From NCBI RefSeq assembly GCF_024346675.1, contig NZ_AP024851.1, forward strand, positions 1,364,001-1,428,000: a stretch of 64,000 nt of DNA, written 5' to 3'. This document shows, piece by piece, positions 1-64,000 of this stretch (the stretch's first letter is position 1; each line of letters starts with the position of its first letter). Under the pieces are notes generated by a model. The model searched no databases and had not been told where the DNA came from. It saw only the letters and a list, made by a program, of their open reading frames with translations. Made by a program: the position numbers and the translations under genes. The DNA comes from Photobacterium sanguinicancri (GTDB taxonomy: Bacteria; Pseudomonadota; Gammaproteobacteria; Enterobacterales; Vibrionaceae).

Positions 1-1146
1 GTTGGTTGGGTCAAAGAAATTCATTTGTGCAAAGCCCGCTTGCTGCAATGGAATAAGCGCGTGAGGGTTTTCTTTGGTATAAGCTTGGTATTCTTCGACG
101 TCTTCTACGCTCTTACGAACAGGGATATAACCCGTAAACATTGACCAACGCGCTGTATTCTTGGCGTTGGTGTAAAAGCGCATAAACTCAAATGCACCTT
201 GCGCCGCTTTGTTATCTGTCCCTGTCGGCATCACGAAGATCTGTGCCGCCGCTTGAGGCTTGGAAGGGTTCGCCCCCCAACCTGGCTGTGTCGTTGCCGC
301 TAAACGGGTGAAGTCGAGATCACCTTGGTCACCCGATGAACCTGTGTAGCCCAATGCTCGGTTTTTCATGACATCGTCAATAGTCTTGTACCAGTATTCC
401 CAACCTTGGCCACCGTGGTGAATACGCATCACATCATCATCGTGGATCCATTGACGGAAACCGTCCCACACCTCGACCCACTCTTTCGAGTCGACCATGA
501 CTGTCTTGCCATCATCGCTTAGCACTTTGGCGCCGTTAGAGAAGGCGGCATCAATGAGGTTATCTTTGCCCCACATCGGCTCCCAACCGTAAAATGAAAC
601 GTTGCCGTTCACATCGGTTTTACGTACCGCTTTCGATACTTTCGCCACGCCTTGCCAGGTTTTTAGATCATCAGCCGTAAAGCCATGCTCCGCTAACACC
701 TGCTTGTTGTAGTAGAACACCTGTGTTGTACCGTACGCAGGTAGGCCATAAACCTCACCATTAGTTTTGGTCACTTGCTGACGGAAAGCACCTAGAAAGT
801 CATTAAAGTTAAAAGCATCGTCCATGTACACCGACATATCACGCACTAAGTTACGCTTTGACATGGCAGAGGCTTGCTCGGCTTTTAGCAATACAAACTC
901 AGGTGCAGTACGCGAGGCCATACCCGCTTGCAACTTCTGATAAGTTTCGGCGTAGTTACCTTGAAGCGCACCTTTGATCTGGTACTCATCTTGGCTCGCA
1001 TTAAACTCATCAATCAGTTTGGTCATCATTTTTTGGGGCTTCACGCCACCTGAATACCAAAAATCTACTTCTGTTTTCGCCAACACGTTACCTGTGAAAG
1101 CCAATGACGAACATATAACTGCTAAGGTTTTTAGTTTCATATCCAT
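1..1146 (-). CDS. Sugar ABC transporter periplasmic binding protein, 3' end cut by window edge
   Basis: This is the 5' 382 codons of an extracellular solute-binding protein of the UgpB/MalE type, which would capture a sugar or oligosaccharide in the periplasm for the two permeases encoded just upstream. The frame is open to the first base of the window. The N-terminus is a signal peptide (MDMKLKTLAVICSSLAFTGN, then VLA before the mature KTEVDFWYSGG), followed by features usual for this family, such as NGEVYGLPAYGTTQVFYYNK and GWEYWYKTIDDVMKNRALGY. The start could be the ATG at 1146 or at 1140; AAAGAG, which overlaps the stop codon of the upstream permease, serves either. It is last of the visible operon. 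The substrate cannot be read from the sequence. Confidence 0.9.
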   Translation of the reverse strand, partial: MDMKLKTLAVICSSLAFTGNVLAKTEVDFWYSGGVKPQKMMTKLIDEFNASQDEYQIKGALQGNYAETYQKLQAGMASRTAPEFVLLKAEQASAMSKRNLVRDMSVYMDDAFNFNDFLGAFRQQVTKTNGEVYGLPAYGTTQVFYYNKQVLAEHGFTADDLKTWQGVAKVSKAVRKTDVNGNVSFYGWEPMWGKDNLIDAAFSNGAKVLSDDGKTVMVDSKEWVEVWDGFRQWIHDDDVMRIHHGGQGWEYWYKTIDDVMKNRALGYTGSSGDQGDLDFTRLAATTQPGWGANPSKPQAAAQIFVMPTGTDNKAAQGAFEFMRFYTNAKNTARWSMFTGYIPVRKSVEDVEEYQAYTKENPHALIPLQQAGFAQMNFFDPTN

Positions 1147-1147
1147 A

Positions 1148-2116
1148 TTACTCTTTAACACCGTTATCGTTGGTGATTCCCGTTAGAATCGTTTTCTGAC
1201 ATAAGATGAACAACACAAGCAGGGGTAAGACAGCAATCGTGCTGGCTGCCATAATCTGTGACCAATTCAGGCCATAGTTACCTTCTGCGATAAAAAATTG
1301 ACGTATACCTGTGGCGATAAGGTTCAGCTCTTGTGAGGTGATCACCAAGCTCGGCCACATATAACTGTTGTAGTTAGTAATGAAAGTGATCAGAAATAAG
1401 GTCGCCAAGGCGGCTTTACACTGAGGGAGAATGATCTTCCAAAGAATTTTCAACTCACCCGCGCCATCAATACGCGCGGCTTCGATTAACGATGGGTGAA
1501 TTTTCAAAAAAACCTGACGTAAATAAAACACCCCGAATACACTGGCCGCATTAGACAAAATCAAACCCATGTGCGAATCCAATAAACCAAATCGTGCCAA
1601 AGTGATATAAGAAGGAATGTAAGTCACCGCCCCTGGCAGCATGTAACAGCCCATCACCACAAAATATAAAAAGGTTTTAGATTTAAATTTCAGCTGCGTT
1701 ATGGCGTAAGCAAACATGGCTGAATTAATAATCACTAACAAAGTGGTAAACAAAGCCACGCTAAAACTGTTAATGATGTACAAGCCAAACGGCGCACTAT
1801 TAAAAGCATCGACAAAACTTTGCCAATTAAAGGTGCTAGGAATAATCATTAATGGATTAGCAAAAATCTCATCATTTGATTTCAACGAACCTGATAACAT
1901 CCAAATAAATGGAAAGACCATTAATAAGCCTGACATCAGCAAGAAGCCATGTTTCAACGTATTCTTAAAACCACGTTCAAGCACTCGATCTCGCTGAGTC
2001 GTACTGTTCGCTTTTACAGGTTTGGCTGTATTAATGCCCTGCTTGCGGGACGCATCATTGATAACAACCTTGTGTGTATTCTTTGCTGGGATAGCCAGCG
2101 TATCCATAGTGCTCAT
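1148..2116 (-). CDS. Sugar ABC transporter permease, MalG/UgpE type
   Basis: Inner-membrane subunit of a carbohydrate importer (binding-protein-dependent transport system inner membrane component). The 322 residues are longer than the usual ~280 because of a polar N-terminal extension of about 50 residues before the first membrane segment (HGFLLMSGLLMVFPFIWML). The EAA loop that contacts the ATPase is clear: EAARIDGAGELKILWKIILP. It starts 10 bp after the stop of the partner permease and its stop lies one base before the binding protein start, so the three genes form one operon. No ATP-binding subunit is visible; it may lie beyond the left edge or be a shared MsmK-type ATPase encoded elsewhere. 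Confidence 0.93.
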   Translation of the reverse strand: MSTMDTLAIPAKNTHKVVINDASRKQGINTAKPVKANSTTQRDRVLERGFKNTLKHGFLLMSGLLMVFPFIWMLSGSLKSNDEIFANPLMIIPSTFNWQSFVDAFNSAPFGLYIINSFSVALFTTLLVIINSAMFAYAITQLKFKSKTFLYFVVMGCYMLPGAVTYIPSYITLARFGLLDSHMGLILSNAASVFGVFYLRQVFLKIHPSLIEAARIDGAGELKILWKIILPQCKAALATLFLITFITNYNSYMWPSLVITSQELNLIATGIRQFFIAEGNYGLNWSQIMAASTIAVLPLLVLFILCQKTILTGITNDNGVKE

Positions 2117-2126
2117 TGGTTAATCC

Positions 2127-3011
2127 TTAGTAATACACCCAGCGTTTACCCATCACAGTATTGGCAATGGTTAATGCACCTGTGATCAGTAAGATAATGA
2201 GAGACGTTGCCGCTGCAGGACCCATATCGTATTGCTCAAATGCCTGCTGATAAAAGAGATACAACAGAGTACGCGTACTGCCACTTGGGCCACCTTGAGT
2301 TAATATTTGGAACTGATCAAACGCTTGAATCGCGGTGATCATATTGACGATCACCAAGAAGAAAGTGGTCGGTGATATCAGTGGTAAGGTGATTTTGTAA
2401 AAACGTGTCCACGGACTACAGCCATCAATTAATGACGCTTCATACAAAGAGGTAGGGATTTTATTGAGCGCACTGATATAAAACAGCATGGTCCAGCCCA
2501 CCGCTTGCCACACAGTCACGACCATTACTGCAAACATCGCGGTATCACCACTTTCTAGCCATGGAATAGGGGCAATACCGACTTTATCGAGCAGTAAATT
2601 CACCAGACCCGATTTGGATTCAAATACCCAAGACCAAACAATAGAAATCGCAACCGTTGGGGTGATCCAAGGCGAGAAGATAACCGCACGATAAAATTGA
2701 CTGCCTTTAAAATTGTTATGAAGTAATAACGCAAAGACTAAACCGATCATGACAGTGGGAATAACAACACCCAGCGCAAATATAAAAGTATTTTGCATCG
2801 CTTGAATGAAATCACCGTCTTCAAGCATGTACTGGTAATTTTCCAACCCAACAAAATAATAATCAGGCGAAATGTAATCCCAGTCAGTAAAGCTGATATA
2901 AACACTCCAGCCAAAAGGAACTAGCCAAAATGTAATTAATGGGATCATTAAAGGAGCAATAAAAAACAGAACTTTGCTGCTGTTTTGCCACTTTTGTAGA
3001 TTCAGGTTCAT
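2127..3011 (-). CDS. Sugar ABC transporter permease, MalF/UgpA type
   Basis: First permease of the sugar importer. It shows six hydrophobic segments and the EAA loop EASLIDGCSPWTRFYKITLP typical of MalF/UgpA proteins. The reading frame also allows a GTG start four codons earlier (3023); neither start has a good ribosome-binding site, so the ATG at 3011 (294 aa) is chosen because it is the commoner codon and gives a normal length. It is the first gene of the transporter operon and is read in the same direction as the LysR gene upstream, from which it is separated by about 135 bp that probably hold the operon promoter. Confidence 0.9.
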   Translation of the reverse strand: MNLNLQKWQNSSKVLFFIAPLMIPLITFWLVPFGWSVYISFTDWDYISPDYYFVGLENYQYMLEDGDFIQAMQNTFIFALGVVIPTVMIGLVFALLLHNNFKGSQFYRAVIFSPWITPTVAISIVWSWVFESKSGLVNLLLDKVGIAPIPWLESGDTAMFAVMVVTVWQAVGWTMLFYISALNKIPTSLYEASLIDGCSPWTRFYKITLPLISPTTFFLVIVNMITAIQAFDQFQILTQGGPSGSTRTLLYLFYQQAFEQYDMGPAAATSLIILLITGALTIANTVMGKRWVYY

Positions 3012-3146
3012 TGTTGTTGTCACTTATTATTCAAGACAGGATCAGCTTATATTCAGTCTGTGACAGCGGTATTTGCATACACATCACTTTTTCCAAACAC
3101 AGCCCCAAGAAAAACTTATGGCCCTTGTCATCTAACCTAAGAAAAG

Positions 3147-4043
3147 CTATCGCTTGCACGCTGGCGGGGTTAGCTCGCTATATTGCTGGTGCAACCAATC
3201 ACAAAAGAAATTCACTTTTGCTGTTCGCTGCTTATTGGTTATTAGGTAATGTGCAGATTCCGATGGCATCGCCCCTTCCACAGCAATAACGACATCACCA
3301 CTTTCTAACCATTCTTTGGCAACAAAAGAGCGCACAAGCAAAATACCCAAACCATATTTCGCAGCTTGTAAACCATGAAGTGAGTTGGTTATTTCAAGCT
3401 GAACCGAAGGAGGATGAAGTACATACTGATTATGATTAAGCCACTGAATCCAGCTTTCTTCGTACCCTTTCACTTGAATCGCGGGCAAGTGTTGTAACTG
3501 CGCGGTCGCTAATTCTTCGATGTGCTTTCGTTTAAATTCAGGGCTACACACCATTAACCAGTTTTCTTGAAATAAGCGCTCAGCACGAGTGTTACCACAT
3601 TCGGTAAAACCATTGGTTATCTCCACATCGGCTTCCTGACAAGGCAACTGTGATGGCCAATCAACCAAGGAAAGATCAAGGCGAATGAAAGGATGCTTCT
3701 GAGCAAAATCAGTTAACTTGGGCAGCAGCCAATTGTGACCAATAGAGTGATTCACCTTCACCCGCAACACATCAGCTTGTTGCTCACCAAACAAAAATTG
3801 AGTTTGTACTTTTAAGTGCTGGAGTGTGCCAGTCACAACAGGCAAATACTGCTGTGCTTCATGGGTCAAGGTCACGCCACGTTGGCTTCTGTGGCACAAG
3901 GTCGCCCCTAGAAATTGTTCGAGGCTTTTCAGCTGAAGGCTCACCGCGGCTTGCGTGACATGCAATTCACGCGCAGCCGCTCCGATTGATCCTAATCGAG
4001 CCACGGCTTCAAAAGCGACGAGTGATTTAAGTGGAGGCAGCAT
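3147..4043 (-). CDS. LysR-family transcriptional regulator (GcvA-like)
   Basis: A 298-aa LysR-type regulator: winged helix-turn-helix at residues 1-60 (LKSLVAFEAVARLGSIGAAA, then VTQAAVSLQLKSLE) and a periplasmic-binding-protein-like effector domain after about residue 90. The N-terminus resembles GcvA more than CysB or LysR proper. It lies immediately upstream of, and parallel to, the sugar ABC operon, so it is a plausible regulator of it, though LysR proteins more often sit divergent from their target. Two 12-bp direct repeats lie about 45-80 bp upstream of its start codon. Confidence 0.9.
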   Translation of the reverse strand: MLPPLKSLVAFEAVARLGSIGAAARELHVTQAAVSLQLKSLEQFLGATLCHRSQRGVTLTHEAQQYLPVVTGTLQHLKVQTQFLFGEQQADVLRVKVNHSIGHNWLLPKLTDFAQKHPFIRLDLSLVDWPSQLPCQEADVEITNGFTECGNTRAERLFQENWLMVCSPEFKRKHIEELATAQLQHLPAIQVKGYEESWIQWLNHNQYVLHPPSVQLEITNSLHGLQAAKYGLGILLVRSFVAKEWLESGDVVIAVEGAMPSESAHYLITNKQRTAKVNFFCDWLHQQYSELTPPACKR

Positions 4044-4088
4044 ACCTTTGCCCTCTCAGAAAAAGAGCAATGTAATTCAGAGAGTTGA

Positions 4089-4122
4089 CAGGGAGATGAC
4101 TAAATTAAGTCAGGGAGATGAC
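4089..4122. repeat. Paired 12-bp direct repeat upstream of LysR gene
   Basis: CAGGGAGATGAC occurs twice, at 4089-4100 and 4111-4122. The start-to-start distance of 22 bp is about two turns of the helix, which would suit a DNA-binding protein on one face. The location upstream of the LysR start suggests autoregulation, but this is inference only. Confidence 0.4.
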
Positions 4123-4129
4123 AGCGAGA

Positions 4130-4167
4130 AAATGTAAACGGCAAGTCTAACTTAGCCGCTTACATTT
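4130..4167 (-). terminator. Hairpin after fetB, likely terminator
   Basis: Arms 4130-4142 and 4155-4167 pair over 13 bases with one G-U pair when read on the minus strand, about 10 bp after the fetB stop codon. The following tract (TTTTCTC) is only modestly U-rich. Confidence 0.5.
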
Positions 4168-4176
4168 AGAGAAATA

Positions 4177-4947
4177 TTAAATTATCAACTGTCCATAGCG
4201 GTTAAAGGCGTATTTATTTACCAATGACAAGGTGGTCGCCACAGAGAAAACTGCGGCAAGAAAAATCGCGACCATAATAACCAGTTGGTATTTCACGGCT
4301 AATAGTGGCTCGGTACCGCCAAGGATCTGACCTGTCATCATGCCTGGTAAGCTCACAATACCCAAGGTGGTCATTGACGCTAACTGCGGCGCTAATGCCG
4401 TTTTAATCGCTTCTTTAACGAAAGGTTGTGCAGGCTGAGGCGCCCCTAATGATAAATAATACTGATATTCATTTAATCGGCTTTTCAAGCTGCTATGCCA
4501 ACGCTCAAGAGCAAGCACATTGGCTGCCAAGCAGTTACCAAGCAACATGCCCGCAACGGGAATAAGATACTGTGCCTGCCACCATGGCGAGAGTTGAATC
4601 GCCATGACTAAAAGCATGGGCAGCACCACAACTAATGCAACGGCTTGCCCTGTTAGCACTGCGGGGAGTACTCTTTTTAATGGCAATTCAGCACGTTGGC
4701 AAATACTCACGCCAGCAACGCCTGCCATGATGGTTAACCAAGCTAAGTTAAGCAGCGGATTTTGGAAATCAAACAAGGTCTGTAAGTAAATACCAACCAC
4801 TGCCAGCTGCAGCGTCATACGTAAAACTGCGGTGACAATACTGCGTGTTAATCCAAGCTGCCATCGCGCAAACAACGCGATCGGTATAAGTAGCAACAGG
4901 TAAAAAGCCGCCATTCCCCACAAACTGATCACAACCGTATCATTCAT
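4177..4947 (-). CDS. fetB: FetB-like ABC exporter permease (UPF0014)
   Basis: Multi-span inner-membrane protein of the YbbM/FetB family, in E. coli part of an exporter that relieves iron excess and peroxide stress. Visible family features are the stretch LNEYQYYLSLGAP, the loop SMTTLGIVSLPGMMTGQILGG and about seven hydrophobic segments. I choose the ATG at 4947 (256 aa) and not the in-frame TTG eight codons earlier, because GGAG lies seven bases before that ATG and the start then overlaps the fetA stop by 8 bp, the usual arrangement for coupled ABC genes. Metal specificity in this organism is inferred from the family. Confidence 0.88.
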   Translation of the reverse strand: MNDTVVISLWGMAAFYLLLLIPIALFARWQLGLTRSIVTAVLRMTLQLAVVGIYLQTLFDFQNPLLNLAWLTIMAGVAGVSICQRAELPLKRVLPAVLTGQAVALVVVLPMLLVMAIQLSPWWQAQYLIPVAGMLLGNCLAANVLALERWHSSLKSRLNEYQYYLSLGAPQPAQPFVKEAIKTALAPQLASMTTLGIVSLPGMMTGQILGGTEPLLAVKYQLVIMVAIFLAAVFSVATTLSLVNKYAFNRYGQLII

Positions 4948-5572
4948 CCCTGCTCTCCATTTGATGAACAAAATCGCAACTGGCTAACCAATGAGGATCA
5001 TGTGAAACCGAAATTTTAATGGCCTGCGTTGCAGATAAGAGGGCAATAACCTTATCGCGACTTTGTGCGTCTAACGCTGATGTCGGTTCATCCAATAACC
5101 AAATGGCTCTTTTCATTAGTAATGCACGAGCAAAGCCTAGACGTTGCTTTTCTCCCCCCGATAATGCAGCCACTGGCTTATCAAGGCTATGGTGCAAACC
5201 AAGCTGAATAAGCGCCTCTTTGCATTCGACTTCGCTAGGAGTGGCTGACGACATAGCTTGTAAGTGCCAAGGTAATTGCAACACGTGTTCGATCGTATCG
5301 CCCCCCATGACAGGTTGCTGCGGGAGATAACAAATGTCACGTCGCCACAGGGGGAACCGCTGTGGTGTAATAGCATCACCTTGCCAGCTGATCGCGCCCT
5401 GTTTGGGCGGTGCTAATCCCGCTAATATTTGTAATAAACTGCTTTTACCGCAACCCGATGGCCCTGAAATAGCCAAGTGTTCATAAGCCGATAATGTTTG
5501 ATGCAGCGGCTCTACATCTGCAGATTCAAAGCCCGATGTGAGGTGCTGAATATCTAGCTGATCCGTTACCAT
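4940..5572 (-). CDS. fetA: FetA-like ABC exporter ATP-binding protein
   Basis: ATPase subunit partnering the FetB-like permease encoded directly downstream. It has Walker A GPSGCGKSS at residues 37-45, the ABC signature LSGGEKQRLGFARALL, Walker B AIWLLDEPTSALD, and the switch histidine in KISVSHDPHWL. At 210 aa it is a compact stand-alone ABC domain of the YbbL/FetA type. The gene is preceded by GGACAGGA. It ends inside the first codons of fetB. Confidence 0.9.
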   Translation of the reverse strand: MVTDQLDIQHLTSGFESADVEPLHQTLSAYEHLAISGPSGCGKSSLLQILAGLAPPKQGAISWQGDAITPQRFPLWRRDICYLPQQPVMGGDTIEHVLQLPWHLQAMSSATPSEVECKEALIQLGLHHSLDKPVAALSGGEKQRLGFARALLMKRAIWLLDEPTSALDAQSRDKVIALLSATQAIKISVSHDPHWLASCDFVHQMESRDE

Positions 5573-5612
5573 TCCTGTCCACTCATGCCGTCTGTATATT
5601 CAAGTAAATTAG

Positions 5613-6236
5613 TTAGATTTCACGCTGTAATTGAGTCAGGTAATCACGCATAAATGTCACGCGCTGTTGTGCTTCATCTTTTGCGGCTTGGGTATGTAAC
5701 GTCTCGGCGATACGGAACAATTTGGTGTAAAAATGATCCACCGTAAACGACTTATCGTTTGGCGTGCGTTGTTCACAAAATGGATCATCATCGCTGTACA
5801 GTGTCGATCCCAATACGCCGCTAATTTGTAAGCATCGACTCACACCTATCGCGCCCAAAGCATCTAAGCGGTCAGCATCTTGTACAATTTTCGCCTCTAA
5901 TGTTTCAGGGGGAATATTAGCACTAAAGCTGTGCGTCGCAATGGCATGATGAATGGCCGAATAATACTGTTCGGGGTACTGCCACTTAGCCAGTAAGATG
6001 AGAGCATGATCGGCAGCCATAACGGAACTCTTCGATCTATCAGGGTGATTTTTAGGTACCGTAATACAATCATGTAACCATGCTGCAGGGATAACAATAT
6101 TGGGGTCAGCTTGCTCGATATTACACAAGTGCTTGGCTGTTTTGACTACGCGAAATATATGCGCTTTATTATGAGCTGCATCTGTCGCAATACTATTTTC
6201 TAGTAACGCTAAACAGTGTTTTTCTATTGCTAACAT
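5613..6236 (-). CDS. yedJ: HD-domain metal-dependent phosphohydrolase, YedJ-like
   Basis: Cytoplasmic HD-superfamily hydrolase, 207 aa, close in sequence to E. coli YedJ. The metal ligands are visible: His26 in AHNKAHIFRVV, the His55-Asp56 doublet in AAWLHDC, a third His in HAIATHSFSANIPPETLEAK and the downstream Asp in QDADRLDALGAIG. The start is set at the ATG preceded by AAGGAGA seven bases upstream; a longer reading frame exists but lacks a ribosome-binding site. The substrate of the YedJ family is, to my knowledge, not firmly established. The gene is divergent from the S66 peptidase gene. Confidence 0.88.
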   Translation of the reverse strand: MLAIEKHCLALLENSIATDAAHNKAHIFRVVKTAKHLCNIEQADPNIVIPAAWLHDCITVPKNHPDRSKSSVMAADHALILLAKWQYPEQYYSAIHHAIATHSFSANIPPETLEAKIVQDADRLDALGAIGVSRCLQISGVLGSTLYSDDDPFCEQRTPNDKSFTVDHFYTKLFRIAETLHTQAAKDEAQQRVTFMRDYLTQLQREI

Positions 6237-6454
6237 AAAGGTTCTCCTTGGCCTTAAGGGCATAGTATCAAATACACCATCCGTCCCCTATTTTTCCATT
6301 CATTTTCAGAATGATACATACAAAGATATGCAACATAAGTGACATTCACCTCTATTCTCTCAATTGCCATTGGCATCGTGAATATAAAACTATATGGTCA
6401 TAAATCTATTAGGTTAAATATAATCGAAACAGTGATTAACGCATTGAGGTGTAT

Positions 6455-7465
6455 ATGGAAGTACGACGACCGCAGCCACTAAAGCAAGGTGATACCATTG
6501 GCTTTTTTTCTCCCTCATCGCCCGCAACTTTTTTTGCTCCCACAAGATTTGAAAGGGCAAAACAATTTCTTCTCCAGCAGGGTTATCACCTTAAAGCTGG
6601 CACATTAACTGGGGAAAGTGACCATTATCGCTCGGGCTCAATTCAACAGCGAGCCGATGAACTTAACGCATTAATTCGCGATCCCGATGTACGCTGTATT
6701 ATGTCCACCATTGGCGGTATGAACAGTAATTCGCTCTTGCCTTATATCGATTACGATGCACTGATTGCTGATCCTAAAATCATCATTGGCTATTCCGATA
6801 TGACAGCATTACTGCTGGGTATTTATCAAAAAACTGGCATTATTACCTTCTATGGTCCTGCATTGGTCGCGTCATTTGGCGAACTAGCACCATTGGTTGA
6901 CCATACATTCACATCCTTTGCCGCTATCACTCAACCACAATCACTGCCTTATCGCTACAGCTTGCCCGCATTCTGGAGTGAAGCTTATATCAACTGGGAA
7001 ACTCAAACAGCGCCAAAGTCCGTGGCAGCAAACACCTGTGAATTTCAGGGAGAAGGGATCTACAGTGGGCGCTTGATTGGCGGCAATCAAAATACCATGA
7101 TGGCGATTCAGGGCACTCCGTATATGCCAGAAATCCAGCATGGTGACATATTATTAGTGGAAGACTCTCTCTCTGATATCGCGACACTTGAACGTACAAC
7201 CGCACAATTAAAAATTGCAGGTGTATTTGACCGTGTTAGTGCCATCATTTTAGGTAAACATGAATTATTTAAAGACCAGAGTACAGGGCGACAGCCCATT
7301 GATGTCTACCGTGAAGTATTAAATGGCCAGCCAATGCCGATTATTAATGGGTTTGACTGCTGTCATACTCATCCCATGTTAACCATGCCGATCGGTTGCA
7401 CGATAAAGATCGACTTTGATCAGCATACCGTTGATATCATCGAACCTTGGTTGGCGCAGAGTTAA
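6455..7465 (+). CDS. Peptidase S66 (LD-carboxypeptidase family), MccF-like
   Basis: Serine peptidase of family S66, whose members are LD-carboxypeptidases of cell-wall recycling and MccF, which cleaves microcin C-type toxic aminoacyl-nucleotides. The sequence follows MccF more than LdcA: IGGMNSNSLLPYIDYDAL holds the nucleophile (Ser91), followed by IIGYSDMTALLLGIYQKTG and FYGPALVASFGE; the catalytic Glu is in LLVEDSL and the His in CCHTHPMLTMPIG. At 336 aa it fits MccF (about 344) better than LdcA (about 304). ATG at 6455 is preceded by TGAGG. No microcin biosynthesis gene is nearby, so a detoxifying role would be general self- or cross-protection. Confidence 0.88.
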   Translation: MEVRRPQPLKQGDTIGFFSPSSPATFFAPTRFERAKQFLLQQGYHLKAGTLTGESDHYRSGSIQQRADELNALIRDPDVRCIMSTIGGMNSNSLLPYIDYDALIADPKIIIGYSDMTALLLGIYQKTGIITFYGPALVASFGELAPLVDHTFTSFAAITQPQSLPYRYSLPAFWSEAYINWETQTAPKSVAANTCEFQGEGIYSGRLIGGNQNTMMAIQGTPYMPEIQHGDILLVEDSLSDIATLERTTAQLKIAGVFDRVSAIILGKHELFKDQSTGRQPIDVYREVLNGQPMPIINGFDCCHTHPMLTMPIGCTIKIDFDQHTVDIIEPWLAQS

Positions 7466-7485
7466 CTAGGCACCCTCTCAACTTA

Positions 7486-7519
7486 AACACAAAGTCGCCC
7501 TAAGCAGCGACTTTGTGTT
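7486..7519 (+). terminator. Terminator after the S66 peptidase gene
   Basis: A perfect 13-bp stem (arms 7486-7498 and 7507-7519, 8-base loop) stands 20 bp after the stop codon and is followed by GTTATTTT. It may also stop transcription arriving from the converging operon at its right. Confidence 0.75.
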
Positions 7520-7571
7520 GTTATTTTCCGTTCTTATACCCGTTAAGCAGTACGAACGTTGCAGTTGCAGT

Positions 7572-8816
7572 TTAATAGTAATAAGTCAGCGCGACTTCAG
7601 CGAAGCTTTCCGTACGATACAGATAAAGCGGGTCTTGCCGCTCATCACTGTTAAACCACCACGCATTCACATTCCAGCGCCATGCATTACCTATTCGGCT
7701 AGAGGCTTCAACCCGTGCTGTTCGCGAGTCTACATAATCAAAATCTTGTGTTACCCCCAATAAGACTTCAGTACCCGCCATATCATTCGCGACCCACCGC
7801 ATACCAACAAATCCATCGTTTTGACCGAGAACAGGTGCTGAAATACCGCGAGAGTCATACAGGTATTCTGCTAATACACCGATATCCCAACTGGTGTCCA
7901 ACACGCCAATAAAGGTATATTCGAAGCCCCCCGTCACGGCCGTTGAAGTATCCAAGCTATCGCGATACAGAGCTTCTAACTTCCACATCCAGTCACCGAA
8001 TATCCCTTGAATATCCGTACTTATCTGAGACATTTGCGCATAATACGGCACCAATACAGGCGTAATTGCAGACGGATTCTCACCTTGTAAGTACGGATCA
8101 CGGTTTGTGCCTTGAAAAAGGCTAAAGCCCAGATCCCAAATATCAATACTGTGCGAATAACGAAGCGCTATATCAATATGATGTTGCTCTTGGGATGACT
8201 CATAGCGAGCATTATCGGTATCAAGTTGTGGAATACCTAAACGCCCAGATGGGCTAGCAAAGGTCCGTTCTCGAAAATACGGTAAGACAAACCCTTCAAA
8301 TGTCCCCCAGTCTTGTAGCCAGGTGAGTTGAATCATAGGTTGACCTAACTTGATCTCGCCATCCACACTTTCAACCCCATCGGTTTGGTTGATAACATCC
8401 ACCAAGTGCTGAGATTCTGTCACACCCCAAAACACTTTACTGATACCCACTTTGAACTCAAACTCATCGGCATAATACAAATAAGATAATTCACGAATAT
8501 CGGCATGAGTTCGGTTGTCATCGAGACTGTCCCAACGGCCAAAAGGGGTAAAAGTCACACTCGACTGCCCACCATGCCATTCCCAATAGAATTCAGGTTC
8601 TAATGTAACCGACGTTTGCTCACCAGCTTGACCTGCAATGCCTTGCTCAAAAAACTGCCGATGTTCAAGCGCAACTTGCCCTCGCACTTCCATACTATAA
8701 GAGGGAAAGCTCCCTCCTATCGCCAGTAATAAAGCAAGGCCACTTTTGTTTAATACACCGATTTTCAATGTAGAGCGGAGACGTTCGCTGAATCTATGCA
8801 TTATTAACGACCTCAC
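7572..8816 (-). CDS. Outer-membrane beta-barrel protein of the RND/LolA-like operon
   Basis: Predicted outer-membrane barrel of about 410 residues, family not recognised with certainty. It has a signal peptide ending near GGSFPSYS, a long run of alternating aromatic/polar strands (EPEFYWEWHGGQSSVTFTPF, FEFKVGISKVFWGV, WRWNVNAWWFN), and ends in an aromatic residue (EVALTYYY), the usual insertion signal. It is the last gene of a three-gene operon behind an RND exporter and a LolA-like protein, so it may be the outer-membrane exit or acceptor. Two starts are possible: GTG at 8816 with AAGGAGG four bases upstream, or ATG at 8801 with GAGG nine bases upstream. Confidence 0.8.
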   Translation of the reverse strand: MRSLIMHRFSERLRSTLKIGVLNKSGLALLLAIGGSFPSYSMEVRGQVALEHRQFFEQGIAGQAGEQTSVTLEPEFYWEWHGGQSSVTFTPFGRWDSLDDNRTHADIRELSYLYYADEFEFKVGISKVFWGVTESQHLVDVINQTDGVESVDGEIKLGQPMIQLTWLQDWGTFEGFVLPYFRERTFASPSGRLGIPQLDTDNARYESSQEQHHIDIALRYSHSIDIWDLGFSLFQGTNRDPYLQGENPSAITPVLVPYYAQMSQISTDIQGIFGDWMWKLEALYRDSLDTSTAVTGGFEYTFIGVLDTSWDIGVLAEYLYDSRGISAPVLGQNDGFVGMRWVANDMAGTEVLLGVTQDFDYVDSRTARVEASSRIGNAWRWNVNAWWFNSDERQDPLYLYRTESFAEVALTYYY

Positions 8817-8825
8817 ACAGCCTCC

Positions 8826-9662
8826 TTAACGCGCACGTTTTAAGCTAGATTGACTAAAGTCAGCCTCTGTCAGCCCAACCTTAAACGTGATGTCATGGGT
8901 GGTAAGTGTCGTACTTTTTCCTGTTTGATGATTTACCATTATCATGGTGTGTGCACGCCAATATTGAGTTAAGTATTGTGCGTAATCACTGAACAGCAGT
9001 GTTTTCAGTAAGGCGTTTTTCCGATCGTAAAACTCCATTTTTAGTGGGCGATAATGCTCTTTATCCAACCAAACAAGCTGCTTGGTATACCCCGAATATT
9101 GATCCGTTGGCGTTTGCTCAACTAAAAAACTACTCTGACCATCTATCTGCTCATCCCCTAAGTATTTGAAATGGTATTTCTCTATTTCAAACGAACTCAA
9201 ATCTTCATACGCAAATTCACTGCCCATAAAAGGCCCTGATTTATTACGTGAGGCTATCCGCTTTACGCGTTTTAATGCAGGCAGAAATAACCACTGGTCA
9301 TCAGGCTTTACTGTATGTGCAAAACTCAAGAAAGCCGTCCCTTTAACATCCCGAGGTTCATCAAAGATGGTCAAACTTTTATCACCATCGTTGATCACCT
9401 CTAAGGTATCAATTCGGATTTTTCTATCACTGCTTTCACCTTGCGCATTTTCCAATAACATACTGAGGGACGCTCTTGAATCCTGCCACCCGCTATCACG
9501 TAGCTTTCGTTCTTTCGCTATTTCTAACCCTTTATCAAATTTAGCGTCTACCGCAGCAACGACATTAACGGCAAAAGCAGATAAGCTTCCAACTACACAG
9601 AGCATCATGAAACGCTTGGCGAATAAGCGCTGTGTCAATTTATTATGAGTCGATAAGTTCAT
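8826..9662 (-). CDS. LolA-like outer-membrane lipoprotein-sorting protein
   Basis: Periplasmic protein, 278 aa, with a signal peptide (MMLCVVGSLSAFAVNVVAA) and the half-barrel pattern of the LolA-like domain: SFAHTVKPDDQWLFLPAL, KRIASRNKSGPFMGSEFAYED, QTPTDQYSGYTKQLVWLDKE. This family is regularly encoded beside MMPL-type RND proteins and is thought to carry a lipid or lipidated cargo through the periplasm. Here it follows the RND gene by 23 bp and precedes the barrel gene by 9 bp, so the three are likely co-translated parts of one transport route. The cargo is unknown. Confidence 0.85.
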   Translation of the reverse strand: MNLSTHNKLTQRLFAKRFMMLCVVGSLSAFAVNVVAAVDAKFDKGLEIAKERKLRDSGWQDSRASLSMLLENAQGESSDRKIRIDTLEVINDGDKSLTIFDEPRDVKGTAFLSFAHTVKPDDQWLFLPALKRVKRIASRNKSGPFMGSEFAYEDLSSFEIEKYHFKYLGDEQIDGQSSFLVEQTPTDQYSGYTKQLVWLDKEHYRPLKMEFYDRKNALLKTLLFSDYAQYLTQYWRAHTMIMVNHQTGKSTTLTTHDITFKVGLTEADFSQSSLKRAR

Positions 9663-9685
9663 ACTATTTTCTATCCTTGAATATA

Positions 9686-12013
9686 TTAAGATACGGCAGT
9701 AGCAGGTACTGATTGAACTTGCGGGCTAAACTCTCGGCGATCAAGCCAAAGCAAGGCGGCGGGTAATAATAGAAAATCTACCACCAGCGCGAAGATGATA
9801 ATAATGGCGCTTAGCTGCCCCATATCCGCATTTAATCGGAACGAAGAGGAAGCCAACACCATAAAGCCAGCGACCAGTACCAAGGTGGTAACGGCTAATG
9901 CGCGCCCAACAGTATTGAAGGCGTAACGAATCGCCTCTTCGGTGTTATTACCTTTACGACGGGCATATTGATATTTACTCAAGAAATGCACCGTATCATC
10001 CACCACGATGCCTAACGTCAGTGAAATAACGACCGACAAACCAAGATTAATTTCACCTGATATAAGAGCCCAACAGCCAAAACCTAAAATGGCCGGAATT
10101 AAGTTAGGTAATAAACTAATCATTCCCAACCGCACTGAACGTAAAGCAAAAATAAGTAACGCTGAAATAAGCACTAAGCTGACGGGTAACGACTTCAGCA
10201 TACTATCCATATTCACTTCACCAATATGAGCAAACATCAGTGATGGACTGGATGCAATCACGTCATACTGCGGGGCATGCTGGCTGAACCAATCGTAAAT
10301 ACGTTGTTCTAATTCAACCAACTCTTGGCTACCTAAGTTATCGATAGTTAGCTGGACCTTTACCGAGGATTTATCGATATTCACTTCATTATTTAGATCT
10401 AAACCATAAGGCAACGACATTTCATAAAGCAGTAAATACTGCGCTGCTAATTCAGGACTCTGCGGTAAACGATAATAAGCCGGATCATCACCATGCATGT
10501 TCATATTCAAACGACGATAGGTATCGGATAAACTCGCCACATGATCAGTTTCAGGTTGTTGCCGCAACCATTGCGTAAAATCACCAAGCACATTGATCAA
10601 GACGGGGTTGCTGACGCCCTGTGATTCATTCGTTTTTATCGCGATACTTATGGTTGTCATACCGCTGATGGTTTGCTCCATAAAATCAGCCGCTTGACGA
10701 AATGCATTGCTGGTATCGAAATACCGAATGGAGTCATCATTAATCTTATTTTGTCCAATCAGTAACCCAGCCCCAAGAGCAATCACAGCAAAAGACGGTA
10801 AAATCAACTTATAGCGATGAATAACAAAATTGGCTAAGCCATCCATCACTATTGATGATTTTTGCTGTGACACTTGTTTTACTTTAGCGGGCAACAATAC
10901 CAACAAGGCAGGCAATAATGTTATCGATAAAACAAAAGCAATCATCACACCCAATGCCGCTAAATTCCCCATATCACGCAGTACAGGTGAATCGGATGCG
11001 TTCATCATTAAGAAGCCTAGCGACGTCGTCACCGATGTAATAAATAAGGCTTTATAATTCAGCTTCATACTGTGCAAGACAGCATCTAGCTTAGTGACTC
11101 CTTGTTGCTGCAAGGTTTGACGAAAAGTAGCAATTACATGCACACAGTCGGCGACGGCTAACGTCATCACTAAAGTCGGTACATTCGCAGTTGCCACACT
11201 CAAAAACATACCGCCCCAACCAGCAAAACCCAATGTGGCTGTAATGGTACTGATGATCACCAGTAAGGTTGCGAGCACACCCACAACCGAACGGATGAGC
11301 ACACTCAGTACCGCCAAAATCACCAGAAACATCAAGGGCACTAGCGTACTACTGTCTTTTTGTGCTGCTTGGCTAAAAGATGAATTCAGCGCAATAACAC
11401 CAGCAGTGTGAAAGTCTACCTCTGGATAATGGGCTCGATATTCTGCTAAGGCGGTATCAACATAAGCACTGATCACGGCAATATTTTCTGTTTTATCACC
11501 AGCAGGTAGCTGCATGGTAATATTAACCACCGCCACATCTCCGTTGGCTGAAATCAGGCTATTACGTAAACGTGGCTCGTTAACGGCAATCTCTTTGACT
11601 GCGGCGATACGCTCTGGATGTAATGGATGTTCCGCCAACAAAAGATCTTCAACTAACATATCGTCCTCAACCGCTGAGGTATGCTGATAATTAGCGATTG
11701 AATCTACGCGACTTGAAAATGGAATTTGCCACGCATCTGTGGTCATTTTCTGAATTAAGCTAAGATGCCGATAAGTAAAAATGTCGCCAGATTGTGGCGC
11801 GATCACTAATGATAAATTATCGGTTTTATTGAAGGTTGCTTCGATTTCATCAAAGGCTTGAAGTTGAGGGTTAGTACCATCAAAGAAAATTGCGTAATCA
11901 CCTCTAAAGTAGAGATTTTTCATACCAAGCGTCGTCAGTATTACCGCTAGCAATACACTCACTAATACCCATTTAGGGTGTTCTATTGGCCATTTCAAAA
12001 AGTTAACTTTCAT
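9686..12013 (-). CDS. RND-superfamily exporter, MMPL/SSD type
   Basis: Large inner-membrane exporter with the usual two repeats, each one membrane helix, a big periplasmic loop (about residues 40-215 and 420-595) and five more helices. The typical TM4 motif is present as VPTLVMTLAVADCVHVIATF in the first half and VVISLTLGIVVDDTVHFL in the second. No membrane-fusion subunit is encoded nearby, which fits the lipid-exporting MMPL/HpnN-like branch and not drug pumps of the AcrB type. The ATG at 12013 with GGAGAG is preferred over an overlapping GTG one codon earlier. A perfect TetR-type operator lies 15 bp upstream of the start. Confidence 0.92.
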   Translation of the reverse strand: MKVNFLKWPIEHPKWVLVSVLLAVILTTLGMKNLYFRGDYAIFFDGTNPQLQAFDEIEATFNKTDNLSLVIAPQSGDIFTYRHLSLIQKMTTDAWQIPFSSRVDSIANYQHTSAVEDDMLVEDLLLAEHPLHPERIAAVKEIAVNEPRLRNSLISANGDVAVVNITMQLPAGDKTENIAVISAYVDTALAEYRAHYPEVDFHTAGVIALNSSFSQAAQKDSSTLVPLMFLVILAVLSVLIRSVVGVLATLLVIISTITATLGFAGWGGMFLSVATANVPTLVMTLAVADCVHVIATFRQTLQQQGVTKLDAVLHSMKLNYKALFITSVTTSLGFLMMNASDSPVLRDMGNLAALGVMIAFVLSITLLPALLVLLPAKVKQVSQQKSSIVMDGLANFVIHRYKLILPSFAVIALGAGLLIGQNKINDDSIRYFDTSNAFRQAADFMEQTISGMTTISIAIKTNESQGVSNPVLINVLGDFTQWLRQQPETDHVASLSDTYRRLNMNMHGDDPAYYRLPQSPELAAQYLLLYEMSLPYGLDLNNEVNIDKSSVKVQLTIDNLGSQELVELEQRIYDWFSQHAPQYDVIASSPSLMFAHIGEVNMDSMLKSLPVSLVLISALLIFALRSVRLGMISLLPNLIPAILGFGCWALISGEINLGLSVVISLTLGIVVDDTVHFLSKYQYARRKGNNTEEAIRYAFNTVGRALAVTTLVLVAGFMVLASSSFRLNADMGQLSAIIIIFALVVDFLLLPAALLWLDRREFSPQVQSVPATAVS

Positions 12014-12027
12014 CACTCTCTCCGTTG

Positions 12028-12040
12028 TGACGATTCGTCA
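12028..12040. promoter_or_regulatory. TetR-type operator copy 1 (perfect palindrome)
   Basis: TGACGATTCGTCA, two 6-bp arms around one central base, directly before the RND start codon. The same core occurs four more times near the RND and tetR genes and I did not see it elsewhere in the window. Confidence 0.75.
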
Positions 12041-12174
12041 AAAAATAGCGCTTTAAAAACCAACTTTCACTCTACAAACTGAGAAATAAGCTGGTTAGTA
12101 CTTCCTTAGCACACATGAATTGCCACCGAATAAGCTGGCAAGTTTTATGGTCTGTAAATAATCAAAATCACATT

Positions 12175-12187
12175 TGACGATTCGTCA
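12175..12187. promoter_or_regulatory. TetR-type operator copy 2 (perfect palindrome)
   Basis: A second exact TGACGATTCGTCA, 147 bp upstream of copy 1, in the intergenic region between tetR and the RND gene. Confidence 0.75.
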
Positions 12188-12223
12188 AAAAACATCATTT
12201 AAAAAACATGCACTGCATGTTAG

Positions 12224-12253
12224 TGACCAATCGTCAAAATTGACCTTTCGTCA
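12224..12253. promoter_or_regulatory. TetR-type operator copies 3 and 4 (imperfect)
   Basis: TGACCAATCGTCA (12224-12236) and TGACCTTTCGTCA (12241-12253) stand 17 bp apart and keep the outer TGAC and TCGTCA of the perfect copies. The rest of the gap up to 12509 holds no convincing gene; a 65-codon frame at 12277-12474 has neither a ribosome-binding site nor protein-like composition. Confidence 0.65.
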
Positions 12254-12509
12254 TAATAGTTCTTTTTTTGTTCATATCAAGCATTATTTCGCCCGTAAGA
12301 ACTAATAACATTTTTAACATTTATATAAGGGGAGAAGTGTCTAGCGCAGTAAGTAAACTCTCTAAATACCCGTAAAATCAGGTGAGTATCTGCGTGAAAA
12401 TATACACAAAGAAAAGACGAATAAGGCCGAAGAAAAAGATGATAAGCAGAACAACAAGTGAGCTCAACGCACAAAATAAGACACTTTAAAAGTAATTAAA
12501 TACAGAGCG

Positions 12510-13310
12510 TTACCGTTTTAGCGTCGCAATATAAGCCACTTCATCACTAAATATATCTTCTTCAATATGTTGCCAGACTTGCTGATAGTCGTGTTCAGAA
12601 GACAAGGGTAACCAGCCCATACCATCCAGCATAATATTGATGTTCATTAGAATAGATTGAGACTGTAAAATACGAGCAACGCAGCTACTATTTGCAGCAT
12701 TATTGATTAAAGCGTTCGAGCCAAAGGCCATCGACCAGTTTGCAAAAATAATACTGTCGGTTGTCATCCCCTCTGGTAATGTCAGATCATGACTTGATAA
12801 ACCACGAGCAAAAATCGCATCGGTAATCGCAACCAATTCTTCTTCTAAACGGTTAATATACGCTAAGCGTTCTGGTGAGGTTTTTTCAATGACCCATGGC
12901 GTACGTGACGTCAGTACACACATAGATAAGATAGGCTCTATACGGGCAAATAGATGATAAGCTACATGCATCGCGACCACTTTTTCTCTGCTTAACCCAT
13001 CATAAGTTTGTGCACGACGAAACAGGGAGATTTCATGTAGTAATGCTTGGCTACCCAAGGCAGAAATAACGTCTTCTTTACTGGTAAAATGATTATAAAT
13101 CGTGCCTTTAGAGTAAGGACTCGCCGCCGCGATTTTATCCATCGTCAGATTAGCAAAGCCTTCTTCTACTACTAACGCTTTCGCTATTACCAACAATTCA
13201 TATTCACGATCTTCAATGGCTTGTTGTTTCTTCGTCAGCGTATTCGAACGGTTGTCCGTGAGTTTACAGAACAACTTTTTCCCACCTTTACAACCAGTTA
13301 CACCAAACAT
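12510..13310 (-). CDS. TetR-family transcriptional regulator of the RND operon
   Basis: DNA-binding regulator with a TetR HTH in LTMDKIAAASPYSKGTIYNH followed by FTSKEDVISALG, preceded by a 30-residue basic N-terminal extension (start ATG preceded by GGAGG five bases away). The C-terminal ligand domain is not assignable. At 266 aa it is longer than the usual ~200. It lies upstream of the RND operon in the same direction; operator-like palindromes before both genes indicate that it represses the exporter and itself. The inducer is probably the lipid or hydrophobic cargo of the exporter (inference). Confidence 0.9.
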   Translation of the reverse strand: MFGVTGCKGGKKLFCKLTDNRSNTLTKKQQAIEDREYELLVIAKALVVEEGFANLTMDKIAAASPYSKGTIYNHFTSKEDVISALGSQALLHEISLFRRAQTYDGLSREKVVAMHVAYHLFARIEPILSMCVLTSRTPWVIEKTSPERLAYINRLEEELVAITDAIFARGLSSHDLTLPEGMTTDSIIFANWSMAFGSNALINNAANSSCVARILQSQSILMNINIMLDGMGWLPLSSEHDYQQVWQHIEEDIFSDEVAYIATLKR

Positions 13311-13414
13311 AACACCTCCACTCTACATCCATTTTAAGCTATAACACTACAAAAATTATTAGTGTTCGTGCGCAGTAAAGAATATCACGTATTAATCAGC
13401 TGGAAGCAATATAT

Positions 13415-13427
13415 TGACTTTTCGTCA
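13415..13427. promoter_or_regulatory. TetR-type operator copy 5, upstream of tetR
   Basis: TGACTTTTCGTCA, about 105 bp upstream of the tetR start, shares the outer arms with the copies upstream of the RND gene and supports autoregulation. Confidence 0.6.
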
Positions 13428-13584
13428 TTATTTACCAAATCAAGCACATCTGATCATGGATGATCAAGTAGATCTGCATCAATGCATTGTGCAATGGACC
13501 ATCATTTCGTTTATAAATCTGTCGAGCTGATCACAAACTTCCGCTAGAATGGCAGCTCAAAAATTTCACGGTTGGAAAGCACAC

Positions 13585-14394
13585 ATGTATAAATTGGTTG
13601 CATTAGATATGGATGGCACACTCCTTAATAGTAATGGGGAGATCTCGCCAAGAACCCAAGACGCTATCGCCAAAGCGCGCAGCATGGGAGTACATGTCGT
13701 TCTTGCTTCTGGCCGACCATTGGAAGGCATGACAAAGGCATTAGCTGATTTAAGTATGACCAGCGACGATGACTACGTACTTAGCTACAATGCCTCAATG
13801 GTGCAACGCGTTGCCAGCCAAACCGTTATTCGTAGCCAAATTCTAAAAGGTAGCGATGCTAAAAATATTGCCAGCCTTAGCCGAGATCTCGGTGTACACG
13901 TTCACGCCTTTTCACGCCGTTTTGGTTTAATAACACCAGAAAACAATGATTTTACTCGTCATGAAGCTGAAATTAATGGCCTAACGATCACTGAACTTGA
14001 TTTTGTCGAGCTGGACAACAATGAAGACATCATGAAAGTGATGATGATTGATGAACCAGAACGCTTATCAGCCGCGATAGCTCAGCTACCTTCGATGCTG
14101 CACGAACAGTACACTATCGTACAAAGCGCCCCGTTCTTTTTAGAGTTTCTTAACCCGAAAAGTAACAAAGGCGCAGGTGTTGGCATGTTAGCCGAACACT
14201 TAGGTATTGATGCGAGTGAAGTGATTTGCATGGGCGATGCAGGTAATGATAAACACATGCTGGAATACGCAGGTTTAGGGGTTGCTATGGCCAATGCGAC
14301 CGACGATATTAAAGCCATTGCTGATCACATCACCGATAGCAACAACGACGATGGTGTTGCCAAAGTAATTGAAGCATTTATTCTTAATCGCTAA
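13585..14394 (+). CDS. yidA: Cof-type HAD sugar phosphatase YidA
   Basis: Cytoplasmic HAD-IIB phosphatase, 269 aa, matching the length of E. coli YidA (270), which hydrolyses sugar phosphates. The catalytic motif is VALDMDGTLLN (Asp8, Asp10); motif II is in HVVLASGRP, the lysine of motif III in SNKGAGVGML and motif IV is VICMGDAGNDKHML. The ATG at 13585 was chosen because it places the catalytic motif at the family position; a start 12 codons upstream would add an unrelated tail. Confidence 0.92.
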   Translation: MYKLVALDMDGTLLNSNGEISPRTQDAIAKARSMGVHVVLASGRPLEGMTKALADLSMTSDDDYVLSYNASMVQRVASQTVIRSQILKGSDAKNIASLSRDLGVHVHAFSRRFGLITPENNDFTRHEAEINGLTITELDFVELDNNEDIMKVMMIDEPERLSAAIAQLPSMLHEQYTIVQSAPFFLEFLNPKSNKGAGVGMLAEHLGIDASEVICMGDAGNDKHMLEYAGLGVAMANATDDIKAIADHITDSNNDDGVAKVIEAFILNR

Positions 14395-14430
14395 GCAATC
14401 AACGTCCGATTACTGTCATGTAAATAATGA

Positions 14431-14455
14431 AAAGAGCCGTTTTGGCTCTTTTTAT
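14431..14455 (+). terminator. Rho-independent terminator after yidA
   Basis: Stem AAAGAGCC / GGCTCTTT with a 5-base loop and a run of T residues, 37 bp after the yidA stop. Confidence 0.85.
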
Positions 14456-14664
14456 GCATTATTCACTTCTATCGAAATATACAAGTCATTAATAAATCAA
14501 ATATCCCCAACAAGGGGTGACGATCACATTTCTATTTATTCATTCAAATAACACCCACAATAAAGGTAAGTGACCTAAATCTAATTATTGGTATTATTGG
14601 CTGTCACCTATAATTTTATAGGCGTAATGTGGATATTCTAAAATACGAATTATCAGAGGTGATT

Positions 14665-14880
14665 ATGAGTTTGTTTTATGTAGATAAAAATGCACAAGAT
14701 AATGGCGATCATGAAGTTCATACAGCAACTTGTACTCACAGCCCTGGTATAGAAAACTGTGACCCTCTTGGCTACCATACCGCATGTAGCACCGCCTTAA
14801 ATGCCGCCAAGAAAATATATCCACAATCTAATGGCTGCTACTACTGTTCATATTCGAGTTACTCATCTGTAGATAAATAA
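14665..14880 (+). CDS. Small Cys/His-rich conserved protein, 71 aa
   Basis: Unknown function. The protein begins MSLFYVDKNAQDNGDHEVHT and carries HTATCTHSP, GYHTACSTALNAAKK and the C-terminal SNGCYYCSY: five cysteines and several histidines that could bind metal or form disulfides. The pattern (NGDHEVH, then Cys, then Cys-Ala-rich helix, then NGCxxC) is one I recall from many short hypothetical proteins of distant bacteria; I cannot give a family name. AGAGGT five bases before the ATG fixes the start, which is 12 codons inside the longest frame. No signal peptide. It stands alone between terminators. Confidence 0.8.
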   Translation: MSLFYVDKNAQDNGDHEVHTATCTHSPGIENCDPLGYHTACSTALNAAKKIYPQSNGCYYCSYSSYSSVDK

Positions 14881-14964
14881 TAGTTGCGATAAAAACCGTG
14901 AGAAAGGCAAGGCACCACAAAGTTAGCATCACAGCATTTAACTTGTCTAAGCAGAGTTAACAAA

Positions 14965-14985
14965 GGGGGTATTTTAATATCCCCC
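14965..14985. terminator. Hairpin between convergent genes
   Basis: GGGGGTATT and AATATCCCCC pair with one bulged base, between the small protein gene and the convergent HEAT/TPR gene. It lacks a strong U tract, so termination is only probable. Confidence 0.45.
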
Positions 14986-15010
14986 ATTAGCTATGATTAG
15001 AGCCAAGTGC

Positions 15011-16210
15011 TTATTTCACATCACCTATCTTCGCTTTTAATTGAGCGATGACATAATCTGGCGCAATCTTTCCTAGTTCATCTAAACACTGTTCTGTCTT
15101 ATCATTTGCAGTGCGAACATAAATATCGCACACCGCATATAACTGCTCTGGTGCACCTGAAATCAAGTAAGCTTGTTCAAATGATTTCACCGACTTATCT
15201 ATATCTAATGGCTCTTGTAACACACCATTTAAATACCAAAAGTAGCTATTAGTTTGTGCCATATTCGCGGCAATTTCGATCGCATCCGCCGCTTTAGCTT
15301 TCTGCTCTAAGCGTACTAAGGTTAGTGCTTGTGAGTAATACAAGTTGGACTCATTTGGCTGAAGAACAATCGCTTTATCCAACGCCACAAGAGCTTGCTC
15401 ATCTTTACCTTGGGCGCGTAAATTATCAGCTACACTCAACCAAACCTGAGCATTTTTCGGATTGGCTTTGAGCAAGGTCTCATACAGCGACTGCGCTTTA
15501 TCCCACTCTTGATGCCAGCGGTAAACATCAGCTAATAACAAAGCTGACTTTAGATTCAACTGTACATTCTCAGACGTACTTTCTTCTATATCCTCTTGTA
15601 TATCTTCTTGTATATGGTCTTTTACATTAGCTTGAGCGCTAAGAAATACCACCAGCTCTTGATAGGCAGATTCAATAGTGTGTTGTTGCTTTGGTGACAT
15701 GTTGCCAAAATCACGGATTAAATTGGTTGTAGCTGTCACTCTGACCTGCTGGTTTGGATCGGTTAACAATGGCTCCAGCATTCGCCAGCGATTAGTAAAT
15801 TGGTAAGGTTCCGCCGCAATAACAGCAGCTTCTCTCACTGCCTCGCTGTCATCTTGCAAACCTCGCACCACGGCAACAAGACTGTTTTGGCTCGGGTATG
15901 GTGCCAGCTGGCGTAAAGCATTGGCTCTTACTTGATCACTCTGGCGTTTATCTTGCACGGTATACACCCACTGTTGTACTTGCTCGGGGCTACTATTAGC
16001 CATCGAATTTTGCGCTGATGATGACTGAGAATGAGCATCTGAAGCGAGTGTCGTCGTATCAGCCTGACTCAATACGCTATGTTCCGCTTGGTTCTGTATA
16101 TCACTATCTGTGTTTACCGCCGAAGCGTTGACAGTCGATGTATTTGCCGCGTACGACTGTGTCGTCATTAACGCCAACGTAGTCAATACTGTTAAGAGTT
16201 TCTTCATCAT
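15011..16210 (-). CDS. Exported HEAT/TPR-repeat protein, paralogue of the cytochrome C-terminus
   Basis: Periplasmic protein of 399 aa with signal peptide (MMKKLLTVLTTLALMTTQSY then AA), a Ser/Asn-rich linker, HEAT-like repeats at about 70-190 (RWRMLEPLLTDPNQQVRVTA) and TPR repeats at about 220-330 (ALLLADVYRWHQEWDKAQSL, QALTLVRLEQKAKAADAIEI). The whole HEAT-TPR part aligns by eye with the C-terminal half of the eight-haem cytochrome at 28-30 kb, for example RWQILEPLLDDPVLSIRAET there, but it has no CxxCH motif. It probably acts as a protein-interaction scaffold. It follows the sulfatase-maturase gene by 8 bp and has AGGAG before the start, so the two are one operon. Confidence 0.85.
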   Translation of the reverse strand: MMKKLLTVLTTLALMTTQSYAANTSTVNASAVNTDSDIQNQAEHSVLSQADTTTLASDAHSQSSSAQNSMANSSPEQVQQWVYTVQDKRQSDQVRANALRQLAPYPSQNSLVAVVRGLQDDSEAVREAAVIAAEPYQFTNRWRMLEPLLTDPNQQVRVTATTNLIRDFGNMSPKQQHTIESAYQELVVFLSAQANVKDHIQEDIQEDIEESTSENVQLNLKSALLLADVYRWHQEWDKAQSLYETLLKANPKNAQVWLSVADNLRAQGKDEQALVALDKAIVLQPNESNLYYSQALTLVRLEQKAKAADAIEIAANMAQTNSYFWYLNGVLQEPLDIDKSVKSFEQAYLISGAPEQLYAVCDIYVRTANDKTEQCLDELGKIAPDYVIAQLKAKIGDVK

Positions 16211-16217
16211 CTTGCTC

Positions 16218-17540
16218 CTAAAACTTCGTTGGGAATGCGTGCGAACGCCTAGCCTGTAGCGCCATCACTTCATCGCTGTATTTACCATGTGCGACTGGGT
16301 TCCCCGTCATACGCAACACATACGCCATTGCCTTGTCTGCATGGCTAAAGAATTTATGCCACCCCGCACATAAATAGTTAAGCCCCGGCTCCCCTTCTTT
16401 GGTGCGAATGAAACGATTTTTCGGACACTCACCATGACAAGCAAATTTATAATCACATTGCTGACATTGCGTCGTCAAAGTTAGGGATTTCGCAAAGCCA
16501 AACTTTTTCTGTTCAGGGGAATACGCCATCTCATCAAGCTTCTGATGATGAATATTGCCAACTTTATACTCAGGGTAAACGTAGTGGTCGCAGGTAAAGA
16601 CATCGCCATTTGGCTCCATCGCCAACCCTTTACCGCAGATCTCGCCTAGTGTGCATAAGGGGTTCTTGCGACCCATCCAAGTCTCAACACTGGCTTCAAA
16701 GTATTGAACAAAGACTTTACCCAGATCCTTCGTTACCCACTCATCAAACACCGCAATCAAAAAGTCACCCCATGCTTCAGCAGACACACACCAAGGTTCA
16801 ACTACAGAGGCTTTGTGGTACGGGTTTAATCGGGCATCGCCTTGCGTTAACTGATCTTGTGGCTGCCATTTTTGCGGCGCTGTCGTACGAAATGTTTTTT
16901 GCTCAACAATCGGAATAAACTGCATTTGTGGCGACTTCACCACATCACGCAAAAAGCGGTAAACCTCTAGTGGGTTTTGGCTGGTTAAGTTATTCACACA
17001 GGTTAAAGTCGCAAAGTTGACCTTGTACTTGTGTAATAGCTCAACCGCTTTCATCACTTGCTTAAACGTACCGCGCCCAGCTTTGTTGGTACGATAGGTG
17101 TTATGCAGTAGCTCGGGTCCATCAATACTTAATCCAATTAAGAAATTATTCTCAGCCAAAAACGCACACCACTCATCGTTAAGTAAGGTGCCATTAGTTT
17201 GTAAATCATTTGAAATTTTCACGCCTGCTGGCTGATATTTCTTCTGGAATGCGACTATTTTCTGAAAGTATTCCAACCCGAGCATCGTCGGCTCACCACC
17301 TTGCCACGAGAAGATGATTTCAGGGGTGTTTTGCCCTTCGATGTATTGTCGAATGTAAGTTTCTAATGTGTCGTCATCCATTTTTGGCGAACAGCCTTTT
17401 TTGTACTCCAGCAAATCCTGTTTGCTCAAGTAATAGCAGTAAGTGCAATCAATATTACAAGCAGCACCTATGGGCTTTGCCATCACGTGCAAACGCTTGG
17501 ACGCCTTACCGTTAAACTGTGGACCTTGAGTGACTAACAT
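16218..17540 (-). CDS. Anaerobic sulfatase-maturating radical SAM enzyme (anSME)
   Basis: Converts the active-site Cys (or Ser) of sulfatases into formylglycine in the cytoplasm before export, using S-adenosylmethionine and iron-sulfur clusters. The radical-SAM cluster motif is CNIDCTYC (Cys28, 32, 35), and the SPASM region supplies ligands for the auxiliary clusters in CTLGEICGKG, FTCDHYVYPE, CQQCDYKFACHGECPK and NYLCAGW. The length of 440 aa and the downstream GEPTMLG and DGPELLHN motifs are typical of the AslB/anSME family. Its likely substrates are the two Cys-type sulfatases at 30-34 kb. It is divergent from the FGE-like lipoprotein gene. Confidence 0.94.
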   Translation of the reverse strand: MLVTQGPQFNGKASKRLHVMAKPIGAACNIDCTYCYYLSKQDLLEYKKGCSPKMDDDTLETYIRQYIEGQNTPEIIFSWQGGEPTMLGLEYFQKIVAFQKKYQPAGVKISNDLQTNGTLLNDEWCAFLAENNFLIGLSIDGPELLHNTYRTNKAGRGTFKQVMKAVELLHKYKVNFATLTCVNNLTSQNPLEVYRFLRDVVKSPQMQFIPIVEQKTFRTTAPQKWQPQDQLTQGDARLNPYHKASVVEPWCVSAEAWGDFLIAVFDEWVTKDLGKVFVQYFEASVETWMGRKNPLCTLGEICGKGLAMEPNGDVFTCDHYVYPEYKVGNIHHQKLDEMAYSPEQKKFGFAKSLTLTTQCQQCDYKFACHGECPKNRFIRTKEGEPGLNYLCAGWHKFFSHADKAMAYVLRMTGNPVAHGKYSDEVMALQARRSHAFPTKF

Positions 17541-17731
17541 ATCTCACCTTTCGAGCGACAAACTAAGAGTGACCATAATAAAACCTGCCCTGCGCTATAG
17601 CTTGTTATACCCCTTATAACCAATGGGAATGGGAAGATTGCCTACAATGGATGCTCGCTTGATTAGGTTTTGGCTCAGCTCAACATGGCCTCAATGTAAT
17701 CTCGGCTTAGCTTCGATTTGGAGATACATCC

Positions 17732-18529
17732 ATGTTTGCATTAGGTTCTAAATACTCTCTCGCGGCCATTGCGATAAGCGCAGTTACTCTAACTGGCTTA
17801 TTTGCCTGCACCATGTCAACAGCACCTCACCCTATCGCACAGCAAATTGATAGCAACATGGTGCGAGTCGAAGGCGGTAGCTTTGTCATGGGCTCAAATC
17901 AGCCAAATGCCAGCAAAGCAGAAAGCCCAGCAAGAGACGTTACGGTAGATAACTTCTACATATCAAAATTCGAAGTGACTCAAGCGTTGTTTGAATCTGT
18001 GATGGGATCATCACTGAGCTACTTTAAAGCGCCCGACATTCCAGTAAATAACCTCAGTTGGCAGCAAGCCAATTTCTTTATTGAGCAACTCAACGAACTC
18101 ACAGGCGAAAATTACCGTTTACCCACCGAAGCCGAATGGGAATTTGCAGCAATCGGTGGCAACAAGAGCCAAGGTTTTACTTATAGTGGTTCGAATAACC
18201 TTGATGACGTCGCCTGGTATGCGGCCAATGCAAATAACAAAGCGCACCCCATTGGTCAGAAACAACCCAACGAGCTTGGGTTATACGACATGACAGGTAA
18301 TGTCGGTGAATTTGTTATCGACGCCTTTGACGACACCTTTTACCGTTATGGCCCTACCGAAAATCCCAATAATGCCAAAGATGAAAAAGCAGGTTTAGCC
18401 CACAAATCTGTTCGTGGTGGTAGCTTCGCCTATGACCCTGATGAATCAGAGAATTTCCGTCGCGACTTTGCCAGTCAGTCTATAATTATGTCCGATATGG
18501 GGCTTAGGTTGGCTAAAGACGCGAATTAA
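17732..18529 (+). CDS. FGE/SUMF1-fold lipoprotein lacking the catalytic cysteines
   Basis: A lipoprotein (lipobox LFAC, Cys26) with one FGE-sulfatase (SUMF1/EgtB/PvdO) domain: MVRVEGGSFVMGS, EVTQALFESVMG, LPTEAEWEFAAIGG, ELGLYDMTGNVGEFV and RGGSF. In true aerobic formylglycine-generating enzymes the segment after RGGSW carries two copper-binding, redox-active cysteines; here it reads SFAYDPDESENFRRDFASQS without any cysteine. I therefore do not predict sulfatase-activating oxidase activity; a binding or scaffold role at the membrane is more likely. GGAGATA precedes the ATG. Its place between the maturase and the phosphatase suggests it still belongs to the sulfatase pathway. Confidence 0.87.
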   Translation: MFALGSKYSLAAIAISAVTLTGLFACTMSTAPHPIAQQIDSNMVRVEGGSFVMGSNQPNASKAESPARDVTVDNFYISKFEVTQALFESVMGSSLSYFKAPDIPVNNLSWQQANFFIEQLNELTGENYRLPTEAEWEFAAIGGNKSQGFTYSGSNNLDDVAWYAANANNKAHPIGQKQPNELGLYDMTGNVGEFVIDAFDDTFYRYGPTENPNNAKDEKAGLAHKSVRGGSFAYDPDESENFRRDFASQSIIMSDMGLRLAKDAN

Positions 18530-18681
18530 GATCGAGTAAACTCGAGAAGCGACGTTTAATGCCACCTCAGGGGTCTTAGAGTATCTGTCTATGGTTAGGG
18601 TGAGGATTAATCACGCTGTTCTCATTGATGTTTCACCTCAATGTATTGCACCAATACACTCAAATTTAGGTAAATAATAAT

Positions 18682-19665
18682 ATGAACAAAAAACGTATTT
18701 GTACCCTCGCTGTCTTATCTGGCCTATCTTTCTCAACCATGGCGATGGATTGTGATCCCAACCAGTTACCATCTTGGAAGGACGGTGATAGCAAGGCCGC
18801 CATTGTAAACTTCGTTGATCAATCCACAGACAAATCAAAAGATACCTTTGTACCTGTCGCAGAGCGCATTGCGGTCTTTGATAATGACGGTACCTTGTGG
18901 TCAGAAAAGCCCTATTATTTCCAACTGGCTTTCGCGCTTGATCAAGTCAAAGCAATGGCAAAAGATCACCCAGAATGGAAAACACAGGCACCGTTTAAGT
19001 TCGTACTAGCCAATGACATTGAAAGCGTATTTGCAGGCGGCGAAGAAGCACTGCTTGAGATCGTCAAAGTCACTCATAGTGGTATGGCGGTTGAAGAATA
19101 TCAGCAAACCGTCAACCAATGGCTAACTACAGCCAAAGATAAGCGGTTCAACAAGGCCTATACTGAGCTTACCTACAAACCGATGCGTGAAATGCTCACT
19201 TACTTACAAGCGAATGATTTTAAAACGTATATTGTGTCAGGCGGTGGCGTAGACTTTATGCGAGCATGGGCACCAGAGGTTTATAATATTCCAGCAGAAC
19301 AAATCATTGGCAGTGCCCTTAAATATCAATACGCATACAATAATGGTCAACCAACCATGACCAAAATGGGTGAGATCCTCACTATTGATGATAAAGGTGG
19401 CAAGCCTGAAAACATCCAGCATATTATAGGTAAAAAGCCTGTACTCGCCGTCGGTAACTCAGACGGTGACCACGCGATGATGCAATGGGCGACCAGCCAA
19501 CCCAATTCTATGGCGATGATTGTGCACCACACTGACGAAGCACGTGAATGGAAATATGACCGTAAGTCCAGTGTTGGGCAACTAGACAAAGCAATGGATG
19601 AAGCCAATACCCGCGACAACTGGCATCTTATTGATATGAAAAATGAATGGTGCACCGTGTACTAA
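18682..19665 (+). CDS. Exported HAD-family phosphatase
   Basis: Periplasmic HAD hydrolase of 327 aa with signal peptide (MNKKRICTLAVLSGLSFSTM then AM) and phosphoserine-phosphatase-like motifs: nucleophile IAVFDNDGTLW (Asp67, Asp69), motif II TYIVSGGGVDFM, and VGNSDGDHAMMQW as motif IV. Such exported HAD proteins often act on small phosphorylated compounds; the substrate cannot be told. It is 152 bp after the FGE-like gene in the same direction and probably shares its regulation. Confidence 0.87.
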   Translation: MNKKRICTLAVLSGLSFSTMAMDCDPNQLPSWKDGDSKAAIVNFVDQSTDKSKDTFVPVAERIAVFDNDGTLWSEKPYYFQLAFALDQVKAMAKDHPEWKTQAPFKFVLANDIESVFAGGEEALLEIVKVTHSGMAVEEYQQTVNQWLTTAKDKRFNKAYTELTYKPMREMLTYLQANDFKTYIVSGGGVDFMRAWAPEVYNIPAEQIIGSALKYQYAYNNGQPTMTKMGEILTIDDKGGKPENIQHIIGKKPVLAVGNSDGDHAMMQWATSQPNSMAMIVHHTDEAREWKYDRKSSVGQLDKAMDEANTRDNWHLIDMKNEWCTVY

Positions 19666-19683
19666 GCTCTTCAGCCAACACAC

Positions 19684-19712
19684 TAAGAGCTCCTTACTTT
19701 GAGGAGCTCTTA
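19684..19712. terminator. Hairpin between HAD and LysR genes
   Basis: An 11-bp perfect stem (arms 19684-19694 and 19702-19712) lies between two convergent genes, 18 bp after the HAD stop. The U tract is weak on both strands, so it is a terminator of moderate certainty. Confidence 0.55.
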
Positions 19713-19748
19713 AAGCAAAGAATACCAATCGTCAGGTTCTAGTCTCCG

Positions 19749-20657
19749 CTAACTTTTCTTTATGACTTTCCCCGCTTGCTTCACTTGATTCCTCAGCCAC
19801 TTATGGGCACTTTCACTGGTCCGGCTCGGGTGCCAAATCGCACATAAGTCATAAACCTTATCGGTAAATGGCAGCGGAATGCCTTTTACATCATAAGTAT
19901 TTTCAAATGCCTTAATGGTCGATTCGGGCAACATACCTATGTACTCACTATTGTGGATCACAGGTAACATTTCCACTACACCGGGTGCTCGATACTTAAT
20001 CTCTCGTTTATCAAGGTCTGCGATATCTTCATCGTTCAAGATACTTTTCCTACTGTGCCAACGAGACACCACTACGTGCTGTTCTTTTAAAAACTGTTCA
20101 GGTGTGATGGAATCTTTGATACGCGGATGTTGTGCACTACATACCACCAATAAGCGCTCTGAAAGAATCGGCTCTACTTTTAATACTGTTCGGCCTCGAG
20201 GGGCTAAATCAACGATCAGATCATAGCGTTGTAACCGTAAATCACTTTCAAAATCTTCAGTAAACAACGGGTGCACTTCAATAGAAATATGCGGCGCTTG
20301 TTCGTGGATCTGTTTCATTAATTGCGGCATCAATTCATAACTCGCAGCCGAGACACATGCAACTGAAAAAATACGATTTGAGACTTTAGGATCAAATGCC
20401 CGTGAAGCTGATAAGGTCGAACTAAAATTTTTAAATGCAGCAGACATCGCGGGGTAAATATCGCGGGCAAACGTGGTTGGCTCAACACCTGAAGTATTAC
20501 GATGAAACAACGGATCATCATAGATCTCACGCAAGCGTTTCAGTGCTTTACTGACGGCAGGCTGAGTAATATCCATCCGCTTGGCGGCGCGCGATAGATT
20601 TTGCTCTTCAAAGATAGCAACAAAAATGGGGATTAAATTGAGTTCAGTACTTTTCAT
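19749..20657 (-). CDS. LysR-family regulator (LeuO/NodD-like branch) of the sulfatase island
   Basis: LysR-type regulator, 302 aa, with HTH NLSRAAKRMDITQPAVSKAL and the LEIYDDPLFHR-type wing (here LREIYDDPLFHR) that marks the LeuO-like branch, followed by the effector-binding domain. I start it at the ATG at 20657 (preceded by AGGAAGA); an in-frame ATG nine codons earlier lies inside the hairpin that ends the Bat operon and has no ribosome-binding site. It sits in the middle of the sulfatase island and may control it; targets are not visible from sequence. Confidence 0.88.
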   Translation of the reverse strand: MKSTELNLIPIFVAIFEEQNLSRAAKRMDITQPAVSKALKRLREIYDDPLFHRNTSGVEPTTFARDIYPAMSAAFKNFSSTLSASRAFDPKVSNRIFSVACVSAASYELMPQLMKQIHEQAPHISIEVHPLFTEDFESDLRLQRYDLIVDLAPRGRTVLKVEPILSERLLVVCSAQHPRIKDSITPEQFLKEQHVVVSRWHSRKSILNDEDIADLDKREIKYRAPGVVEMLPVIHNSEYIGMLPESTIKAFENTYDVKGIPLPFTDKVYDLCAIWHPSRTSESAHKWLRNQVKQAGKVIKKS

Positions 20658-20680
20658 TCTTCCTGCTGATAAAGCAAAAC

Positions 20681-20710
20681 CCATTAAGCATGATGAAGCA
20701 AGCTTAATGG
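20681..20710 (-). terminator. Likely terminator of the MoxR/Bat operon
   Basis: CCATTAAGC and GCTTAATGG form a 9-bp stem with a 12-base loop, about 75 bp after the batD stop, followed on the minus strand by a T-rich stretch (GTTTTGCTTT). Confidence 0.5.
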
Positions 20711-20781
20711 GTTGAATACATGTAATTCGAGTGTAGGAAATCCCACGAAACGGGGCGAGTGTTATTGCTCAATAGTTTGAG

Positions 20782-22164
20782 CTAAAGTTCGTTTTTAGTG
20801 TTTATTGTCTCTAATGCAGGTAACGCTTTAGGCAAAGAGCAGCCTTTTATTGTCACCTTCTTTATTTTTAACCACACACGGATAAATCCTGCACGACTTA
20901 GCTTGGCTTGCTGCAACCGCTGACTCAATGACTGCCACGATGATGAGGCTTGATACTGATGCAGTTCTAGCTGTTGAGTTTGTCCTCGCAGTTTTCGGTA
21001 TACCAATACGCGTGCGGTGGCCCAGCTTTTCGTTTTTAGTGCGCGGCTAAAGACTAACCATTGTGGCGTAGGTCGGGTACGGTAATAACGCACTAGCATC
21101 CGCATCAAGATATAGCTGGTCACCAGCAAAGCAAGCACGGTAAACAAAACAGGGCCGTAAAGCGATAGCCAAGAGCCCACGGTGTGTTTAACTGTAAAAT
21201 GACGCCCTTCAAGTGTCAGTGTCTCAAGCTGCTGCGTTTTCGTGTTCCACCACTGTAACTTCAGGTTTGGAAAGTATAGATCGCCTCCTTTTTGCAGTAC
21301 GTACACCACCTCTTCTGTTCGTGATGACTGATAATTTCCCCGTGACTGGCTATCGGCTAATGCATTGGGCTGCGGGTAGCGATGATAACTATCACTCGGC
21401 TCATGATTCTCTGTCGCGGCTAGCAAGGGAGGAAGCAACACCGATAAAGTATCCGTACCTGTCAGCGTCACGCTGCGCGTAATGCTATCGCCGACTTTTA
21501 GCTCACCCTGTTCACGCGATACTTGCCATTGCTCGGTCGCGGTTAACGCACTGGCTGCAACCCAACCCTGGCCTCCACTTAATAAACCAGACGGTAAACT
21601 GGCCTTAAATGCCAATGGTGGTGTGGTTAAATTCGCCTGTACATTCTGACCATTTGGCGCTGAAACTTGAGCTGTCACACTCGTCGGTGGAATATGAAAT
21701 TGTCCCGATACCTGTGGGTACAAGGTAATTTCCCAGCGTTGAATAGACCAGGTTTGTCCATCACGACGCTGGGTATAATTGGTCGCTAACGGGTTACGTT
21801 GCTTAACAATGACATTAGGGATTTCAATATTGCCTATCCGTGTACCACCGGTTAACCAACGTGGAGTCGAGACTTCAACCACCATGATGATCTGTTCACT
21901 AACCGCATACACTGCTTCTTTCTGATCAAGTGCTGCTTTCTGGTCAGATGTTTCTCCATCACTGGCGGTATTACTATGCTTTGTACTTTGAGTAGCTTTG
22001 GCATTTTTATCAGCCCCTTCAAGCCAAGCATTCACACTCACCAAGTTTTTCATCTCAGCCTGATCAGACTTAGGGGTGATGCCACTTTCAGCGGCCATAA
22101 CAGGTTGTAAAAATAATAAGATAAGACTGAGTAAGATCCACTTCGGCTTATTCGTTGGGTTCAT
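20782..22164 (-). CDS. batD: BatD-like membrane protein
   Basis: Last gene of the Bat operon: a 460-aa protein with a signal peptide (PKWILLSLILLFLQPVMAA), a large periplasmic beta-rich BatD (oxygen tolerance) domain (SEQIIMVVEVSTPRWLTGGT, FHIPPTSVTAQVSAPNG, NLKLQWWNT), a membrane helix near residue 345 (LYGPVLFTVLALLVTSYILM) and a cytoplasmic helical tail. AAGGAGG five bases before the ATG at 22164 decides the start; this overlaps the upstream VWA gene by 17 bp, so translation is coupled. Bat proteins form a membrane complex with VWA partners; their biochemical task is still unclear. Confidence 0.88.
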   Translation of the reverse strand: MNPTNKPKWILLSLILLFLQPVMAAESGITPKSDQAEMKNLVSVNAWLEGADKNAKATQSTKHSNTASDGETSDQKAALDQKEAVYAVSEQIIMVVEVSTPRWLTGGTRIGNIEIPNVIVKQRNPLATNYTQRRDGQTWSIQRWEITLYPQVSGQFHIPPTSVTAQVSAPNGQNVQANLTTPPLAFKASLPSGLLSGGQGWVAASALTATEQWQVSREQGELKVGDSITRSVTLTGTDTLSVLLPPLLAATENHEPSDSYHRYPQPNALADSQSRGNYQSSRTEEVVYVLQKGGDLYFPNLKLQWWNTKTQQLETLTLEGRHFTVKHTVGSWLSLYGPVLFTVLALLVTSYILMRMLVRYYRTRPTPQWLVFSRALKTKSWATARVLVYRKLRGQTQQLELHQYQASSSWQSLSQRLQQAKLSRAGFIRVWLKIKKVTIKGCSLPKALPALETINTKNEL

Positions 22165-23962
22165 CAGAGCCTCCTTGTGAGGTAGTAGAGCCAAGTTTGC
22201 CCTGAGCCGCCGTTTGCTCTATACGCTGTAACTGGAATTTAGCGCGCAAAAAGTATTTAGGATCAGCCTCTACCCGTCGCAGCCATTTATCGGCGAGTTC
22301 ATCACTCCCGAGAATTTCATTGGCATTGAGCGTCTCTCGTACCATCATTTCTGAACTCACTTGCTCTTCTGCCCCTTCGGCAGTCTGCGGATTATCACCA
22401 AGTTCAAACGATTCTTCAGGGCCATCGGTCGTGCCTGATTGACTTTCACTGGTGCGGTTAATTTCTTCAACAATGCCTTTAATTACTTGGTAATTATGAT
22501 CCGCTTGCTGACGAATAGGTTCGGTTTGCGCATGCTGCGCCAGTTGTAAGAACATGTCGCGTGCCGCGAGATATTCTCGCTGACGTGCCAACGCATTCGC
22601 GGCATTGAATAACCCTAATTCACGTTGTGCAGAACGCGTGTTATCAAGTGCCTCGCTACCCGTCTTTCCTACTTCCTGACTAACAACTGCAGGGCTTTGC
22701 TTACCCACTTGTAAAAAGGCACTGTGCGCCAACTGATATTCAGCACCATAGTAATACGCCACGCCTTTGCGTAAGGGATCAGTAAAGTGCTGCGCCGCTT
22801 TGACATACTCTTGCTGGTTAAAATAAAGCTGTCCTTGCTGATCTGGCGTTAACCACATATCGAGCCACCATGCCGACACACGGTCAAATACTGTGACCGT
22901 GTCAGTTTCTGCCGCAATTTCCTCTGCCGTTGGTGCCGCTTTCGTGTGAACACTTTGTGCTGACACAGGCGCTGAAAATGTCACGGGAAGAAGCACTGCT
23001 GCAATCAAGCACCATTGAACCAGCCACCCTTTACGAAACCACAACAGCAAAATAAAGGTGATAGGAAACAACACGTAATAGCCCATGTCTTTCCACGGCA
23101 TTGCAGATTCATTATTGAGCTGCATGTGGCGCTCAACATAACGATTCAAGGTTTGCACATCACTGGCATCAATCGAAACCTCGACCAATTTTCCCTCAGT
23201 ACTGTCTGCCAATTGGTTTAAAGATTTCAAATCAAAAGGCTGATGACTCACCACATCCGAGTTCCCCATCGCCAGCACTAATAACTGATGAGGGCTATTA
23301 GCAAAATAAGCACTAAAAGCGTCAATCGTGGTGGGGTTTGCACCGTCGGTAATTAATAAAACCGAGCCCGCTAATTCGTTACCCAACAAGCTAGAGATAA
23401 GCGGTAAGGCTTGCTCGGCAGATTTACCAGACTCCGGCATAATGCTCGGATCTATTGCCGCTAAAAATGGCGAAAACACATCGCTATCCTGGGTAGGTGG
23501 CATCGCCGTATGGGCAGAACCGCTATACACCACTAACCCTGTTTTACCGCCTTGCCTTAGCGCCAACAGGTCACGGACCTTTTGCTTAGCGCGCTCTAGA
23601 CGGCTTGGCGCTACATCTTTTTCTAACATGGACTCGCTGGCATCCATCACCACCAGCATGGTCGCTTTGTCTTCACCAAAAGGGGACGCTTCACGCTGCC
23701 AACTCGGGCCTGCGCACACTAAAATTGCCAGCACCATCAACAGAGTCAGCACTTTAAGCGGAAGTTGTTTTTTCCAACCTTTCTCACCAATCGTCAGCGC
23801 ATCACGTAAATGCTTTGGCAACACCTGCTGCCATGTTGATGCATCATCAAGCTGCCAGCGCCAATAAATAGTGACCGCCAAGGGAATAAACGCGAGTAAC
23901 CACCAAGGGCGAATAAAGTGAAAAGCGGTCAGCAATTGCTGCCAAAACAAAGAATCAGTCAT
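22148..23962 (-). CDS. batB: BatB/BatC-type VWA and TPR membrane protein
   Basis: 604-aa protein joining a BatB VWA domain to a BatC-like TPR region. Two N-terminal helices precede the VWA domain, whose metal site is VVMDASESM; a helix follows near residue 310 (MGYYVLFPITFILLLWF), then a second (WCLIAAVLLPVTFSAPV) and TPR-like repeats (GQLYFNQQEYVKAAQHFTDP, ALARQREYLAARDMFLQLAQ), ending in an acidic, Gln/Ser-rich tail. AGGAGG before the ATG at 23962 sets the start and gives an 8-bp overlap with batA. Fusion of BatB and BatC is common in proteobacteria. Confidence 0.9.
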   Translation of the reverse strand: MTDSLFWQQLLTAFHFIRPWWLLAFIPLAVTIYWRWQLDDASTWQQVLPKHLRDALTIGEKGWKKQLPLKVLTLLMVLAILVCAGPSWQREASPFGEDKATMLVVMDASESMLEKDVAPSRLERAKQKVRDLLALRQGGKTGLVVYSGSAHTAMPPTQDSDVFSPFLAAIDPSIMPESGKSAEQALPLISSLLGNELAGSVLLITDGANPTTIDAFSAYFANSPHQLLVLAMGNSDVVSHQPFDLKSLNQLADSTEGKLVEVSIDASDVQTLNRYVERHMQLNNESAMPWKDMGYYVLFPITFILLLWFRKGWLVQWCLIAAVLLPVTFSAPVSAQSVHTKAAPTAEEIAAETDTVTVFDRVSAWWLDMWLTPDQQGQLYFNQQEYVKAAQHFTDPLRKGVAYYYGAEYQLAHSAFLQVGKQSPAVVSQEVGKTGSEALDNTRSAQRELGLFNAANALARQREYLAARDMFLQLAQHAQTEPIRQQADHNYQVIKGIVEEINRTSESQSGTTDGPEESFELGDNPQTAEGAEEQVSSEMMVRETLNANEILGSDELADKWLRRVEADPKYFLRAKFQLQRIEQTAAQGKLGSTTSQGGSDEPNE

Positions 23963-25109
23963 GCTGTTCGCCTCCTGGTATGTCTGCGAATCGCTTACGG
24001 CGCTTAACCACAACAACACGTTTTAATGTCAGGATGGAGAAAGTCAGTAAATAGATCACCACAACCGCACTGATCAAGTAATGGTGAATCGTCTGTTTAG
24101 GCCGATAGGTTGTGGCTTCATAAAGTGCAGGCTCCAACTCACCAATCGTGGCATAGGCTTGTTCCAGCTCAGACTGATTCAAGGCTTGAAAAGATTGGCC
24201 ACCAGACAAGGCAGCAACACGTTTAATTGTATTCATATCTAACGCCTGCTCACCAACGGTTGCGGGATCTCCCATGGCGACCATGTGAATGCGTACACCT
24301 TTCGCCCCTGCCACTTTGGCCGCTTCTATAGGCTCAACAAAGCTGCCTGTGTCGTTGCCATCTGTCAGCACAATCGCCACTTTTTCTCTCGCAGGTTGGC
24401 TAGGGTCTTGGTCTTGGTCTTGGTCTTGGTCTTGGTCTTGGTCTTGGTCTTGGTCTTGGATATATGTTTGGTCAAAGACTTTAATCGCCAAACCAATCGC
24501 ATCTCCCAAGTGCGTACTTTGCCCTGCCATCGCAACATCTGTTTGCTGTAACAGATCCAGCCAAGCTTGCTGATCGGCAGTAAACGGGGTTTGTAAAAAC
24601 GCAGCGTCACCAAACAAAATTAAACCAAGACGATCCCCTTGACGCGTGTTAGCAAAATCCGTCAACACTTGCTTAGCTGCAGCCAAACGAGAGATACGTT
24701 GTCCCGCTTGAATCCCCTTTTCGGGGTTATCTTGAGTCGCAACAAAGTCGGTCTCTGCCATCGAGCCAGATAAATCCACCACCACCATGACATCACGACC
24801 AAACTGCTCACGCACCTGAGGCTTACCTAAAATCATTGGCTTAGCCAATGCAGTGATGACCAATAACCAAGATATGATTAAGATCACTCGTTGCCACCAG
24901 CTCGGCGTTAATTGGCTTGCACCTTGGTTGGGTGTTTCTCCCAACACCGCCATTAAGGTGTCAAAAAATGGAATTTTTATTGCCGTTTTCTTGGTGCGAT
25001 AAGCGGGAATAAACCAATACACCAACAGAGGAAGTGGCAATAACAAGAAGCTGTAGGGGTGAACGAATTCAATCGATGCCCCTAGCCATGCGCTAAATAT
25101 TGTCATCAT
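23955..25109 (-). CDS. batA: BatA-like VWA membrane protein with (QD)9 tract
   Basis: 384-aa VWA-domain protein: two membrane helices near residues 20-35 and 75-92, a periplasmic or cytoplasmic VWA domain with metal-binding DLSGS (112-116) and TDGND (251-255), and a C-terminal helix (YLISAVVVIYLLTFSILTL). Between the two MIDAS elements it carries nine Gln-Asp pairs encoded by a perfect hexanucleotide repeat, an insertion not usual for BatA. The start overlaps the stop of the DUF4381 gene by 4 bp (ATGA type). Confidence 0.9.
   Translation of the reverse strand: MMTIFSAWLGASIEFVHPYSFLLLPLPLLVYWFIPAYRTKKTAIKIPFFDTLMAVLGETPNQGASQLTPSWWQRVILIISWLLVITALAKPMILGKPQVREQFGRDVMVVVDLSGSMAETDFVATQDNPEKGIQAGQRISRLAAAKQVLTDFANTRQGDRLGLILFGDAAFLQTPFTADQQAWLDLLQQTDVAMAGQSTHLGDAIGLAIKVFDQTYIQDQDQDQDQDQDQDQDQDPSQPAREKVAIVLTDGNDTGSFVEPIEAAKVAGAKGVRIHMVAMGDPATVGEQALDMNTIKRVAALSGGQSFQALNQSELEQAYATIGELEPALYEATTYRPKQTIHHYLISAVVVIYLLTFSILTLKRVVVVKRRKRFADIPGGEQHD
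24404..24457. repeat. Hexanucleotide microsatellite, GGTCTT x 9, inside batA
   Basis: Nine perfect tandem copies of GGTCTT (plus strand), read on the minus strand as CAA GAC, Gln-Asp. Copy-number change by slippage would keep the reading frame and only alter the length of the acidic loop. Confidence 0.95.
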
Positions 25110-25690
25110 TGCGCCCCTTTATTGCTTGCGCTAATTGACTCTGGCTTACGATGAAACAGCAACCACGTACGGGTATGCTCAATCAAAGTCGCTAATTCGG
25201 GTTCGGTCAGAGTTTGCTGACTCGACAAACTTGCCGCTAACCACTTTTTGCCAAGCTCCCCCCGATACTGAAAATCAGACTGAAAATCAGCATGATGTTC
25301 AGGCTTAATCTCAGTATCACCCTGTGCTCTTTTAAGCGTTGCCGATGGCAATAAACTATCGAGTTTTTGTAACAAAGCTTCACCAAATAACGCGGCATTT
25401 TTAGGGTCGAGATAAACCAACACTACTTTGATAATGGTTAGCAAAGACATGGCACTTTCGCGGGGCAAGCCAAGATCGAGTGTTGCCAATGCTTGCAAAG
25501 CTTCGCGGCGATAGCGGTTTTGCCACCACACATTGATGCGACGATAGCCCCAGACTAAACTAGCCATCAAGATCACGAGGGCCAGTATCTGCCAACCTAT
25601 GGTTTGTGGCCACCACGCCACAGATTTCGGAACAGCAACATCAACAATATCGCGTAAAATATAGGTACTAGGTGGGGTGTGAATACTCAT
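25106..25690 (-). CDS. DUF4381 membrane protein of the Bat operon
   Basis: 194-aa protein with one membrane helix (WQILALVILMASLVWGYRRI) preceded by a short outer segment with the DUF4381 signature (LRDIVDVAVPKSVAWWPQTIG) and followed by a cytoplasmic helical domain (RYRREALQALATLDL). It lies between the DUF58 and BatA genes and overlaps the start of BatA, the standard gene order of MoxR/Bat operons. It is probably a membrane anchor or adaptor of the complex. Confidence 0.88.
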   Translation of the reverse strand: MSIHTPPSTYILRDIVDVAVPKSVAWWPQTIGWQILALVILMASLVWGYRRINVWWQNRYRREALQALATLDLGLPRESAMSLLTIIKVVLVYLDPKNAALFGEALLQKLDSLLPSATLKRAQGDTEIKPEHHADFQSDFQYRGELGKKWLAASLSSQQTLTEPELATLIEHTRTWLLFHRKPESISASNKGAQ

Positions 25691-26799
25691 TAGCGCCCTC
25701 CCACCGCACGCTTAAATTGCTCGAGATGTTGTCCTTGAGTATCAAGTTCGATCATAGGAAGGCGTTGAACCGCCATAAGCTGTAAAAGCTGTTGTTTCTT
25801 TAATTGATGGTGTTGCTCTAACCCTTGGCGTGCTTTCTCCATTTGCTGACGATTAGCAAGATTAAATTGATAATCACCGTCCCCCACCACCCAAGGCGTA
25901 AATGAGCTGGGATCTGAAGCCTTATCTGCAGAATGCATCGCTGTAGAATGCATAGCCACGAAAGCACTTTCTAAAGGATCAGCAATGAGTACACCTAATA
26001 CATCGTTGTGTTTTTGCAGATGCTTCAAATGAAGAATATCGTCACTGGTGACACCAGACCAATCACTCAAAAATATAATGGTGTTATTGCGGCATTTTAA
26101 TCGCCCGAGTAATCGCACCAAAGCTGTCATACCAACATCGGGGCTATCTTGGCGGCTGACATCCAAGGCTTGATTAGCTTGAGCTAATTGATTGAGATTA
26201 GACAACACGTTAGCTTGCGAACGCTTAGGCATGCTGTATTCGATGTTATCGTGACGACTGATCACAAAACCGACCCGATCGCTGTCTTTCAGCACTCGCC
26301 ACGCAGTTAAGGCAGCGATTTCAGCCGCGACCACAGACTTCATCATATTGACCGATGAAAAAAACATACTGCTGCGCTGATCAACACAAAGGATCACGCT
26401 ACGATCTTTCTCTTCGGTGTAGCTTCGTACATGAGGCTTACCCGTTCGCATCGTGACCTTCCAATCAAGGTTACGAATATCATCACCTTGTTGGTAATGA
26501 CGTAGCTCTTCAAAGTTCAGCCCTCGTCCACGAAACGATGAATGGTGCCGACCCGATAACGCGCTACCCGCTTTACGCTGAGGAAGGAAACTAAACCCAT
26601 CAACCTGCGCTTGAAGTCTCACTAAGCGTGAGTAATCACAGTAAATTCGCTCATCGAGTTGCTTTGCAGAATGATTTGAAGCGTACTTTGATGAATGATC
26701 TGAAGAGTGCTTTGAAGTATCCCCGCTTTTACTCGTAACCTTTTTACTTCCAAATCTTGAACTATCCGCCTTTTGACTGCCGACCTTTCTTTTAAACAT
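25690..26799 (-). CDS. DUF58 (VWA-like) protein of the Bat operon
   Basis: 369-aa protein of the DUF58 family. The hallmark block GRGLNFEELRHYQQGDDIRN then LDWKVTMRTGKPHVRSYTEE is intact, and the VWA-like part continues VILCVDQRSSMFF and NTIIFLSDWSG. A Ser/Lys/His-rich disordered N-terminus of about 50 residues (HSSDHSSKYASNHSAK) precedes it. The gene begins 9 bp after moxR with AAGGCGG upstream. DUF58 proteins are expected to be partners or substrates of the MoxR ATPase. Confidence 0.9.
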   Translation of the reverse strand: MFKRKVGSQKADSSRFGSKKVTSKSGDTSKHSSDHSSKYASNHSAKQLDERIYCDYSRLVRLQAQVDGFSFLPQRKAGSALSGRHHSSFRGRGLNFEELRHYQQGDDIRNLDWKVTMRTGKPHVRSYTEEKDRSVILCVDQRSSMFFSSVNMMKSVVAAEIAALTAWRVLKDSDRVGFVISRHDNIEYSMPKRSQANVLSNLNQLAQANQALDVSRQDSPDVGMTALVRLLGRLKCRNNTIIFLSDWSGVTSDDILHLKHLQKHNDVLGVLIADPLESAFVAMHSTAMHSADKASDPSSFTPWVVGDGDYQFNLANRQQMEKARQGLEQHHQLKKQQLLQLMAVQRLPMIELDTQGQHLEQFKRAVGGR

Positions 26800-26808
26800 A
26801 GTGCCGCC

Positions 26809-27855
26809 TTAGCCAATTACGACATGATCAAGAAGCTCATTCACCACATCTTGGCGCGTAATGCCATCGGCTAACGCGTCATAGCTCAGCGTAAATCTGT
26901 GCCCGAGCACATTGGCAGCAACCGCGCGGATATCATCAGGCTCGACGTATGTTTTTCCTTGTAACCATGCATTGGCACGCGCACATTTATCTAATGCAAT
27001 AGAAGCACGAGGACTCGCGCCGACATCAATCCAACGAGCAAGGCGAGAATCAGGGTAACGCTCGGGTTTTCGTGTCGCCATCACAAGGCCCACGATATAA
27101 CGCTCAATGAGATCAGACACTTCAACTGTTGGCAAAGCTTGGCGTGCCGCTAAGATATTGGCAGGATCGATATTACGTACTTGGGTCTGGGTATCAGCGA
27201 GACTATCGCCACCGTTTACAGCGCTATTCAAAGTACCATTCAAAGCGCTATTCGAAGTGCTATCGGGATTCACTACCTCTTCACTGCGCACTAAACGAAT
27301 AATCTCGGCTTCTGCATCATCGTCAGGGTAATCAACGGTGACCTTCATGATGAAGCGATCCATCTGCGCTTCTGGCAGTGGATATGTCCCTTCTTGTTCA
27401 ATTGGGTTTTGGGTCGCCAATACCATGAAAAGCTCGGGTAATTGATGGGTTTTATCCCCGACAGTAATGGTGTTTTCCGCCATCGCTTCAAGCAAGGCCG
27501 CTTGCACTTTGGCTGGCGCACGGTTAATTTCATCAGCAAGCACTATGCTGTTAAAAATAGGACCTGGCTGGAAATGTAACTGTGGTTTCCCATCAAGATC
27601 TTGATACACCTCAGTGCCAGTGACATCCGAAGGAAGGAGATCTGGGGTAAATTGGATCCGACCAAAATCCGTATTCAAGGCGTTTGCTAAGGATTTCACC
27701 GAACGCGTTTTCGCTGTTCCCGGTAGACCTTCCAGCAACACGTGCCCATTGGTGAGTAGCCCTATCACCAAAGCCTGAACCACATGGCTTTGCCCTATGA
27801 CGCTTTTTTCAGTTTGTTGAATTAATTGATTAATAGCTTGCTGTGCGTGGTTCAT
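26809..27855 (-). CDS. moxR: MoxR-family AAA+ ATPase
   Basis: First gene of the Bat operon: AAA+ chaperone-like ATPase with Walker A GLPGTAKT (43-50), Walker B SIVLADEINRAPAK, sensor 1 VLATQNPIEQEGTYPLPEAQ and the family arginine region RLARWIDVGASPRAS. It should remodel or activate the VWA partners encoded downstream. An unusual low-complexity insertion of about 25 residues (SNSALNGTLNSAVNGGDSLA) interrupts the segment after IIRLVRSEEVVNPD; it is encoded by imperfect short tandem repeats around 27216-27268. Confidence 0.92.
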   Translation of the reverse strand: MNHAQQAINQLIQQTEKSVIGQSHVVQALVIGLLTNGHVLLEGLPGTAKTRSVKSLANALNTDFGRIQFTPDLLPSDVTGTEVYQDLDGKPQLHFQPGPIFNSIVLADEINRAPAKVQAALLEAMAENTITVGDKTHQLPELFMVLATQNPIEQEGTYPLPEAQMDRFIMKVTVDYPDDDAEAEIIRLVRSEEVVNPDSTSNSALNGTLNSAVNGGDSLADTQTQVRNIDPANILAARQALPTVEVSDLIERYIVGLVMATRKPERYPDSRLARWIDVGASPRASIALDKCARANAWLQGKTYVEPDDIRAVAANVLGHRFTLSYDALADGITRQDVVNELLDHVVIG

Positions 27856-27954
27856 AACGTGCCCTCGAATGCTCAGTTCTTCACTGTGTACAACCTACCC
27901 TCAAATCCCATAACTATTGGTTATAAAACTCATACTGACTACGCGACAATTCGA

Positions 27955-30294
27955 TCACTTTACGCGTATGTAACGCTGTAATTGTTGAATTGCTTCAGGC
28001 GGTGCAACACCCTCTAACTGGCTGGAACACTGCTCAAACGCTTGTGCTATTTCAGCTTGAGCGATATCACTTTGAACTATTTCACCTTGCGCATAGTTAC
28101 GTGCCAAGACTTCGCACTCAGCATATAAATGTTGCGGATTGCCTCCGACTTGATACGCCATGTGGAGTGCTTTACTCGCAGCCAGCACATCAACTTTCTC
28201 TAATGCCAACCCGTATACGTACCAATATTGCGGGTTACGTTCGGCGGTTTCTGCGGCCTGCTTAAGGTACTGTGTCGCCTGTTGATGCTTGCTGGCACGT
28301 AACAAAGCTAAACCCGCACTGTATGGCAAGGCGCTGGATTTTGGCTGTGCTTTCATTCCTGCCAACAAAGTCGTCAATGCTTTATCTTCATCACCTTGAG
28401 TACGGTAGAGATCGGCGAGGTTGGCATAGCTATTTTCAAAATACGGCTCAATCTTAATTGCCTGTCGATACGATTGAATGGCTTTATCTGTTTGCCCTAA
28501 GTCACGATAAACATTCGCCAAATTAGTACGACCAAATCCTCGATCAGCATTAAAACTTTGAATCGCCATATAGTCATCTAACGGTGGTTGCAGCTGTTCA
28601 CGTTGCGCCGAGTTCATTTGTTGATAGCTCCCCACCAAAGCCGCAGCGGTTTCAGCACGAATAGATAACACGGGATCATCCAACAAAGGTTCAAGGATTT
28701 GCCAGCGATCACCAAACGCATACCCGGCTGATCCAGCAATGGCCCCTAACCTGATCAAGTCGCTATCATGCTTCACCGAGCGCGCTAAAGACACCAAGGT
28801 ATTCTTGCCTGTATTGCCAGCCATTCGTTCCAAAGCTGAAGCGCGAATAATGTCGCTCAACGAGGCATCTTGCGCGGAATACGCCAGTGCATCAGGTGCA
28901 CCACGGTGTCCAATCGCATCAGCGTAAAACGCAACGGCAAAGTGTTGCTGGTTACGGTACTTAGAATTCGGGAACCAGCTAGCGATCTGTTTATCGGCCC
29001 ATTGATCAGTTTGATCTTGATGGCACGACGTACACACATTAGGCGTCTTGATATGTTGGCTGAGATCGGGGCGTGGTACATGCCAGCTGTGATCACGACG
29101 AGGATCGACTTGCATGTAAGTCGTTTCAGGCATATGGCAACTGGTGCATTGCGAGGCTTCGCTATTCGCCTGATGGAAGGTATGTTTTTCTGGTGTGTAT
29201 TCCGATGCAATATGGCATTGGCTACACACGGCTTCTTGAGGGATTTTCAATGTAGCACTGTGTGGATCATGACAGTTGGTACAAGTCACGCCTTTCTCTG
29301 CCATTTGTGATTGTAAGAAGGATCCATACACATAATCTTCATCAAATATCTGACCATCAGGATAATAAAGCTCGGCGGTAATCAGGCTGAGGCGATATTT
29401 ATCGAGGAATGCACCTTTGACATGATCGGCAGTTTCATTGAGTTGCGTGCGTCGGCTATGACACTGGGCGCAAGTCTGTAGTTGCTGAGTAGGCACTATC
29501 TCTTTGGGTTGCAGGGTACTGTGCCCCTCTTGGTAAACCCACTCCTTTACCGCAGTCGACAGATCGCGATCAAAGCCATAATGAAGTTCTGATGAAATCG
29601 GCGATCCAGCCTGTTTAGCTTGTTGAGCTAACGCAATATGTTTACTGGCAGGGCCATGACAAGCCTCACAGCCGACATTAATTTCAGACCAAGTGGTCGT
29701 ATAGGTATTGTTGGCTGAATCGTAGTTTTTTTGAAGGTTGGTTGAATGGCAATCGGCACACATGAAATTCCAATTCTGACCCGTATTGGTCCAGTAGAAT
29801 TCATCGGTGGGTGTTAGATCAGGGTAAAGATGAAACCAACGCTGGCCGCCGTCTTTTGCACTTCTGGTGTCCCATGCAAACGGGATAAGCTGCAACCGCC
29901 CATCGTCAAACTCCACCATGTACTGCTGGAGAGGCGTCCAACCGAAGGTATAACTGATTTTGTAGTCGTGCCATTTTCCATCGGGTCCTTGAATATTGAC
30001 CCAATACGCATCGCCCTTTCGGAAAAATCGGTTTGACTCACCTAGGTGAATCACACTGCGATCATCAAAATCACCCAATACAGATTCACTGTCTGCATGC
30101 CGCATCGCCATATCGTGGTGAGATCCTTGCCACGCCGCCGCTTCCTCGGTGTGACAATCCACACAAGCATCACTGCCTACAAATTGAGCTTGTGTACTTT
30201 CAATATTTGCCTCTTGCGCCAATAACGGCGCATTCAGCAACACAGCTAAGCTGAGAAAACACAGCCACCCACTTGCCCACTTCCATTGAGCCAT
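27955..30294 (-). CDS. Eight-haem cytochrome c with HEAT and TPR repeats
   Basis: Exported 779-aa protein: signal peptide (WLCFLSLAVLLNAPLLA), then eight CxxCH haem sites (CVDCH at residue 44, followed by CADCH, CEACH, CAQCH, CTNCH, CSQCH and two CTSCH) within the first ~440 residues, then HEAT-like repeats (about 465-560) and TPR repeats (about 585-700). The N-terminal block SDACVDCHTEEAAAWQGSHH is typical of multihaem-TPR proteins of marine bacteria. It would pass electrons in the periplasm; donor and acceptor are unknown. It lies between the Bat operon and a sulfatase, all on the minus strand, and shares its C-terminal half with the free HEAT/TPR protein at 15-16 kb. Confidence 0.92.
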   Translation of the reverse strand: MAQWKWASGWLCFLSLAVLLNAPLLAQEANIESTQAQFVGSDACVDCHTEEAAAWQGSHHDMAMRHADSESVLGDFDDRSVIHLGESNRFFRKGDAYWVNIQGPDGKWHDYKISYTFGWTPLQQYMVEFDDGRLQLIPFAWDTRSAKDGGQRWFHLYPDLTPTDEFYWTNTGQNWNFMCADCHSTNLQKNYDSANNTYTTTWSEINVGCEACHGPASKHIALAQQAKQAGSPISSELHYGFDRDLSTAVKEWVYQEGHSTLQPKEIVPTQQLQTCAQCHSRRTQLNETADHVKGAFLDKYRLSLITAELYYPDGQIFDEDYVYGSFLQSQMAEKGVTCTNCHDPHSATLKIPQEAVCSQCHIASEYTPEKHTFHQANSEASQCTSCHMPETTYMQVDPRRDHSWHVPRPDLSQHIKTPNVCTSCHQDQTDQWADKQIASWFPNSKYRNQQHFAVAFYADAIGHRGAPDALAYSAQDASLSDIIRASALERMAGNTGKNTLVSLARSVKHDSDLIRLGAIAGSAGYAFGDRWQILEPLLDDPVLSIRAETAAALVGSYQQMNSAQREQLQPPLDDYMAIQSFNADRGFGRTNLANVYRDLGQTDKAIQSYRQAIKIEPYFENSYANLADLYRTQGDEDKALTTLLAGMKAQPKSSALPYSAGLALLRASKHQQATQYLKQAAETAERNPQYWYVYGLALEKVDVLAASKALHMAYQVGGNPQHLYAECEVLARNYAQGEIVQSDIAQAEIAQAFEQCSSQLEGVAPPEAIQQLQRYIRVK

Positions 30295-30379
30295 AACTTT
30301 CCTTGTTATTTTATTCTCTAATCAAAGATAGAAAAGATTCTTCTTTTTAGACAAGCCATTAGCATATTTACCATAAAGA

Positions 30380-30399
30380 AAGGGCTCCGAAGAGCCCTT
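30380..30399 (-). terminator. Terminator after the first sulfatase gene
   Basis: AAGGGCTC / GAGCCCTT with a 4-base loop, followed on the minus strand by TTCTTTATGG, 17 bp after the sulfatase stop codon. Confidence 0.75.
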
Positions 30400-30415
30400 G
30401 CTATTGCGATAAAAA

Positions 30416-31963
30416 TTACTTATTCGGATTTTCTTTCAGTTTCTCCATCACTTGATCAAGCGAGAAACTGGCCGCTTCTTGTCTTGGAGGGAACTCTTGG
30501 AAGGTTTCCAAAAATTTACCAACATATGCTTGCGCTGGCACTAGCATGTACGCGCGATCTAACATCCAATCATAGTAAGTATTAGAAGTCACATCAGCGA
30601 TTTCGTATGGGTCCATACGCAAGTTGAAGATCTTAGGTACACGCAATGGGGTGAAGGGTTCAGCCCAAATACGTAAGGTCCCTTTCGCGCGCTGCTCTAG
30701 GAATACAATTTTCCAATTGTGGTAACGCAGTGAACTCAAATCGCCATCATCGGTGAAGTAGAAAATCTCTTCACGCGGCCCTTTTTCTTCGGTACCCGTT
30801 AGGTAAGGCAGGAAGTTATAGCCATCAAGGTGCACTTTGAATTTCTTATCACCCGCGCTGTAACCGTCTAGCAGTTTTTCTTTAATTTTGTCATCACCTG
30901 CGGCTGCCACTAATGTTGGCATCCAGTCCATGTGGTGCATGATTTCATTAGAGACAGATCCTGGTTCGATCTTACCCGGCCAACGTACCATAGCAGGTAC
31001 GCGATATGCCCCTTCCCAGTTGGTATTTTTCTCACCACGGAATGGCGTCAAGCCTGCATCAGGCCATGAATTCATATGTGGGCCGTTATCCGTCGAGTAA
31101 AAAACGATGGTGCTATCTTTGATGCCCAAGTCATCAACTTTTTTCAGTAGTACCCCCACATGATTATCATGCTCAACCATACCGTCTGCATAAAAACTGA
31201 TCCCTGTTTTCCCTGAGTTTTCAGCTTTCACATGCGTACGGAAATGCATTCGAGTCGCATTCCACCAAACAAAGAAAGGTTTTTCAGCTTTAACTGCGCG
31301 ATCCATGAAGTCTAATGCGGCATCAAGGGTTTCATCATCGACCGTTTCCATCCGCTTACGTGTTAATGGGCCCGTATCTTCGATTTTGCCATCTGCATAA
31401 GATTTAATTACCCCACGAGGGCCGAATTTTTTACGAAATTCAGGGTCTTTCGGGTAATCAACATTCTCAGGTTCTTCCTCGGCGTTCAAATGATAAAGGT
31501 TGCCAAAAAATTCGTCGAAGCCGTGGTTCGATGGAAGATGTTCGTCTTTGTCACCTAGGTGGTTTTTACCGAACTGCCCTGTCATGTAGCCAAGGGGTTT
31601 CAGCATTTCCGCGATGGTAGCGTCTTCTGCTTGTAAGCCTAAATCCGCGCCAGGTAACCCCACTTTACTTAAACCTGTTCGCAGTACCGATTGACCCGTG
31701 ATGAAAGTAGAACGACCCGCGGTGCAAGATTGTTCACCATAGTAATCCGTAAACATCATGCCTTCTTTGGCAATACTGTCGATATTCGGTGTTTTGTATC
31801 CAACTAAGCCAAAGGTGTAAGCACTAATATTGGTTTGCCCAATATCGTCCCCCCAAATAACCAATATGTTCGGTTTTTCTGCTGCGATGCTGCTACTTGT
31901 CGCGCCAATCCAAGCGGCGGCAAGAATCGCTAATCGGCGTTTAACGCCATATTTCGCTGTCAT
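30416..31963 (-). CDS. Cys-type sulfatase A, exported
   Basis: Family S1 sulfatase of 515 aa with signal peptide (LAILAAAWIGATSSSIAA). The residue to become formylglycine is Cys80 in GEQSCTAGRSTFITGQ, a CxAxR form of the CxPxR motif; metal ligands include the Asp pair in VIWGDDIG and the later FYSTDNGPH. GKNHLGDKDEHLPSNHGFDE and NLYHLNAEEEPE are shared with its neighbour. The ATG at 31963, preceded by AGAGG, is preferred over a frame start six codons earlier. The sulfated substrate is unknown. It is divergent from the second sulfatase over a 425-bp gap and probably activated by the anSME at 16-17.5 kb. Confidence 0.92.
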   Translation of the reverse strand: MTAKYGVKRRLAILAAAWIGATSSSIAAEKPNILVIWGDDIGQTNISAYTFGLVGYKTPNIDSIAKEGMMFTDYYGEQSCTAGRSTFITGQSVLRTGLSKVGLPGADLGLQAEDATIAEMLKPLGYMTGQFGKNHLGDKDEHLPSNHGFDEFFGNLYHLNAEEEPENVDYPKDPEFRKKFGPRGVIKSYADGKIEDTGPLTRKRMETVDDETLDAALDFMDRAVKAEKPFFVWWNATRMHFRTHVKAENSGKTGISFYADGMVEHDNHVGVLLKKVDDLGIKDSTIVFYSTDNGPHMNSWPDAGLTPFRGEKNTNWEGAYRVPAMVRWPGKIEPGSVSNEIMHHMDWMPTLVAAAGDDKIKEKLLDGYSAGDKKFKVHLDGYNFLPYLTGTEEKGPREEIFYFTDDGDLSSLRYHNWKIVFLEQRAKGTLRIWAEPFTPLRVPKIFNLRMDPYEIADVTSNTYYDWMLDRAYMLVPAQAYVGKFLETFQEFPPRQEAASFSLDQVMEKLKENPNK

Positions 31964-32388
31964 ATAAACCTCTATCTCCAATAGAAATAAGCTTCCTGCA
32001 CAAAAAGATATAGTTCACAAAATAAACAATTGCGAATCACTTCATGCACAGAAGACGCATATCTATGCTTCTACCCGCTTCACTAAAAACCAGATCACTC
32101 TCACAAGCAAATAAACCGCAGCAAGGTATTAACAAGGAATGGATTCTTTATTTTTAGAAGGTATTCGAAATAGGCATGCGTGATCTAAATCTCGCTTTAC
32201 TCGAAAGCACTCTTGATAGAATTCAATGGTAAAACCAATGAATACAGCGAGTTAACAAGTCACTATAACTATTGTTTATAACCACTATAAAGCGACAATT
32301 TTCAATTACATCATTAACTTATTAGCCAACGACAGCACAGGCGCTTACTTGTGCTTCACTTTCAACTCTTAACTAATTTGGAGTTTTT
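31964..32388. other. Divergent promoter region between the two sulfatases
   Basis: A 425-bp AT-rich gap between divergent sulfatase starts. I see no gene of convincing quality (the longest frame with an ATG is under 20 codons) and no clear palindromic operator. It must contain promoters for both sulfatases. Confidence 0.5.
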
Positions 32389-33954
32389 ATGGCTTACCAA
32401 ATGAGCAAACTGGCCGTCAGTATTGGTGTGCTGGCAACGTCTGGCGCAGCAGTTGCGGCAGATCAGCCAAACATCCTTGCTATCTTCGGCGATGATGTCG
32501 GTTACTGGAACATCAGTGCTTACAACCAAGGCATGATGGGGTACGAAACCCCCAACATCGACCGTATCGCGAATGAAGGTGCACTATTCACTGATCACTA
32601 TGGTCAGCAATCTTGTACTGCGGGGCGTGCCGCGTTCATAACCGGCCAAGAACCGTTTCGTACCGGCTTGTTAACTATTGGTATGCCAGGTTCAGATCAG
32701 GGCATTCCTGACTGGGCCCCAACCATTGCCGACCTTTTGAAAGACCAAGGTTACATGACGGCGCAATTTGGTAAAAACCACCTTGGTGACCAAGATAAAC
32801 ACCTACCCACTAACCACGGTTTTGATGAATTCTTTGGTAACCTTTACCACTTAAACGCAGAAGAAGAGCCTGAAACTTACTACTACCCGAAAGATCCAGA
32901 GTTCCGCAAGAACTATGGCCCACGTGGCGTTATCAAGTCTTTCGCTGACGGCAAGATTGAAGACACAGGCCCAATGACGCGCAAGCGCATGGAGCATGCT
33001 GATGAAGAGTTCCTAGAAACGTCACTGGCATTTATGGAAAAAGCGGTGAAAGCCGACAAACCTTTCTTCATTTGGCACAACACCACACGTATGCACGTTT
33101 GGACGCGCCTTCAAGAGAAGTACCAAGGCAAATCAGGTATCAGCATCTATGCCGATGGCATGTTAGAGCACGATGACCAAGTCGGCATCTTATTAGACAA
33201 ACTTGATGATCTTGGCGTAGCCGATAACACCATAGTTATTTACTCAACCGATAACGGTGCTGAAACCGTATCTTGGCCTGACGGCGGTGCGACACCATTC
33301 CACGGTGAAAAAGGCACAACATGGGAAGGCGGGATGCGTGTTCCTCAGCTTGTTCGCTGGCCTGGCGTCATTGAACCGGGCACTAAAATCAACGAGATGA
33401 TGGCGCACCAAGATTGGCTACCAACCTTGCTTGCTGCCGCTGGCGTTGACGATGTGAAAGAGAAACTTGCGAAAGGCTATAAAGCCAATGGTAAAGAGTG
33501 GAAAGTACACATTGATGGCTACAACTTTAAACCTTACTTCCAAGGTAAAGAAGAAAAAGGCCCACGTGATTCACTACTCTACTTTACAGCGAATGGCGAA
33601 TTAAATGCCGTGCGCTGGAATGACTGGAAACTGCACTTCGCAACGCTTGAAGGTAACATTACTGACGCCGTACGTTTCTCACCAAACTGGCCGAAGATCA
33701 TCCACCTACGTGCAGACCCATTTGAAAAAGCACCACACGAATCAGGCATGTACCTACGTTGGATGGCAGATAACATGTGGTTATTCGTACCAATTCAAGA
33801 CGTGCTAGGTGAGTTCTTCCAAACATTACCAGATTACCCAATGCAGCAAGGTGCGATCATGAACCCAGCTAGCATTAACTACCAATCGCTAGGTCTTAAA
33901 GCCAAAATGAATCAACTTGATGAGCTACAAAAGAAAGTAGCGACGATGAAGTAA
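32389..33954 (+). CDS. Cys-type sulfatase B, exported
   Basis: Second family S1 sulfatase, 521 aa, clearly a paralogue of its divergent neighbour: both share NISAY, GYxTPNIDxIAxEG, YGxQSCTAGR, FITGQ, GKNHLGD and FGNLYHLNAEEEPE. Formylglycine precursor Cys76 lies in QQSCTAGRAAFITGQE; metal ligands are in AIFGDDVGY and VIYSTDNGAE. It has a signal peptide (VSIGVLATSGAAVAA) and GGAG five bases before the ATG. Differences in the substrate-facing segments (for example TRMHVWTRLQ against TRMHFRTHVK) suggest different or complementary sulfated substrates. Confidence 0.93.
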   Translation: MAYQMSKLAVSIGVLATSGAAVAADQPNILAIFGDDVGYWNISAYNQGMMGYETPNIDRIANEGALFTDHYGQQSCTAGRAAFITGQEPFRTGLLTIGMPGSDQGIPDWAPTIADLLKDQGYMTAQFGKNHLGDQDKHLPTNHGFDEFFGNLYHLNAEEEPETYYYPKDPEFRKNYGPRGVIKSFADGKIEDTGPMTRKRMEHADEEFLETSLAFMEKAVKADKPFFIWHNTTRMHVWTRLQEKYQGKSGISIYADGMLEHDDQVGILLDKLDDLGVADNTIVIYSTDNGAETVSWPDGGATPFHGEKGTTWEGGMRVPQLVRWPGVIEPGTKINEMMAHQDWLPTLLAAAGVDDVKEKLAKGYKANGKEWKVHIDGYNFKPYFQGKEEKGPRDSLLYFTANGELNAVRWNDWKLHFATLEGNITDAVRFSPNWPKIIHLRADPFEKAPHESGMYLRWMADNMWLFVPIQDVLGEFFQTLPDYPMQQGAIMNPASINYQSLGLKAKMNQLDELQKKVATMK

Positions 33955-33999
33955 TAACCTCTAAGCTCATTCGTAGAGATAACGAATAGTTAAATAAAA

Positions 34000-34025
34000 A
34001 GCGCCTATCATTGCTGATAGGCGCT
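34000..34025. terminator. Bidirectional terminator between sulfatase B and pulA
   Basis: An 11-bp perfect stem (34000-34010 / 34015-34025, 4-base loop) between two convergent genes. On the minus strand it is followed by TTTTTATTT; on the plus strand a partial second copy (CAGGCGCTTTCTTC) follows. Confidence 0.8.
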
Positions 34026-34079
34026 CTCATTGCTAACAGGCGCTTTCTTCTTAAATGTTATCGTAAATATTGCTAGAAC

Positions 34080-37000
34080 TTATTTACCAATAACAGGGAT
34101 ACCCGTTCCGCGTTGCGCTGCGCGAGGCATGACAAATACCACTGGCGTCCACGCAGGGATCGTTAACACTTCACCGTCTGCTTTGGCACCTTTGGCTAAA
34201 TCAGAATGGTGTAGTGCACTCACTTGTAGCCCTTTAACCCCTTTGAGGGTAAAGGTTTTAGAAGTACTTGACGCATTAATCGCCACGACTAAAGCGTCTT
34301 TCTTAGGATCAATATCGACACCCGCACCAATACCGTTATCGATGCTCATCACAATTAAACCTGGCTGTTGTTTTGGTCCTGTATTGTGAAAATCGATACG
34401 TTTGTTCACTTCACTGCCTTTACCTAAAGTCAGTAATGGGTAAGCTTTACGTAGTGCTGCCATTTCTTTGTAGTACACCGCCATATCTTGAATGTTTTCA
34501 GGTGCAGGCTGTGCATCCAAACCGCTGCGAGTAATAACGTCATTGATTGCATCGTAGTTATCACTATCTTTATCTTTACGCGGTAAGCCCTTGTTCCAAT
34601 TATTACCTTGGTAAGTAAAATCAACATGGTTATACCAATCACCAGAATCGTAAGAATCTCGCTGCATTGATTTAGAACGCAATAAATCCGAACCCATATG
34701 AGTAAATGGCACGCCTTGACCTAACATTGCGGTTGCTAACGACACGGCTTGCATACGTACACGTGTATCAATCGATGTTGCATCTGGCGCTTTATACTGG
34801 GTGTTATCCCACAACGTTTGGTTATCGTGTTTCGACACGTAATTCTGCACCTCTGTAGGATCATCGGCATAGCCTGCAGCTTGACCGTTATAATCCAGCT
34901 GCTTACCCGTGATTGCCTTGCCGGTAGCATCAATAAACGTGAATGTTTTGATATTCCCAGCCATACCTAAACGCGTCAAATCCGCTAGATGAAGGCGTGA
35001 TTTAACAACATCAGCATCAGTTTGGTCGTTCACACCATTACCAAACCCTTTATTAGTTCGCAGCGCATCACCACTATCAAATGGGCCACCACCACGAACG
35101 GCATCACGTAGGCGATCCGAGAAGCTACCAATACCGGTTCCACCTAAGTGTTTTTGCGTCGCTTGCACAAACAACTTGTCGTTTTCTACTTCACCAAAGT
35201 TCCAGCCTTCACCATAGAAGTAAGTATTTGGGTCAACACGTTTTACCGCTTCAAGCGACTCTTCGATTTGTGCTAACGGGTGATGACCCATTAAGTCAAA
35301 GCGGAATGAATCAATCTTGTAATCACGCGCCCAAACCACCAGCGAATCTTTAATTAACTTGGCCATCATGGCATTTTCAGGAGCCGTATTAGAACAACAG
35401 GTGGAATTTTTCACCTGCCCTGTTACTGGGTCTAAACGGTTGTAGTACCAAGGTACAATCTTATCCAATACCGATGTGTCAGCCGTAGGGCCAGCGGCAT
35501 TCGTATGGTTATACACCACATCCATCACCACGTTCATTCCAATATTTTCTTTAATCGATTGGATCATTTCACGGGTTTCAAGAATCCGTTGTGTTCCCTC
35601 TGGATTAGTCGAGTACGAACCTTCAGGCACTGTGTAATGGAATGGGTCATATCCCCAGTTGAATCCATCAGTAGAAGAAACATAACGGTTCAACTCCTGA
35701 ACAACTGGATTGGCGGGTGTATCGTTATCGCGCTCGATTTCAAGTACTTCAGCAATCGTCAAACCAGACATGCAATAGTTGCTAAAGCGCGACGTAGTAA
35801 TCGCTTTATTGACGTTACATAACTTACTGAAAGACTCATCGATATTCGCAACTTTTGACGGATCTTCTTCGATGGTCGCAATATCAAAAATAGGCAATAA
35901 ATGTAAGTGAGTCACACCACTTTCGCTGAGCGATTTTAGATGTTGTACAGGTGCACTATCATCATCGGTAAATGCGGTGAATTTACCGCGGTCTTCGGCA
36001 GGTACGGATTCATCTAGAGCAGAAAAATCGCGGACATGTGACTCATAAATCACGAACTTCGCAGGATTGTCTTGAGCAATAGGCGCTTTTAAGCTGTCCC
36101 AACCAGCAGGTTTTAATGCGGGATCATTCAAATTAACGACTTGGCTGTATTCAGAGTTGCGAGATAAACTCAATGCATACGGGTCAGTCACCTGATAGCT
36201 TTCCACCTTACTTGAAACTGGATGGACAACATTCACTAGGTAACGATAGTAAGTACCGCTCGGTGCTTGATTGGTATTCACCGACCATACACCAGACTCA
36301 GCCTGATAAGCCATTTGTAATCGGCCCAGTTCTTTTTTGTCTTGATTAAACAGTACAGCAACCACGTTTTGTGCCGATGGTGCCCATAATCGGAAACTGG
36401 TGTTAATACCGTCTGTAATTGCGCCAAGTTCGATATCTTTTGCTTTATCTGCAAACAGATTATCTAAACTGCCCGCCGACTGTACTTTAGTTGCAGCAAG
36501 CACATCGCCTTTGTCATCAACTGCAATAGCCACTAATTCAGCTTTCACAATCGGACGCATATTGATTTTAGGATCTATGCTGTAAGCCGTTTTGTTCGCA
36601 AACTGCGGGTATTTTCTTGACGCTTCAACTGAAAGTGTACCTGCAGATAATTCAATATATTGGTTAGTAAACTGGTAATTATCACCTTTAGGTTCCACAT
36701 CTGATGCGAGCGATAGATACAAGCGCACATCTTTTGCCCCTGTCGCACCGTCCCACACTAAAGTATGTGCATCCACTAGGTGCGCTTCAGCATTGGCAAC
36801 ACCCGCCAACGACAAGAAGGCTTCTTCGCGGCTATCATAAGGTTCGGTCACACCAGGGGTTAATGAACCAGTACGATCGGTAATAGTGTCAAAATCAAAC
36901 TTCACATTTTCGGAAAGTTTATCTGTCCCTTTTCTTACTATGATGTTCATACAGTTTGGCGAAGCGTTTTGCAGTGGTAACTTCCAGTACGGGCCGTTAC

Positions 37001-37406
37001 TATCAGAACCTGTCGGCGTATTGACGACTTTACTCCAGTCATGATCAATTAAGGTTTTACCCGCTCGTTTACACGTATCATCATTCCAAATGTATAAGTT
37101 GTAATCACTATAATCTTTCGACGAAGTCTTAGCTGATGCTCCTTCAGGGGCTTTTTCAACTAAATATAAAACAGCCTCACCATTACCCGCTTTAGCAGGC
37201 TCATCCACTTTACCTGTGGCTTTTAGTTTCGCGATAGGGCCTGATGTTTCAGGAATTACGATATTTATTTGTGGCGGATTAGTGGTATCAAAATAACTGT
37301 CCTTGTTACCACTGTTATTATCATCACTGCTATTACATCCCGTTAGTGCTGTTGCGTAGAGTAATGGGATTATAATTTGTGCCGTTTTAGACAGAGTAAA
37401 TTTCAC
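34080..37406 (-). CDS. pulA: Pullulanase-type alpha-1,6-glucosidase lipoprotein
   Basis: 1108-aa lipoprotein (lipobox LTGC, Cys24) of GH13 subfamily type I pullulanases, which debranch alpha-glucans at the cell surface. An N-terminal beta region with a CBM41-like segment (YNLYIWNDDTC) is followed by a CBM48-like domain at about 330-430 (FRLWAPSAQNVVAVLF) and the catalytic barrel: region I VMDVVYNH (627-634), nucleophile Asp704 in FRFDLMG, acid Glu733 in YGEGW, and Asp861 in SKHDNQ. The pullulanase mark YNWGYDP appears as FNWGYDP. The start codon is GTG with AAGGGA seven bases upstream. It probably works with the GH13 enzyme at 58-60 kb. Confidence 0.94.
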   Translation of the reverse strand: MKFTLSKTAQIIIPLLYATALTGCNSSDDNNSGNKDSYFDTTNPPQINIVIPETSGPIAKLKATGKVDEPAKAGNGEAVLYLVEKAPEGASAKTSSKDYSDYNLYIWNDDTCKRAGKTLIDHDWSKVVNTPTGSDSNGPYWKLPLQNASPNCMNIIVRKGTDKLSENVKFDFDTITDRTGSLTPGVTEPYDSREEAFLSLAGVANAEAHLVDAHTLVWDGATGAKDVRLYLSLASDVEPKGDNYQFTNQYIELSAGTLSVEASRKYPQFANKTAYSIDPKINMRPIVKAELVAIAVDDKGDVLAATKVQSAGSLDNLFADKAKDIELGAITDGINTSFRLWAPSAQNVVAVLFNQDKKELGRLQMAYQAESGVWSVNTNQAPSGTYYRYLVNVVHPVSSKVESYQVTDPYALSLSRNSEYSQVVNLNDPALKPAGWDSLKAPIAQDNPAKFVIYESHVRDFSALDESVPAEDRGKFTAFTDDDSAPVQHLKSLSESGVTHLHLLPIFDIATIEEDPSKVANIDESFSKLCNVNKAITTSRFSNYCMSGLTIAEVLEIERDNDTPANPVVQELNRYVSSTDGFNWGYDPFHYTVPEGSYSTNPEGTQRILETREMIQSIKENIGMNVVMDVVYNHTNAAGPTADTSVLDKIVPWYYNRLDPVTGQVKNSTCCSNTAPENAMMAKLIKDSLVVWARDYKIDSFRFDLMGHHPLAQIEESLEAVKRVDPNTYFYGEGWNFGEVENDKLFVQATQKHLGGTGIGSFSDRLRDAVRGGGPFDSGDALRTNKGFGNGVNDQTDADVVKSRLHLADLTRLGMAGNIKTFTFIDATGKAITGKQLDYNGQAAGYADDPTEVQNYVSKHDNQTLWDNTQYKAPDATSIDTRVRMQAVSLATAMLGQGVPFTHMGSDLLRSKSMQRDSYDSGDWYNHVDFTYQGNNWNKGLPRKDKDSDNYDAINDVITRSGLDAQPAPENIQDMAVYYKEMAALRKAYPLLTLGKGSEVNKRIDFHNTGPKQQPGLIVMSIDNGIGAGVDIDPKKDALVVAINASSTSKTFTLKGVKGLQVSALHHSDLAKGAKADGEVLTIPAWTPVVFVMPRAAQRGTGIPVIGK

Positions 37407-37631
37407 GTTTCATTCCCTTGTTATTGGATTTTGGACAAAGATATGAAATTTCGTGTCATGCAAACTGTGATATGTGCAATCTTCTTTAAAACAGCAGCGT
37501 TTTATTACTTTTTATGGGCAGGCACTCACCCTTTGTAGGGGTACACCAAAAATCACCTCACCGTACAAAATGTTGCGAGGCTCATGTTTATTGCCGCAGA
37601 TTAGCGTTCTGCTCTGCCATGACTATTAATA
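37407..37631. promoter_or_regulatory. pulA upstream region, cut by an IS element
   Basis: About 225 bp between the pulA start and the IS. It holds G-rich blocks on the minus strand (GGTGAGGTG, GGGTGAG) that loosely recall MalT boxes, and TGTGATATGTGCAA that loosely recalls a CRP site. Neither match is good enough to assign. Confidence 0.3.
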
Positions 37632-37665
37632 TGACCCGTCCTGATATGGGTTGACACTTGATTGA

Positions 37666-38472
37666 CTAAAACGCTCGATGTATTTCATCGGGCGTTTTGT
37701 ATTTTAGAGCTGTGTGAGGCCTATATTCATTATAGATTTTTACTGATTCGGCGACCATTTTCTTTGCTTCATCTAAATCATTCGGCTTATTCAACAGATA
37801 CTCCATCTTCAGTATTCCGTTGATCCTCTCTGCCAACGCATTCTGATAACAGTCATAGCCATCAGTCATTGAGCAAGATACATCATACTGTCGATGCAAC
37901 TCTTGGTATTCAACAGAGCAGTACTGAACACCTCGATCTGAGTGATGAACAAGCTCACCTGTATTCTTCCGCTCTTTCAACGCGTTTAAAAAGGCCTGCT
38001 TGACCGTGCGAGCTTTCATATCATCACCTATGTGATAGCCCACGATTTTTCTTGAGTAAGCGTCCGTCACTAAACTGAGATAAGTACTACCACGTCGCGT
38101 TGCTAGATAAGTAATATCGGCAACCCATAATTGCTCTGGTCTTTCCGGTATTAAGCCTTCTTTGATTCGATTTGGATGGCAGTAAAAGCGATGATTACTG
38201 TTTGTGGTTCGATGATAAGCCCTTCGATTTTGCACTAATAATCGATTCATTCTCAACAGAGAGAATAAGCGGTCTCGCCCGATTTCAATATCGTTCTGAG
38301 CAAGTAAATACTTGATCTTACGAGTCCCTATACGAGGGTGCATCATCCTTTGCTCCTTCACAAAACCGAGTACTGATTCATCTTTCTTTGTTTGATGAAT
38401 TTCTGCAACACAGCGCTTGTAGAAAGCTTGTCGTGTAATACCTATGAAGTGACAAGCTTTAGTGACGGTCAA
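37666..38472 (-). CDS. IS3-family transposase OrfB (DDE integrase domain)
   Basis: 268-aa catalytic part of the transposase: an HTH_21-like start (TKACHFIGITRQAFYKR), then the rve domain with the triad Asp119 (WVADITYL), Asp179 (VHHSDRGVQY) and Glu215 (NALAERINGILK), spaced D-35-E as in IS3 elements. Its ATG overlaps the OrfA stop (ATGA). OrfB is in the -1 frame relative to OrfA, so a fused OrfAB can be made by frameshift. Confidence 0.95.
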   Translation of the reverse strand: MTVTKACHFIGITRQAFYKRCVAEIHQTKKDESVLGFVKEQRMMHPRIGTRKIKYLLAQNDIEIGRDRLFSLLRMNRLLVQNRRAYHRTTNSNHRFYCHPNRIKEGLIPERPEQLWVADITYLATRRGSTYLSLVTDAYSRKIVGYHIGDDMKARTVKQAFLNALKERKNTGELVHHSDRGVQYCSVEYQELHRQYDVSCSMTDGYDCYQNALAERINGILKMEYLLNKPNDLDEAKKMVAESVKIYNEYRPHTALKYKTPDEIHRAF

Positions 38473-38489
38473 CTTTCTGACCGTTTTTT
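38466..38489 (-). promoter_or_regulatory. Possible -1 frameshift signal at the OrfA/OrfB junction
   Basis: Read on the minus strand, six A residues (38489-38484) are followed at once by a hairpin CGGTCA-N6-TGACCG (38483-38466). A-rich slip site plus downstream stem is the standard IS3 arrangement for making the OrfAB transposase. The A6 run is phased AAA AAA in the OrfA frame, so slippage would not follow the strict A-AAA-AAC heptamer phase. Confidence 0.55.
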
Positions 38490-38888
38490 CCTTAATAACT
38501 CGGCCTTGCGCTTCTTTGAGATTCGGACACCGAAATCTCGATCCATGACTTTTACTACCGCTTCAAAGAACTCAGCTTTGAGCTGAGTCTCTTCCAATTG
38601 CTGCTCGAGTTCTTTGATTCGTTGCTCTGGGGTTTGAGTTGAGGAAGGGTTTGACATAGTCGCTCCTAACGCTCTCGATTGTTCTATTCCTTTAGACCAA
38701 TCTAGTTGACCATGTTTGCGAAGCCAAACTAAAACGGTAGAGCGACCTTGGATCCCATAACGCTCTTGAGCTTGCTTATAAGTCATTTCGCCTTTTTCAA
38801 CTTGGCTTACGACTGCCAATTTAAAGGCAAGAGAATAATCTCGTTGAGTACGTCTACTTGTTGTTTTCATGACACTCTCCAATTTCAT
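38469..38888 (-). CDS. IS3-family transposase OrfA
   Basis: 139-aa DNA-binding subunit: HTH region RDYSLAFKLAVVSQVEKGEM then TYKQAQERYGIQGRSTVLVW, and a leucine-zipper-like helix (RIKELEQQLEETQLKAEFFE) used for multimerisation. It may start at Met7 (MKTTSRR). It binds the terminal repeats as part of OrfAB. Confidence 0.92.
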   Translation of the reverse strand: MKLESVMKTTSRRTQRDYSLAFKLAVVSQVEKGEMTYKQAQERYGIQGRSTVLVWLRKHGQLDWSKGIEQSRALGATMSNPSSTQTPEQRIKELEQQLEETQLKAEFFEAVVKVMDRDFGVRISKKRKAELLRKKRSES

Positions 38889-38925
38889 GTTGGAAATGTG
38901 TCAACCATATTTAGGACGGTACAAT

Positions 38926-38958
38926 ACAAAAAAAAGAGGCTGCATTTAGCAGCCTCTT
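38926..38958 (-). terminator. Rho-independent terminator of the DUF885 gene
   Basis: Stem AAGAGGCTGC / GCAGCCTCTT with a 5-base loop, followed on the minus strand by nine T residues. The IS right end begins just beyond the T tract. Confidence 0.88.
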
Positions 38959-38983
38959 ATTTAATTACAAAGTGTGACTCAGG

Positions 38984-41020
38984 TTATTTTTTGCTCGCAA
39001 TCCAATTGGTAATACTGGTTTCAACCACTTCCATTGGCTGATCACCGTATTTCAATAGTTGGTCATGGAATTCAATCCAGCTAAAGTTGCTGCCCAACTC
39101 AGATTGTGCTTTTTCAAGCATTTCTTTAATTACTAAATAGCCTGATTTATAAGATACCGCTTGGCCAACATAAGCTGCATAACGGAAACTTTCAGATGCA
39201 ATATCACCATCACCAAGCGCCGAGTTTGCATCCATGTAATTACGCGCATCTTGAATACTCCAGCCTTTAGCGTGAATACCAGTGTCCACAGCCAAACGCA
39301 TATTTCGTAATTGCGCTTCATTCAAGCTACCGAAGTACTGAATCGCATTACACTCTTCCGCATCAGCATAAATACCACCTTGGAAACTAGTGTAATCAAC
39401 ACCTGTTGTCTTACACATACCCGTGCCATCTTTAAATGTCGGTTTACCGTTAGCATTTAGCTCACCGTAAATGCCCATTTCTAGACCAAGCCATTCGGTG
39501 TATAACGCCCAACCTTCTGCGTAAGCGGTGTACCAAACACCTTTAATATATTCAGGTTTGTCTGCAGGTGGATATTCTAACGAGTACGCATTTTGGAAGT
39601 GGTGACCTGGTGCTGCTTCATGAAGAAGTAAGGTAGAGACATTCCATTTTTGTAGGCTGTATTTAGGGTTAGTGTTTAAGTTAAACGATGTTGAACTACC
39701 ACTGTAAGAAGCTACGCCATCATAAAGCTCACGTTCGGCAGCAATCGGTACAATTTTATAATCTGTTTTAATTGCTTTGAAGTATTTAGCGACAACATCA
39801 TTAGCGTCATTTTTAAATTTATAGTAATCGGTTAAGGCTGCTTCACAAGCAGTCTTAGATGAAGCAACTTCACACGCTTTAGCATATTCAGTACCGCTAA
39901 TTGTTCGTCCGTCACGGCCGTAGAAGAAGGCTTCTGAATTTAAGTAATCGAAGAAGTTAGACAAGTTAACCGTTTTGTCTGCATTAATGACTTTATAGCT
40001 TGCTGTTTGTTCTGCGCCTTTATCATCAAGCCACTTAGCCGTAAGCGTATCTGTACTGTGCTTATCTGCAATAAAACGGGCTACACGCTCCATTTCAGCT
40101 TTCGCATCAGCCACCAAATCTTCACCCAGTTTATTTAGCTCATCGGCTGATTTACCTGTAGTACTGTTGCGATCAAGTTGCCATTGGTACCACACTTTAC
40201 CGTTCGGTAAGTCACCCCAACCAATGTTTTTATCCGTAATATCGCCCGCAGTACCACGTGCCGCTGTTTTATAATCACCAGCTAAGTAAGTAACAATAGC
40301 CTTACTTGCAGCCAGCGCTTCATCAACAGCTCGTTCATATTGTAGAACTAATAATTTATCATCATCACCTGCCAATGTTTTTAAATGGGTTAAACCCACT
40401 TTCAACATAGCGTCATCGGTGTCTTTAATTAACTCAGCAGAACTCGCTACATAACGGTCAATCAATACTTTCGGTAATTGTGTGTTCTCAACCTGACCTT
40501 GAATATATTGGTCATGAAGGTTGGTAACCCATCTTGTATAATCTTGCACAACCGCCAAGTGATCTTGATACTCTTTAACTGTCTTTAATTCTTTTCCTGC
40601 GTATTCTGCATTACTTTCTATATAGTTATAAAAGTGAGTACTTGGAATATCAAAAGTACCAAAACGTTGATTAGGTAAGTCACCGCCACGAATAGCTAAA
40701 TCACGATCAAACTTAAAGGTGTCATAATAAATTTTATCTTCATCCGACAACTGATTACGATCTACTTTCTCTAATTCAGCCAAGTATTTCTTATCTAGCA
40801 CTTGTCGAGATGCTGCCATTTCATCAGTGACCTGACCAAGAGCCGAGCCATCTAATTCTTTCATATCTGATTGATAATCATCAAAAACCGCATGCATAGC
40901 AACTTTAGAGTCTTTGCTATCCGTATTGGTACTTGATGAATCATCGTTACAACCGGCAAGTGCAAATGAAGCAACAATTGAAGCCGCAATTACCGATATA
41001 CGATGGTATCTCTTTTTCAT
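38984..41020 (-). CDS. DUF885 lipoprotein, predicted metallopeptidase
   Basis: 678-aa lipoprotein (lipobox LAGC, Cys24) of the DUF885 family. The only strong motif is LLLHEAAPGHHFQNAYS with His467, Glu468 and His473/474, resembling a zinc-peptidase site, and a later EGWALYTEWLGLEMG that fits the third-ligand helix. The rest is alpha-helical. Members of this family are annotated as probable carboxypeptidases or dipeptidases, but substrate data are scarce. Likely anchored to a periplasmic membrane face. It is transcribed alone and ends at its own terminator. Confidence 0.87.
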   Translation of the reverse strand: MKKRYHRISVIAASIVASFALAGCNDDSSSTNTDSKDSKVAMHAVFDDYQSDMKELDGSALGQVTDEMAASRQVLDKKYLAELEKVDRNQLSDEDKIYYDTFKFDRDLAIRGGDLPNQRFGTFDIPSTHFYNYIESNAEYAGKELKTVKEYQDHLAVVQDYTRWVTNLHDQYIQGQVENTQLPKVLIDRYVASSAELIKDTDDAMLKVGLTHLKTLAGDDDKLLVLQYERAVDEALAASKAIVTYLAGDYKTAARGTAGDITDKNIGWGDLPNGKVWYQWQLDRNSTTGKSADELNKLGEDLVADAKAEMERVARFIADKHSTDTLTAKWLDDKGAEQTASYKVINADKTVNLSNFFDYLNSEAFFYGRDGRTISGTEYAKACEVASSKTACEAALTDYYKFKNDANDVVAKYFKAIKTDYKIVPIAAERELYDGVASYSGSSTSFNLNTNPKYSLQKWNVSTLLLHEAAPGHHFQNAYSLEYPPADKPEYIKGVWYTAYAEGWALYTEWLGLEMGIYGELNANGKPTFKDGTGMCKTTGVDYTSFQGGIYADAEECNAIQYFGSLNEAQLRNMRLAVDTGIHAKGWSIQDARNYMDANSALGDGDIASESFRYAAYVGQAVSYKSGYLVIKEMLEKAQSELGSNFSWIEFHDQLLKYGDQPMEVVETSITNWIASKK

Positions 41021-41377
41021 GACTATTTTCCTTATTGTCTTTATGATCGTATCTACACGTGGTGTTTAGTGCGAAATAATCCTAAAGTAAGAATGCCATC
41101 AATTATGTGAATACACTCACGGTAGATATGACTGAATCAATACCCATAAAAGGAGTGAATTTATTAATGCGTTAATATTCGAAAGAATATTAAGCAGAAG
41201 CGGGTAATATATATAGCGAGCGGATAATACAGTAATATTGATGAATATTTTAAAAATACCTCAATGGTATTATTTTCCAAAGTTTAAAGCAGCCTCACAA
41301 AAGTCGTACAAAACGTGACCTAGCCCTTCATAGTTTTTCATTTAAATGAATAAAAGCATTTTCTTGCCCCCGAGTTC
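41021..41377. other. Intergenic region upstream of the DUF885 gene
   Basis: About 350 AT-rich bases without a credible gene or structured RNA that I can recognise; presumably contains the DUF885 promoter. Confidence 0.4.
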
Positions 41378-41402
41378 AAAAAAGGCCGCAACGCGACCTT
41401 TT
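41378..41402 (-). terminator. Terminator of the 27-aa membrane protein gene
   Basis: AAAAGGCCGC-AAC-GCGACCTTTT; on the minus strand the one mismatch becomes a U-G pair and a T6 tract follows. It stands 26 bp after the small gene's stop. Confidence 0.7.
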
Positions 41403-41428
41403 CTTAAAGTAACTAGCTAAAGATAAAA

Positions 41429-41512
41429 CTACGCAAAAATAGCAAATGGCACAGCCATAGAAAGTACTAATGCAAAACCCAGAAAGTAAAAATAAACCGA
41501 TTTAAAACTCAT
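41429..41512 (-). CDS. 27-aa single-span membrane protein
   Basis: Short gene encoding MSFKSVYFYFLGFALVLSMA then VPFAIFA: a positively charged start and one uninterrupted hydrophobic helix. AAGGAG stands five bases before the ATG, an ideal ribosome-binding site, and a terminator follows the stop codon, so it has all the parts of an independent gene. Small one-helix proteins commonly modulate a larger membrane complex or respiratory enzyme; I cannot say which. Its upstream region is shared, divergently, with the iron-regulated TonB receptor. Confidence 0.7.
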   Translation of the reverse strand: MSFKSVYFYFLGFALVLSMAVPFAIFA

Positions 41513-41635
41513 CTCTTCTCCTTGAAACTAACAATGTCATGTCCGAATCATTAAGTGGCATTTAAAATGCAATATTATTGAAATACGTATTCTATTTCAA
41601 TAAGTTGTCTTGTTGAAGTACGTTTATAATCCTTT

Positions 41636-41664
41636 TTGACGCCAAATGTATCTGAATGTAAATA
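41636..41664 (+). promoter_or_regulatory. Promoter of the TonB-dependent receptor gene
   Basis: A -35 box TTGACG (41636-41641), 17-bp spacer and -10 box TAAATA (41659-41664) predict a start near 41671, inside the Fur box. Confidence 0.6.
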
Positions 41665-41671
41665 AAGTAAA

Positions 41672-41686
41672 TGATAACGATTATCA
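41672..41686. promoter_or_regulatory. Fur box
   Basis: TGATAACGATTATCA matches the 7-1-7 Fur consensus (TGATAATnATTATCA) in all but one arm base. It overlaps the predicted transcription start, so iron-loaded Fur should block the receptor gene. Confidence 0.85.
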
Positions 41687-41742
41687 ACTCACTGCATGTA
41701 AGAATGCGCTCTCACTTACGGACAGCCATTACAAATATAACT

Positions 41743-43803
41743 ATGAAACTAAAATTACTTTCAGTGGCCATTGCAGCCACATTAGCCTCAACCGCAGCGA
41801 TTGCTGCAGATACACAAAAAGAAGAGACCATCGTTGTTACTGGCTCAGCCCTTGACACTCATATCCAAACCTCCATCGATTCTGAAACGCTCGAACAAAA
41901 GCAAGCGTCTGATATTAAAGATATTTTAAATACCATGCCAAGCGTGACAGTCGATGGCAATGCCCGCTATTCTCGCAAAGTATTTATCCGTGGTATGGAA
42001 GACAAATATGCCGTTGTTACCATTGATGGTGCACGCCAAGAAGGCCAATTGTTCCACCACTCAGGCGATCAAACTATTGATCCAGCACTTTTAAAAGTCG
42101 CCGAAATTGAACTGGGTGCAAACTCAGCATTAAGTGGTGCAGGTGTGATTAACGGCTCGTTTAGTTATGAAACGAAAGACCCAGATGACTTACTTAAAGA
42201 AGGTGAGCGTTTTGGTGCGCGTGTAAAAACAAACTACCAAAGTGCTTACGAACGTAAAGGGGTGAATGTTTCTGTTTACACCAAGCTTAACGACCAATGG
42301 CAATTCATGGGTATTGGTCACTGGTCTGAAGATGGCGACCTTTATATTCCAGATCACGACAAAGTCAGCTCAAAGCAAGGTGAATTGAAATCAGGTTTAG
42401 CTAAACTGGTTTATATGCCGAATGATAACAATGAATTCAAATTGAGTGTGAATCACTATAGTGACGGTGGTAAGCGTCAACTCTCTGGTGAAAAAAATGG
42501 CGCGTTATACGCTGATGATGAACACAAATATAACGCTATCAGTCGCGATACAGTCACCTTCCAGCACCACTATGATGCAGGCAGTGATTTACTTAATCTA
42601 AAAACCCAACTGTATTACAACCGCCAGTACATGGATCGTGATCAATTGACCGACGTATTGTGGGATAAGGATGCGAATGGCGATTGGATTAAAGACGGCA
42701 AAGTCGACATTCCAAAGCGTGAATATAACGTAACCACTGTAGGTGGTGATATTCGAAACATATCTTGGATTGGCGATCACCAGATCACTTATGGCTATGA
42801 AGCCTACCATGCAAAACAATGGATTGATGCTGAAGACGGTAAAATCGTATCTGGTACGCGTAAAGGTCAAACCCAAAAGTACGCAATGGATGGCGGTACA
42901 GTCACGGCACATGGCTTGTATGTGCAAGACATGTTTGAATTCAGCCAATTCCGTTTAACCACAGGTTTACGTTACGACATTCACCAACTAGGCGGTGTAT
43001 TTGACGGTAACTTCAGTCAACTGTCTCCGAAGTTTAAAGGTGAATACCAAGCAACTGATGAGCTAAAACTTCGTGTTGGTTACGGTCGCATCTTCAAAGG
43101 TGCTTCATTACCAGAAGCACTAACGATGAAGCCAGCTGAAAAAGTAAAACAGTCTGAAACCAAAGCAATGACAGGCCACAACTACGAGGCCGGTTTTGAT
43201 TATAACCTCACTAACTTGTTGGCTAGCGATCGCTCTATTATTGGTTTCACAGCCTACCGTTATAATGTTGATAACCAAATCCACCCAACTAAAAATAACA
43301 GCACATTATCCAATCAAAATGATGTCCACGTTTGGGGTGTAGAAACGGTATTTACTTACAGCTTGAGTGACTTTGATCTGTACGCAAACCACTCTTACTC
43401 AAAAGGCCAAGAAACTAACCTGAAAACAGGCGTTGAAAGCCAAATGAATAAAACAGGGATCCACAACTTCAAAGCAGGTGTTAAATACCACCTAGATGAA
43501 GATATCGTATTCGGCTGGGATGCGCGTTACGTACCAAGCAACAGCTACACAGACAAAAGCATCGACCGCAAAGGTAAATACTCAGAAGAAGAAATTGAGC
43601 GTAAAGGCTTCTCTACTCACAACCTATGGGCTGCATACAACCCATCGTTCGCGAAAGACCTAACACTGAACCTAGCGGTTGATAACCTATTCAACAAAAA
43701 ATACGCAGAGCATACTGGCTTTGGTATTTCATGGGGTTCAGATAAATACACCAGCTACGAAGCAGGTCGAAACCTGAAAGCATCTGTGGCTTACGAATTC
43801 TAA
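41743..43803 (+). CDS. TonB-dependent outer-membrane receptor, haem/iron type
   Basis: 686-aa receptor: signal peptide (LLSVAIAATLASTAAIAA), TonB box region EETIVVTGSA, plug domain (IKDILNTMPSVTVDG, KVFIRGMEDKYAVVTIDGAR), and a 22-strand barrel ending YEAGRNLKASVAYEF with terminal Phe. The plug sequence DGARQEGQ and IDPALLKVAEIELGANSALS resembles haem/haemoglobin receptors, but I do not see their FRAP/NPDL boxes, so the ligand (haem or a siderophore) is open. The ATG at 41743 begins the signal peptide; 24 upstream in-frame codons would disrupt it and run across the Fur box. Iron regulation is shown by the Fur site. Confidence 0.9.
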   Translation: MKLKLLSVAIAATLASTAAIAADTQKEETIVVTGSALDTHIQTSIDSETLEQKQASDIKDILNTMPSVTVDGNARYSRKVFIRGMEDKYAVVTIDGARQEGQLFHHSGDQTIDPALLKVAEIELGANSALSGAGVINGSFSYETKDPDDLLKEGERFGARVKTNYQSAYERKGVNVSVYTKLNDQWQFMGIGHWSEDGDLYIPDHDKVSSKQGELKSGLAKLVYMPNDNNEFKLSVNHYSDGGKRQLSGEKNGALYADDEHKYNAISRDTVTFQHHYDAGSDLLNLKTQLYYNRQYMDRDQLTDVLWDKDANGDWIKDGKVDIPKREYNVTTVGGDIRNISWIGDHQITYGYEAYHAKQWIDAEDGKIVSGTRKGQTQKYAMDGGTVTAHGLYVQDMFEFSQFRLTTGLRYDIHQLGGVFDGNFSQLSPKFKGEYQATDELKLRVGYGRIFKGASLPEALTMKPAEKVKQSETKAMTGHNYEAGFDYNLTNLLASDRSIIGFTAYRYNVDNQIHPTKNNSTLSNQNDVHVWGVETVFTYSLSDFDLYANHSYSKGQETNLKTGVESQMNKTGIHNFKAGVKYHLDEDIVFGWDARYVPSNSYTDKSIDRKGKYSEEEIERKGFSTHNLWAAYNPSFAKDLTLNLAVDNLFNKKYAEHTGFGISWGSDKYTSYEAGRNLKASVAYEF

Positions 43804-43854
43804 TAACAGAATAGAGCGTCACTCACTAATCATTTGTTTCGCACATAGCTAACA

Positions 43855-43883
43855 AAAAACGGCCCAACTAATGGGCCGTTTTT
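43855..43883. terminator. Bidirectional terminator, TonB receptor / chemoreceptor
   Basis: AAAAACGGCCC / GGGCCGTTTTT, 7-base loop, with A tract before and T tract after the GC stem, placed between two convergent genes. Confidence 0.9.
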
Positions 43884-43920
43884 ATTTTAATTAAATGCAT
43901 AGCGTAATTTAATATAACGT

Positions 43921-45918
43921 TTAGGCCATCTTAAACATTTGCGTTTTCGCCAGTAACTCAGCCATTTGACTTTCAACGTCACGCATTTCTTTATTGATCT
44001 CACCAACTAGTGCACCTGACGCATTTGCGAGCTCTAATAGCTCATCAATATCGGCATCAACCGTTTTAGCCGTATCAGACTGTTGCTCTGTTGCTTGCGC
44101 TATATTGGCATTGTGATGACTAATCTCATCCACTAAAGCATGCAATTTATCGATTGATTGTTTGGTATCACTCACGACATCACGTGTTTTAAAACTAAAC
44201 TCTTTACTGTGCTGCATGTTCTCAAACGATGCAGTCGCATTGGTACAAATTTCATCAAGCAAATGGCGAATATCTTCTGTCGATTGCTTACTACGCCCAG
44301 CAAGCGTGCGTACTTCATCAGCAACAACGGCAAAACCTCGACCTTGTTCACCCGCGCGGGCAGCTTCAATTGCGGCGTTCAGTGCTAACAAGTTCGTCTG
44401 CTCGGAAATCGCATTGATCGTATCAAGGATCACAGAAACGTTCTGCGTCTGCTGTTCTAGTGATTCCAGACGACCATACGTTTTGTCGATATCTTCAATT
44501 AGCTCATTCACTGAGTTGAACGAAGAATCACTTTGCTGGTTACTGGCTTCTGCATGACGACGCGCATCATCTGCACTTTGTTGTGCTTCAACCGTGGTAC
44601 TAGCCACTTGTGAGCTTGTCTGTGCCATTTCTGTCATCGCGGTTGCGATATTTTCACAACGGCGCTGCGTTCGCTCACTCGCATTACTCGCTTGCTCCGC
44701 AGAATGAGTCACCAACTGTAGGCTCGCTTGGGTCGTATTTGCCAGCGTGTTGACCCCTTCAATAATTTTCGCCATGTCATGGATAAGCGCATCAACACTA
44801 CCGCAAATTGCACCAATTTCATCATGATGGCCATCACTTAGGCTGATCGTCAAATCGTTGTGATCCGTCATTTGGCGTAGCTTATCTGTCACCGCTTTAA
44901 CTCGGCGCTTCATAAGGCGAATATAAACACTCGTCATGAAAATTATTGGCAACACAATCAAGAGTAAGCCAGCAAGGACTAACATTTTAGCCTGCTGGGC
45001 TTGATGTAAATTATCAGCCGACACTTGCATTAATTGGGTCGTAACTTGATCGCGAATAGATTTGATCATACCGATACGATCAGTGGCTAATGTAAACCAA
45101 CTTGTTGCTTGTGGACCTTTAATATTATCCAGCGAAGATTGCTGTGCTAAAAATTGGGTCTGAATATTATTAACCTGACGCCATACTGCTGCATTTTTTG
45201 TACTATTAAGTGAACCAAGTAGCTCCCCAGTAAAAAGCAGTTCCGCTTGTCGCAGTGCATAGCCTTCTTGCACAACATAATTACTGATTCGGGTGTAGCC
45301 TTGCGCATCTGTTTTACCAGCGGCAAAAACACCATTTAACGCACCACGCGCCTTACCAGCCTCTTCTTTGATGATCAGTAAAGACAACAAGCCAATGCTA
45401 TCGCGCTTAATTGTGGCATCATCAATTTCAGAAATAACTAAACGGACATTATCTATCGCAAGCTGATTCAAATGGGAATAGAACGCAAAAGGAGAATCAA
45501 CAATAGACCGATTATCAACTTGGCTACGAATATTGTTTTTCTTACTTAGTAAAGACAGTACGTCACGGCTAATTTCACGTACACTTTCTTTGGGTAAATA
45601 TTCAGGTTGGAACTGACGTAAAGCCTGCTCTGCGGAATCTGCTTTGCGACGTTGCTGGTTGAGTTGCTCGACTTGTGAACCCTGACCTTTAGCCGCAATT
45701 ACGCCTGCCGTCAAACCACGCTCAACTGCAAAATTATGCGCAACATCATCAAACAAATTAATTAATGTAATAGCTTCGCTAGTAATCGCAGCATTATTAC
45801 TTTTCTCTTGTGCTTGCCAATACTGATTGGTTAACAACAACAAGACGATAAAAAGAGGGATCCCCGAAATTAACACTAAGGCTTGGCTTAGTCGGATAGA
45901 GGCCAACTTTTTCAACAT
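43921..45918 (-). CDS. Methyl-accepting chemotaxis protein with NIT sensor domain
   Basis: 665-aa chemoreceptor: helix TM1 ([20 protein letters not shown]), a periplasmic all-helical NIT domain ([20 protein letters not shown] then GLTAGVIA) at about 40-300, TM2 near 318-338 ([20 protein letters not shown]), HAMP, and the cytoplasmic signalling hairpin with [20 protein letters not shown] then [20 protein letters not shown] domains are linked with nitrate/nitrite sensing, but many bind other ligands. It is divergent from cheV across 556 bp, which supports a chemotaxis role for both. Confidence 0.93.
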
Positions 45919-46474
45919 GAATCACCCTTAAATATTCACACGAGCTCACATAAGCAAGCAAAAAAGACATATAAGCACATATTGTCAGATAAATATTCAC
46001 AATTGGCATGTGATCCATGTCAATGTTTTTCAAATAAATGAAAAGCATTTGTCAAAAACGAGATATTACTATGTTAAGTGTCAGTAAGTTGACCGCTGCC
46101 ATTTTTTTGACCGAACAAAGCTACCCATAAAGTGTTATTTATTTAGATTTAATGCTTAATATTTCCAGTCACTTTATGAACCGCTTAAAATATGTGACAG
46201 CTTTCATCATCTAACTCGGTTCCTTTTAAAGGCCTGTGTCTTCATTCCCTATTCGCGCTTTTTCTACTGAACATTTAATTAGGTGGGGGAGAATAATCAG
46301 ACAATGCTAAATAAAGCCTTATCACTACAGCTGTAATATTTAGAAAACAAGTAGAAGGTCGCTGTAATAAAATATCAATAGATTAATCACTTAGTACTTT
46401 TCCTCTACTTACAACACGTTGCAAAGTAGATTATCATTGGGTATTGGGAACGTTTCAGCATTCGAGGCACAGGA
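45919..46474. other. Divergent intergenic region, chemoreceptor / cheV
   Basis: 556 AT-rich bases between divergent chemotaxis genes. No credible gene, tRNA or terminator; the longest ATG frames are about 20 codons. Expected to hold the two promoters. Confidence 0.45.
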
Positions 46475-47380
46475 ATGAAAAGCAAGGCTAGTCAATCACA
46501 GGGATTACTTCTCTTTCGTTTATCGCAAGCACAGATGTTTGCGATGGGTACACTGAAAGTACAAGAGATTGTTCCTTTTACCTCTTTCACCTCTATGCCC
46601 TACTCTCAGCAACATGTACTAGGCGCTGTGTGTATTCGTGGTACGACTATGCCGCTGATCGACATGCCTTCAGCTATTGGCTACCGTCCAATCAGCCGTG
46701 ACGAATTCTCGGATTGCAGCATTATCATTACGGACTGCAGCCGAACGACGGTGGGTTTCTTAGTACGTGGTATTGATAAGATCACAGCATGTGATTGGCA
46801 AGCGATTGCGCCACCGCCTGAAACATTAGGCAACAATACCTATGTCACAGGGATCACTAAGGTTGAAGATCATCTTGTACAATTACTGGATGTCGAATTA
46901 ATTTTATCGCACCTTAACCCGAATGATCCAAGTACCTTGTACCCGACCCTTACGGATATTGATCGCGAAAAACTCAAACCCATGCGTATACTGCTCGTGG
47001 ATGATTCCGGCGTTGCCCGCCGTCAACTTTGTAATGCGCTCGACAGTATCAACATTCCGTATTTTGTAGCAACCAACGGTAATGATGCACTCGGTATCAT
47101 GCAAAAATCAGCGCAAGCAAACCATCCAGTTGATATTCTAGTCAGTGATATAGAGATGCCGGGGTTAGACGGTTACGAATTAGCATTTGAAGTGCAAAAC
47201 ACCCCGAATTTAGCCCATACCTACATGATTTTACACACCTCATTATCAAGTGAGATTTGTGTTGAGCGCGCACTCCAAGTCGGCGCACATGAAGCATTAA
47301 CCAAGTTTGAAGCCAACGAGCTAATACATGCGATGTTGCGTGGCGCTAAAAAACGCCGTGAAGCCACAGCGACAACTTAA
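46475..47380 (+). CDS. cheV: Chemotaxis coupling/response protein CheV
   Basis: 301-aa protein with an N-terminal CheW domain (about 10-150) that couples receptors to CheA and a C-terminal receiver domain (about 170-295) with acidic pocket LLVDDSG, phospho-acceptor Asp225 in ILVSDIEMPGLDGYEL, and LTKFEANEL at the lysine position. The order CheW-REC is diagnostic for CheV, which tunes receptor adaptation. AGGA before the ATG sets the start. Confidence 0.93.
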   Translation: MKSKASQSQGLLLFRLSQAQMFAMGTLKVQEIVPFTSFTSMPYSQQHVLGAVCIRGTTMPLIDMPSAIGYRPISRDEFSDCSIIITDCSRTTVGFLVRGIDKITACDWQAIAPPPETLGNNTYVTGITKVEDHLVQLLDVELILSHLNPNDPSTLYPTLTDIDREKLKPMRILLVDDSGVARRQLCNALDSINIPYFVATNGNDALGIMQKSAQANHPVDILVSDIEMPGLDGYELAFEVQNTPNLAHTYMILHTSLSSEICVERALQVGAHEALTKFEANELIHAMLRGAKKRREATATT

Positions 47381-47433
47381 TACTAACCAGTAGCACGTAA
47401 ACAAACGAAGCTAGATTGGTCAACATAAATAAC

Positions 47434-47467
47434 AAAAGCCCGAATTACACTGTAAATTCGGGCTTTT
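47434..47467 (+). terminator. Terminator after cheV
   Basis: 13-bp stem AAAAGCCCGAATT / AATTCGGGCTTTT with an 8-base loop and T run, 53 bp after the stop. Confidence 0.88.
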
Positions 47468-47576
47468 TGTTGGCAGCTAGCCTACTACCTACGTTCTTAT
47501 CAATTTGGTTACATCAAGCAGATGCGGTAGGCGCTTTATAACGTCGCAACCATGTACATCGAGAACGCGAATAAAT

Positions 47577-47972
47577 TTACAACACTTCTGCTGAGCAACT
47601 AATGGTGATTGAAGGTTGCAACATTAAACAAACATGACAATGCTTCAAAACCGCTTCCTGCGCTGCAATAAGTACATCATCTTTCGATATGCCATCGCCA
47701 GTTACTACAAAATGGAGGTTGGCCGATTCATATAATCGAGGCTCACTCTCGGTGAGTGTGTATGTCAGATTGTTATCGAGCGTTTTTACGCTAAATCCTT
47801 TCTCCTTTAGGAGTAACACCACATCTGTTGCACTACATGCACCCAAGGCTGACAATAACATATCTGTTGGGCAAGGTGCGACGGTACTCGTCGCGTCTAC
47901 ATCGAAGTTAAAGCCACTGCTTGTGGTTATTTTAAATTGGCAGTCACCTGCCCACTTTACATTGATAGTCAT
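47577..47972 (-). CDS. OsmC-family protein, YhfA-like
   Basis: 131-aa OsmC/Ohr-superfamily protein. The first reactive Cys lies in LLSALGACSATDVVLLLKE and a second pair in KHCHVCLMLQPS, matching the layout of E. coli YhfA more than OsmC or Ohr. Family members reduce organic peroxides or bind fatty-acid-like ligands; which applies here is not known. It is a stand-alone minus-strand gene, 67 bp downstream of the small membrane protein gene. Confidence 0.87.
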   Translation of the reverse strand: MTINVKWAGDCQFKITTSSGFNFDVDATSTVAPCPTDMLLSALGACSATDVVLLLKEKGFSVKTLDNNLTYTLTESEPRLYESANLHFVVTGDGISKDDVLIAAQEAVLKHCHVCLMLQPSITISCSAEVL

Positions 47973-48039
47973 AATTACCTATTTACTCGGCAATGCCATT
48001 TATATTAAAACCCATAAGAAAGCGAGCTGTGCACTGATA

Positions 48040-48405
48040 TCACAGGTTAATGTTCTCTAATGGAATTATTGCCGACTGTGCTGGACGCAAATCAGCTTCA
48101 AATCCCACTAATGCACAGCCAGAGAAAATCATAGCGACCACAATCAGCCACGTTAATTTCAAGTTTTTCACTTTATTGGAAAGGACTAAATTTTCTAACC
48201 TATCGCACTCAGAGCCAACCGCTATTGGTCTGAATTCTCCAAGCTGATTTTGATAAAATTCAATAAATTCAGGCTTTCCCCACGTTTGCCAATGTGCACG
48301 TTCATCAGTTTGCCAATACTCAAAAAACACCTTGCAAGCCATATAGTTTGCAACCAAGGAAACACTGATTACGAACAAAATGATAATGCTTAAAATCTGG
48401 AACAT
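48040..48405 (-). CDS. Unknown membrane protein with two helices, 121 aa
   Basis: Not recognised. From the ATG at 48405, preceded by AGGA five bases away, it reads MFQILSIIILFVISVSLVAN as first helix, a polar loop rich in Trp and charged residues (FFEYWQTDERAHWQTWGKPE) and a second helix (LTWLIVVAMIFSGCALVGF). The frame extends 43 codons upstream to a GTG, but that extension has no ribosome-binding site. Function cannot be inferred. Confidence 0.65.
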   Translation of the reverse strand: MFQILSIIILFVISVSLVANYMACKVFFEYWQTDERAHWQTWGKPEFIEFYQNQLGEFRPIAVGSECDRLENLVLSNKVKNLKLTWLIVVAMIFSGCALVGFEADLRPAQSAIIPLENINL

Positions 48406-48629
48406 CCTTTTCCTAATAGTTAGCCCCAATAAATATATTATCAGCGTAACAATAACCCTCAATGCATACCTGAATACGTATCGTAAATTGGACTTATCCT
48501 GTGAACAATGGCTGTTTATTTGGGTTGAATTCACGCTGCGTGCACGACAAAAGAAACTTTAGAAACGATTAAACAAGAAGAAATGATGAAAGCGTCTTAT
48601 CCTTTAAAGAGCCCAATACATGGGGAAAT

Positions 48630-48731
48630 ATGACCATGACGACATCACTTCAAGCTGTAATACTCACCGACACGGCGGCCTCGCACCACTCAGCCTGCAC
48701 CCATAGTGCTCATGAAAAATGTGTTACTTAA
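48630..48731 (+). CDS. Possible 33-aa leader peptide before the antiporter
   Basis: Short frame MTMTTSLQAVILTDTAASHH then SACTHSAHEKCVT, with GGGGA before its ATG. It ends six bases before the antiporter ATG and is in the same frame as it, separated only by its TAA. The antiporter start itself has no ribosome-binding site, so translation may be coupled through this leader. The frame could also be chance. Confidence 0.4.
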   Translation: MTMTTSLQAVILTDTAASHHSACTHSAHEKCVT

Positions 48732-48737
48732 CCCATC

Positions 48738-49910
48738 ATGCCGTCTGATATTGCACTCATCATCTTTGAGCTTTGCACCATAGTGATCAGCTCTGCCGTA
48801 CTAGGTACCTTATTTTTATATGCACGTCAGCCCATTATTTTGGCTTATATTGCTGCCGGTATTGTTATTGGACCTGATGGCTTCGGATGGGTGAAAAATG
48901 CAGAAAACATCAGTCAAATCGGGCATCTTGGCGTAATTTTATTGCTGTTCTTGCTAGGTTTAAACCTGCAACCACGTAAATTGCTTACCTTGTTTAAGGA
49001 AAGTGCCCTAGTCACCTTAGGCACCAGCGGCTTCTTTTTTGGCTGCACCTTTGTATTCGCACTGACCATTCAGCTTGCACTCATGGATGCACTAGTCGCC
49101 GCGGCGGCTTTAATGTTTTCGAGTACCGTTATAGGGTTAAAGCTTATCCCCACCACCACACTTCACCACCAGCGGATGGGGGAAGTGATGACCAGTATCT
49201 TGTTAGTGCAAGACATACTGGCTATTACAGTGATTTTACTGCTTAATATGAACAGTGATCAGACCTTGATTGCGGCTTTTGTACTACTTATCACTAAAGC
49301 GGTGGCACTGTGCGTGCTGGCTTTTGCTGGCGTAAAATATGTAATACTGCCGCTCTTTCGAAAGTTTGATGTCATCCAAGAGTACAGTTTCATCACCACA
49401 CTTGCTTGGTGCTTATTATGGGCTGAAATCGGCCATCAAGTTGATCTTTCTTATGAAAGTGGTGCCTTTATCGCGGGGTTATCCATCGCAGTTAGTAAAG
49501 TGTCTCAGGCCATCGCCCAACACTTAAAACCATTACGAGAGTTTTTCTTAATTCTGTTTTTCTTTGCTATTGGCGCAAAAATGCAGCTTTTAACAGGGCA
49601 TGTTTACACCCTTTACGGCATTGGGTTTGGGGCTATATTGATAGTATTAAAACGATGGGGCTTCAAACAGGCTCTAGGTTTTGCCAATGAAAAATCGACC
49701 ATGCGAAACGAGCTCAGCGCGCGACTCAGTCAAGCCAGTGAGTTCTCACTCTTACTCGCCTATTCCGCTATCAATAACGGCTTACTCAGCTCAAGTGGAA
49801 TGATGTTTATTCAAAGCACGACGCTTAGCACTTTCGTTATTTCGACCTATTGGGTTGTAAAGCATTACCCAACACCCATATCGCTCGCGAATAAACTTCG
49901 CCAAGATTAA
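48738..49910 (+). CDS. CPA2-family cation:proton antiporter
   Basis: 390-aa integral membrane protein of the Na_H_Exchanger (CPA2) family, with about 12 helices. Recognisable parts are LARQPIILAYIAAGIVIGPDG (here YARQPIILAYIAAGIVIGPD), LLLFLLGLNLQPRKLL, SSTVIGLKLIP, VQDILAITVILLL and ESGAFIAGLSIA. It has no RCK/TrkA nucleotide-binding tail, so it is not a complete KefB/KefC. It should exchange Na+ or K+ for H+ across the inner membrane. Confidence 0.9.
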   Translation: MPSDIALIIFELCTIVISSAVLGTLFLYARQPIILAYIAAGIVIGPDGFGWVKNAENISQIGHLGVILLLFLLGLNLQPRKLLTLFKESALVTLGTSGFFFGCTFVFALTIQLALMDALVAAAALMFSSTVIGLKLIPTTTLHHQRMGEVMTSILLVQDILAITVILLLNMNSDQTLIAAFVLLITKAVALCVLAFAGVKYVILPLFRKFDVIQEYSFITTLAWCLLWAEIGHQVDLSYESGAFIAGLSIAVSKVSQAIAQHLKPLREFFLILFFFAIGAKMQLLTGHVYTLYGIGFGAILIVLKRWGFKQALGFANEKSTMRNELSARLSQASEFSLLLAYSAINNGLLSSSGMMFIQSTTLSTFVISTYWVVKHYPTPISLANKLRQD

Positions 49911-50163
49911 CCTTCGCCAGACTCAACTCTCGTTATTATTATCACCCTCAGATCGAACACCGCAGTAATACAAGTTCATTAAGTATTCTTAACCTTTCTT
50001 TTAGGCAAAATTAATCTAAATTTATACCTCATTCGCAAATACCAAAACTAACGTTAATTTGCATAGATAAGCCACATTAGGAGCGTAATAACAGTGCTAT
50101 GGTTTGGCTAAATAGCCCTATCTCTATTGTCTCAACTTACGTATCTGATTAAGGACGATCTAC

Positions 50164-51381
50164 ATGCAAGGTCACTTACCTCTGCTTACTTCAATTCGCG
50201 GTTTCGCCGCGTTTTTTGTTGCCTTATTCCATACCCGCTTAGTGCTTTTTCCTCAATGGAAAGAAAATATCGCCAACACCAGCCAGCTGCTTGAAAATGG
50301 CTATCTCTGGGTTGATATATTCTTCATTCTCAGCGGGTTTGTCATGATGCATGTCTACCGTAACAGCTTTCAACAAGGCTGTACGATGGCGAAATGGCGG
50401 CATTTTATGTGGCTAAGATTTAGCCGTATCTATCCACTTTTTCTCATGACCCTATTATTTTTGCTTGGTTGGGAAAGCATTAAACACGTCTACGGCATTG
50501 GATTTTACGGTGGGGAGTTACTTAATAGCTGGGGACTAGCTGGCATTCCTGCTTTTCAAGGCCCCTTCAACACCAGTGATACCCTATTTGCTAACCTCTT
50601 CTTATTACAATCTCTCACAAGCCAAGCTCTTAGCTGGAACTTCCCAGGCTGGTCATTAAGTGTCGAGTGGCTCTGCTATATGATGTTTCCGATTATTTTA
50701 GCACTGCTGTCTTTTAACGCTAAGCGCAGTAGCTGGTTACCTATTTTGGTCTTCTTTCTACTCTATGGCCTTATTTCAACCACAGGTACCATCGATTTAA
50801 CGTCTGGCATCCCCGCATTTTTACGTGGATTATGTGGTTTTTCACTTGGGGCGTGGATGTGCCTTATTCGTATACCCCATAACATAAAACGCTTTATCAG
50901 CAATGACTGGGTTCTTTTCGCTCTGGTTATTAGTTTGGTGTTGCTCTTGCACCATAAACTCGGAACAGGACAAATTTTGAGTGTTTACCTACTCTTCGCA
51001 CTATTGGTTTTCTGTGGAGCAAACCACACCCAAAACACATCACTCTTTATGCGTTTATTCGATAATAAGTTAACCCAGTATCTCGGCGATATTTCTTATT
51101 CTGTCTACCTTTGGCATTCAGTCTTGCTCCTAATTGGTGTCGAAGTAATTAACCAACTCGCCCCTGAATTCACCTTATGGTGGTATCAACAAAGCGGCCT
51201 TGGTGCGTTCGCGTTGGCCTTAGCCCTGTATACTGTCGTGTTACTTACTATTTCAACCGCCAGTTACCACTTACTGGAAAAGCCAGCCCTACGCCAATTA
51301 CGTTCATTGCAAATAACTAAACTAGCCACTCGCATTAAAAAAACATCAAAAACAAATAGCAATAATCTAACAACAAAATAA
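50164..51381 (+). CDS. Acyltransferase 3 (OafA/YrhL) membrane protein
   Basis: 405-aa inner-membrane acyltransferase with about ten helices. The N-terminal block LLTSIRGFAAFFVALFHTRL contains the catalytic His, then WVDIFFILSGFVMMHVYRN and FSRIYPLFLMTLLF and WSLSVEWLCYMMFP, all typical of acyltransferase 3. Members add acetyl or other acyl groups to O-antigen, exopolysaccharide or glycans. It stands alone, with AAGGA eight bases before the ATG. Confidence 0.9.
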   Translation: MQGHLPLLTSIRGFAAFFVALFHTRLVLFPQWKENIANTSQLLENGYLWVDIFFILSGFVMMHVYRNSFQQGCTMAKWRHFMWLRFSRIYPLFLMTLLFLLGWESIKHVYGIGFYGGELLNSWGLAGIPAFQGPFNTSDTLFANLFLLQSLTSQALSWNFPGWSLSVEWLCYMMFPIILALLSFNAKRSSWLPILVFFLLYGLISTTGTIDLTSGIPAFLRGLCGFSLGAWMCLIRIPHNIKRFISNDWVLFALVISLVLLLHHKLGTGQILSVYLLFALLVFCGANHTQNTSLFMRLFDNKLTQYLGDISYSVYLWHSVLLLIGVEVINQLAPEFTLWWYQQSGLGAFALALALYTVVLLTISTASYHLLEKPALRQLRSLQITKLATRIKKTSKTNSNNLTTK

Positions 51382-51416
51382 AGTTGGATAGCACCCAAAA
51401 AGTAGGCAAAAAAAAA

Positions 51417-51447
51417 GCTGTAACCCCAGCCTTAAAAGGGTTACAGC
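51417..51447 (-). terminator. Terminator of the HlyD-family gene
   Basis: 10-bp stem GCTGTAACCC / GGGTTACAGC; the minus strand continues with eight T residues. It also lies just after the plus-strand acyltransferase and may serve both. Confidence 0.7.
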
Positions 51448-51625
51448 CGAACTACAGCAAAGTGGTTTCTGTAGAAAAAGTGGCGACCAAGCATCGCCAT
51501 TGGTTTACTCTTCGTTTCAGCGTTCTTAACCAACAAGAACGAACAGCTACTTAGTTAGATTGATATGGAAGCCTGTTTATCATCTTATTTTATTTATCAG
51601 GCAGCCCATGCTCGTTACCTTGTCA

Positions 51626-52849
51626 TTACATTGCCCATACAAAGTAGATCTGCGCTTTCATTCGGATAATGATGCCGCGAATAACATCCAAGAAACCCAT
51701 GAAAGGAATCGGTTTCTCTGCGCTTATCCAAGCCAAACCAACAGAGCCTACTGGCATGTCGTACCCTTGTGGTTCATCCAACTTCAGGCGTACAAAGTGA
51801 TGCTTATTCGCGACGTTCAACCCTGTCACCTGACGAACATTATCGTCTCGAGCTAGAAGGCTACCTTGTGATTCACCTGTCGCCTCAATGATCCCTTCGA
51901 CTTCCGCGTTAAAGATTTTTCCAGGGTAAACAGCGGATGCAAACTCTGCGCGCTGTCCCACTTTTACGTTACGAATAGCCTGATGGTTCACCCGCATCAG
52001 CACATACTTCTCGTTGGTATACATCTGAATGCGCGGCATCAAGCCAACATACTGCCCTTCACGCATAATAAAGTTCGTTAAATAACCATCGGTTGGCGCA
52101 TACACTTTGGTCTGTTCAAGGTTCCATCGCGCTTGAGCTACGTTCTCTTGCTGCGATGTCACATCTACTTCACGGCTATTCACTGTTAACTTCGATTTTT
52201 CAATGGCTAAGCGTGCTTTATTAACCGCTAACTTGGCCTTTTCTAACTGGCTTTCTACCGTTATTTTCTGAGCTTTTGCCACCTCAACTGCGGTGTTCTG
52301 CTCATCCATCATGCTTTCCGTAATAGTGTGCTTCACTACGCGATTCTGTTCTTGGTAACGACTAAGCGTTTTTTGCTTCCATTTCAGATCTTGCTGGGCA
52401 GCCACTAGCTTATTCTGTGCGATTTCGATGTCTTTTTCTGCGGCGGCAAAATTCGCTTTATTAATGTTGATATCTTCTTTAGCCATATCCAACGCCACAT
52501 GCGCCGAATCTAACTTAGCTTGCGCCACATTAAGGGCGATCGAGAAAGGTTCGTCATCAATCTCATAAATCAGTTGTCCTTGTTCCACTTGTTGGTTTGG
52601 ACGAACATGTATTGCTGTAACCTTACCTTTAATTTGAGTCGTGGATGGACGTAGCTGCACATGGGGAGACTGCACTAATGAACCACCAGATAAATCCATT
52701 GGCGCAAAAGTTATCAAACCAACCCATACAAACAGCAACCAGCCAGAACCCCCTAAGTACGCAAAACTCTTAGTGAATTTATTCCAAGGCATACCCACCA
52801 TTCTTAGAAGGTAAATAAACAGTGCCCAAACCGCTAACCCCTCAAGCAT
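51626..52849 (-). CDS. HlyD-family membrane fusion protein, YibH-like
   Basis: 407-aa periplasmic adaptor: N-terminal helix anchor (WLLFVWVGLITFAPM), biotinyl-lipoyl half (VTAIHVRPNQQVEQGQLIYE), a long coiled-coil hairpin at about 125-235 (MDEQNTAVEVAKAQKITVES), second lipoyl half (TDGYLTNFIMREGQYVGLMP) and beta domain. Together with the DUF3302-like protein it copies the yibI-yibH pair of enterobacteria. Such adaptors link an inner-membrane pump to an outer-membrane channel; no pump is encoded here. The start overlaps the upstream gene by 8 bp. Confidence 0.9.
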   Translation of the reverse strand: MLEGLAVWALFIYLLRMVGMPWNKFTKSFAYLGGSGWLLFVWVGLITFAPMDLSGGSLVQSPHVQLRPSTTQIKGKVTAIHVRPNQQVEQGQLIYEIDDEPFSIALNVAQAKLDSAHVALDMAKEDININKANFAAAEKDIEIAQNKLVAAQQDLKWKQKTLSRYQEQNRVVKHTITESMMDEQNTAVEVAKAQKITVESQLEKAKLAVNKARLAIEKSKLTVNSREVDVTSQQENVAQARWNLEQTKVYAPTDGYLTNFIMREGQYVGLMPRIQMYTNEKYVLMRVNHQAIRNVKVGQRAEFASAVYPGKIFNAEVEGIIEATGESQGSLLARDDNVRQVTGLNVANKHHFVRLKLDEPQGYDMPVGSVGLAWISAEKPIPFMGFLDVIRGIIIRMKAQIYFVWAM

Positions 52850-53216
52850 GCTCAGTCTCCTGCTTTGGTGTCGAGATCACAGCTTCTACCTTTTCCATTG
52901 ATGCAGCAGGCTGCTGTGATGGCGCGTCCCCTTTCCAAATATCACGAATACGACGAAGTGCTTGTTCACCATCAACAAAAGCAATTACAACGGCAATTAC
53001 CCATACCCAATGCCAAACAAAGCCAATCCAAGTAAGGGCGGTGATGAGTCCAAGTTGATGATGATCTTTACTGTGCGCTTTCTGAATCGGTAATTCATGA
53101 AGTCGCCAAAATCCAAAGGCCGCGGCAGCAATCGTGCCAACCATGACCACGCTAGCTATAACATGTAGTGCGGTATCCACCCCACTATCTACAAAAGGCA
53201 TACTAAAAAGGCTCAT
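52842..53216 (-). CDS. DUF3302-like membrane protein, YibI-like
   Basis: 124-aa protein with two or three helices and the pattern RLHELPIQKAHSKDHHQLGL followed by TWIGFVWHWVWVIAVVIAF, close to YibI/DUF3302 (LHDIP, then H..W). The C-terminus is a soluble Gln/Pro/Glu-rich tail. The second ATG (53216) has GGAG at the better distance of seven bases; the first is only two bases from it. Coupled by overlap to the HlyD-type gene and probably its membrane partner. Confidence 0.78.
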   Translation of the reverse strand: MSLFSMPFVDSGVDTALHVIASVVMVGTIAAAAFGFWRLHELPIQKAHSKDHHQLGLITALTWIGFVWHWVWVIAVVIAFVDGEQALRRIRDIWKGDAPSQQPAASMEKVEAVISTPKQETEHA

Positions 53217-53366
53217 TAACATTCTCCGATTTATCGGTTTATTTTTTTGTTGCAGGGAGTGTCATCTAAAATGTGAGCCTTGCCTTAATTTAGGGTAGAT
53301 CGAATTAAATAGTGCGTAATTACGATACAATCATTCCACCCAAAGCAGCTGGCAGGACAAATTAAC

Positions 53367-54413
53367 ATGTTTGATTTGAGCTTTATTCGTATCACTTACT
53401 TACAAATTGTCTTGAATGCGGTAAGAAAACATTACGGCATTACGACTCAGCAGATAGGTGTTCCAGATAGCTTAATGAACGAACCGATGGCCTTAGTTCC
53501 GTTCAATGACTTCATGACATGGCTAGAAAAAATTGCGGCACTCAGTGGTGATCCCGCCTATATGCTAAAGATTGCGCCAGATCTCTGCTTTAGTCAGATG
53601 GGAAGTTTAGGAGAATGGTATTTATCTAGCCCTGATTTAGCACTCGCCGTCAGGCGGTTCAACTACGGCGTATCGTGTCTTCATTCAGGGGCGACTTATC
53701 ACGGTGAACAATCGGGCAAGATCATGAAGTGGAGTTATGATTCCCCGCACGCTCGTCAACAAGCTCGCTGCTTAGACAGTTTGCGGGTGGCAACAATGAT
53801 GATCAAAGCGCTACGCCATTATATGGGGAATGACTATAGCCCACTTAAAGTGCAGATCAGCAGTGCGCTTACTGGAAACAATCTGGCAGATCGCCAACAA
53901 GCAGAAAAGTGGTTTGGCTGTGCGATTGAATGGAATGCGCCAATGACCAAGGTGTGGATTGATCTCTCTATTCTTCGCCATGGCAGTGAACGTGCTTTTT
54001 CGATCAGTCGCCCTATGGTGGTTTCTAACTTACAACTGGATGATATGCTCAACATACCGCAACCCAACGATAGCGCTAAGGTCATGTTCGAGTTAGTGAA
54101 TTACTCACGCCGTTATGGTGTACCTAACATAGAGTTCGTGGCGGAAAAGCTGGGCTTCTCCAAGCAACAACTACAGCGCCGCCTCCACCATTTTGGTTGG
54201 ACGTTTAGCAATATAACCCAGTACGTAATTTGTAACCTTGCCATTCAGTACATGCAAGCAGACAAGCCGATAGACGAAATAAGCCAGCTGCTGGGTTATA
54301 GCCATCCACAGAGCTTCACTAAGGCATTTCAACGACAGCGTGGATTAACACCTAAGCAGTATCAACAACGCTTGCTAGAACGCAGTCGTGAAACCATCTC
54401 ATTGAATTTATAG
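53367..54413 (+). CDS. AraC-family regulator with arabinose-binding-type N-domain
   Basis: 348-aa regulator: an N-terminal Arabinose_bd-type ligand domain (about 20-190; GSLGEWYLSSPDLALAVRRF) and a C-terminal AraC double HTH (NIEFVAEKLGFSKQQLQRRL; IDEISQLLGYSHPQSFTKAF). AGGA eight bases before the ATG fixes the start. It is divergent from the YibI/YibH-like pair with a 150-bp gap, so it likely controls that export pair. Confidence 0.9.
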   Translation: MFDLSFIRITYLQIVLNAVRKHYGITTQQIGVPDSLMNEPMALVPFNDFMTWLEKIAALSGDPAYMLKIAPDLCFSQMGSLGEWYLSSPDLALAVRRFNYGVSCLHSGATYHGEQSGKIMKWSYDSPHARQQARCLDSLRVATMMIKALRHYMGNDYSPLKVQISSALTGNNLADRQQAEKWFGCAIEWNAPMTKVWIDLSILRHGSERAFSISRPMVVSNLQLDDMLNIPQPNDSAKVMFELVNYSRRYGVPNIEFVAEKLGFSKQQLQRRLHHFGWTFSNITQYVICNLAIQYMQADKPIDEISQLLGYSHPQSFTKAFQRQRGLTPKQYQQRLLERSRETISLNL

Positions 54414-54532
54414 GTGAGAACAAAAAACGGTAGTGACCCTTTCCAATGAGTGCATCACTAATAAATGCATCAATTGCTCACAAGGTTCAGCTACCGTTTT
54501 TAGTTAAGAAGAAGGTCAGTTGGCAAACTGCG

Positions 54533-55012
54533 TTAGCTTGCCTGTTGCTCGCAGGTCATCGTGAAATGGTTATCGGGCGTTATGTGATACCACATCTCAA
54601 AATTCGCTTTATTCCGGCTGACAATTGTCGGCTTAAAGAAAATGCGATACCCGGTTAAATCACGACGCTGCTCGGCATTGAAAGGATCAATATTCAGCGG
54701 ATCAGCGATAATTTCCCGGCTCAACTTAACAGGTTTAAGCACGTAATCATCACCCTTTTTCGTGAATCGGTAGTCAACGAATAGGTTATATTCCAACTGC
54801 GTTTTACGTTGCTTTTTGTACTGGATCCATTCTTGCGATTTCACCATTCCCTTCTCAGAAAAATCGTAAATAACCCAGCTTTTCTCATTTTCAGTGTTGG
54901 CTTCAGGTGATTGGCATTGCCATTTACCGTCTAACGTTGGCAAACTCGCGGCTGAAACAGAAGTAATACTTCCGACCAATAGCAACGCAGTGCCCCATAT
55001 TTTCATCGACAT
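54533..55012 (-). CDS. Unknown exported protein, 159 aa
   Basis: Not recognised. It has a signal peptide (MKIWGTALLLVGSITSVSAA) and a mature beta-rich domain starting LPTLDGKWQCQS, with a second Cys near the end (FTMTCEQQ) that could form a disulfide with the first. LDGKWQC resembles small periplasmic lipocalin-like or YcfL-type domains, but that is only an impression. The ATG at 55012 has AAGGA six bases upstream; the frame opens two codons earlier at a TTG. Confidence 0.72.
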   Translation of the reverse strand: MSMKIWGTALLLVGSITSVSAASLPTLDGKWQCQSPEANTENEKSWVIYDFSEKGMVKSQEWIQYKKQRKTQLEYNLFVDYRFTKKGDDYVLKPVKLSREIIADPLNIDPFNAEQRRDLTGYRIFFKPTIVSRNKANFEMWYHITPDNHFTMTCEQQAS

Positions 55013-55157
55013 AGGCAATCCTTTTAATAAGGGCTTTTTCTTTACCTTAGCCTACTTTATGTAAATAACTCAATTAGATAATGCTTGTGTGCTGCAACTC
55101 ACTTAAAAATCATTGTCGATTTATATGAATATTCGCGCAAACACAGAGCATAAAAAA

Positions 55158-55173
55158 GGCACTATGCAGTGCC
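55158..55173 (-). terminator. Terminator of the 113-aa protein gene
   Basis: GGCACT / AGTGCC with a 4-base loop, followed on the minus strand by TTTTTT, 27 bp after the stop codon. Confidence 0.75.
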
Positions 55174-55200
55174 ATTCTTATTTATTTTTTGTCGTTATAT

Positions 55201-55542
55201 TTATGCTGATACCATTTTGACCAAGTCACCACTCGCGACTTTCTCTAATATGGTCGATATAAGCACAATCGGCCCCATCATATTGACGCGGATCGGCGCA
55301 TTCCCACCGCCAAAGTGCAAGTCGGAGGTTTCACCGGTTGAATAGTTATAGCGGTAATTGAATTTATCTGTCGCGAGATGCAATAAATCCACATTTTTTC
55401 GATGGCACGAAATATATGCGCGCCAATACATTGCCTCTAACACCTCATCAGGTGTTTGAGCACGAATGATAAAGCGCCAACCACTGTCTTCGCCGTAAAA
55501 ATCTAACGGGAATATTTTCTTTATTTTTCTTTTACTTAGCAA
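55201..55542 (-). CDS. Unknown protein, 113 aa, TTG start
   Basis: Not recognised. Soluble, with basic N-terminus (LSKRKIKKIFPLDFYGEDSG) and a mixed alpha/beta pattern (WRFIIRAQTPDEVLEAMYWR, RVNMMGPIVLISTILEKVAS). An in-frame stop two codons upstream leaves TTG at 55542 as the first usable start, with AGG seven bases before it. It has its own terminator. No context clue to function. Confidence 0.65.
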   Translation of the reverse strand: MLSKRKIKKIFPLDFYGEDSGWRFIIRAQTPDEVLEAMYWRAYISCHRKNVDLLHLATDKFNYRYNYSTGETSDLHFGGGNAPIRVNMMGPIVLISTILEKVASGDLVKMVSA

Positions 55543-55802
55543 GGTTTAGCCTAAATCCAACTGTACGCCATCACCTAAACGGGTGAACAATCACTGTAAT
55601 GAATGATTATTAAGCATTTATTTGAAAATTATATCGCAATAATTCATAGATCTTATATACAGGGATTATGCAAGAATTTGGTAAGAATGGAAGGCGATAA
55701 GCGAATATTTCGCTTATTTTGACAATAGTGGTGCGCAGAAAAGAGGATTTATCGAGATTTAATCTTTGTAAAGGTATCACAAAAAAAACACAATTATCAG
55801 GC

Positions 55803-55830
55803 TTGTTAATAATTTTTATCGCCCTATAAT
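55803..55830 (+). promoter_or_regulatory. Strong promoter upstream of guaC
   Basis: -35 TTGTTA (55803-55808), 16-bp spacer and consensus -10 TATAAT (55825-55830), predicting a start near 55836-55838. Confidence 0.7.
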
Positions 55831-55835
55831 GCTGA

Positions 55836-55869
55836 AAACCGGAGCGTCTGCCAACGCTCCGGTTTTTTT
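55836..55869 (+). terminator. Terminator-like hairpin at the 5' end of the guaC leader
   Basis: A 12-bp GC-rich stem (arms 55836-55847 and 55854-55865, 6-base loop) ending in a run of seven T residues. It begins at the predicted transcription start and precedes the guaC ATG by about 90 bases, with no upstream plus-strand gene to terminate. Confidence 0.75.
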
Positions 55870-55955
55870 GTGCCTGCTCGTCTGATGTCTATCTGTTGTC
55901 TGCCAACAGCAGAAAGATTGAGAGCAAAATTCGATTTACATTTAAGGAAATTACC

Positions 55956-56999
55956 ATGCGTATCGAACAAGACTTGAAGTTAGGTTTCAAAGATGTACTG
56001 TTTCGTCCAAAACGTTCTACCTTGAAAAGCCGTTCTCAAGTTGAATTAACCCGCGATTTTACATTCAAGCACAGCGGTCGTCAATGGTCAGGCGTGCCAA
56101 TTATCGCTGCTAATATGGATTCAGTGGGTAGCTTTGAAATGGCTGCATCACTTGCGAAGCATAATGTAATGACAGCTATCCATAAGCATTACACAGTTGA
56201 TGACTGGGCTGGCTTTGTAAAAAACAACGATGCATCAGTACTTAACAACGCAATGGTTTCTACTGGTACGTCAGATAACGACTTCCAAAAAACCAAAGAC
56301 ATCATGGCCCTTTCAGATGACCTTATCTTCATCTGTATTGATATCGCTAACGGTTACTCTGAGCATTTAGTTGAGTACGTACAACGCGTACGTGCTGAAT
56401 TCCCAGACAAAGTAATCAGTGCAGGTAACGTTGTTACGGGCGACATGGTTGAAGAACTTATCCTAGCGGGTGCCGACATTGTTAAAGTGGGTATCGGCCC
56501 AGGTTCTGTATGTACTACACGCGTTAAAACAGGTGTAGGTTACCCTCAGCTTTCAGCAATCATTGAATGTGCAGATGCTGCGCACGGCCTTGGTGGTCGC
56601 ATTATTGGTGACGGCGGCTGTTCATGTGCAGGTGATGTATCTAAAGCATTCGGCGGCGGTGCAGACTTCGTAATGCTTGGCGGTATGCTAGCAGGCCACG
56701 AAGAAAGTAACGGTGAAGTTATCGAGCAAGATGGCAAAACCTTCATGAAATTCTACGGCATGTCTTCACAGTCAGCGATGGACAAGCACTCAGGCGGCGT
56801 TGCGAAATACCGCGCAGCTGAAGGTAAAACCGTACTATTGCCTTACCGTGGCCCAGTTGAAACAACTATCCAAGACATCATGGGTGGCGTACGTTCTACT
56901 TGTACTTACGTAGGTGCAGCGCAACTTAAAGAACTTACAAAACGCGCAACCTTTATCCGCGTTCAAGAACAAGAAAACAACGTGTTCGGTAAAGAGTAA
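55956..56999 (+). CDS. guaC: GMP reductase
   Basis: Converts GMP to IMP with NADPH and release of ammonia in purine salvage. At 347 aa it is the exact length of E. coli GuaC. The catalytic Cys186 lies in [20 protein letters not shown], and the phosphate/cofactor loops [20 protein letters not shown] and [16 protein letters not shown] are intact. ATG at 55956 with AAGGAAA is the proper start; 20 upstream in-frame codons belong to the leader. Confidence 0.96.
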
Positions 57000-57074
57000 G
57001 CAATTAAAGCACATATATGTTGTTTATTGAAACAACCATATGTTGATTGCTAAAACTTAGAATGAATACCTATC

Positions 57075-57099
57075 AGGCCGCTTATTAGCGGCCTTTTTT
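57075..57099 (+). terminator. Terminator after guaC
   Basis: AGGCCGC / GCGGCCT with a 6-base loop and T6, 76 bp after the stop. Repeat copy 1 begins 12 bp further on. Confidence 0.88.
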
Positions 57100-57110
57100 G
57101 TATCTCTCAT

Positions 57111-57488
57111 TATAGTTCAGATCCATTTCATCTACTCTTCGCTATCAAGTTCACCAAGGCTTAGCTTAGTCACCGACGAGTAAACAAGCTTGCTGGCTGA
57201 TCTGGCTTTAAATTACCCTAATTGCATGCTTCACTTTTTCCTTTATTGACCACTTGGTTGTTCATAATGTTAAGATTTTCTGATTGCAACTAAGAACAGA
57301 TAAATAATCATGACAGAGAAAGATAAAAGACGAATAGAGCTACTTCGATACCGTATTGCATTACTTAATATACGCAAAGAGAAATATGTCATTGGCTGTT
57401 CGCGCTACTGTTTTGCAGCCAAAAGAATAGAGAACAGTACAGCTAATTTAGCAATACTAAGGGCTTAGATGTAGCAAGGTTCAGCCCC
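57111..57488 (+). repeat. Long direct repeat, copy 1 (378 bp)
   Basis: This segment recurs at 62382-62662 in the same orientation with only scattered differences. Both begin TATAGTTCAGATCCATTTCA and end AAGGTTCA(G/A)CCCC. Copy 1 has 96 bp that copy 2 lacks. The pair brackets the GH13 and AraC genes. Confidence 0.95.
57310..57468 (+). CDS. 52-aa reading frame inside repeat copy 1
   Basis: Frame begins MTEKDKRRIELLRYRIALLN, continues IRKEKYVIGCSRYCFAAKRI and ends ENSTANLAILRA; it is basic, helix-prone and has two cysteines. The other repeat copy carries the same frame with exactly 32 codons missing, so the frame is kept. There is no good ribosome-binding site, and function is unknown. It may be a real small protein of a repeated element, or chance. 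Confidence 0.45.
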   Translation: MTEKDKRRIELLRYRIALLNIRKEKYVIGCSRYCFAAKRIENSTANLAILRA

Positions 57489-57731
57489 ATTCCGCGTTAG
57501 ATCTGAAACTCATCTATACCCTGTTAATGTCTATTAGCCATATGTGAACTAATGAATTGAGAAAAACTCAAGACCGCTTTCAACGCAATAGATTTTGTTT
57601 TTGCTCAATTCGCACACTTATCCCCCACACTGTATCGAGTGCAATCAAAATAGGTAAGTACAGTCGAATACTTGAGCAAAGTGCAATTTTTAGAGAGACG
57701 AGAAGCCCCCCTGCGTCAGGATAGTTTGTTA

Positions 57732-57758
57732 AGTCCTCTGCTGAGGCAGCAGAGGACT
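57732..57758 (-). terminator. Hairpin after the GH13 gene
   Basis: AGTCCTCTGC / GCAGAGGACT with a 7-base loop, 35 bp after the GH13 stop on the minus strand. The U tract is poor. The 240 bp between it and repeat copy 1 show no gene. Confidence 0.5.
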
Positions 57759-57792
57759 CATACCTTAACGATTTACATTATGAGTGATTTTT

Positions 57793-60471
57793 TTACTCAC
57801 TTAAAATGATGACGGGGAGGTTATCCCAAATCTTGGGTTCTGATGTATCGTTACCGGTGAAATTCCACGGTCCTTTTTGGGTGTCTAACGGACGGTAGAC
57901 AGCCGATAATCCGTCGATATCCCATGTTGTGACATAAATGCTGATACCGTCAAGCGAATTGGGGCGGCCAAGTGCATCACTAGCAAAATCAAGATAAATC
58001 GCTTTGTTAGCTTTATCTACAGTGACAACGGGGGCGGGTGATACGGTTTCTCCCCATGTTTGTGAATCTGCGCCTGTTGAGCTGTAGATTGAGCTTTGCC
58101 AGCCAAATATCACCGCGTTTCGATTCCAAGTGCCAGAAGGCATTTCTGCATTGAGCTTCGGCAGTGCTGTTAAGCCAGTCTTACTTTCATTGGGCAAACC
58201 AATAAAGACTGAAAAACCGACATGGTCAAAGCCGTTGGGTGGTAACCAGCTGTTGGTGACGTTATTCATGGTCATTTTTAAGCGTACGTTACTGCCCACG
58301 GTATAGATCTCGGCTTTTTCAATCGAGAGCTGATTCTTATCTTTATCAAAAGAGGGATCGGTAGGTAGAGAATAGGAGCCGTATAGTCCGCCACTACCAT
58401 CTTGAGCATCACCTGTATCATCAATGATTTTCTCGGGTGTTTCCGCCCATGAAAGATCGGAAGTGAATGCAATATCTTTAGTGCCTGCTTTATCTTCAGG
58501 GTAGTAAATCGCAAAGCGATGTTGTTGTTCACCGATGGCAAAATGACGGATCGAAATGGTGGTTTTCCAGTCTCCGTTAGCATCAACAGGTATGTCTTTT
58601 GCTACGCCTAAATTACCATCTACGACCATTTTTAATGTCACATTGGGTGTTGCTGTCCCGGTTATTTCAGTATCTTGGGTGATTACCGCGTTATCCCAAT
58701 TTCCCTCTAATTCGACTTTTGTATCCGGGGTATCGATATTGCCTGCTTGGGATGTTTTAAAGTAAATCACCGCAGATTTTGGAGCCAGTTCGAGGGTGAC
58801 TTGACCATGACTATTGGTTGTCAGTATTTCTGGTGCGCCTTGCCAGTTGGATTGAATCTGTCGTTCAAAAACCGTTCCTGCATCTTGCTCTAAGTCTAAC
58901 TGGTTTAACAGCATAGGAGACGACGAGGTATTCAAGACAACGAACACTTCTTCATCATTTAAACGACGAGTGAAACTGAATATACCGGCTCCTGCTTTAT
59001 CACTGGCGATGACTTTCAATTCACCTCGTGTAAGCACTTTGTTTTCTGTACGAAGCTGGGCCAATGATTGAATAAATCGGTACATCTCGTTGCTTGAATC
59101 GAAAGAATCGACAAGTTGACCGTCAGTGCGATAGCCGCCGTTAAACATACTATCGCGGCTATTGATGATAGCTTGCTCAGTACCCTGATAAATAACCGGA
59201 ATGCCGGGCACTGTCATCATGGTAATCAAGGCTTGCTGCATATCTTCTGGGCTAGCCTGAGACAAAAAGCGAGGCATGTCATGGTTATCGATAAAGTTCG
59301 GCATGATGTAAGGGTTAGGGAACATTTCCATCATACGTTCTAGGCGAAAGCGTAAATAATCCGTCGGTTGGCCTGATGCAAAAACACGGGTCATGGTGGT
59401 TTGGAGCGGAAAGTTTAATACTGAGGTTAACTGTGCCGGAGAGCCATTTTCACCAATATAGGTGAGCATTTTTTCCTCCCCTTCTGTCTTGTACGGCGTC
59501 GATGCCTCAAAGACTTCACCGAAGGTTAGGAAATTTTCACGTCCTGTTTCTTTTGCCTGTGATAGTACGCCGTCTTGACTGTGAAAGAAATCGTTCCAGA
59601 AATCGTGTTCAACAAACTTGGCGGTATCTACCCGGTATGCATCAACACCGACGTCTTTAATCCATTTACGGTAGCTCGCTTTAAGGTACTTTCTGACTTC
59701 TAGATCAGAAGTATTGAGATCATCCAAATCGGAGAGTTGCCATGTTTTTTCTTGTGTCGGATTATTGTGATCGGTAATGCTTGGTGTCCAATGGTAGCTA
59801 CCTGTGCCGTCGTCTTTGCACTGGTTCTGATTCAGAGGATATGGTAGGGATTGATTAGATGCCAATGCATTTTCAATTAGACGGAAACCGGCACAAGGGT
59901 TTAAAGCGTCATAATCGTACGGGTTATCGTAAGTGAAAAAGTTACCAACATGATTCGTCACAATGTCTTGGATGAGGAACATATTTCGGCTGTGTATTTC
60001 ACGAGAAAGTGCTTGGTAATCTTCTAAATCCCCGAAATGCTCATCCACTTTCTGAAAATCACGCGCCCAGTAGCCATGATAACCACCGTAATTCTGTTCT
60101 GAATCCCACCATTGGTTTGCCACAGGCGGAGTGATCCATACAGATGTTGCTCCTAAATTTTGGATGTAACTAAGCTGATCGGTAACGCCTTGTAGATCAC
60201 CGCCGCTGAATTTTTTGTCCGATGTCGGATCGTATTCATTTTGGCCTTGGTCATTATTCTGGCTATTTCCATCGCTAAATCGATCGATCATGAGAAAGTA
60301 GATGATTTGGTCTTGCCAGTCAGGTGATGCCACCTGATTATCAACTGGCGCCACAGTGTTGTCATCTATTTCGATGGCATTATTGTCTGAATTACAGCCT
60401 GTTAAGGCTAACGCTATCGATAAAGTTAAAAACTTTATTTTATTCATTGTGTTAGGTGTTTTCAGTCTCAC
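57793..60471 (-). CDS. GH13 alpha-amylase-type lipoprotein with glucodextranase-like C-terminus
   Basis: 892-aa lipoprotein (lipobox LTGC, Cys26). The GH13 barrel starts DQIIYFLMIDRFSDGN; catalytic residues are Asp282 (DAYRVDTAK), Glu319 (LTFGEVFEAS) and Asp398 (FIDNHDMPRF), with region I QDIVTNHVGN. A beta-sandwich at about 610-700 (ITGTATPNVTLKMVVDGNLG) resembles glucodextranase domain B, and the last ~190 residues (GLYGSYSLPTDPSFDKDKNQ, GISIYVTTWDIDGLSAVYRP) the glucodextranase C-terminal sugar-binding module. It should hydrolyse alpha-glucans at the cell surface. GTG at 60471 has AGGGGA seven bases upstream; the ATG eight codons later has none. It is downstream of, and parallel to, the AraC-CBM gene. 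Confidence 0.9.
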   Translation of the reverse strand: MRLKTPNTMNKIKFLTLSIALALTGCNSDNNAIEIDDNTVAPVDNQVASPDWQDQIIYFLMIDRFSDGNSQNNDQGQNEYDPTSDKKFSGGDLQGVTDQLSYIQNLGATSVWITPPVANQWWDSEQNYGGYHGYWARDFQKVDEHFGDLEDYQALSREIHSRNMFLIQDIVTNHVGNFFTYDNPYDYDALNPCAGFRLIENALASNQSLPYPLNQNQCKDDGTGSYHWTPSITDHNNPTQEKTWQLSDLDDLNTSDLEVRKYLKASYRKWIKDVGVDAYRVDTAKFVEHDFWNDFFHSQDGVLSQAKETGRENFLTFGEVFEASTPYKTEGEEKMLTYIGENGSPAQLTSVLNFPLQTTMTRVFASGQPTDYLRFRLERMMEMFPNPYIMPNFIDNHDMPRFLSQASPEDMQQALITMMTVPGIPVIYQGTEQAIINSRDSMFNGGYRTDGQLVDSFDSSNEMYRFIQSLAQLRTENKVLTRGELKVIASDKAGAGIFSFTRRLNDEEVFVVLNTSSSPMLLNQLDLEQDAGTVFERQIQSNWQGAPEILTTNSHGQVTLELAPKSAVIYFKTSQAGNIDTPDTKVELEGNWDNAVITQDTEITGTATPNVTLKMVVDGNLGVAKDIPVDANGDWKTTISIRHFAIGEQQHRFAIYYPEDKAGTKDIAFTSDLSWAETPEKIIDDTGDAQDGSGGLYGSYSLPTDPSFDKDKNQLSIEKAEIYTVGSNVRLKMTMNNVTNSWLPPNGFDHVGFSVFIGLPNESKTGLTALPKLNAEMPSGTWNRNAVIFGWQSSIYSSTGADSQTWGETVSPAPVVTVDKANKAIYLDFASDALGRPNSLDGISIYVTTWDIDGLSAVYRPLDTQKGPWNFTGNDTSEPKIWDNLPVIILSE

Positions 60472-60524
60472 GTTATAATCCCCTGCCTACAAAACTGTGT
60501 GAACAATAACGGGAATTCAACGCG

Positions 60525-60704
60525 ATGAGAGTGTCACTCTACGCCATTATATTGGTTGTGGTGTGTCAGTTGGTGCTAAATATGAGCCTGTTATCATTTT
60601 CGCTGGCTATGAAAGTGGCGAAAGAAATAGATAGTCGTGTTGATAGTTATCACATCGCTGGTGTTCACCTTGCTGAGAAATCAATTCAAAATGACATTTT
60701 TTAG
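60525..60704 (+). CDS. Possible 59-aa membrane protein, antisense to the regulator 3' end
   Basis: Frame starts MRVSLYAIILVVVCQLVLNM, then SLLSFSLAMKVAKEIDSRVD and SYHIAGVHLAEKSIQNDIF: one hydrophobic helix followed by a polar tail. GGGA lies 11 bases upstream of the ATG, which is far. The last 98 bases overlap the AraC-CBM gene on the other strand. The hydrophobic part lies in the intergenic gap, which is why it is listed, with low trust. Confidence 0.3.
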   Translation: MRVSLYAIILVVVCQLVLNMSLLSFSLAMKVAKEIDSRVDSYHIAGVHLAEKSIQNDIF

Positions 60705-62157
60705 GTCGTTCAGTTAGATACGTTGATAGAGACCAAGATGAAAATTGACGGTTTTGGTTTGTTTTTGTCATAGCCCAACGGTTATTTTCTTGACCATCAA
60801 TATGACAATGAATGATTTCAGTATCAGGCAGGCGGCATGCAAGCTCTATAACAACACGAACGCCTTCCATTTCGGGGACGACGACAAGGGTAGGTACGAC
60901 AACAATAGGATGGCCTAATAGAATCGGTTCGTTGACGACATAGTTGTGTTGAAGGTTATCATCGATGAATTGATTGCCATCGACTTCGTAGCATAAGCGA
61001 AAGCGTAATGGATTAGCGACAGGTAGGTTTGCGGTTGACCAAAGCTCAATACCATCAGCCAGGAAGTAATCGAAAAAGGCGGGATAGCGGCGCCATACAC
61101 CGTCTCTGTCTTCACACTCAACCGCCACTTTTTTTTCAAACGCTATATTATTGACCTCAATCCATACTCTGCCACTTTGACCTTGTTTGGCGGCACTTGA
61201 TTCTATAACGGCAGTGGCGTAATGCAGCCTGATGGGGTTTTCTTGTTGAACGGTTCGATTGGTTCGATTGGTTCGATTGGTTCGGCATTGTTCACGGTAC
61301 ATTTGAGGGGTAAATGGATACCACTTTCGAAATGCGCGGTGAAAGTTTGAAGGATCATCATAACCTAGCTGATTAGCTATGTTGGATACGCTCAATTGTG
61401 TATCGGCCAGTAGACGTAAAGCGGTGGCTTTTTTTTCATCATCAACAAGTGTGGTGAAGTTGATTTGTTTTTCTTGTAGGCGCCGTTGCAGTGTTCTGGG
61501 TGATAGCCCTAGATCAACCGCTAAATCGGATAAACGTAAAGGTGAACTAATGTTGTCATGGATACGTTTTTTTAATCGAGAGACCAGATCTTCTTTTTCA
61601 ATACGGACGTGCTGTAGCAGTAAAAAAAACTGCTTAGCGAGAGAAAATAACTTGGCATCGGGTGTTGCGCTAACCTGAATTTCTTGATGGTCAAAATGCA
61701 GTTGTAGCGACTTTCCGTATTCATTACGAATTAAATAGTTGCGTTGACTAGGGGTTTGCAGCCAAGTATGCGTTAAGTGAGTAAATGAAGAAACGTGCTC
61801 GAGTAAATCTTGGGTCAGGTAGTGCACCCACAAAGGCAATTCAGTATTTGTTCGTGATTTAAAATGTAGCGATAGGCTGTCATAGCGAGATGCAGGTTCA
61901 ACATAGATTGAACGATCGTACAATGACACAGATTTGCTCCACCAAAGTAATCCTTCTTTGATTGTTGGGGCTGTTAACAGCAACAGATGTTGTAAGGAAA
62001 GTAATTCCTCGATGTGCCAATGATCATGACCAATTCGAAAATAGGAACTGCCTACTGCTTGAGAAAGCATTACGGAGAAAGGTTTTTGGGCGTTCACGAT
62101 TTTTCCATTGTCAGGATAACATGCGCGTATTTTAGCGGAACCGTTACTATGAAGCAT
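60607..62157 (-). CDS. AraC-type regulator fused to CBM21-like alpha-glucan-binding domains
   Basis: 516-aa protein of unusual architecture. Residues 1-185 look like the Arabinose_bd-type AraC N-domain; residues 190-292 are the double AraC HTH (LRLSDLAVDLGLSPRTLQRR; SVSNIANQLGYDDPSNFHRA). A linker RTNRTNRTNRT (292-302) leads to a beta domain at about 325-410 with the CBM21 pattern: VNNIAFEKKVAVECEDRDG, then WRRYPAFF, LRFRLCYEVDGNQF and DDNLQHNYVV. Residues 430-515 repeat this weakly (IHCHIDGQENNRWAMT, CDNYQHDYLF). CBM21 binds starch and glycogen. There is no signal peptide, so I infer a cytoplasmic regulator that contacts glycogen or maltodextrin directly and controls the GH13 gene next to it. 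Confidence 0.85.
   Translation of the reverse strand: MLHSNGSAKIRACYPDNGKIVNAQKPFSVMLSQAVGSSYFRIGHDHWHIEELLSLQHLLLLTAPTIKEGLLWWSKSVSLYDRSIYVEPASRYDSLSLHFKSRTNTELPLWVHYLTQDLLEHVSSFTHLTHTWLQTPSQRNYLIRNEYGKSLQLHFDHQEIQVSATPDAKLFSLAKQFFLLLQHVRIEKEDLVSRLKKRIHDNISSPLRLSDLAVDLGLSPRTLQRRLQEKQINFTTLVDDEKKATALRLLADTQLSVSNIANQLGYDDPSNFHRAFRKWYPFTPQMYREQCRTNRTNRTNRTVQQENPIRLHYATAVIESSAAKQGQSGRVWIEVNNIAFEKKVAVECEDRDGVWRRYPAFFDYFLADGIELWSTANLPVANPLRFRLCYEVDGNQFIDDNLQHNYVVNEPILLGHPIVVVPTLVVVPEMEGVRVVIELACRLPDTEIIHCHIDGQENNRWAMTKTNQNRQFSSWSLSTYLTERPKKCHFELISQQGEHQRCDNYQHDYLFLSPLS
61252..61284. repeat. 9-bp tandem repeat encoding the (Asn-Arg-Thr)n linker
   Basis: GGTTCGATT three times plus a partial fourth copy, between the DNA-binding and carbohydrate-binding halves of the regulator. 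Unit length is a multiple of three, so copy changes alter only linker length. Confidence 0.9.
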
Positions 62158-62381
62158 GGTTTTGTTTCAACGCTAAAGCTACGCGTTTTTTTGATACGGT
62201 TAGGCGACTCAGTAGTTATTGGACATTCCGAGGTGAGTAAAGCGATTTAAAACAGAACAACCGAGTAACATTTCCTTTGACTAATATGGCACGAGGTTGC
62301 TAAGGAGGGGGGCTATATCACTCGTTTGGCTAATAGTTTCCAAAGACAACTATCTTTGCGATATTTTTCCTAATGTCAAAG

Positions 62382-62662
62382 TATAGTTCAGATCCATTTC
62401 ATCTGCTCTTCGCTATCAAGTTCACCAAGGCTTGGCTTAGTCACCGACGAGTAAACAAGCTTGCTGGCTGATCTGGCTTTAAATTACCCTCAATGCATGC
62501 TTCACTTTTTCTTTATTGACCACTTGGTTGTTCATAATGTTAAGATTTTCTGATTGCAACTAAGAACAGATAAATAATCATGATAGAGAAAGATAAAAGA
62601 ATAGAGAACAGTACAGCTAATTTAGCAATACTAAGGGCTCCGATGTAACAAGGTTCAACCCC
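62382..62662 (+). repeat. Long direct repeat, copy 2 (281 bp)
   Basis: Same orientation and ends as copy 1 at 57111-57488, with scattered base changes, one single-base gap, and a 96-bp deletion between short AAAAGA repeats. The 220 bp upstream (from 62158) contain the promoter side of the AraC-CBM gene and show no gene. Confidence 0.95.
62580..62648 (+). pseudogene. Shortened copy (22 codons) of the repeat reading frame
   Basis: Reads MIEKDKRIENSTANLAILRA then PM. It matches the 52-aa frame of copy 1 with residues 8-39 removed in frame and the stop codon moved by two codons. Confidence 0.45.
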
Positions 62663-62944
62663 AAAGTTTGTTACACACATATCCACTATGTTTTATCTCC
62701 GAAATGGAAGCGTCCTTCTTGAAATAAATTTTGTTAAATAAATTTAAAAATGGAATTAATTGGAATTAAATACCTCTAACTCTAGGTTGGTTAATATAGT
62801 TTTTTATAAGCCACTTTGTGAATATCTATCCGTTTCCAATTGATCTATTTTATTAAAATTAAGGTTATGATACTTATTTTTCATTATAGATTTTGACTAA
62901 TAGATGAGGTTTACCTGCGTGATTATTTGGTTAAGAGAGTAATA

Positions 62945-63028
62945 ATGAGACTATTTTTTTATTTGATATGTGGTGTGCTGAGTTTTCTAGGTATATTTGG
63001 CTTAGCTGCGTTATACATTGTTTACTAA
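62945..63028 (+). CDS. Possible 27-aa single-span membrane protein
   Basis: MRLFFYLICGVLSFLGIFGL then AALYIVY: a basic start and a single hydrophobic helix. AGAG lies six bases upstream of the ATG and a terminator follows 49 bp after the stop. The about 280 bp between repeat copy 2 and this frame show no other gene. Function unknown; probably a small membrane peptide. Confidence 0.5.
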   Translation: MRLFFYLICGVLSFLGIFGLAALYIVY

Positions 63029-63076
63029 TTTGTAAATCAACTTGTAAACTACTTTTACAATCAATATCCAAATAAG

Positions 63077-63105
63077 AAAAAGCCCTAATCACAATAGGGC
63101 TTTTT
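63077..63105. terminator. Bidirectional terminator
   Basis: AAAAAGCCCTA / TAGGGCTTTTT with a 7-base loop, T tract on both strands, between the small membrane frame and the convergent oxidoreductase gene. Confidence 0.88.
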
Positions 63106-63145
63106 TATCCATCAATAATAAAGATTCAGTTATTGTAAATTTATT

Positions 63146-63871
63146 CTACTTACTTTTCTCTTCTAGTTTATCTTTTACTATTGGATATAGTTTTTCGTAT
63201 GGCAGGTAACCGGGGAGCAATATTCCATCAATTAGCATCGCTGGTGTACCTCGAACACCCAACTTCGTAAACAAATTATAGTTTTCAGCAACTTCAATCG
63301 ATATTTCACTGTTTGAAGAAACGTAGTCGGTTGCTTTATTCTTCTTAGCTACTTTCATTATCGAGCGCGTATTGTGAATACCAGGCTTACTGATCAACAT
63401 CTCTTCAACTGCTTTGTATTTTTCTCTGTCATTGTTCCAGACATTAAGTCCAAATGTTGCAGAGTTCAGTTGTGAATCTCTCTCCTTTAGAGGGATATAA
63501 ATATTTATCACCTTGATGTCATTAGGGAAATCATCTGCTATTTTTCGAAGAACAGGATCTAACTTTTTACACCACGGGCAACTAAAATCAGTCATGTTGA
63601 CGATCGTCAGTTTTGGATGTTCGGAACCATACCAAGGGTGATGTGGGTTGTTATAAATAAAGTCATGGCTCTCGGCTAACGTTTTATCAAAGCTACTTTG
63701 TTGATCTATGTAAGCCGCCAGACTGTCGTGAACCGAATCGATAATACCTTCATTCGTTTCTAACATTTGCGTTATCTCGGCAATTTTTTCTTGTTTTGTC
63801 ATTGCGTAAGTGACGGGTGAGAAAGCCAGTGTGACTAATAGTGTGATGATGCTTTTTGTTATGAATTTCAT
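63146..63871 (-). CDS. Periplasmic thiol-disulfide oxidoreductase (DsbA/DsbC-like, CPWC)
   Basis: 241-aa exported thioredoxin-fold protein: signal peptide (SIITLLVTLAFSPVTYA), an N-terminal helical segment of about 55 residues that may dimerise, active site CPWC (Cys98, Cys101) in TDFSCPWCKKLDPVL, and the cis-proline loop GVRGTPAMLIDG. The layout resembles ScsC/Com1-type or DsbC/G-like proteins and not classical DsbA. It probably oxidises or isomerises disulfides of particular partners. It starts 10 bp after the stop of another thioredoxin-fold gene, so they are co-transcribed. Confidence 0.88.
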   Translation of the reverse strand: MKFITKSIITLLVTLAFSPVTYAMTKQEKIAEITQMLETNEGIIDSVHDSLAAYIDQQSSFDKTLAESHDFIYNNPHHPWYGSEHPKLTIVNMTDFSCPWCKKLDPVLRKIADDFPNDIKVINIYIPLKERDSQLNSATFGLNVWNNDREKYKAVEEMLISKPGIHNTRSIMKVAKKNKATDYVSSNSEISIEVAENYNLFTKLGVRGTPAMLIDGILLPGYLPYEKLYPIVKDKLEEKSK

Positions 63872-63881
63872 ATTTTTCCCA

Positions 63882-64000
63882 TTAATACTTAGCTAACCAA
63901 AGTCGGGCTGCAATACCTATTGGCGTAGTAATTCCTGAAGTAACACTTGTTACTTTTCCGTCATTAATAACAATGAGTGTTGGCGTTAAGGAGATCCCCC
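63882..64000 (-). CDS. C-terminal end of a second thioredoxin-fold protein (partial)
   Basis: Only the last 39 codons are inside the window: GISLTPTLIVINDGKVTSVT then SGITTPIGIAARLWLAKY. The TPTLIVINDGK segment is the cis-proline strand of a thioredoxin-like fold. Its position directly before the CPWC protein suggests a functional pair, for example a reductase partner. The 5' end and active site are outside the window. Confidence 0.7.
   Translation of the reverse strand, partial: GISLTPTLIVINDGKVTSVTSGITTPIGIAARLWLAKY

Follow-up and report, generated by a model that had tools for sequence, protein, structure and literature searches.

The window, a stretch of 64,000 nucleotides of Photobacterium sanguinicancri DNA, encodes an AraC-family regulator that carries a CBM21 domain behind its DNA-binding domain and adjoins the gene of a predicted GH13 alpha-amylase (Table 1). 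We consider it likely that this protein is a one-component cytoplasmic activator of the AraC type, dedicated to the adjoining amylase gene, which would sense maltodextrin or glucan via site II of its CBM21 domain. The architecture suggests a new route for the cell to sense alpha-glucans.

Table 1. Features of the regulator and amylase genes (positions in the window)
Feature	Position	Strand	Basis
AraC-family regulator with C-terminal CBM21, 516 aa	60607..62157	-	ORF calling, Pfam, relatives
N-terminal effector-type domain, residues 23-185, distantly PF12625 'Arabinose_bd'-like, fast-evolving	61603..62091	-	
AraC-type double helix-turn-helix DNA-binding domain, residues 188-294	61276..61596	-	
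CBM21 domain, residues 306-410, conserved site II N337, F340, K342, F362, E371	60928..61242	-	
Second C-terminal beta-sandwich, residues 417-514, weakly conserved	60616..60909	-	
GH13 alpha-amylase, 892 aa, GTG start, lipoprotein signal, predicted target gene	57793..60471	-	Pfam, solved relatives
Predicted operator, direct repeat TGACAC (60563-60568) + TGGCGTAGAGTGACACTC (60529-60546)	60528..60568	-	conservation
-10-like hexamer TATTGT, exactly 20 bp after TGACACTC	60503..60508	-	spacing across loci

The open reading frame of the regulator is intact. It contains the double helix-turn-helix of the AraC/XylS family (Pfam HTH_18, E 5.5e-18), and a CBM_21 match follows in frame behind it (E 8.8e-5; 23.2 bits, below the gathering score of 28.9). 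Two relatives carry a precomputed PF03370 annotation. The homology of the domain to CBM21 is significant on the sequence level: a profile of 13 rows retrieves from the PDB the CBM21 of Rhizopus glucoamylase (E 1.1e-6), three chains of PP1 subunits (E between 5.9e-5 and 1.7e-4) and GM (E 0.51), and a profile comparison with the genuine CBM21 of a different protein (L027) gives a probability of 98.2 (E 5.3e-14). The beta-sandwich fold of CBM21 is recovered among the families listed by the structure searches. The original prediction of an AraC-type DNA-binding domain and then CBM21 in the same frame is borne out by the fold and by the conserved residues of site II, and no signal peptide is evident, as it had also stated. 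The protein of L027 (L027:7980-9494) comes from a Kiritimatiellae MAG and combines two CBM_21-matching stretches (E 2.6e-19) with an endonuclease/exonuclease/phosphatase domain; its gene adjoins a phospholipase-D-like gene.

Within the regulator family, CBM_21 is matched at E<=1 in 25 of 30 aligned rows, with a best value of 3.8e-6. Three diverged regulators (L059, L073 and L074) were added; L059 reaches only 0.0056, L073 and L074 have no CBM_21 match at E<=0.1, and in all three the domain rests on the alignment with the family. Weak matches to PF12625 are observed at the N-terminus in five of 30 family members (best E 0.0028), and in the L074 regulator (E 2.3e-4; 21.8 bits, below the cut-off of 27.6). 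The structure of CdpR (5chh) aligns with the regulator over residues 49-290 at an rmsd of 15.1, which indicates a domain-by-domain likeness at best. For the second C-terminal sandwich, a Pfam search with the window protein and the three diverged relatives finds no carbohydrate-binding family. The linker preceding CBM21 (61252-61284) contains a tandem in-frame N-R-T repeat, consistent with repeat slippage; it is longer than in the nearest relatives (516 versus 510-513 aa for the whole protein).

A homologue search returns 172 proteins at E<=0.001. Among the 120 matches listed, 84 cover at least 89% of the query, the named full-cover ones belong to Photobacterium, Psychromonas, Agarivorans and Vibrio, and the tail consists of plain AraC proteins matched via the helix-turn-helix. 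The nearest genome is that of Photobacterium sanguinicancri (L009, 99% protein identity), and named database entries label the homologues helix-turn-helix or AraC family proteins. A search with residues 306-516, limited to candidates sharing exact words, lists 17 proteins, all of the regulator's own family, and thus no other regulator architecture with CBM21. The genome-wide family search for PF03370, with 0/1 for the own genome and 0/14 for control genomes, carries no information either way. Among 72,556 plasmid records the regulator has no match at E<=1e-40. Judged from their reading frames, some copies may be broken: in Vibrio harveyi (L020) the open frame begins no earlier than the equivalent of residue 70 in the window protein, and the match in G171, one of the 15 family genomes described below, has an internal TAA stop. 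A cluster of five sequences on three contigs (P0096) joins the N-terminal half of the regulator in frame to the C-terminal part of GH13, which is what a deletion across the gene pair would yield; its regulator part is nearest to the Vibrio rows by eye.

Two ligand sites are described for CBM21. According to the accessible text of the Rhizopus study (PMC3398936), site I is formed by W47, Y83 and Y94 and matters most for granular starch, and site II is formed by Y32, F58 and Y67 with N29, K34 and E68 and acts mainly in the binding of soluble ligands. The accessible text on PTG (PMC9582199) names N177, F180, E181, K182, Y203 and D214 as site II residues and states that GM binds at site II only; site I is thus dispensable for CBM21 membership. 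We aligned 33 family rows (the 30 rows and the three diverged regulators), many of which are close relatives and not independent. The tabulation covers N29, Y32, K34, F58 and E68, five of the six site II positions named for Rhizopus. N29 corresponds to N337, with N in 32 of 33 rows, while Y32, K34, F58 and E68 correspond to F340, K342, F362 and E371, each kept in 33/33 (Y32 as F). The start of PTG site II, N-x-x-F-E-K, is identical in the regulator, and D214 aligns with E371 in the script alignment; the pairing of Y203 with F365 is a hand alignment, and the script places Y203 elsewhere. The aromatics of site I are not preserved as a set: W47 corresponds to W355 (27 W, 5 Y and 1 R in the 33 rows), but Y83 and Y94 correspond to R387 and I398. 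By these residues the soluble-glucan site appears to be kept and the granule site mostly gone. Since two of three site I aromatics are lost and site II is kept, soluble maltodextrin would be a likelier ligand than polymeric glucan. Of the claim that polymeric alpha-glucan is tied to gene control, the link between AraC and CBM21 is strongly supported, whereas the polymeric nature of the ligand is not, the Y83 and Y94 equivalents being aromatic in 0/33 rows.

These residues also bear on one of the two main rival explanations, in which CBM21 docks the regulator on glycogen, so that full stores hold it away from the DNA and depleted stores release it to activate the amylase gene. CBM21 does bring PP1 to glycogen in PTG, according to the accessible text of PMC9582199, and the genome encodes a glycogen synthase. 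However, the two lost aromatics belong to the site that is credited with granular and long-chain binding in the accessible parts of PMC9582199 and PMC3398936. Moreover, the target is a predicted secreted lipoprotein that would act on starch outside the cell, and an inducer read-out would be simpler for such an enzyme. We regard such a titration as unlikely.

The other main rival places a small-sugar effector in the N-terminal domain and treats the CBM21 sandwich as a remnant whose present role is limited to protein shape or dimerisation. The PF12625 likeness in a few relatives points in this direction, and extra C-terminal parts of AraC proteins can have a structural role. The domain identities argue otherwise. 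Between Photobacterium and Vibrio rows, the mean identity is 0.61 for CBM21 and 0.53 for the helix-turn-helix, but the N-terminal domain reaches 0.30 and the last domain 0.27 (L020 is excluded from all these means), which places the N-terminal domain with the least conserved parts and makes CBM21 the best conserved. The values for CBM21 and the helix-turn-helix are 0.68 and 0.71 against Psychromonas, 0.65 and 0.58 against Agarivorans, and 0.44 and 0.35 against the diverged rows; the N-terminal and last domains stay at or below 0.45 in all four comparisons. CBM21 thus appears about as conserved as the DNA-binding part, and more so in three of four comparisons. With the five site II residues also retained in 32-33 of 33 rows, a decayed CBM21 seems quite unlikely to us, and we retain the reading in which CBM21 binds the ligand.

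The GH13 neighbour matches Pfam Alpha-amylase PF00128 (E 1.7e-50). Its residues 45-674 match PDB entries 43wj/9x8f with 1108.5 bits and its residues 582-892 match 9x81 with 455.2 bits, all named Alpha-amylase. Both the catalytic domain and a lipoprotein signal (LPAM_1, 20.2 bits, just above the cut-off of 20) are present in this predicted amylase. Nineteen regulator loci were retrieved, from which L027 was set aside as a different protein; the remaining 18 named loci (L009-L026) include two on short contigs (L009 and L016). In 18/18, GH13 is the next gene on the same strand, with a gap of about 65-170 bp. GH13 genes, here with a Glucodextran_C domain, also follow the three diverged regulators (3/3), and direct comparison of two of these enzymes with that of the window gives identities of 39% and 43%. 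The GH13 gene noted next to the regulator is thus its constant partner, and a link between the two is strongly supported by this pairing and by the conserved operator-like element described below. Across these 21 loci with 244 ORFs of at least 130 aa, the regulator and GH13 are the only families present at every locus. The next commonest, a 335-aa family, occurs at 11 of 21; because its window matches are only 24-30% identical, it is taken for a large superfamily.

The same pairing is seen genome by genome. Of 296 genomes from the window's family, which we take to be Vibrionaceae, 15 contain the regulator (E<=1e-40) and the identical 15 contain GH13 (E<=1e-200), adjacent by coordinates in every case; some of them share their species with named loci. 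At the level of the order, 394 genomes yield 12 with the regulator (E<=1e-30) and 21 with GH13 (E<=1e-100): 11 genomes have both, ten have GH13 only and one (G550) has a regulator fragment only. Around GH13 in nine of the ten GH13-only genomes, no ORF of at least 130 aa has the regulator as best match at E<=1e-3. These counts suggest that the regulator implies the amylase and not the reverse, and that the enzyme family would not need the regulator, because such an ORF is missing in the nine loci examined. In three of the nine (L088, L091 and L096), an ORF of about 500 aa precedes GH13, presumably a flavin-dependent halogenase to judge from a motif at its start. The identities of regulator and GH13 correlate with r 0.89 over 210 pairs, a value weakened by the relatedness of the rows. 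G083 holds a second, diverged regulator with its own GH13 (L059:3905-8996; 1085 aa with an extra N-terminal part), which represents a duplicated unit. The fragment in G550 (L077; genome 85% complete) spans about 119 residues with one internal stop, and no GH13 match is found there at E<=1e-100; both genes may be going together.

A conserved element lies between the two genes. TGACAC is present in every one of the 18 intergenic regions and served as the anchor of an ungapped alignment. The regions share T-G-[AGT]-C-A at -32 to -28 (TGACA in 15/18) and TGGC at -10 to -7 in 18/18, followed by G in 17, and 35 of 90 columns are conserved in at least 15 of the 18 loci. A TAYYST hexamer follows the 8-base TGACACTC block at a distance of exactly 20 bp in 18/18 loci, as against at most 2/18 in 2000 single-base shuffles; the rows are related, which weakens this control, and it gives no probability. 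A strict 18-mer motif, derived from the same loci on which it was scored, is perfect in 14 of 18, with one mismatch in three and three mismatches in one. The element is kept in all 18 named loci and is absent from the three diverged pairs (5-6 mismatches). In the window's genome, the sole perfect copy of the strict motif is at the GH13 promoter. With up to three mismatches, 218 matches are found versus 194 for the reversed control, and we therefore take the only single-mismatch copy elsewhere in the genome (L029) as chance. This copy sits in the 3' terminal part of a short ORF that follows a gene resembling glutaminase by eye, and none of the three ORFs listed around it is a glucan gene. In the window, three copies occur at this tolerance where 2.4 are expected by chance, and only the GH13 copy is perfect. 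The suggested control of pulA finds no support here, as the two imperfect copies both lie away from it. The window does contain a secreted pullulanase-like GH13 lipoprotein of 1108 aa by eye (34080-37406), with no operator motif nearby. By eye again, 30416-33954 holds a divergent pair of sulfatase-like genes, both of 521 aa, near a multihaem cytochrome-like gene.

Counted from the -10-like hexamer, TGACAC falls near -40. The regulator would bind the direct repeat and reach about -40 from the amylase transcription start, as in class II activator geometry. Between 60400 and 60640, a consensus scan returns three promoter-like sites where 0.5 are expected: a single plus-strand site and, on the minus strand, 60503-60475 and 60465-60437. 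None is built on the TATTGT hexamer, and the scan lends no support to the proposed -10. An activator-dependent promoter need not match such a scan. It is also conceivable that the regulator is a repressor, or that the element serves another regulator and the pairing is mere co-transfer. The pair is patchy (15/296 genomes) and its surroundings differ, as for co-transferred genes, and the diverged pairs lack the element. However, the fixed distance to the -10-like hexamer with no good -35 by eye is usual for an activator site, and the pairing holds across the three diverged regulators. We therefore hold this explanation to be very improbable and favour a regulator that probably switches on the adjoining GH13 gene. 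Upstream of the regulator itself, no motif common to all loci is seen by eye among the output listed. The Vibrio-type loci (L018-L025) have, in addition, an inverted repeat in the operator region, CATTTCACG...CGTGAAATG in slightly varying form, which is not seen in the other genera.

In the mechanism we propose, CBM21 would be the effector-binding domain of the transcription factor. The surface amylase would release maltodextrins, which would be imported and bind to site II; alternatively, long alpha-glucan chains already in the cytoplasm would bind there. The glucan-bound regulator would then activate the amylase gene in a positive feedback. The fast-evolving N-terminal and last domains would most likely serve dimerisation or ligand tuning. 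The genome encodes LamB, a glycogen synthase and a TPR protein of the MalT type. The ligand could therefore be an imported dextrin or glycogen, and standard mal regulation probably operates alongside the regulator. With less assurance, we lean towards a site II that catches the ends of long maltodextrin or glycogen chains and so sets AraC activity, reading chain length rather than maltotriose, in a portable two-gene sensor-plus-amylase unit. If true, a CBM inside a transcription factor would let the cell read longer glucan chains directly, and CBM21 would have a new role in bacteria, for which a clear promoter candidate is at hand. Being small, the unit could be used as it stands as a biosensor of maltodextrin or starch.

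Each ingredient is known by itself (AraC proteins, CBM21, glucan control); their union in one protein is undescribed as far as our literature searches reach. Among the matches listed, in a search mostly outside subscription literature, no transcription factor with CBM21 or another starch-binding module is described, in line with the original prediction; the accessible part of a review (PMC11046441) contains neither 'CBM21' nor 'AraC'. The two-component system XydS/R, by its title, controls CBM6-containing proteins (PMC3572039) and has polysaccharide-responsive control of CBM-bearing proteins in common with our case, but the CBMs are on its targets and not on the regulator. Compared with AraC/XylS regulators of the CdpR, GadX, Rns and MelR type, the helix-turn-helix is not C-terminal here, as about 220 residues including CBM21 come after it. 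With the CBM21 of Rhizopus oryzae glucoamylase and of the PP1 subunits PTG, GL and GM, the regulator shares the fold, N-x-x-F-E-K and the F362/E371 site II residues; it differs in being bacterial, in its fusion to a DNA-binding domain, in having no evident signal peptide and in the large loss of site I. Described control of starch use in bacteria generally reads small sugars, as in MalT, a maltotriose-dependent activator that also needs ATP, reads cytoplasmic maltodextrin and turns on maltodextrin genes. The proposed likeness lies in this cytoplasmic read-out and activation, but the ligand domain of MalT is unrelated to CBM21. The BZR1-BAM transcription factors of plants, with their beta-amylase-like domain, likewise fuse a starch-active protein domain to a DNA-binding domain, although theirs is an enzyme-type domain that works in the plant nucleus, and the folds are unrelated.
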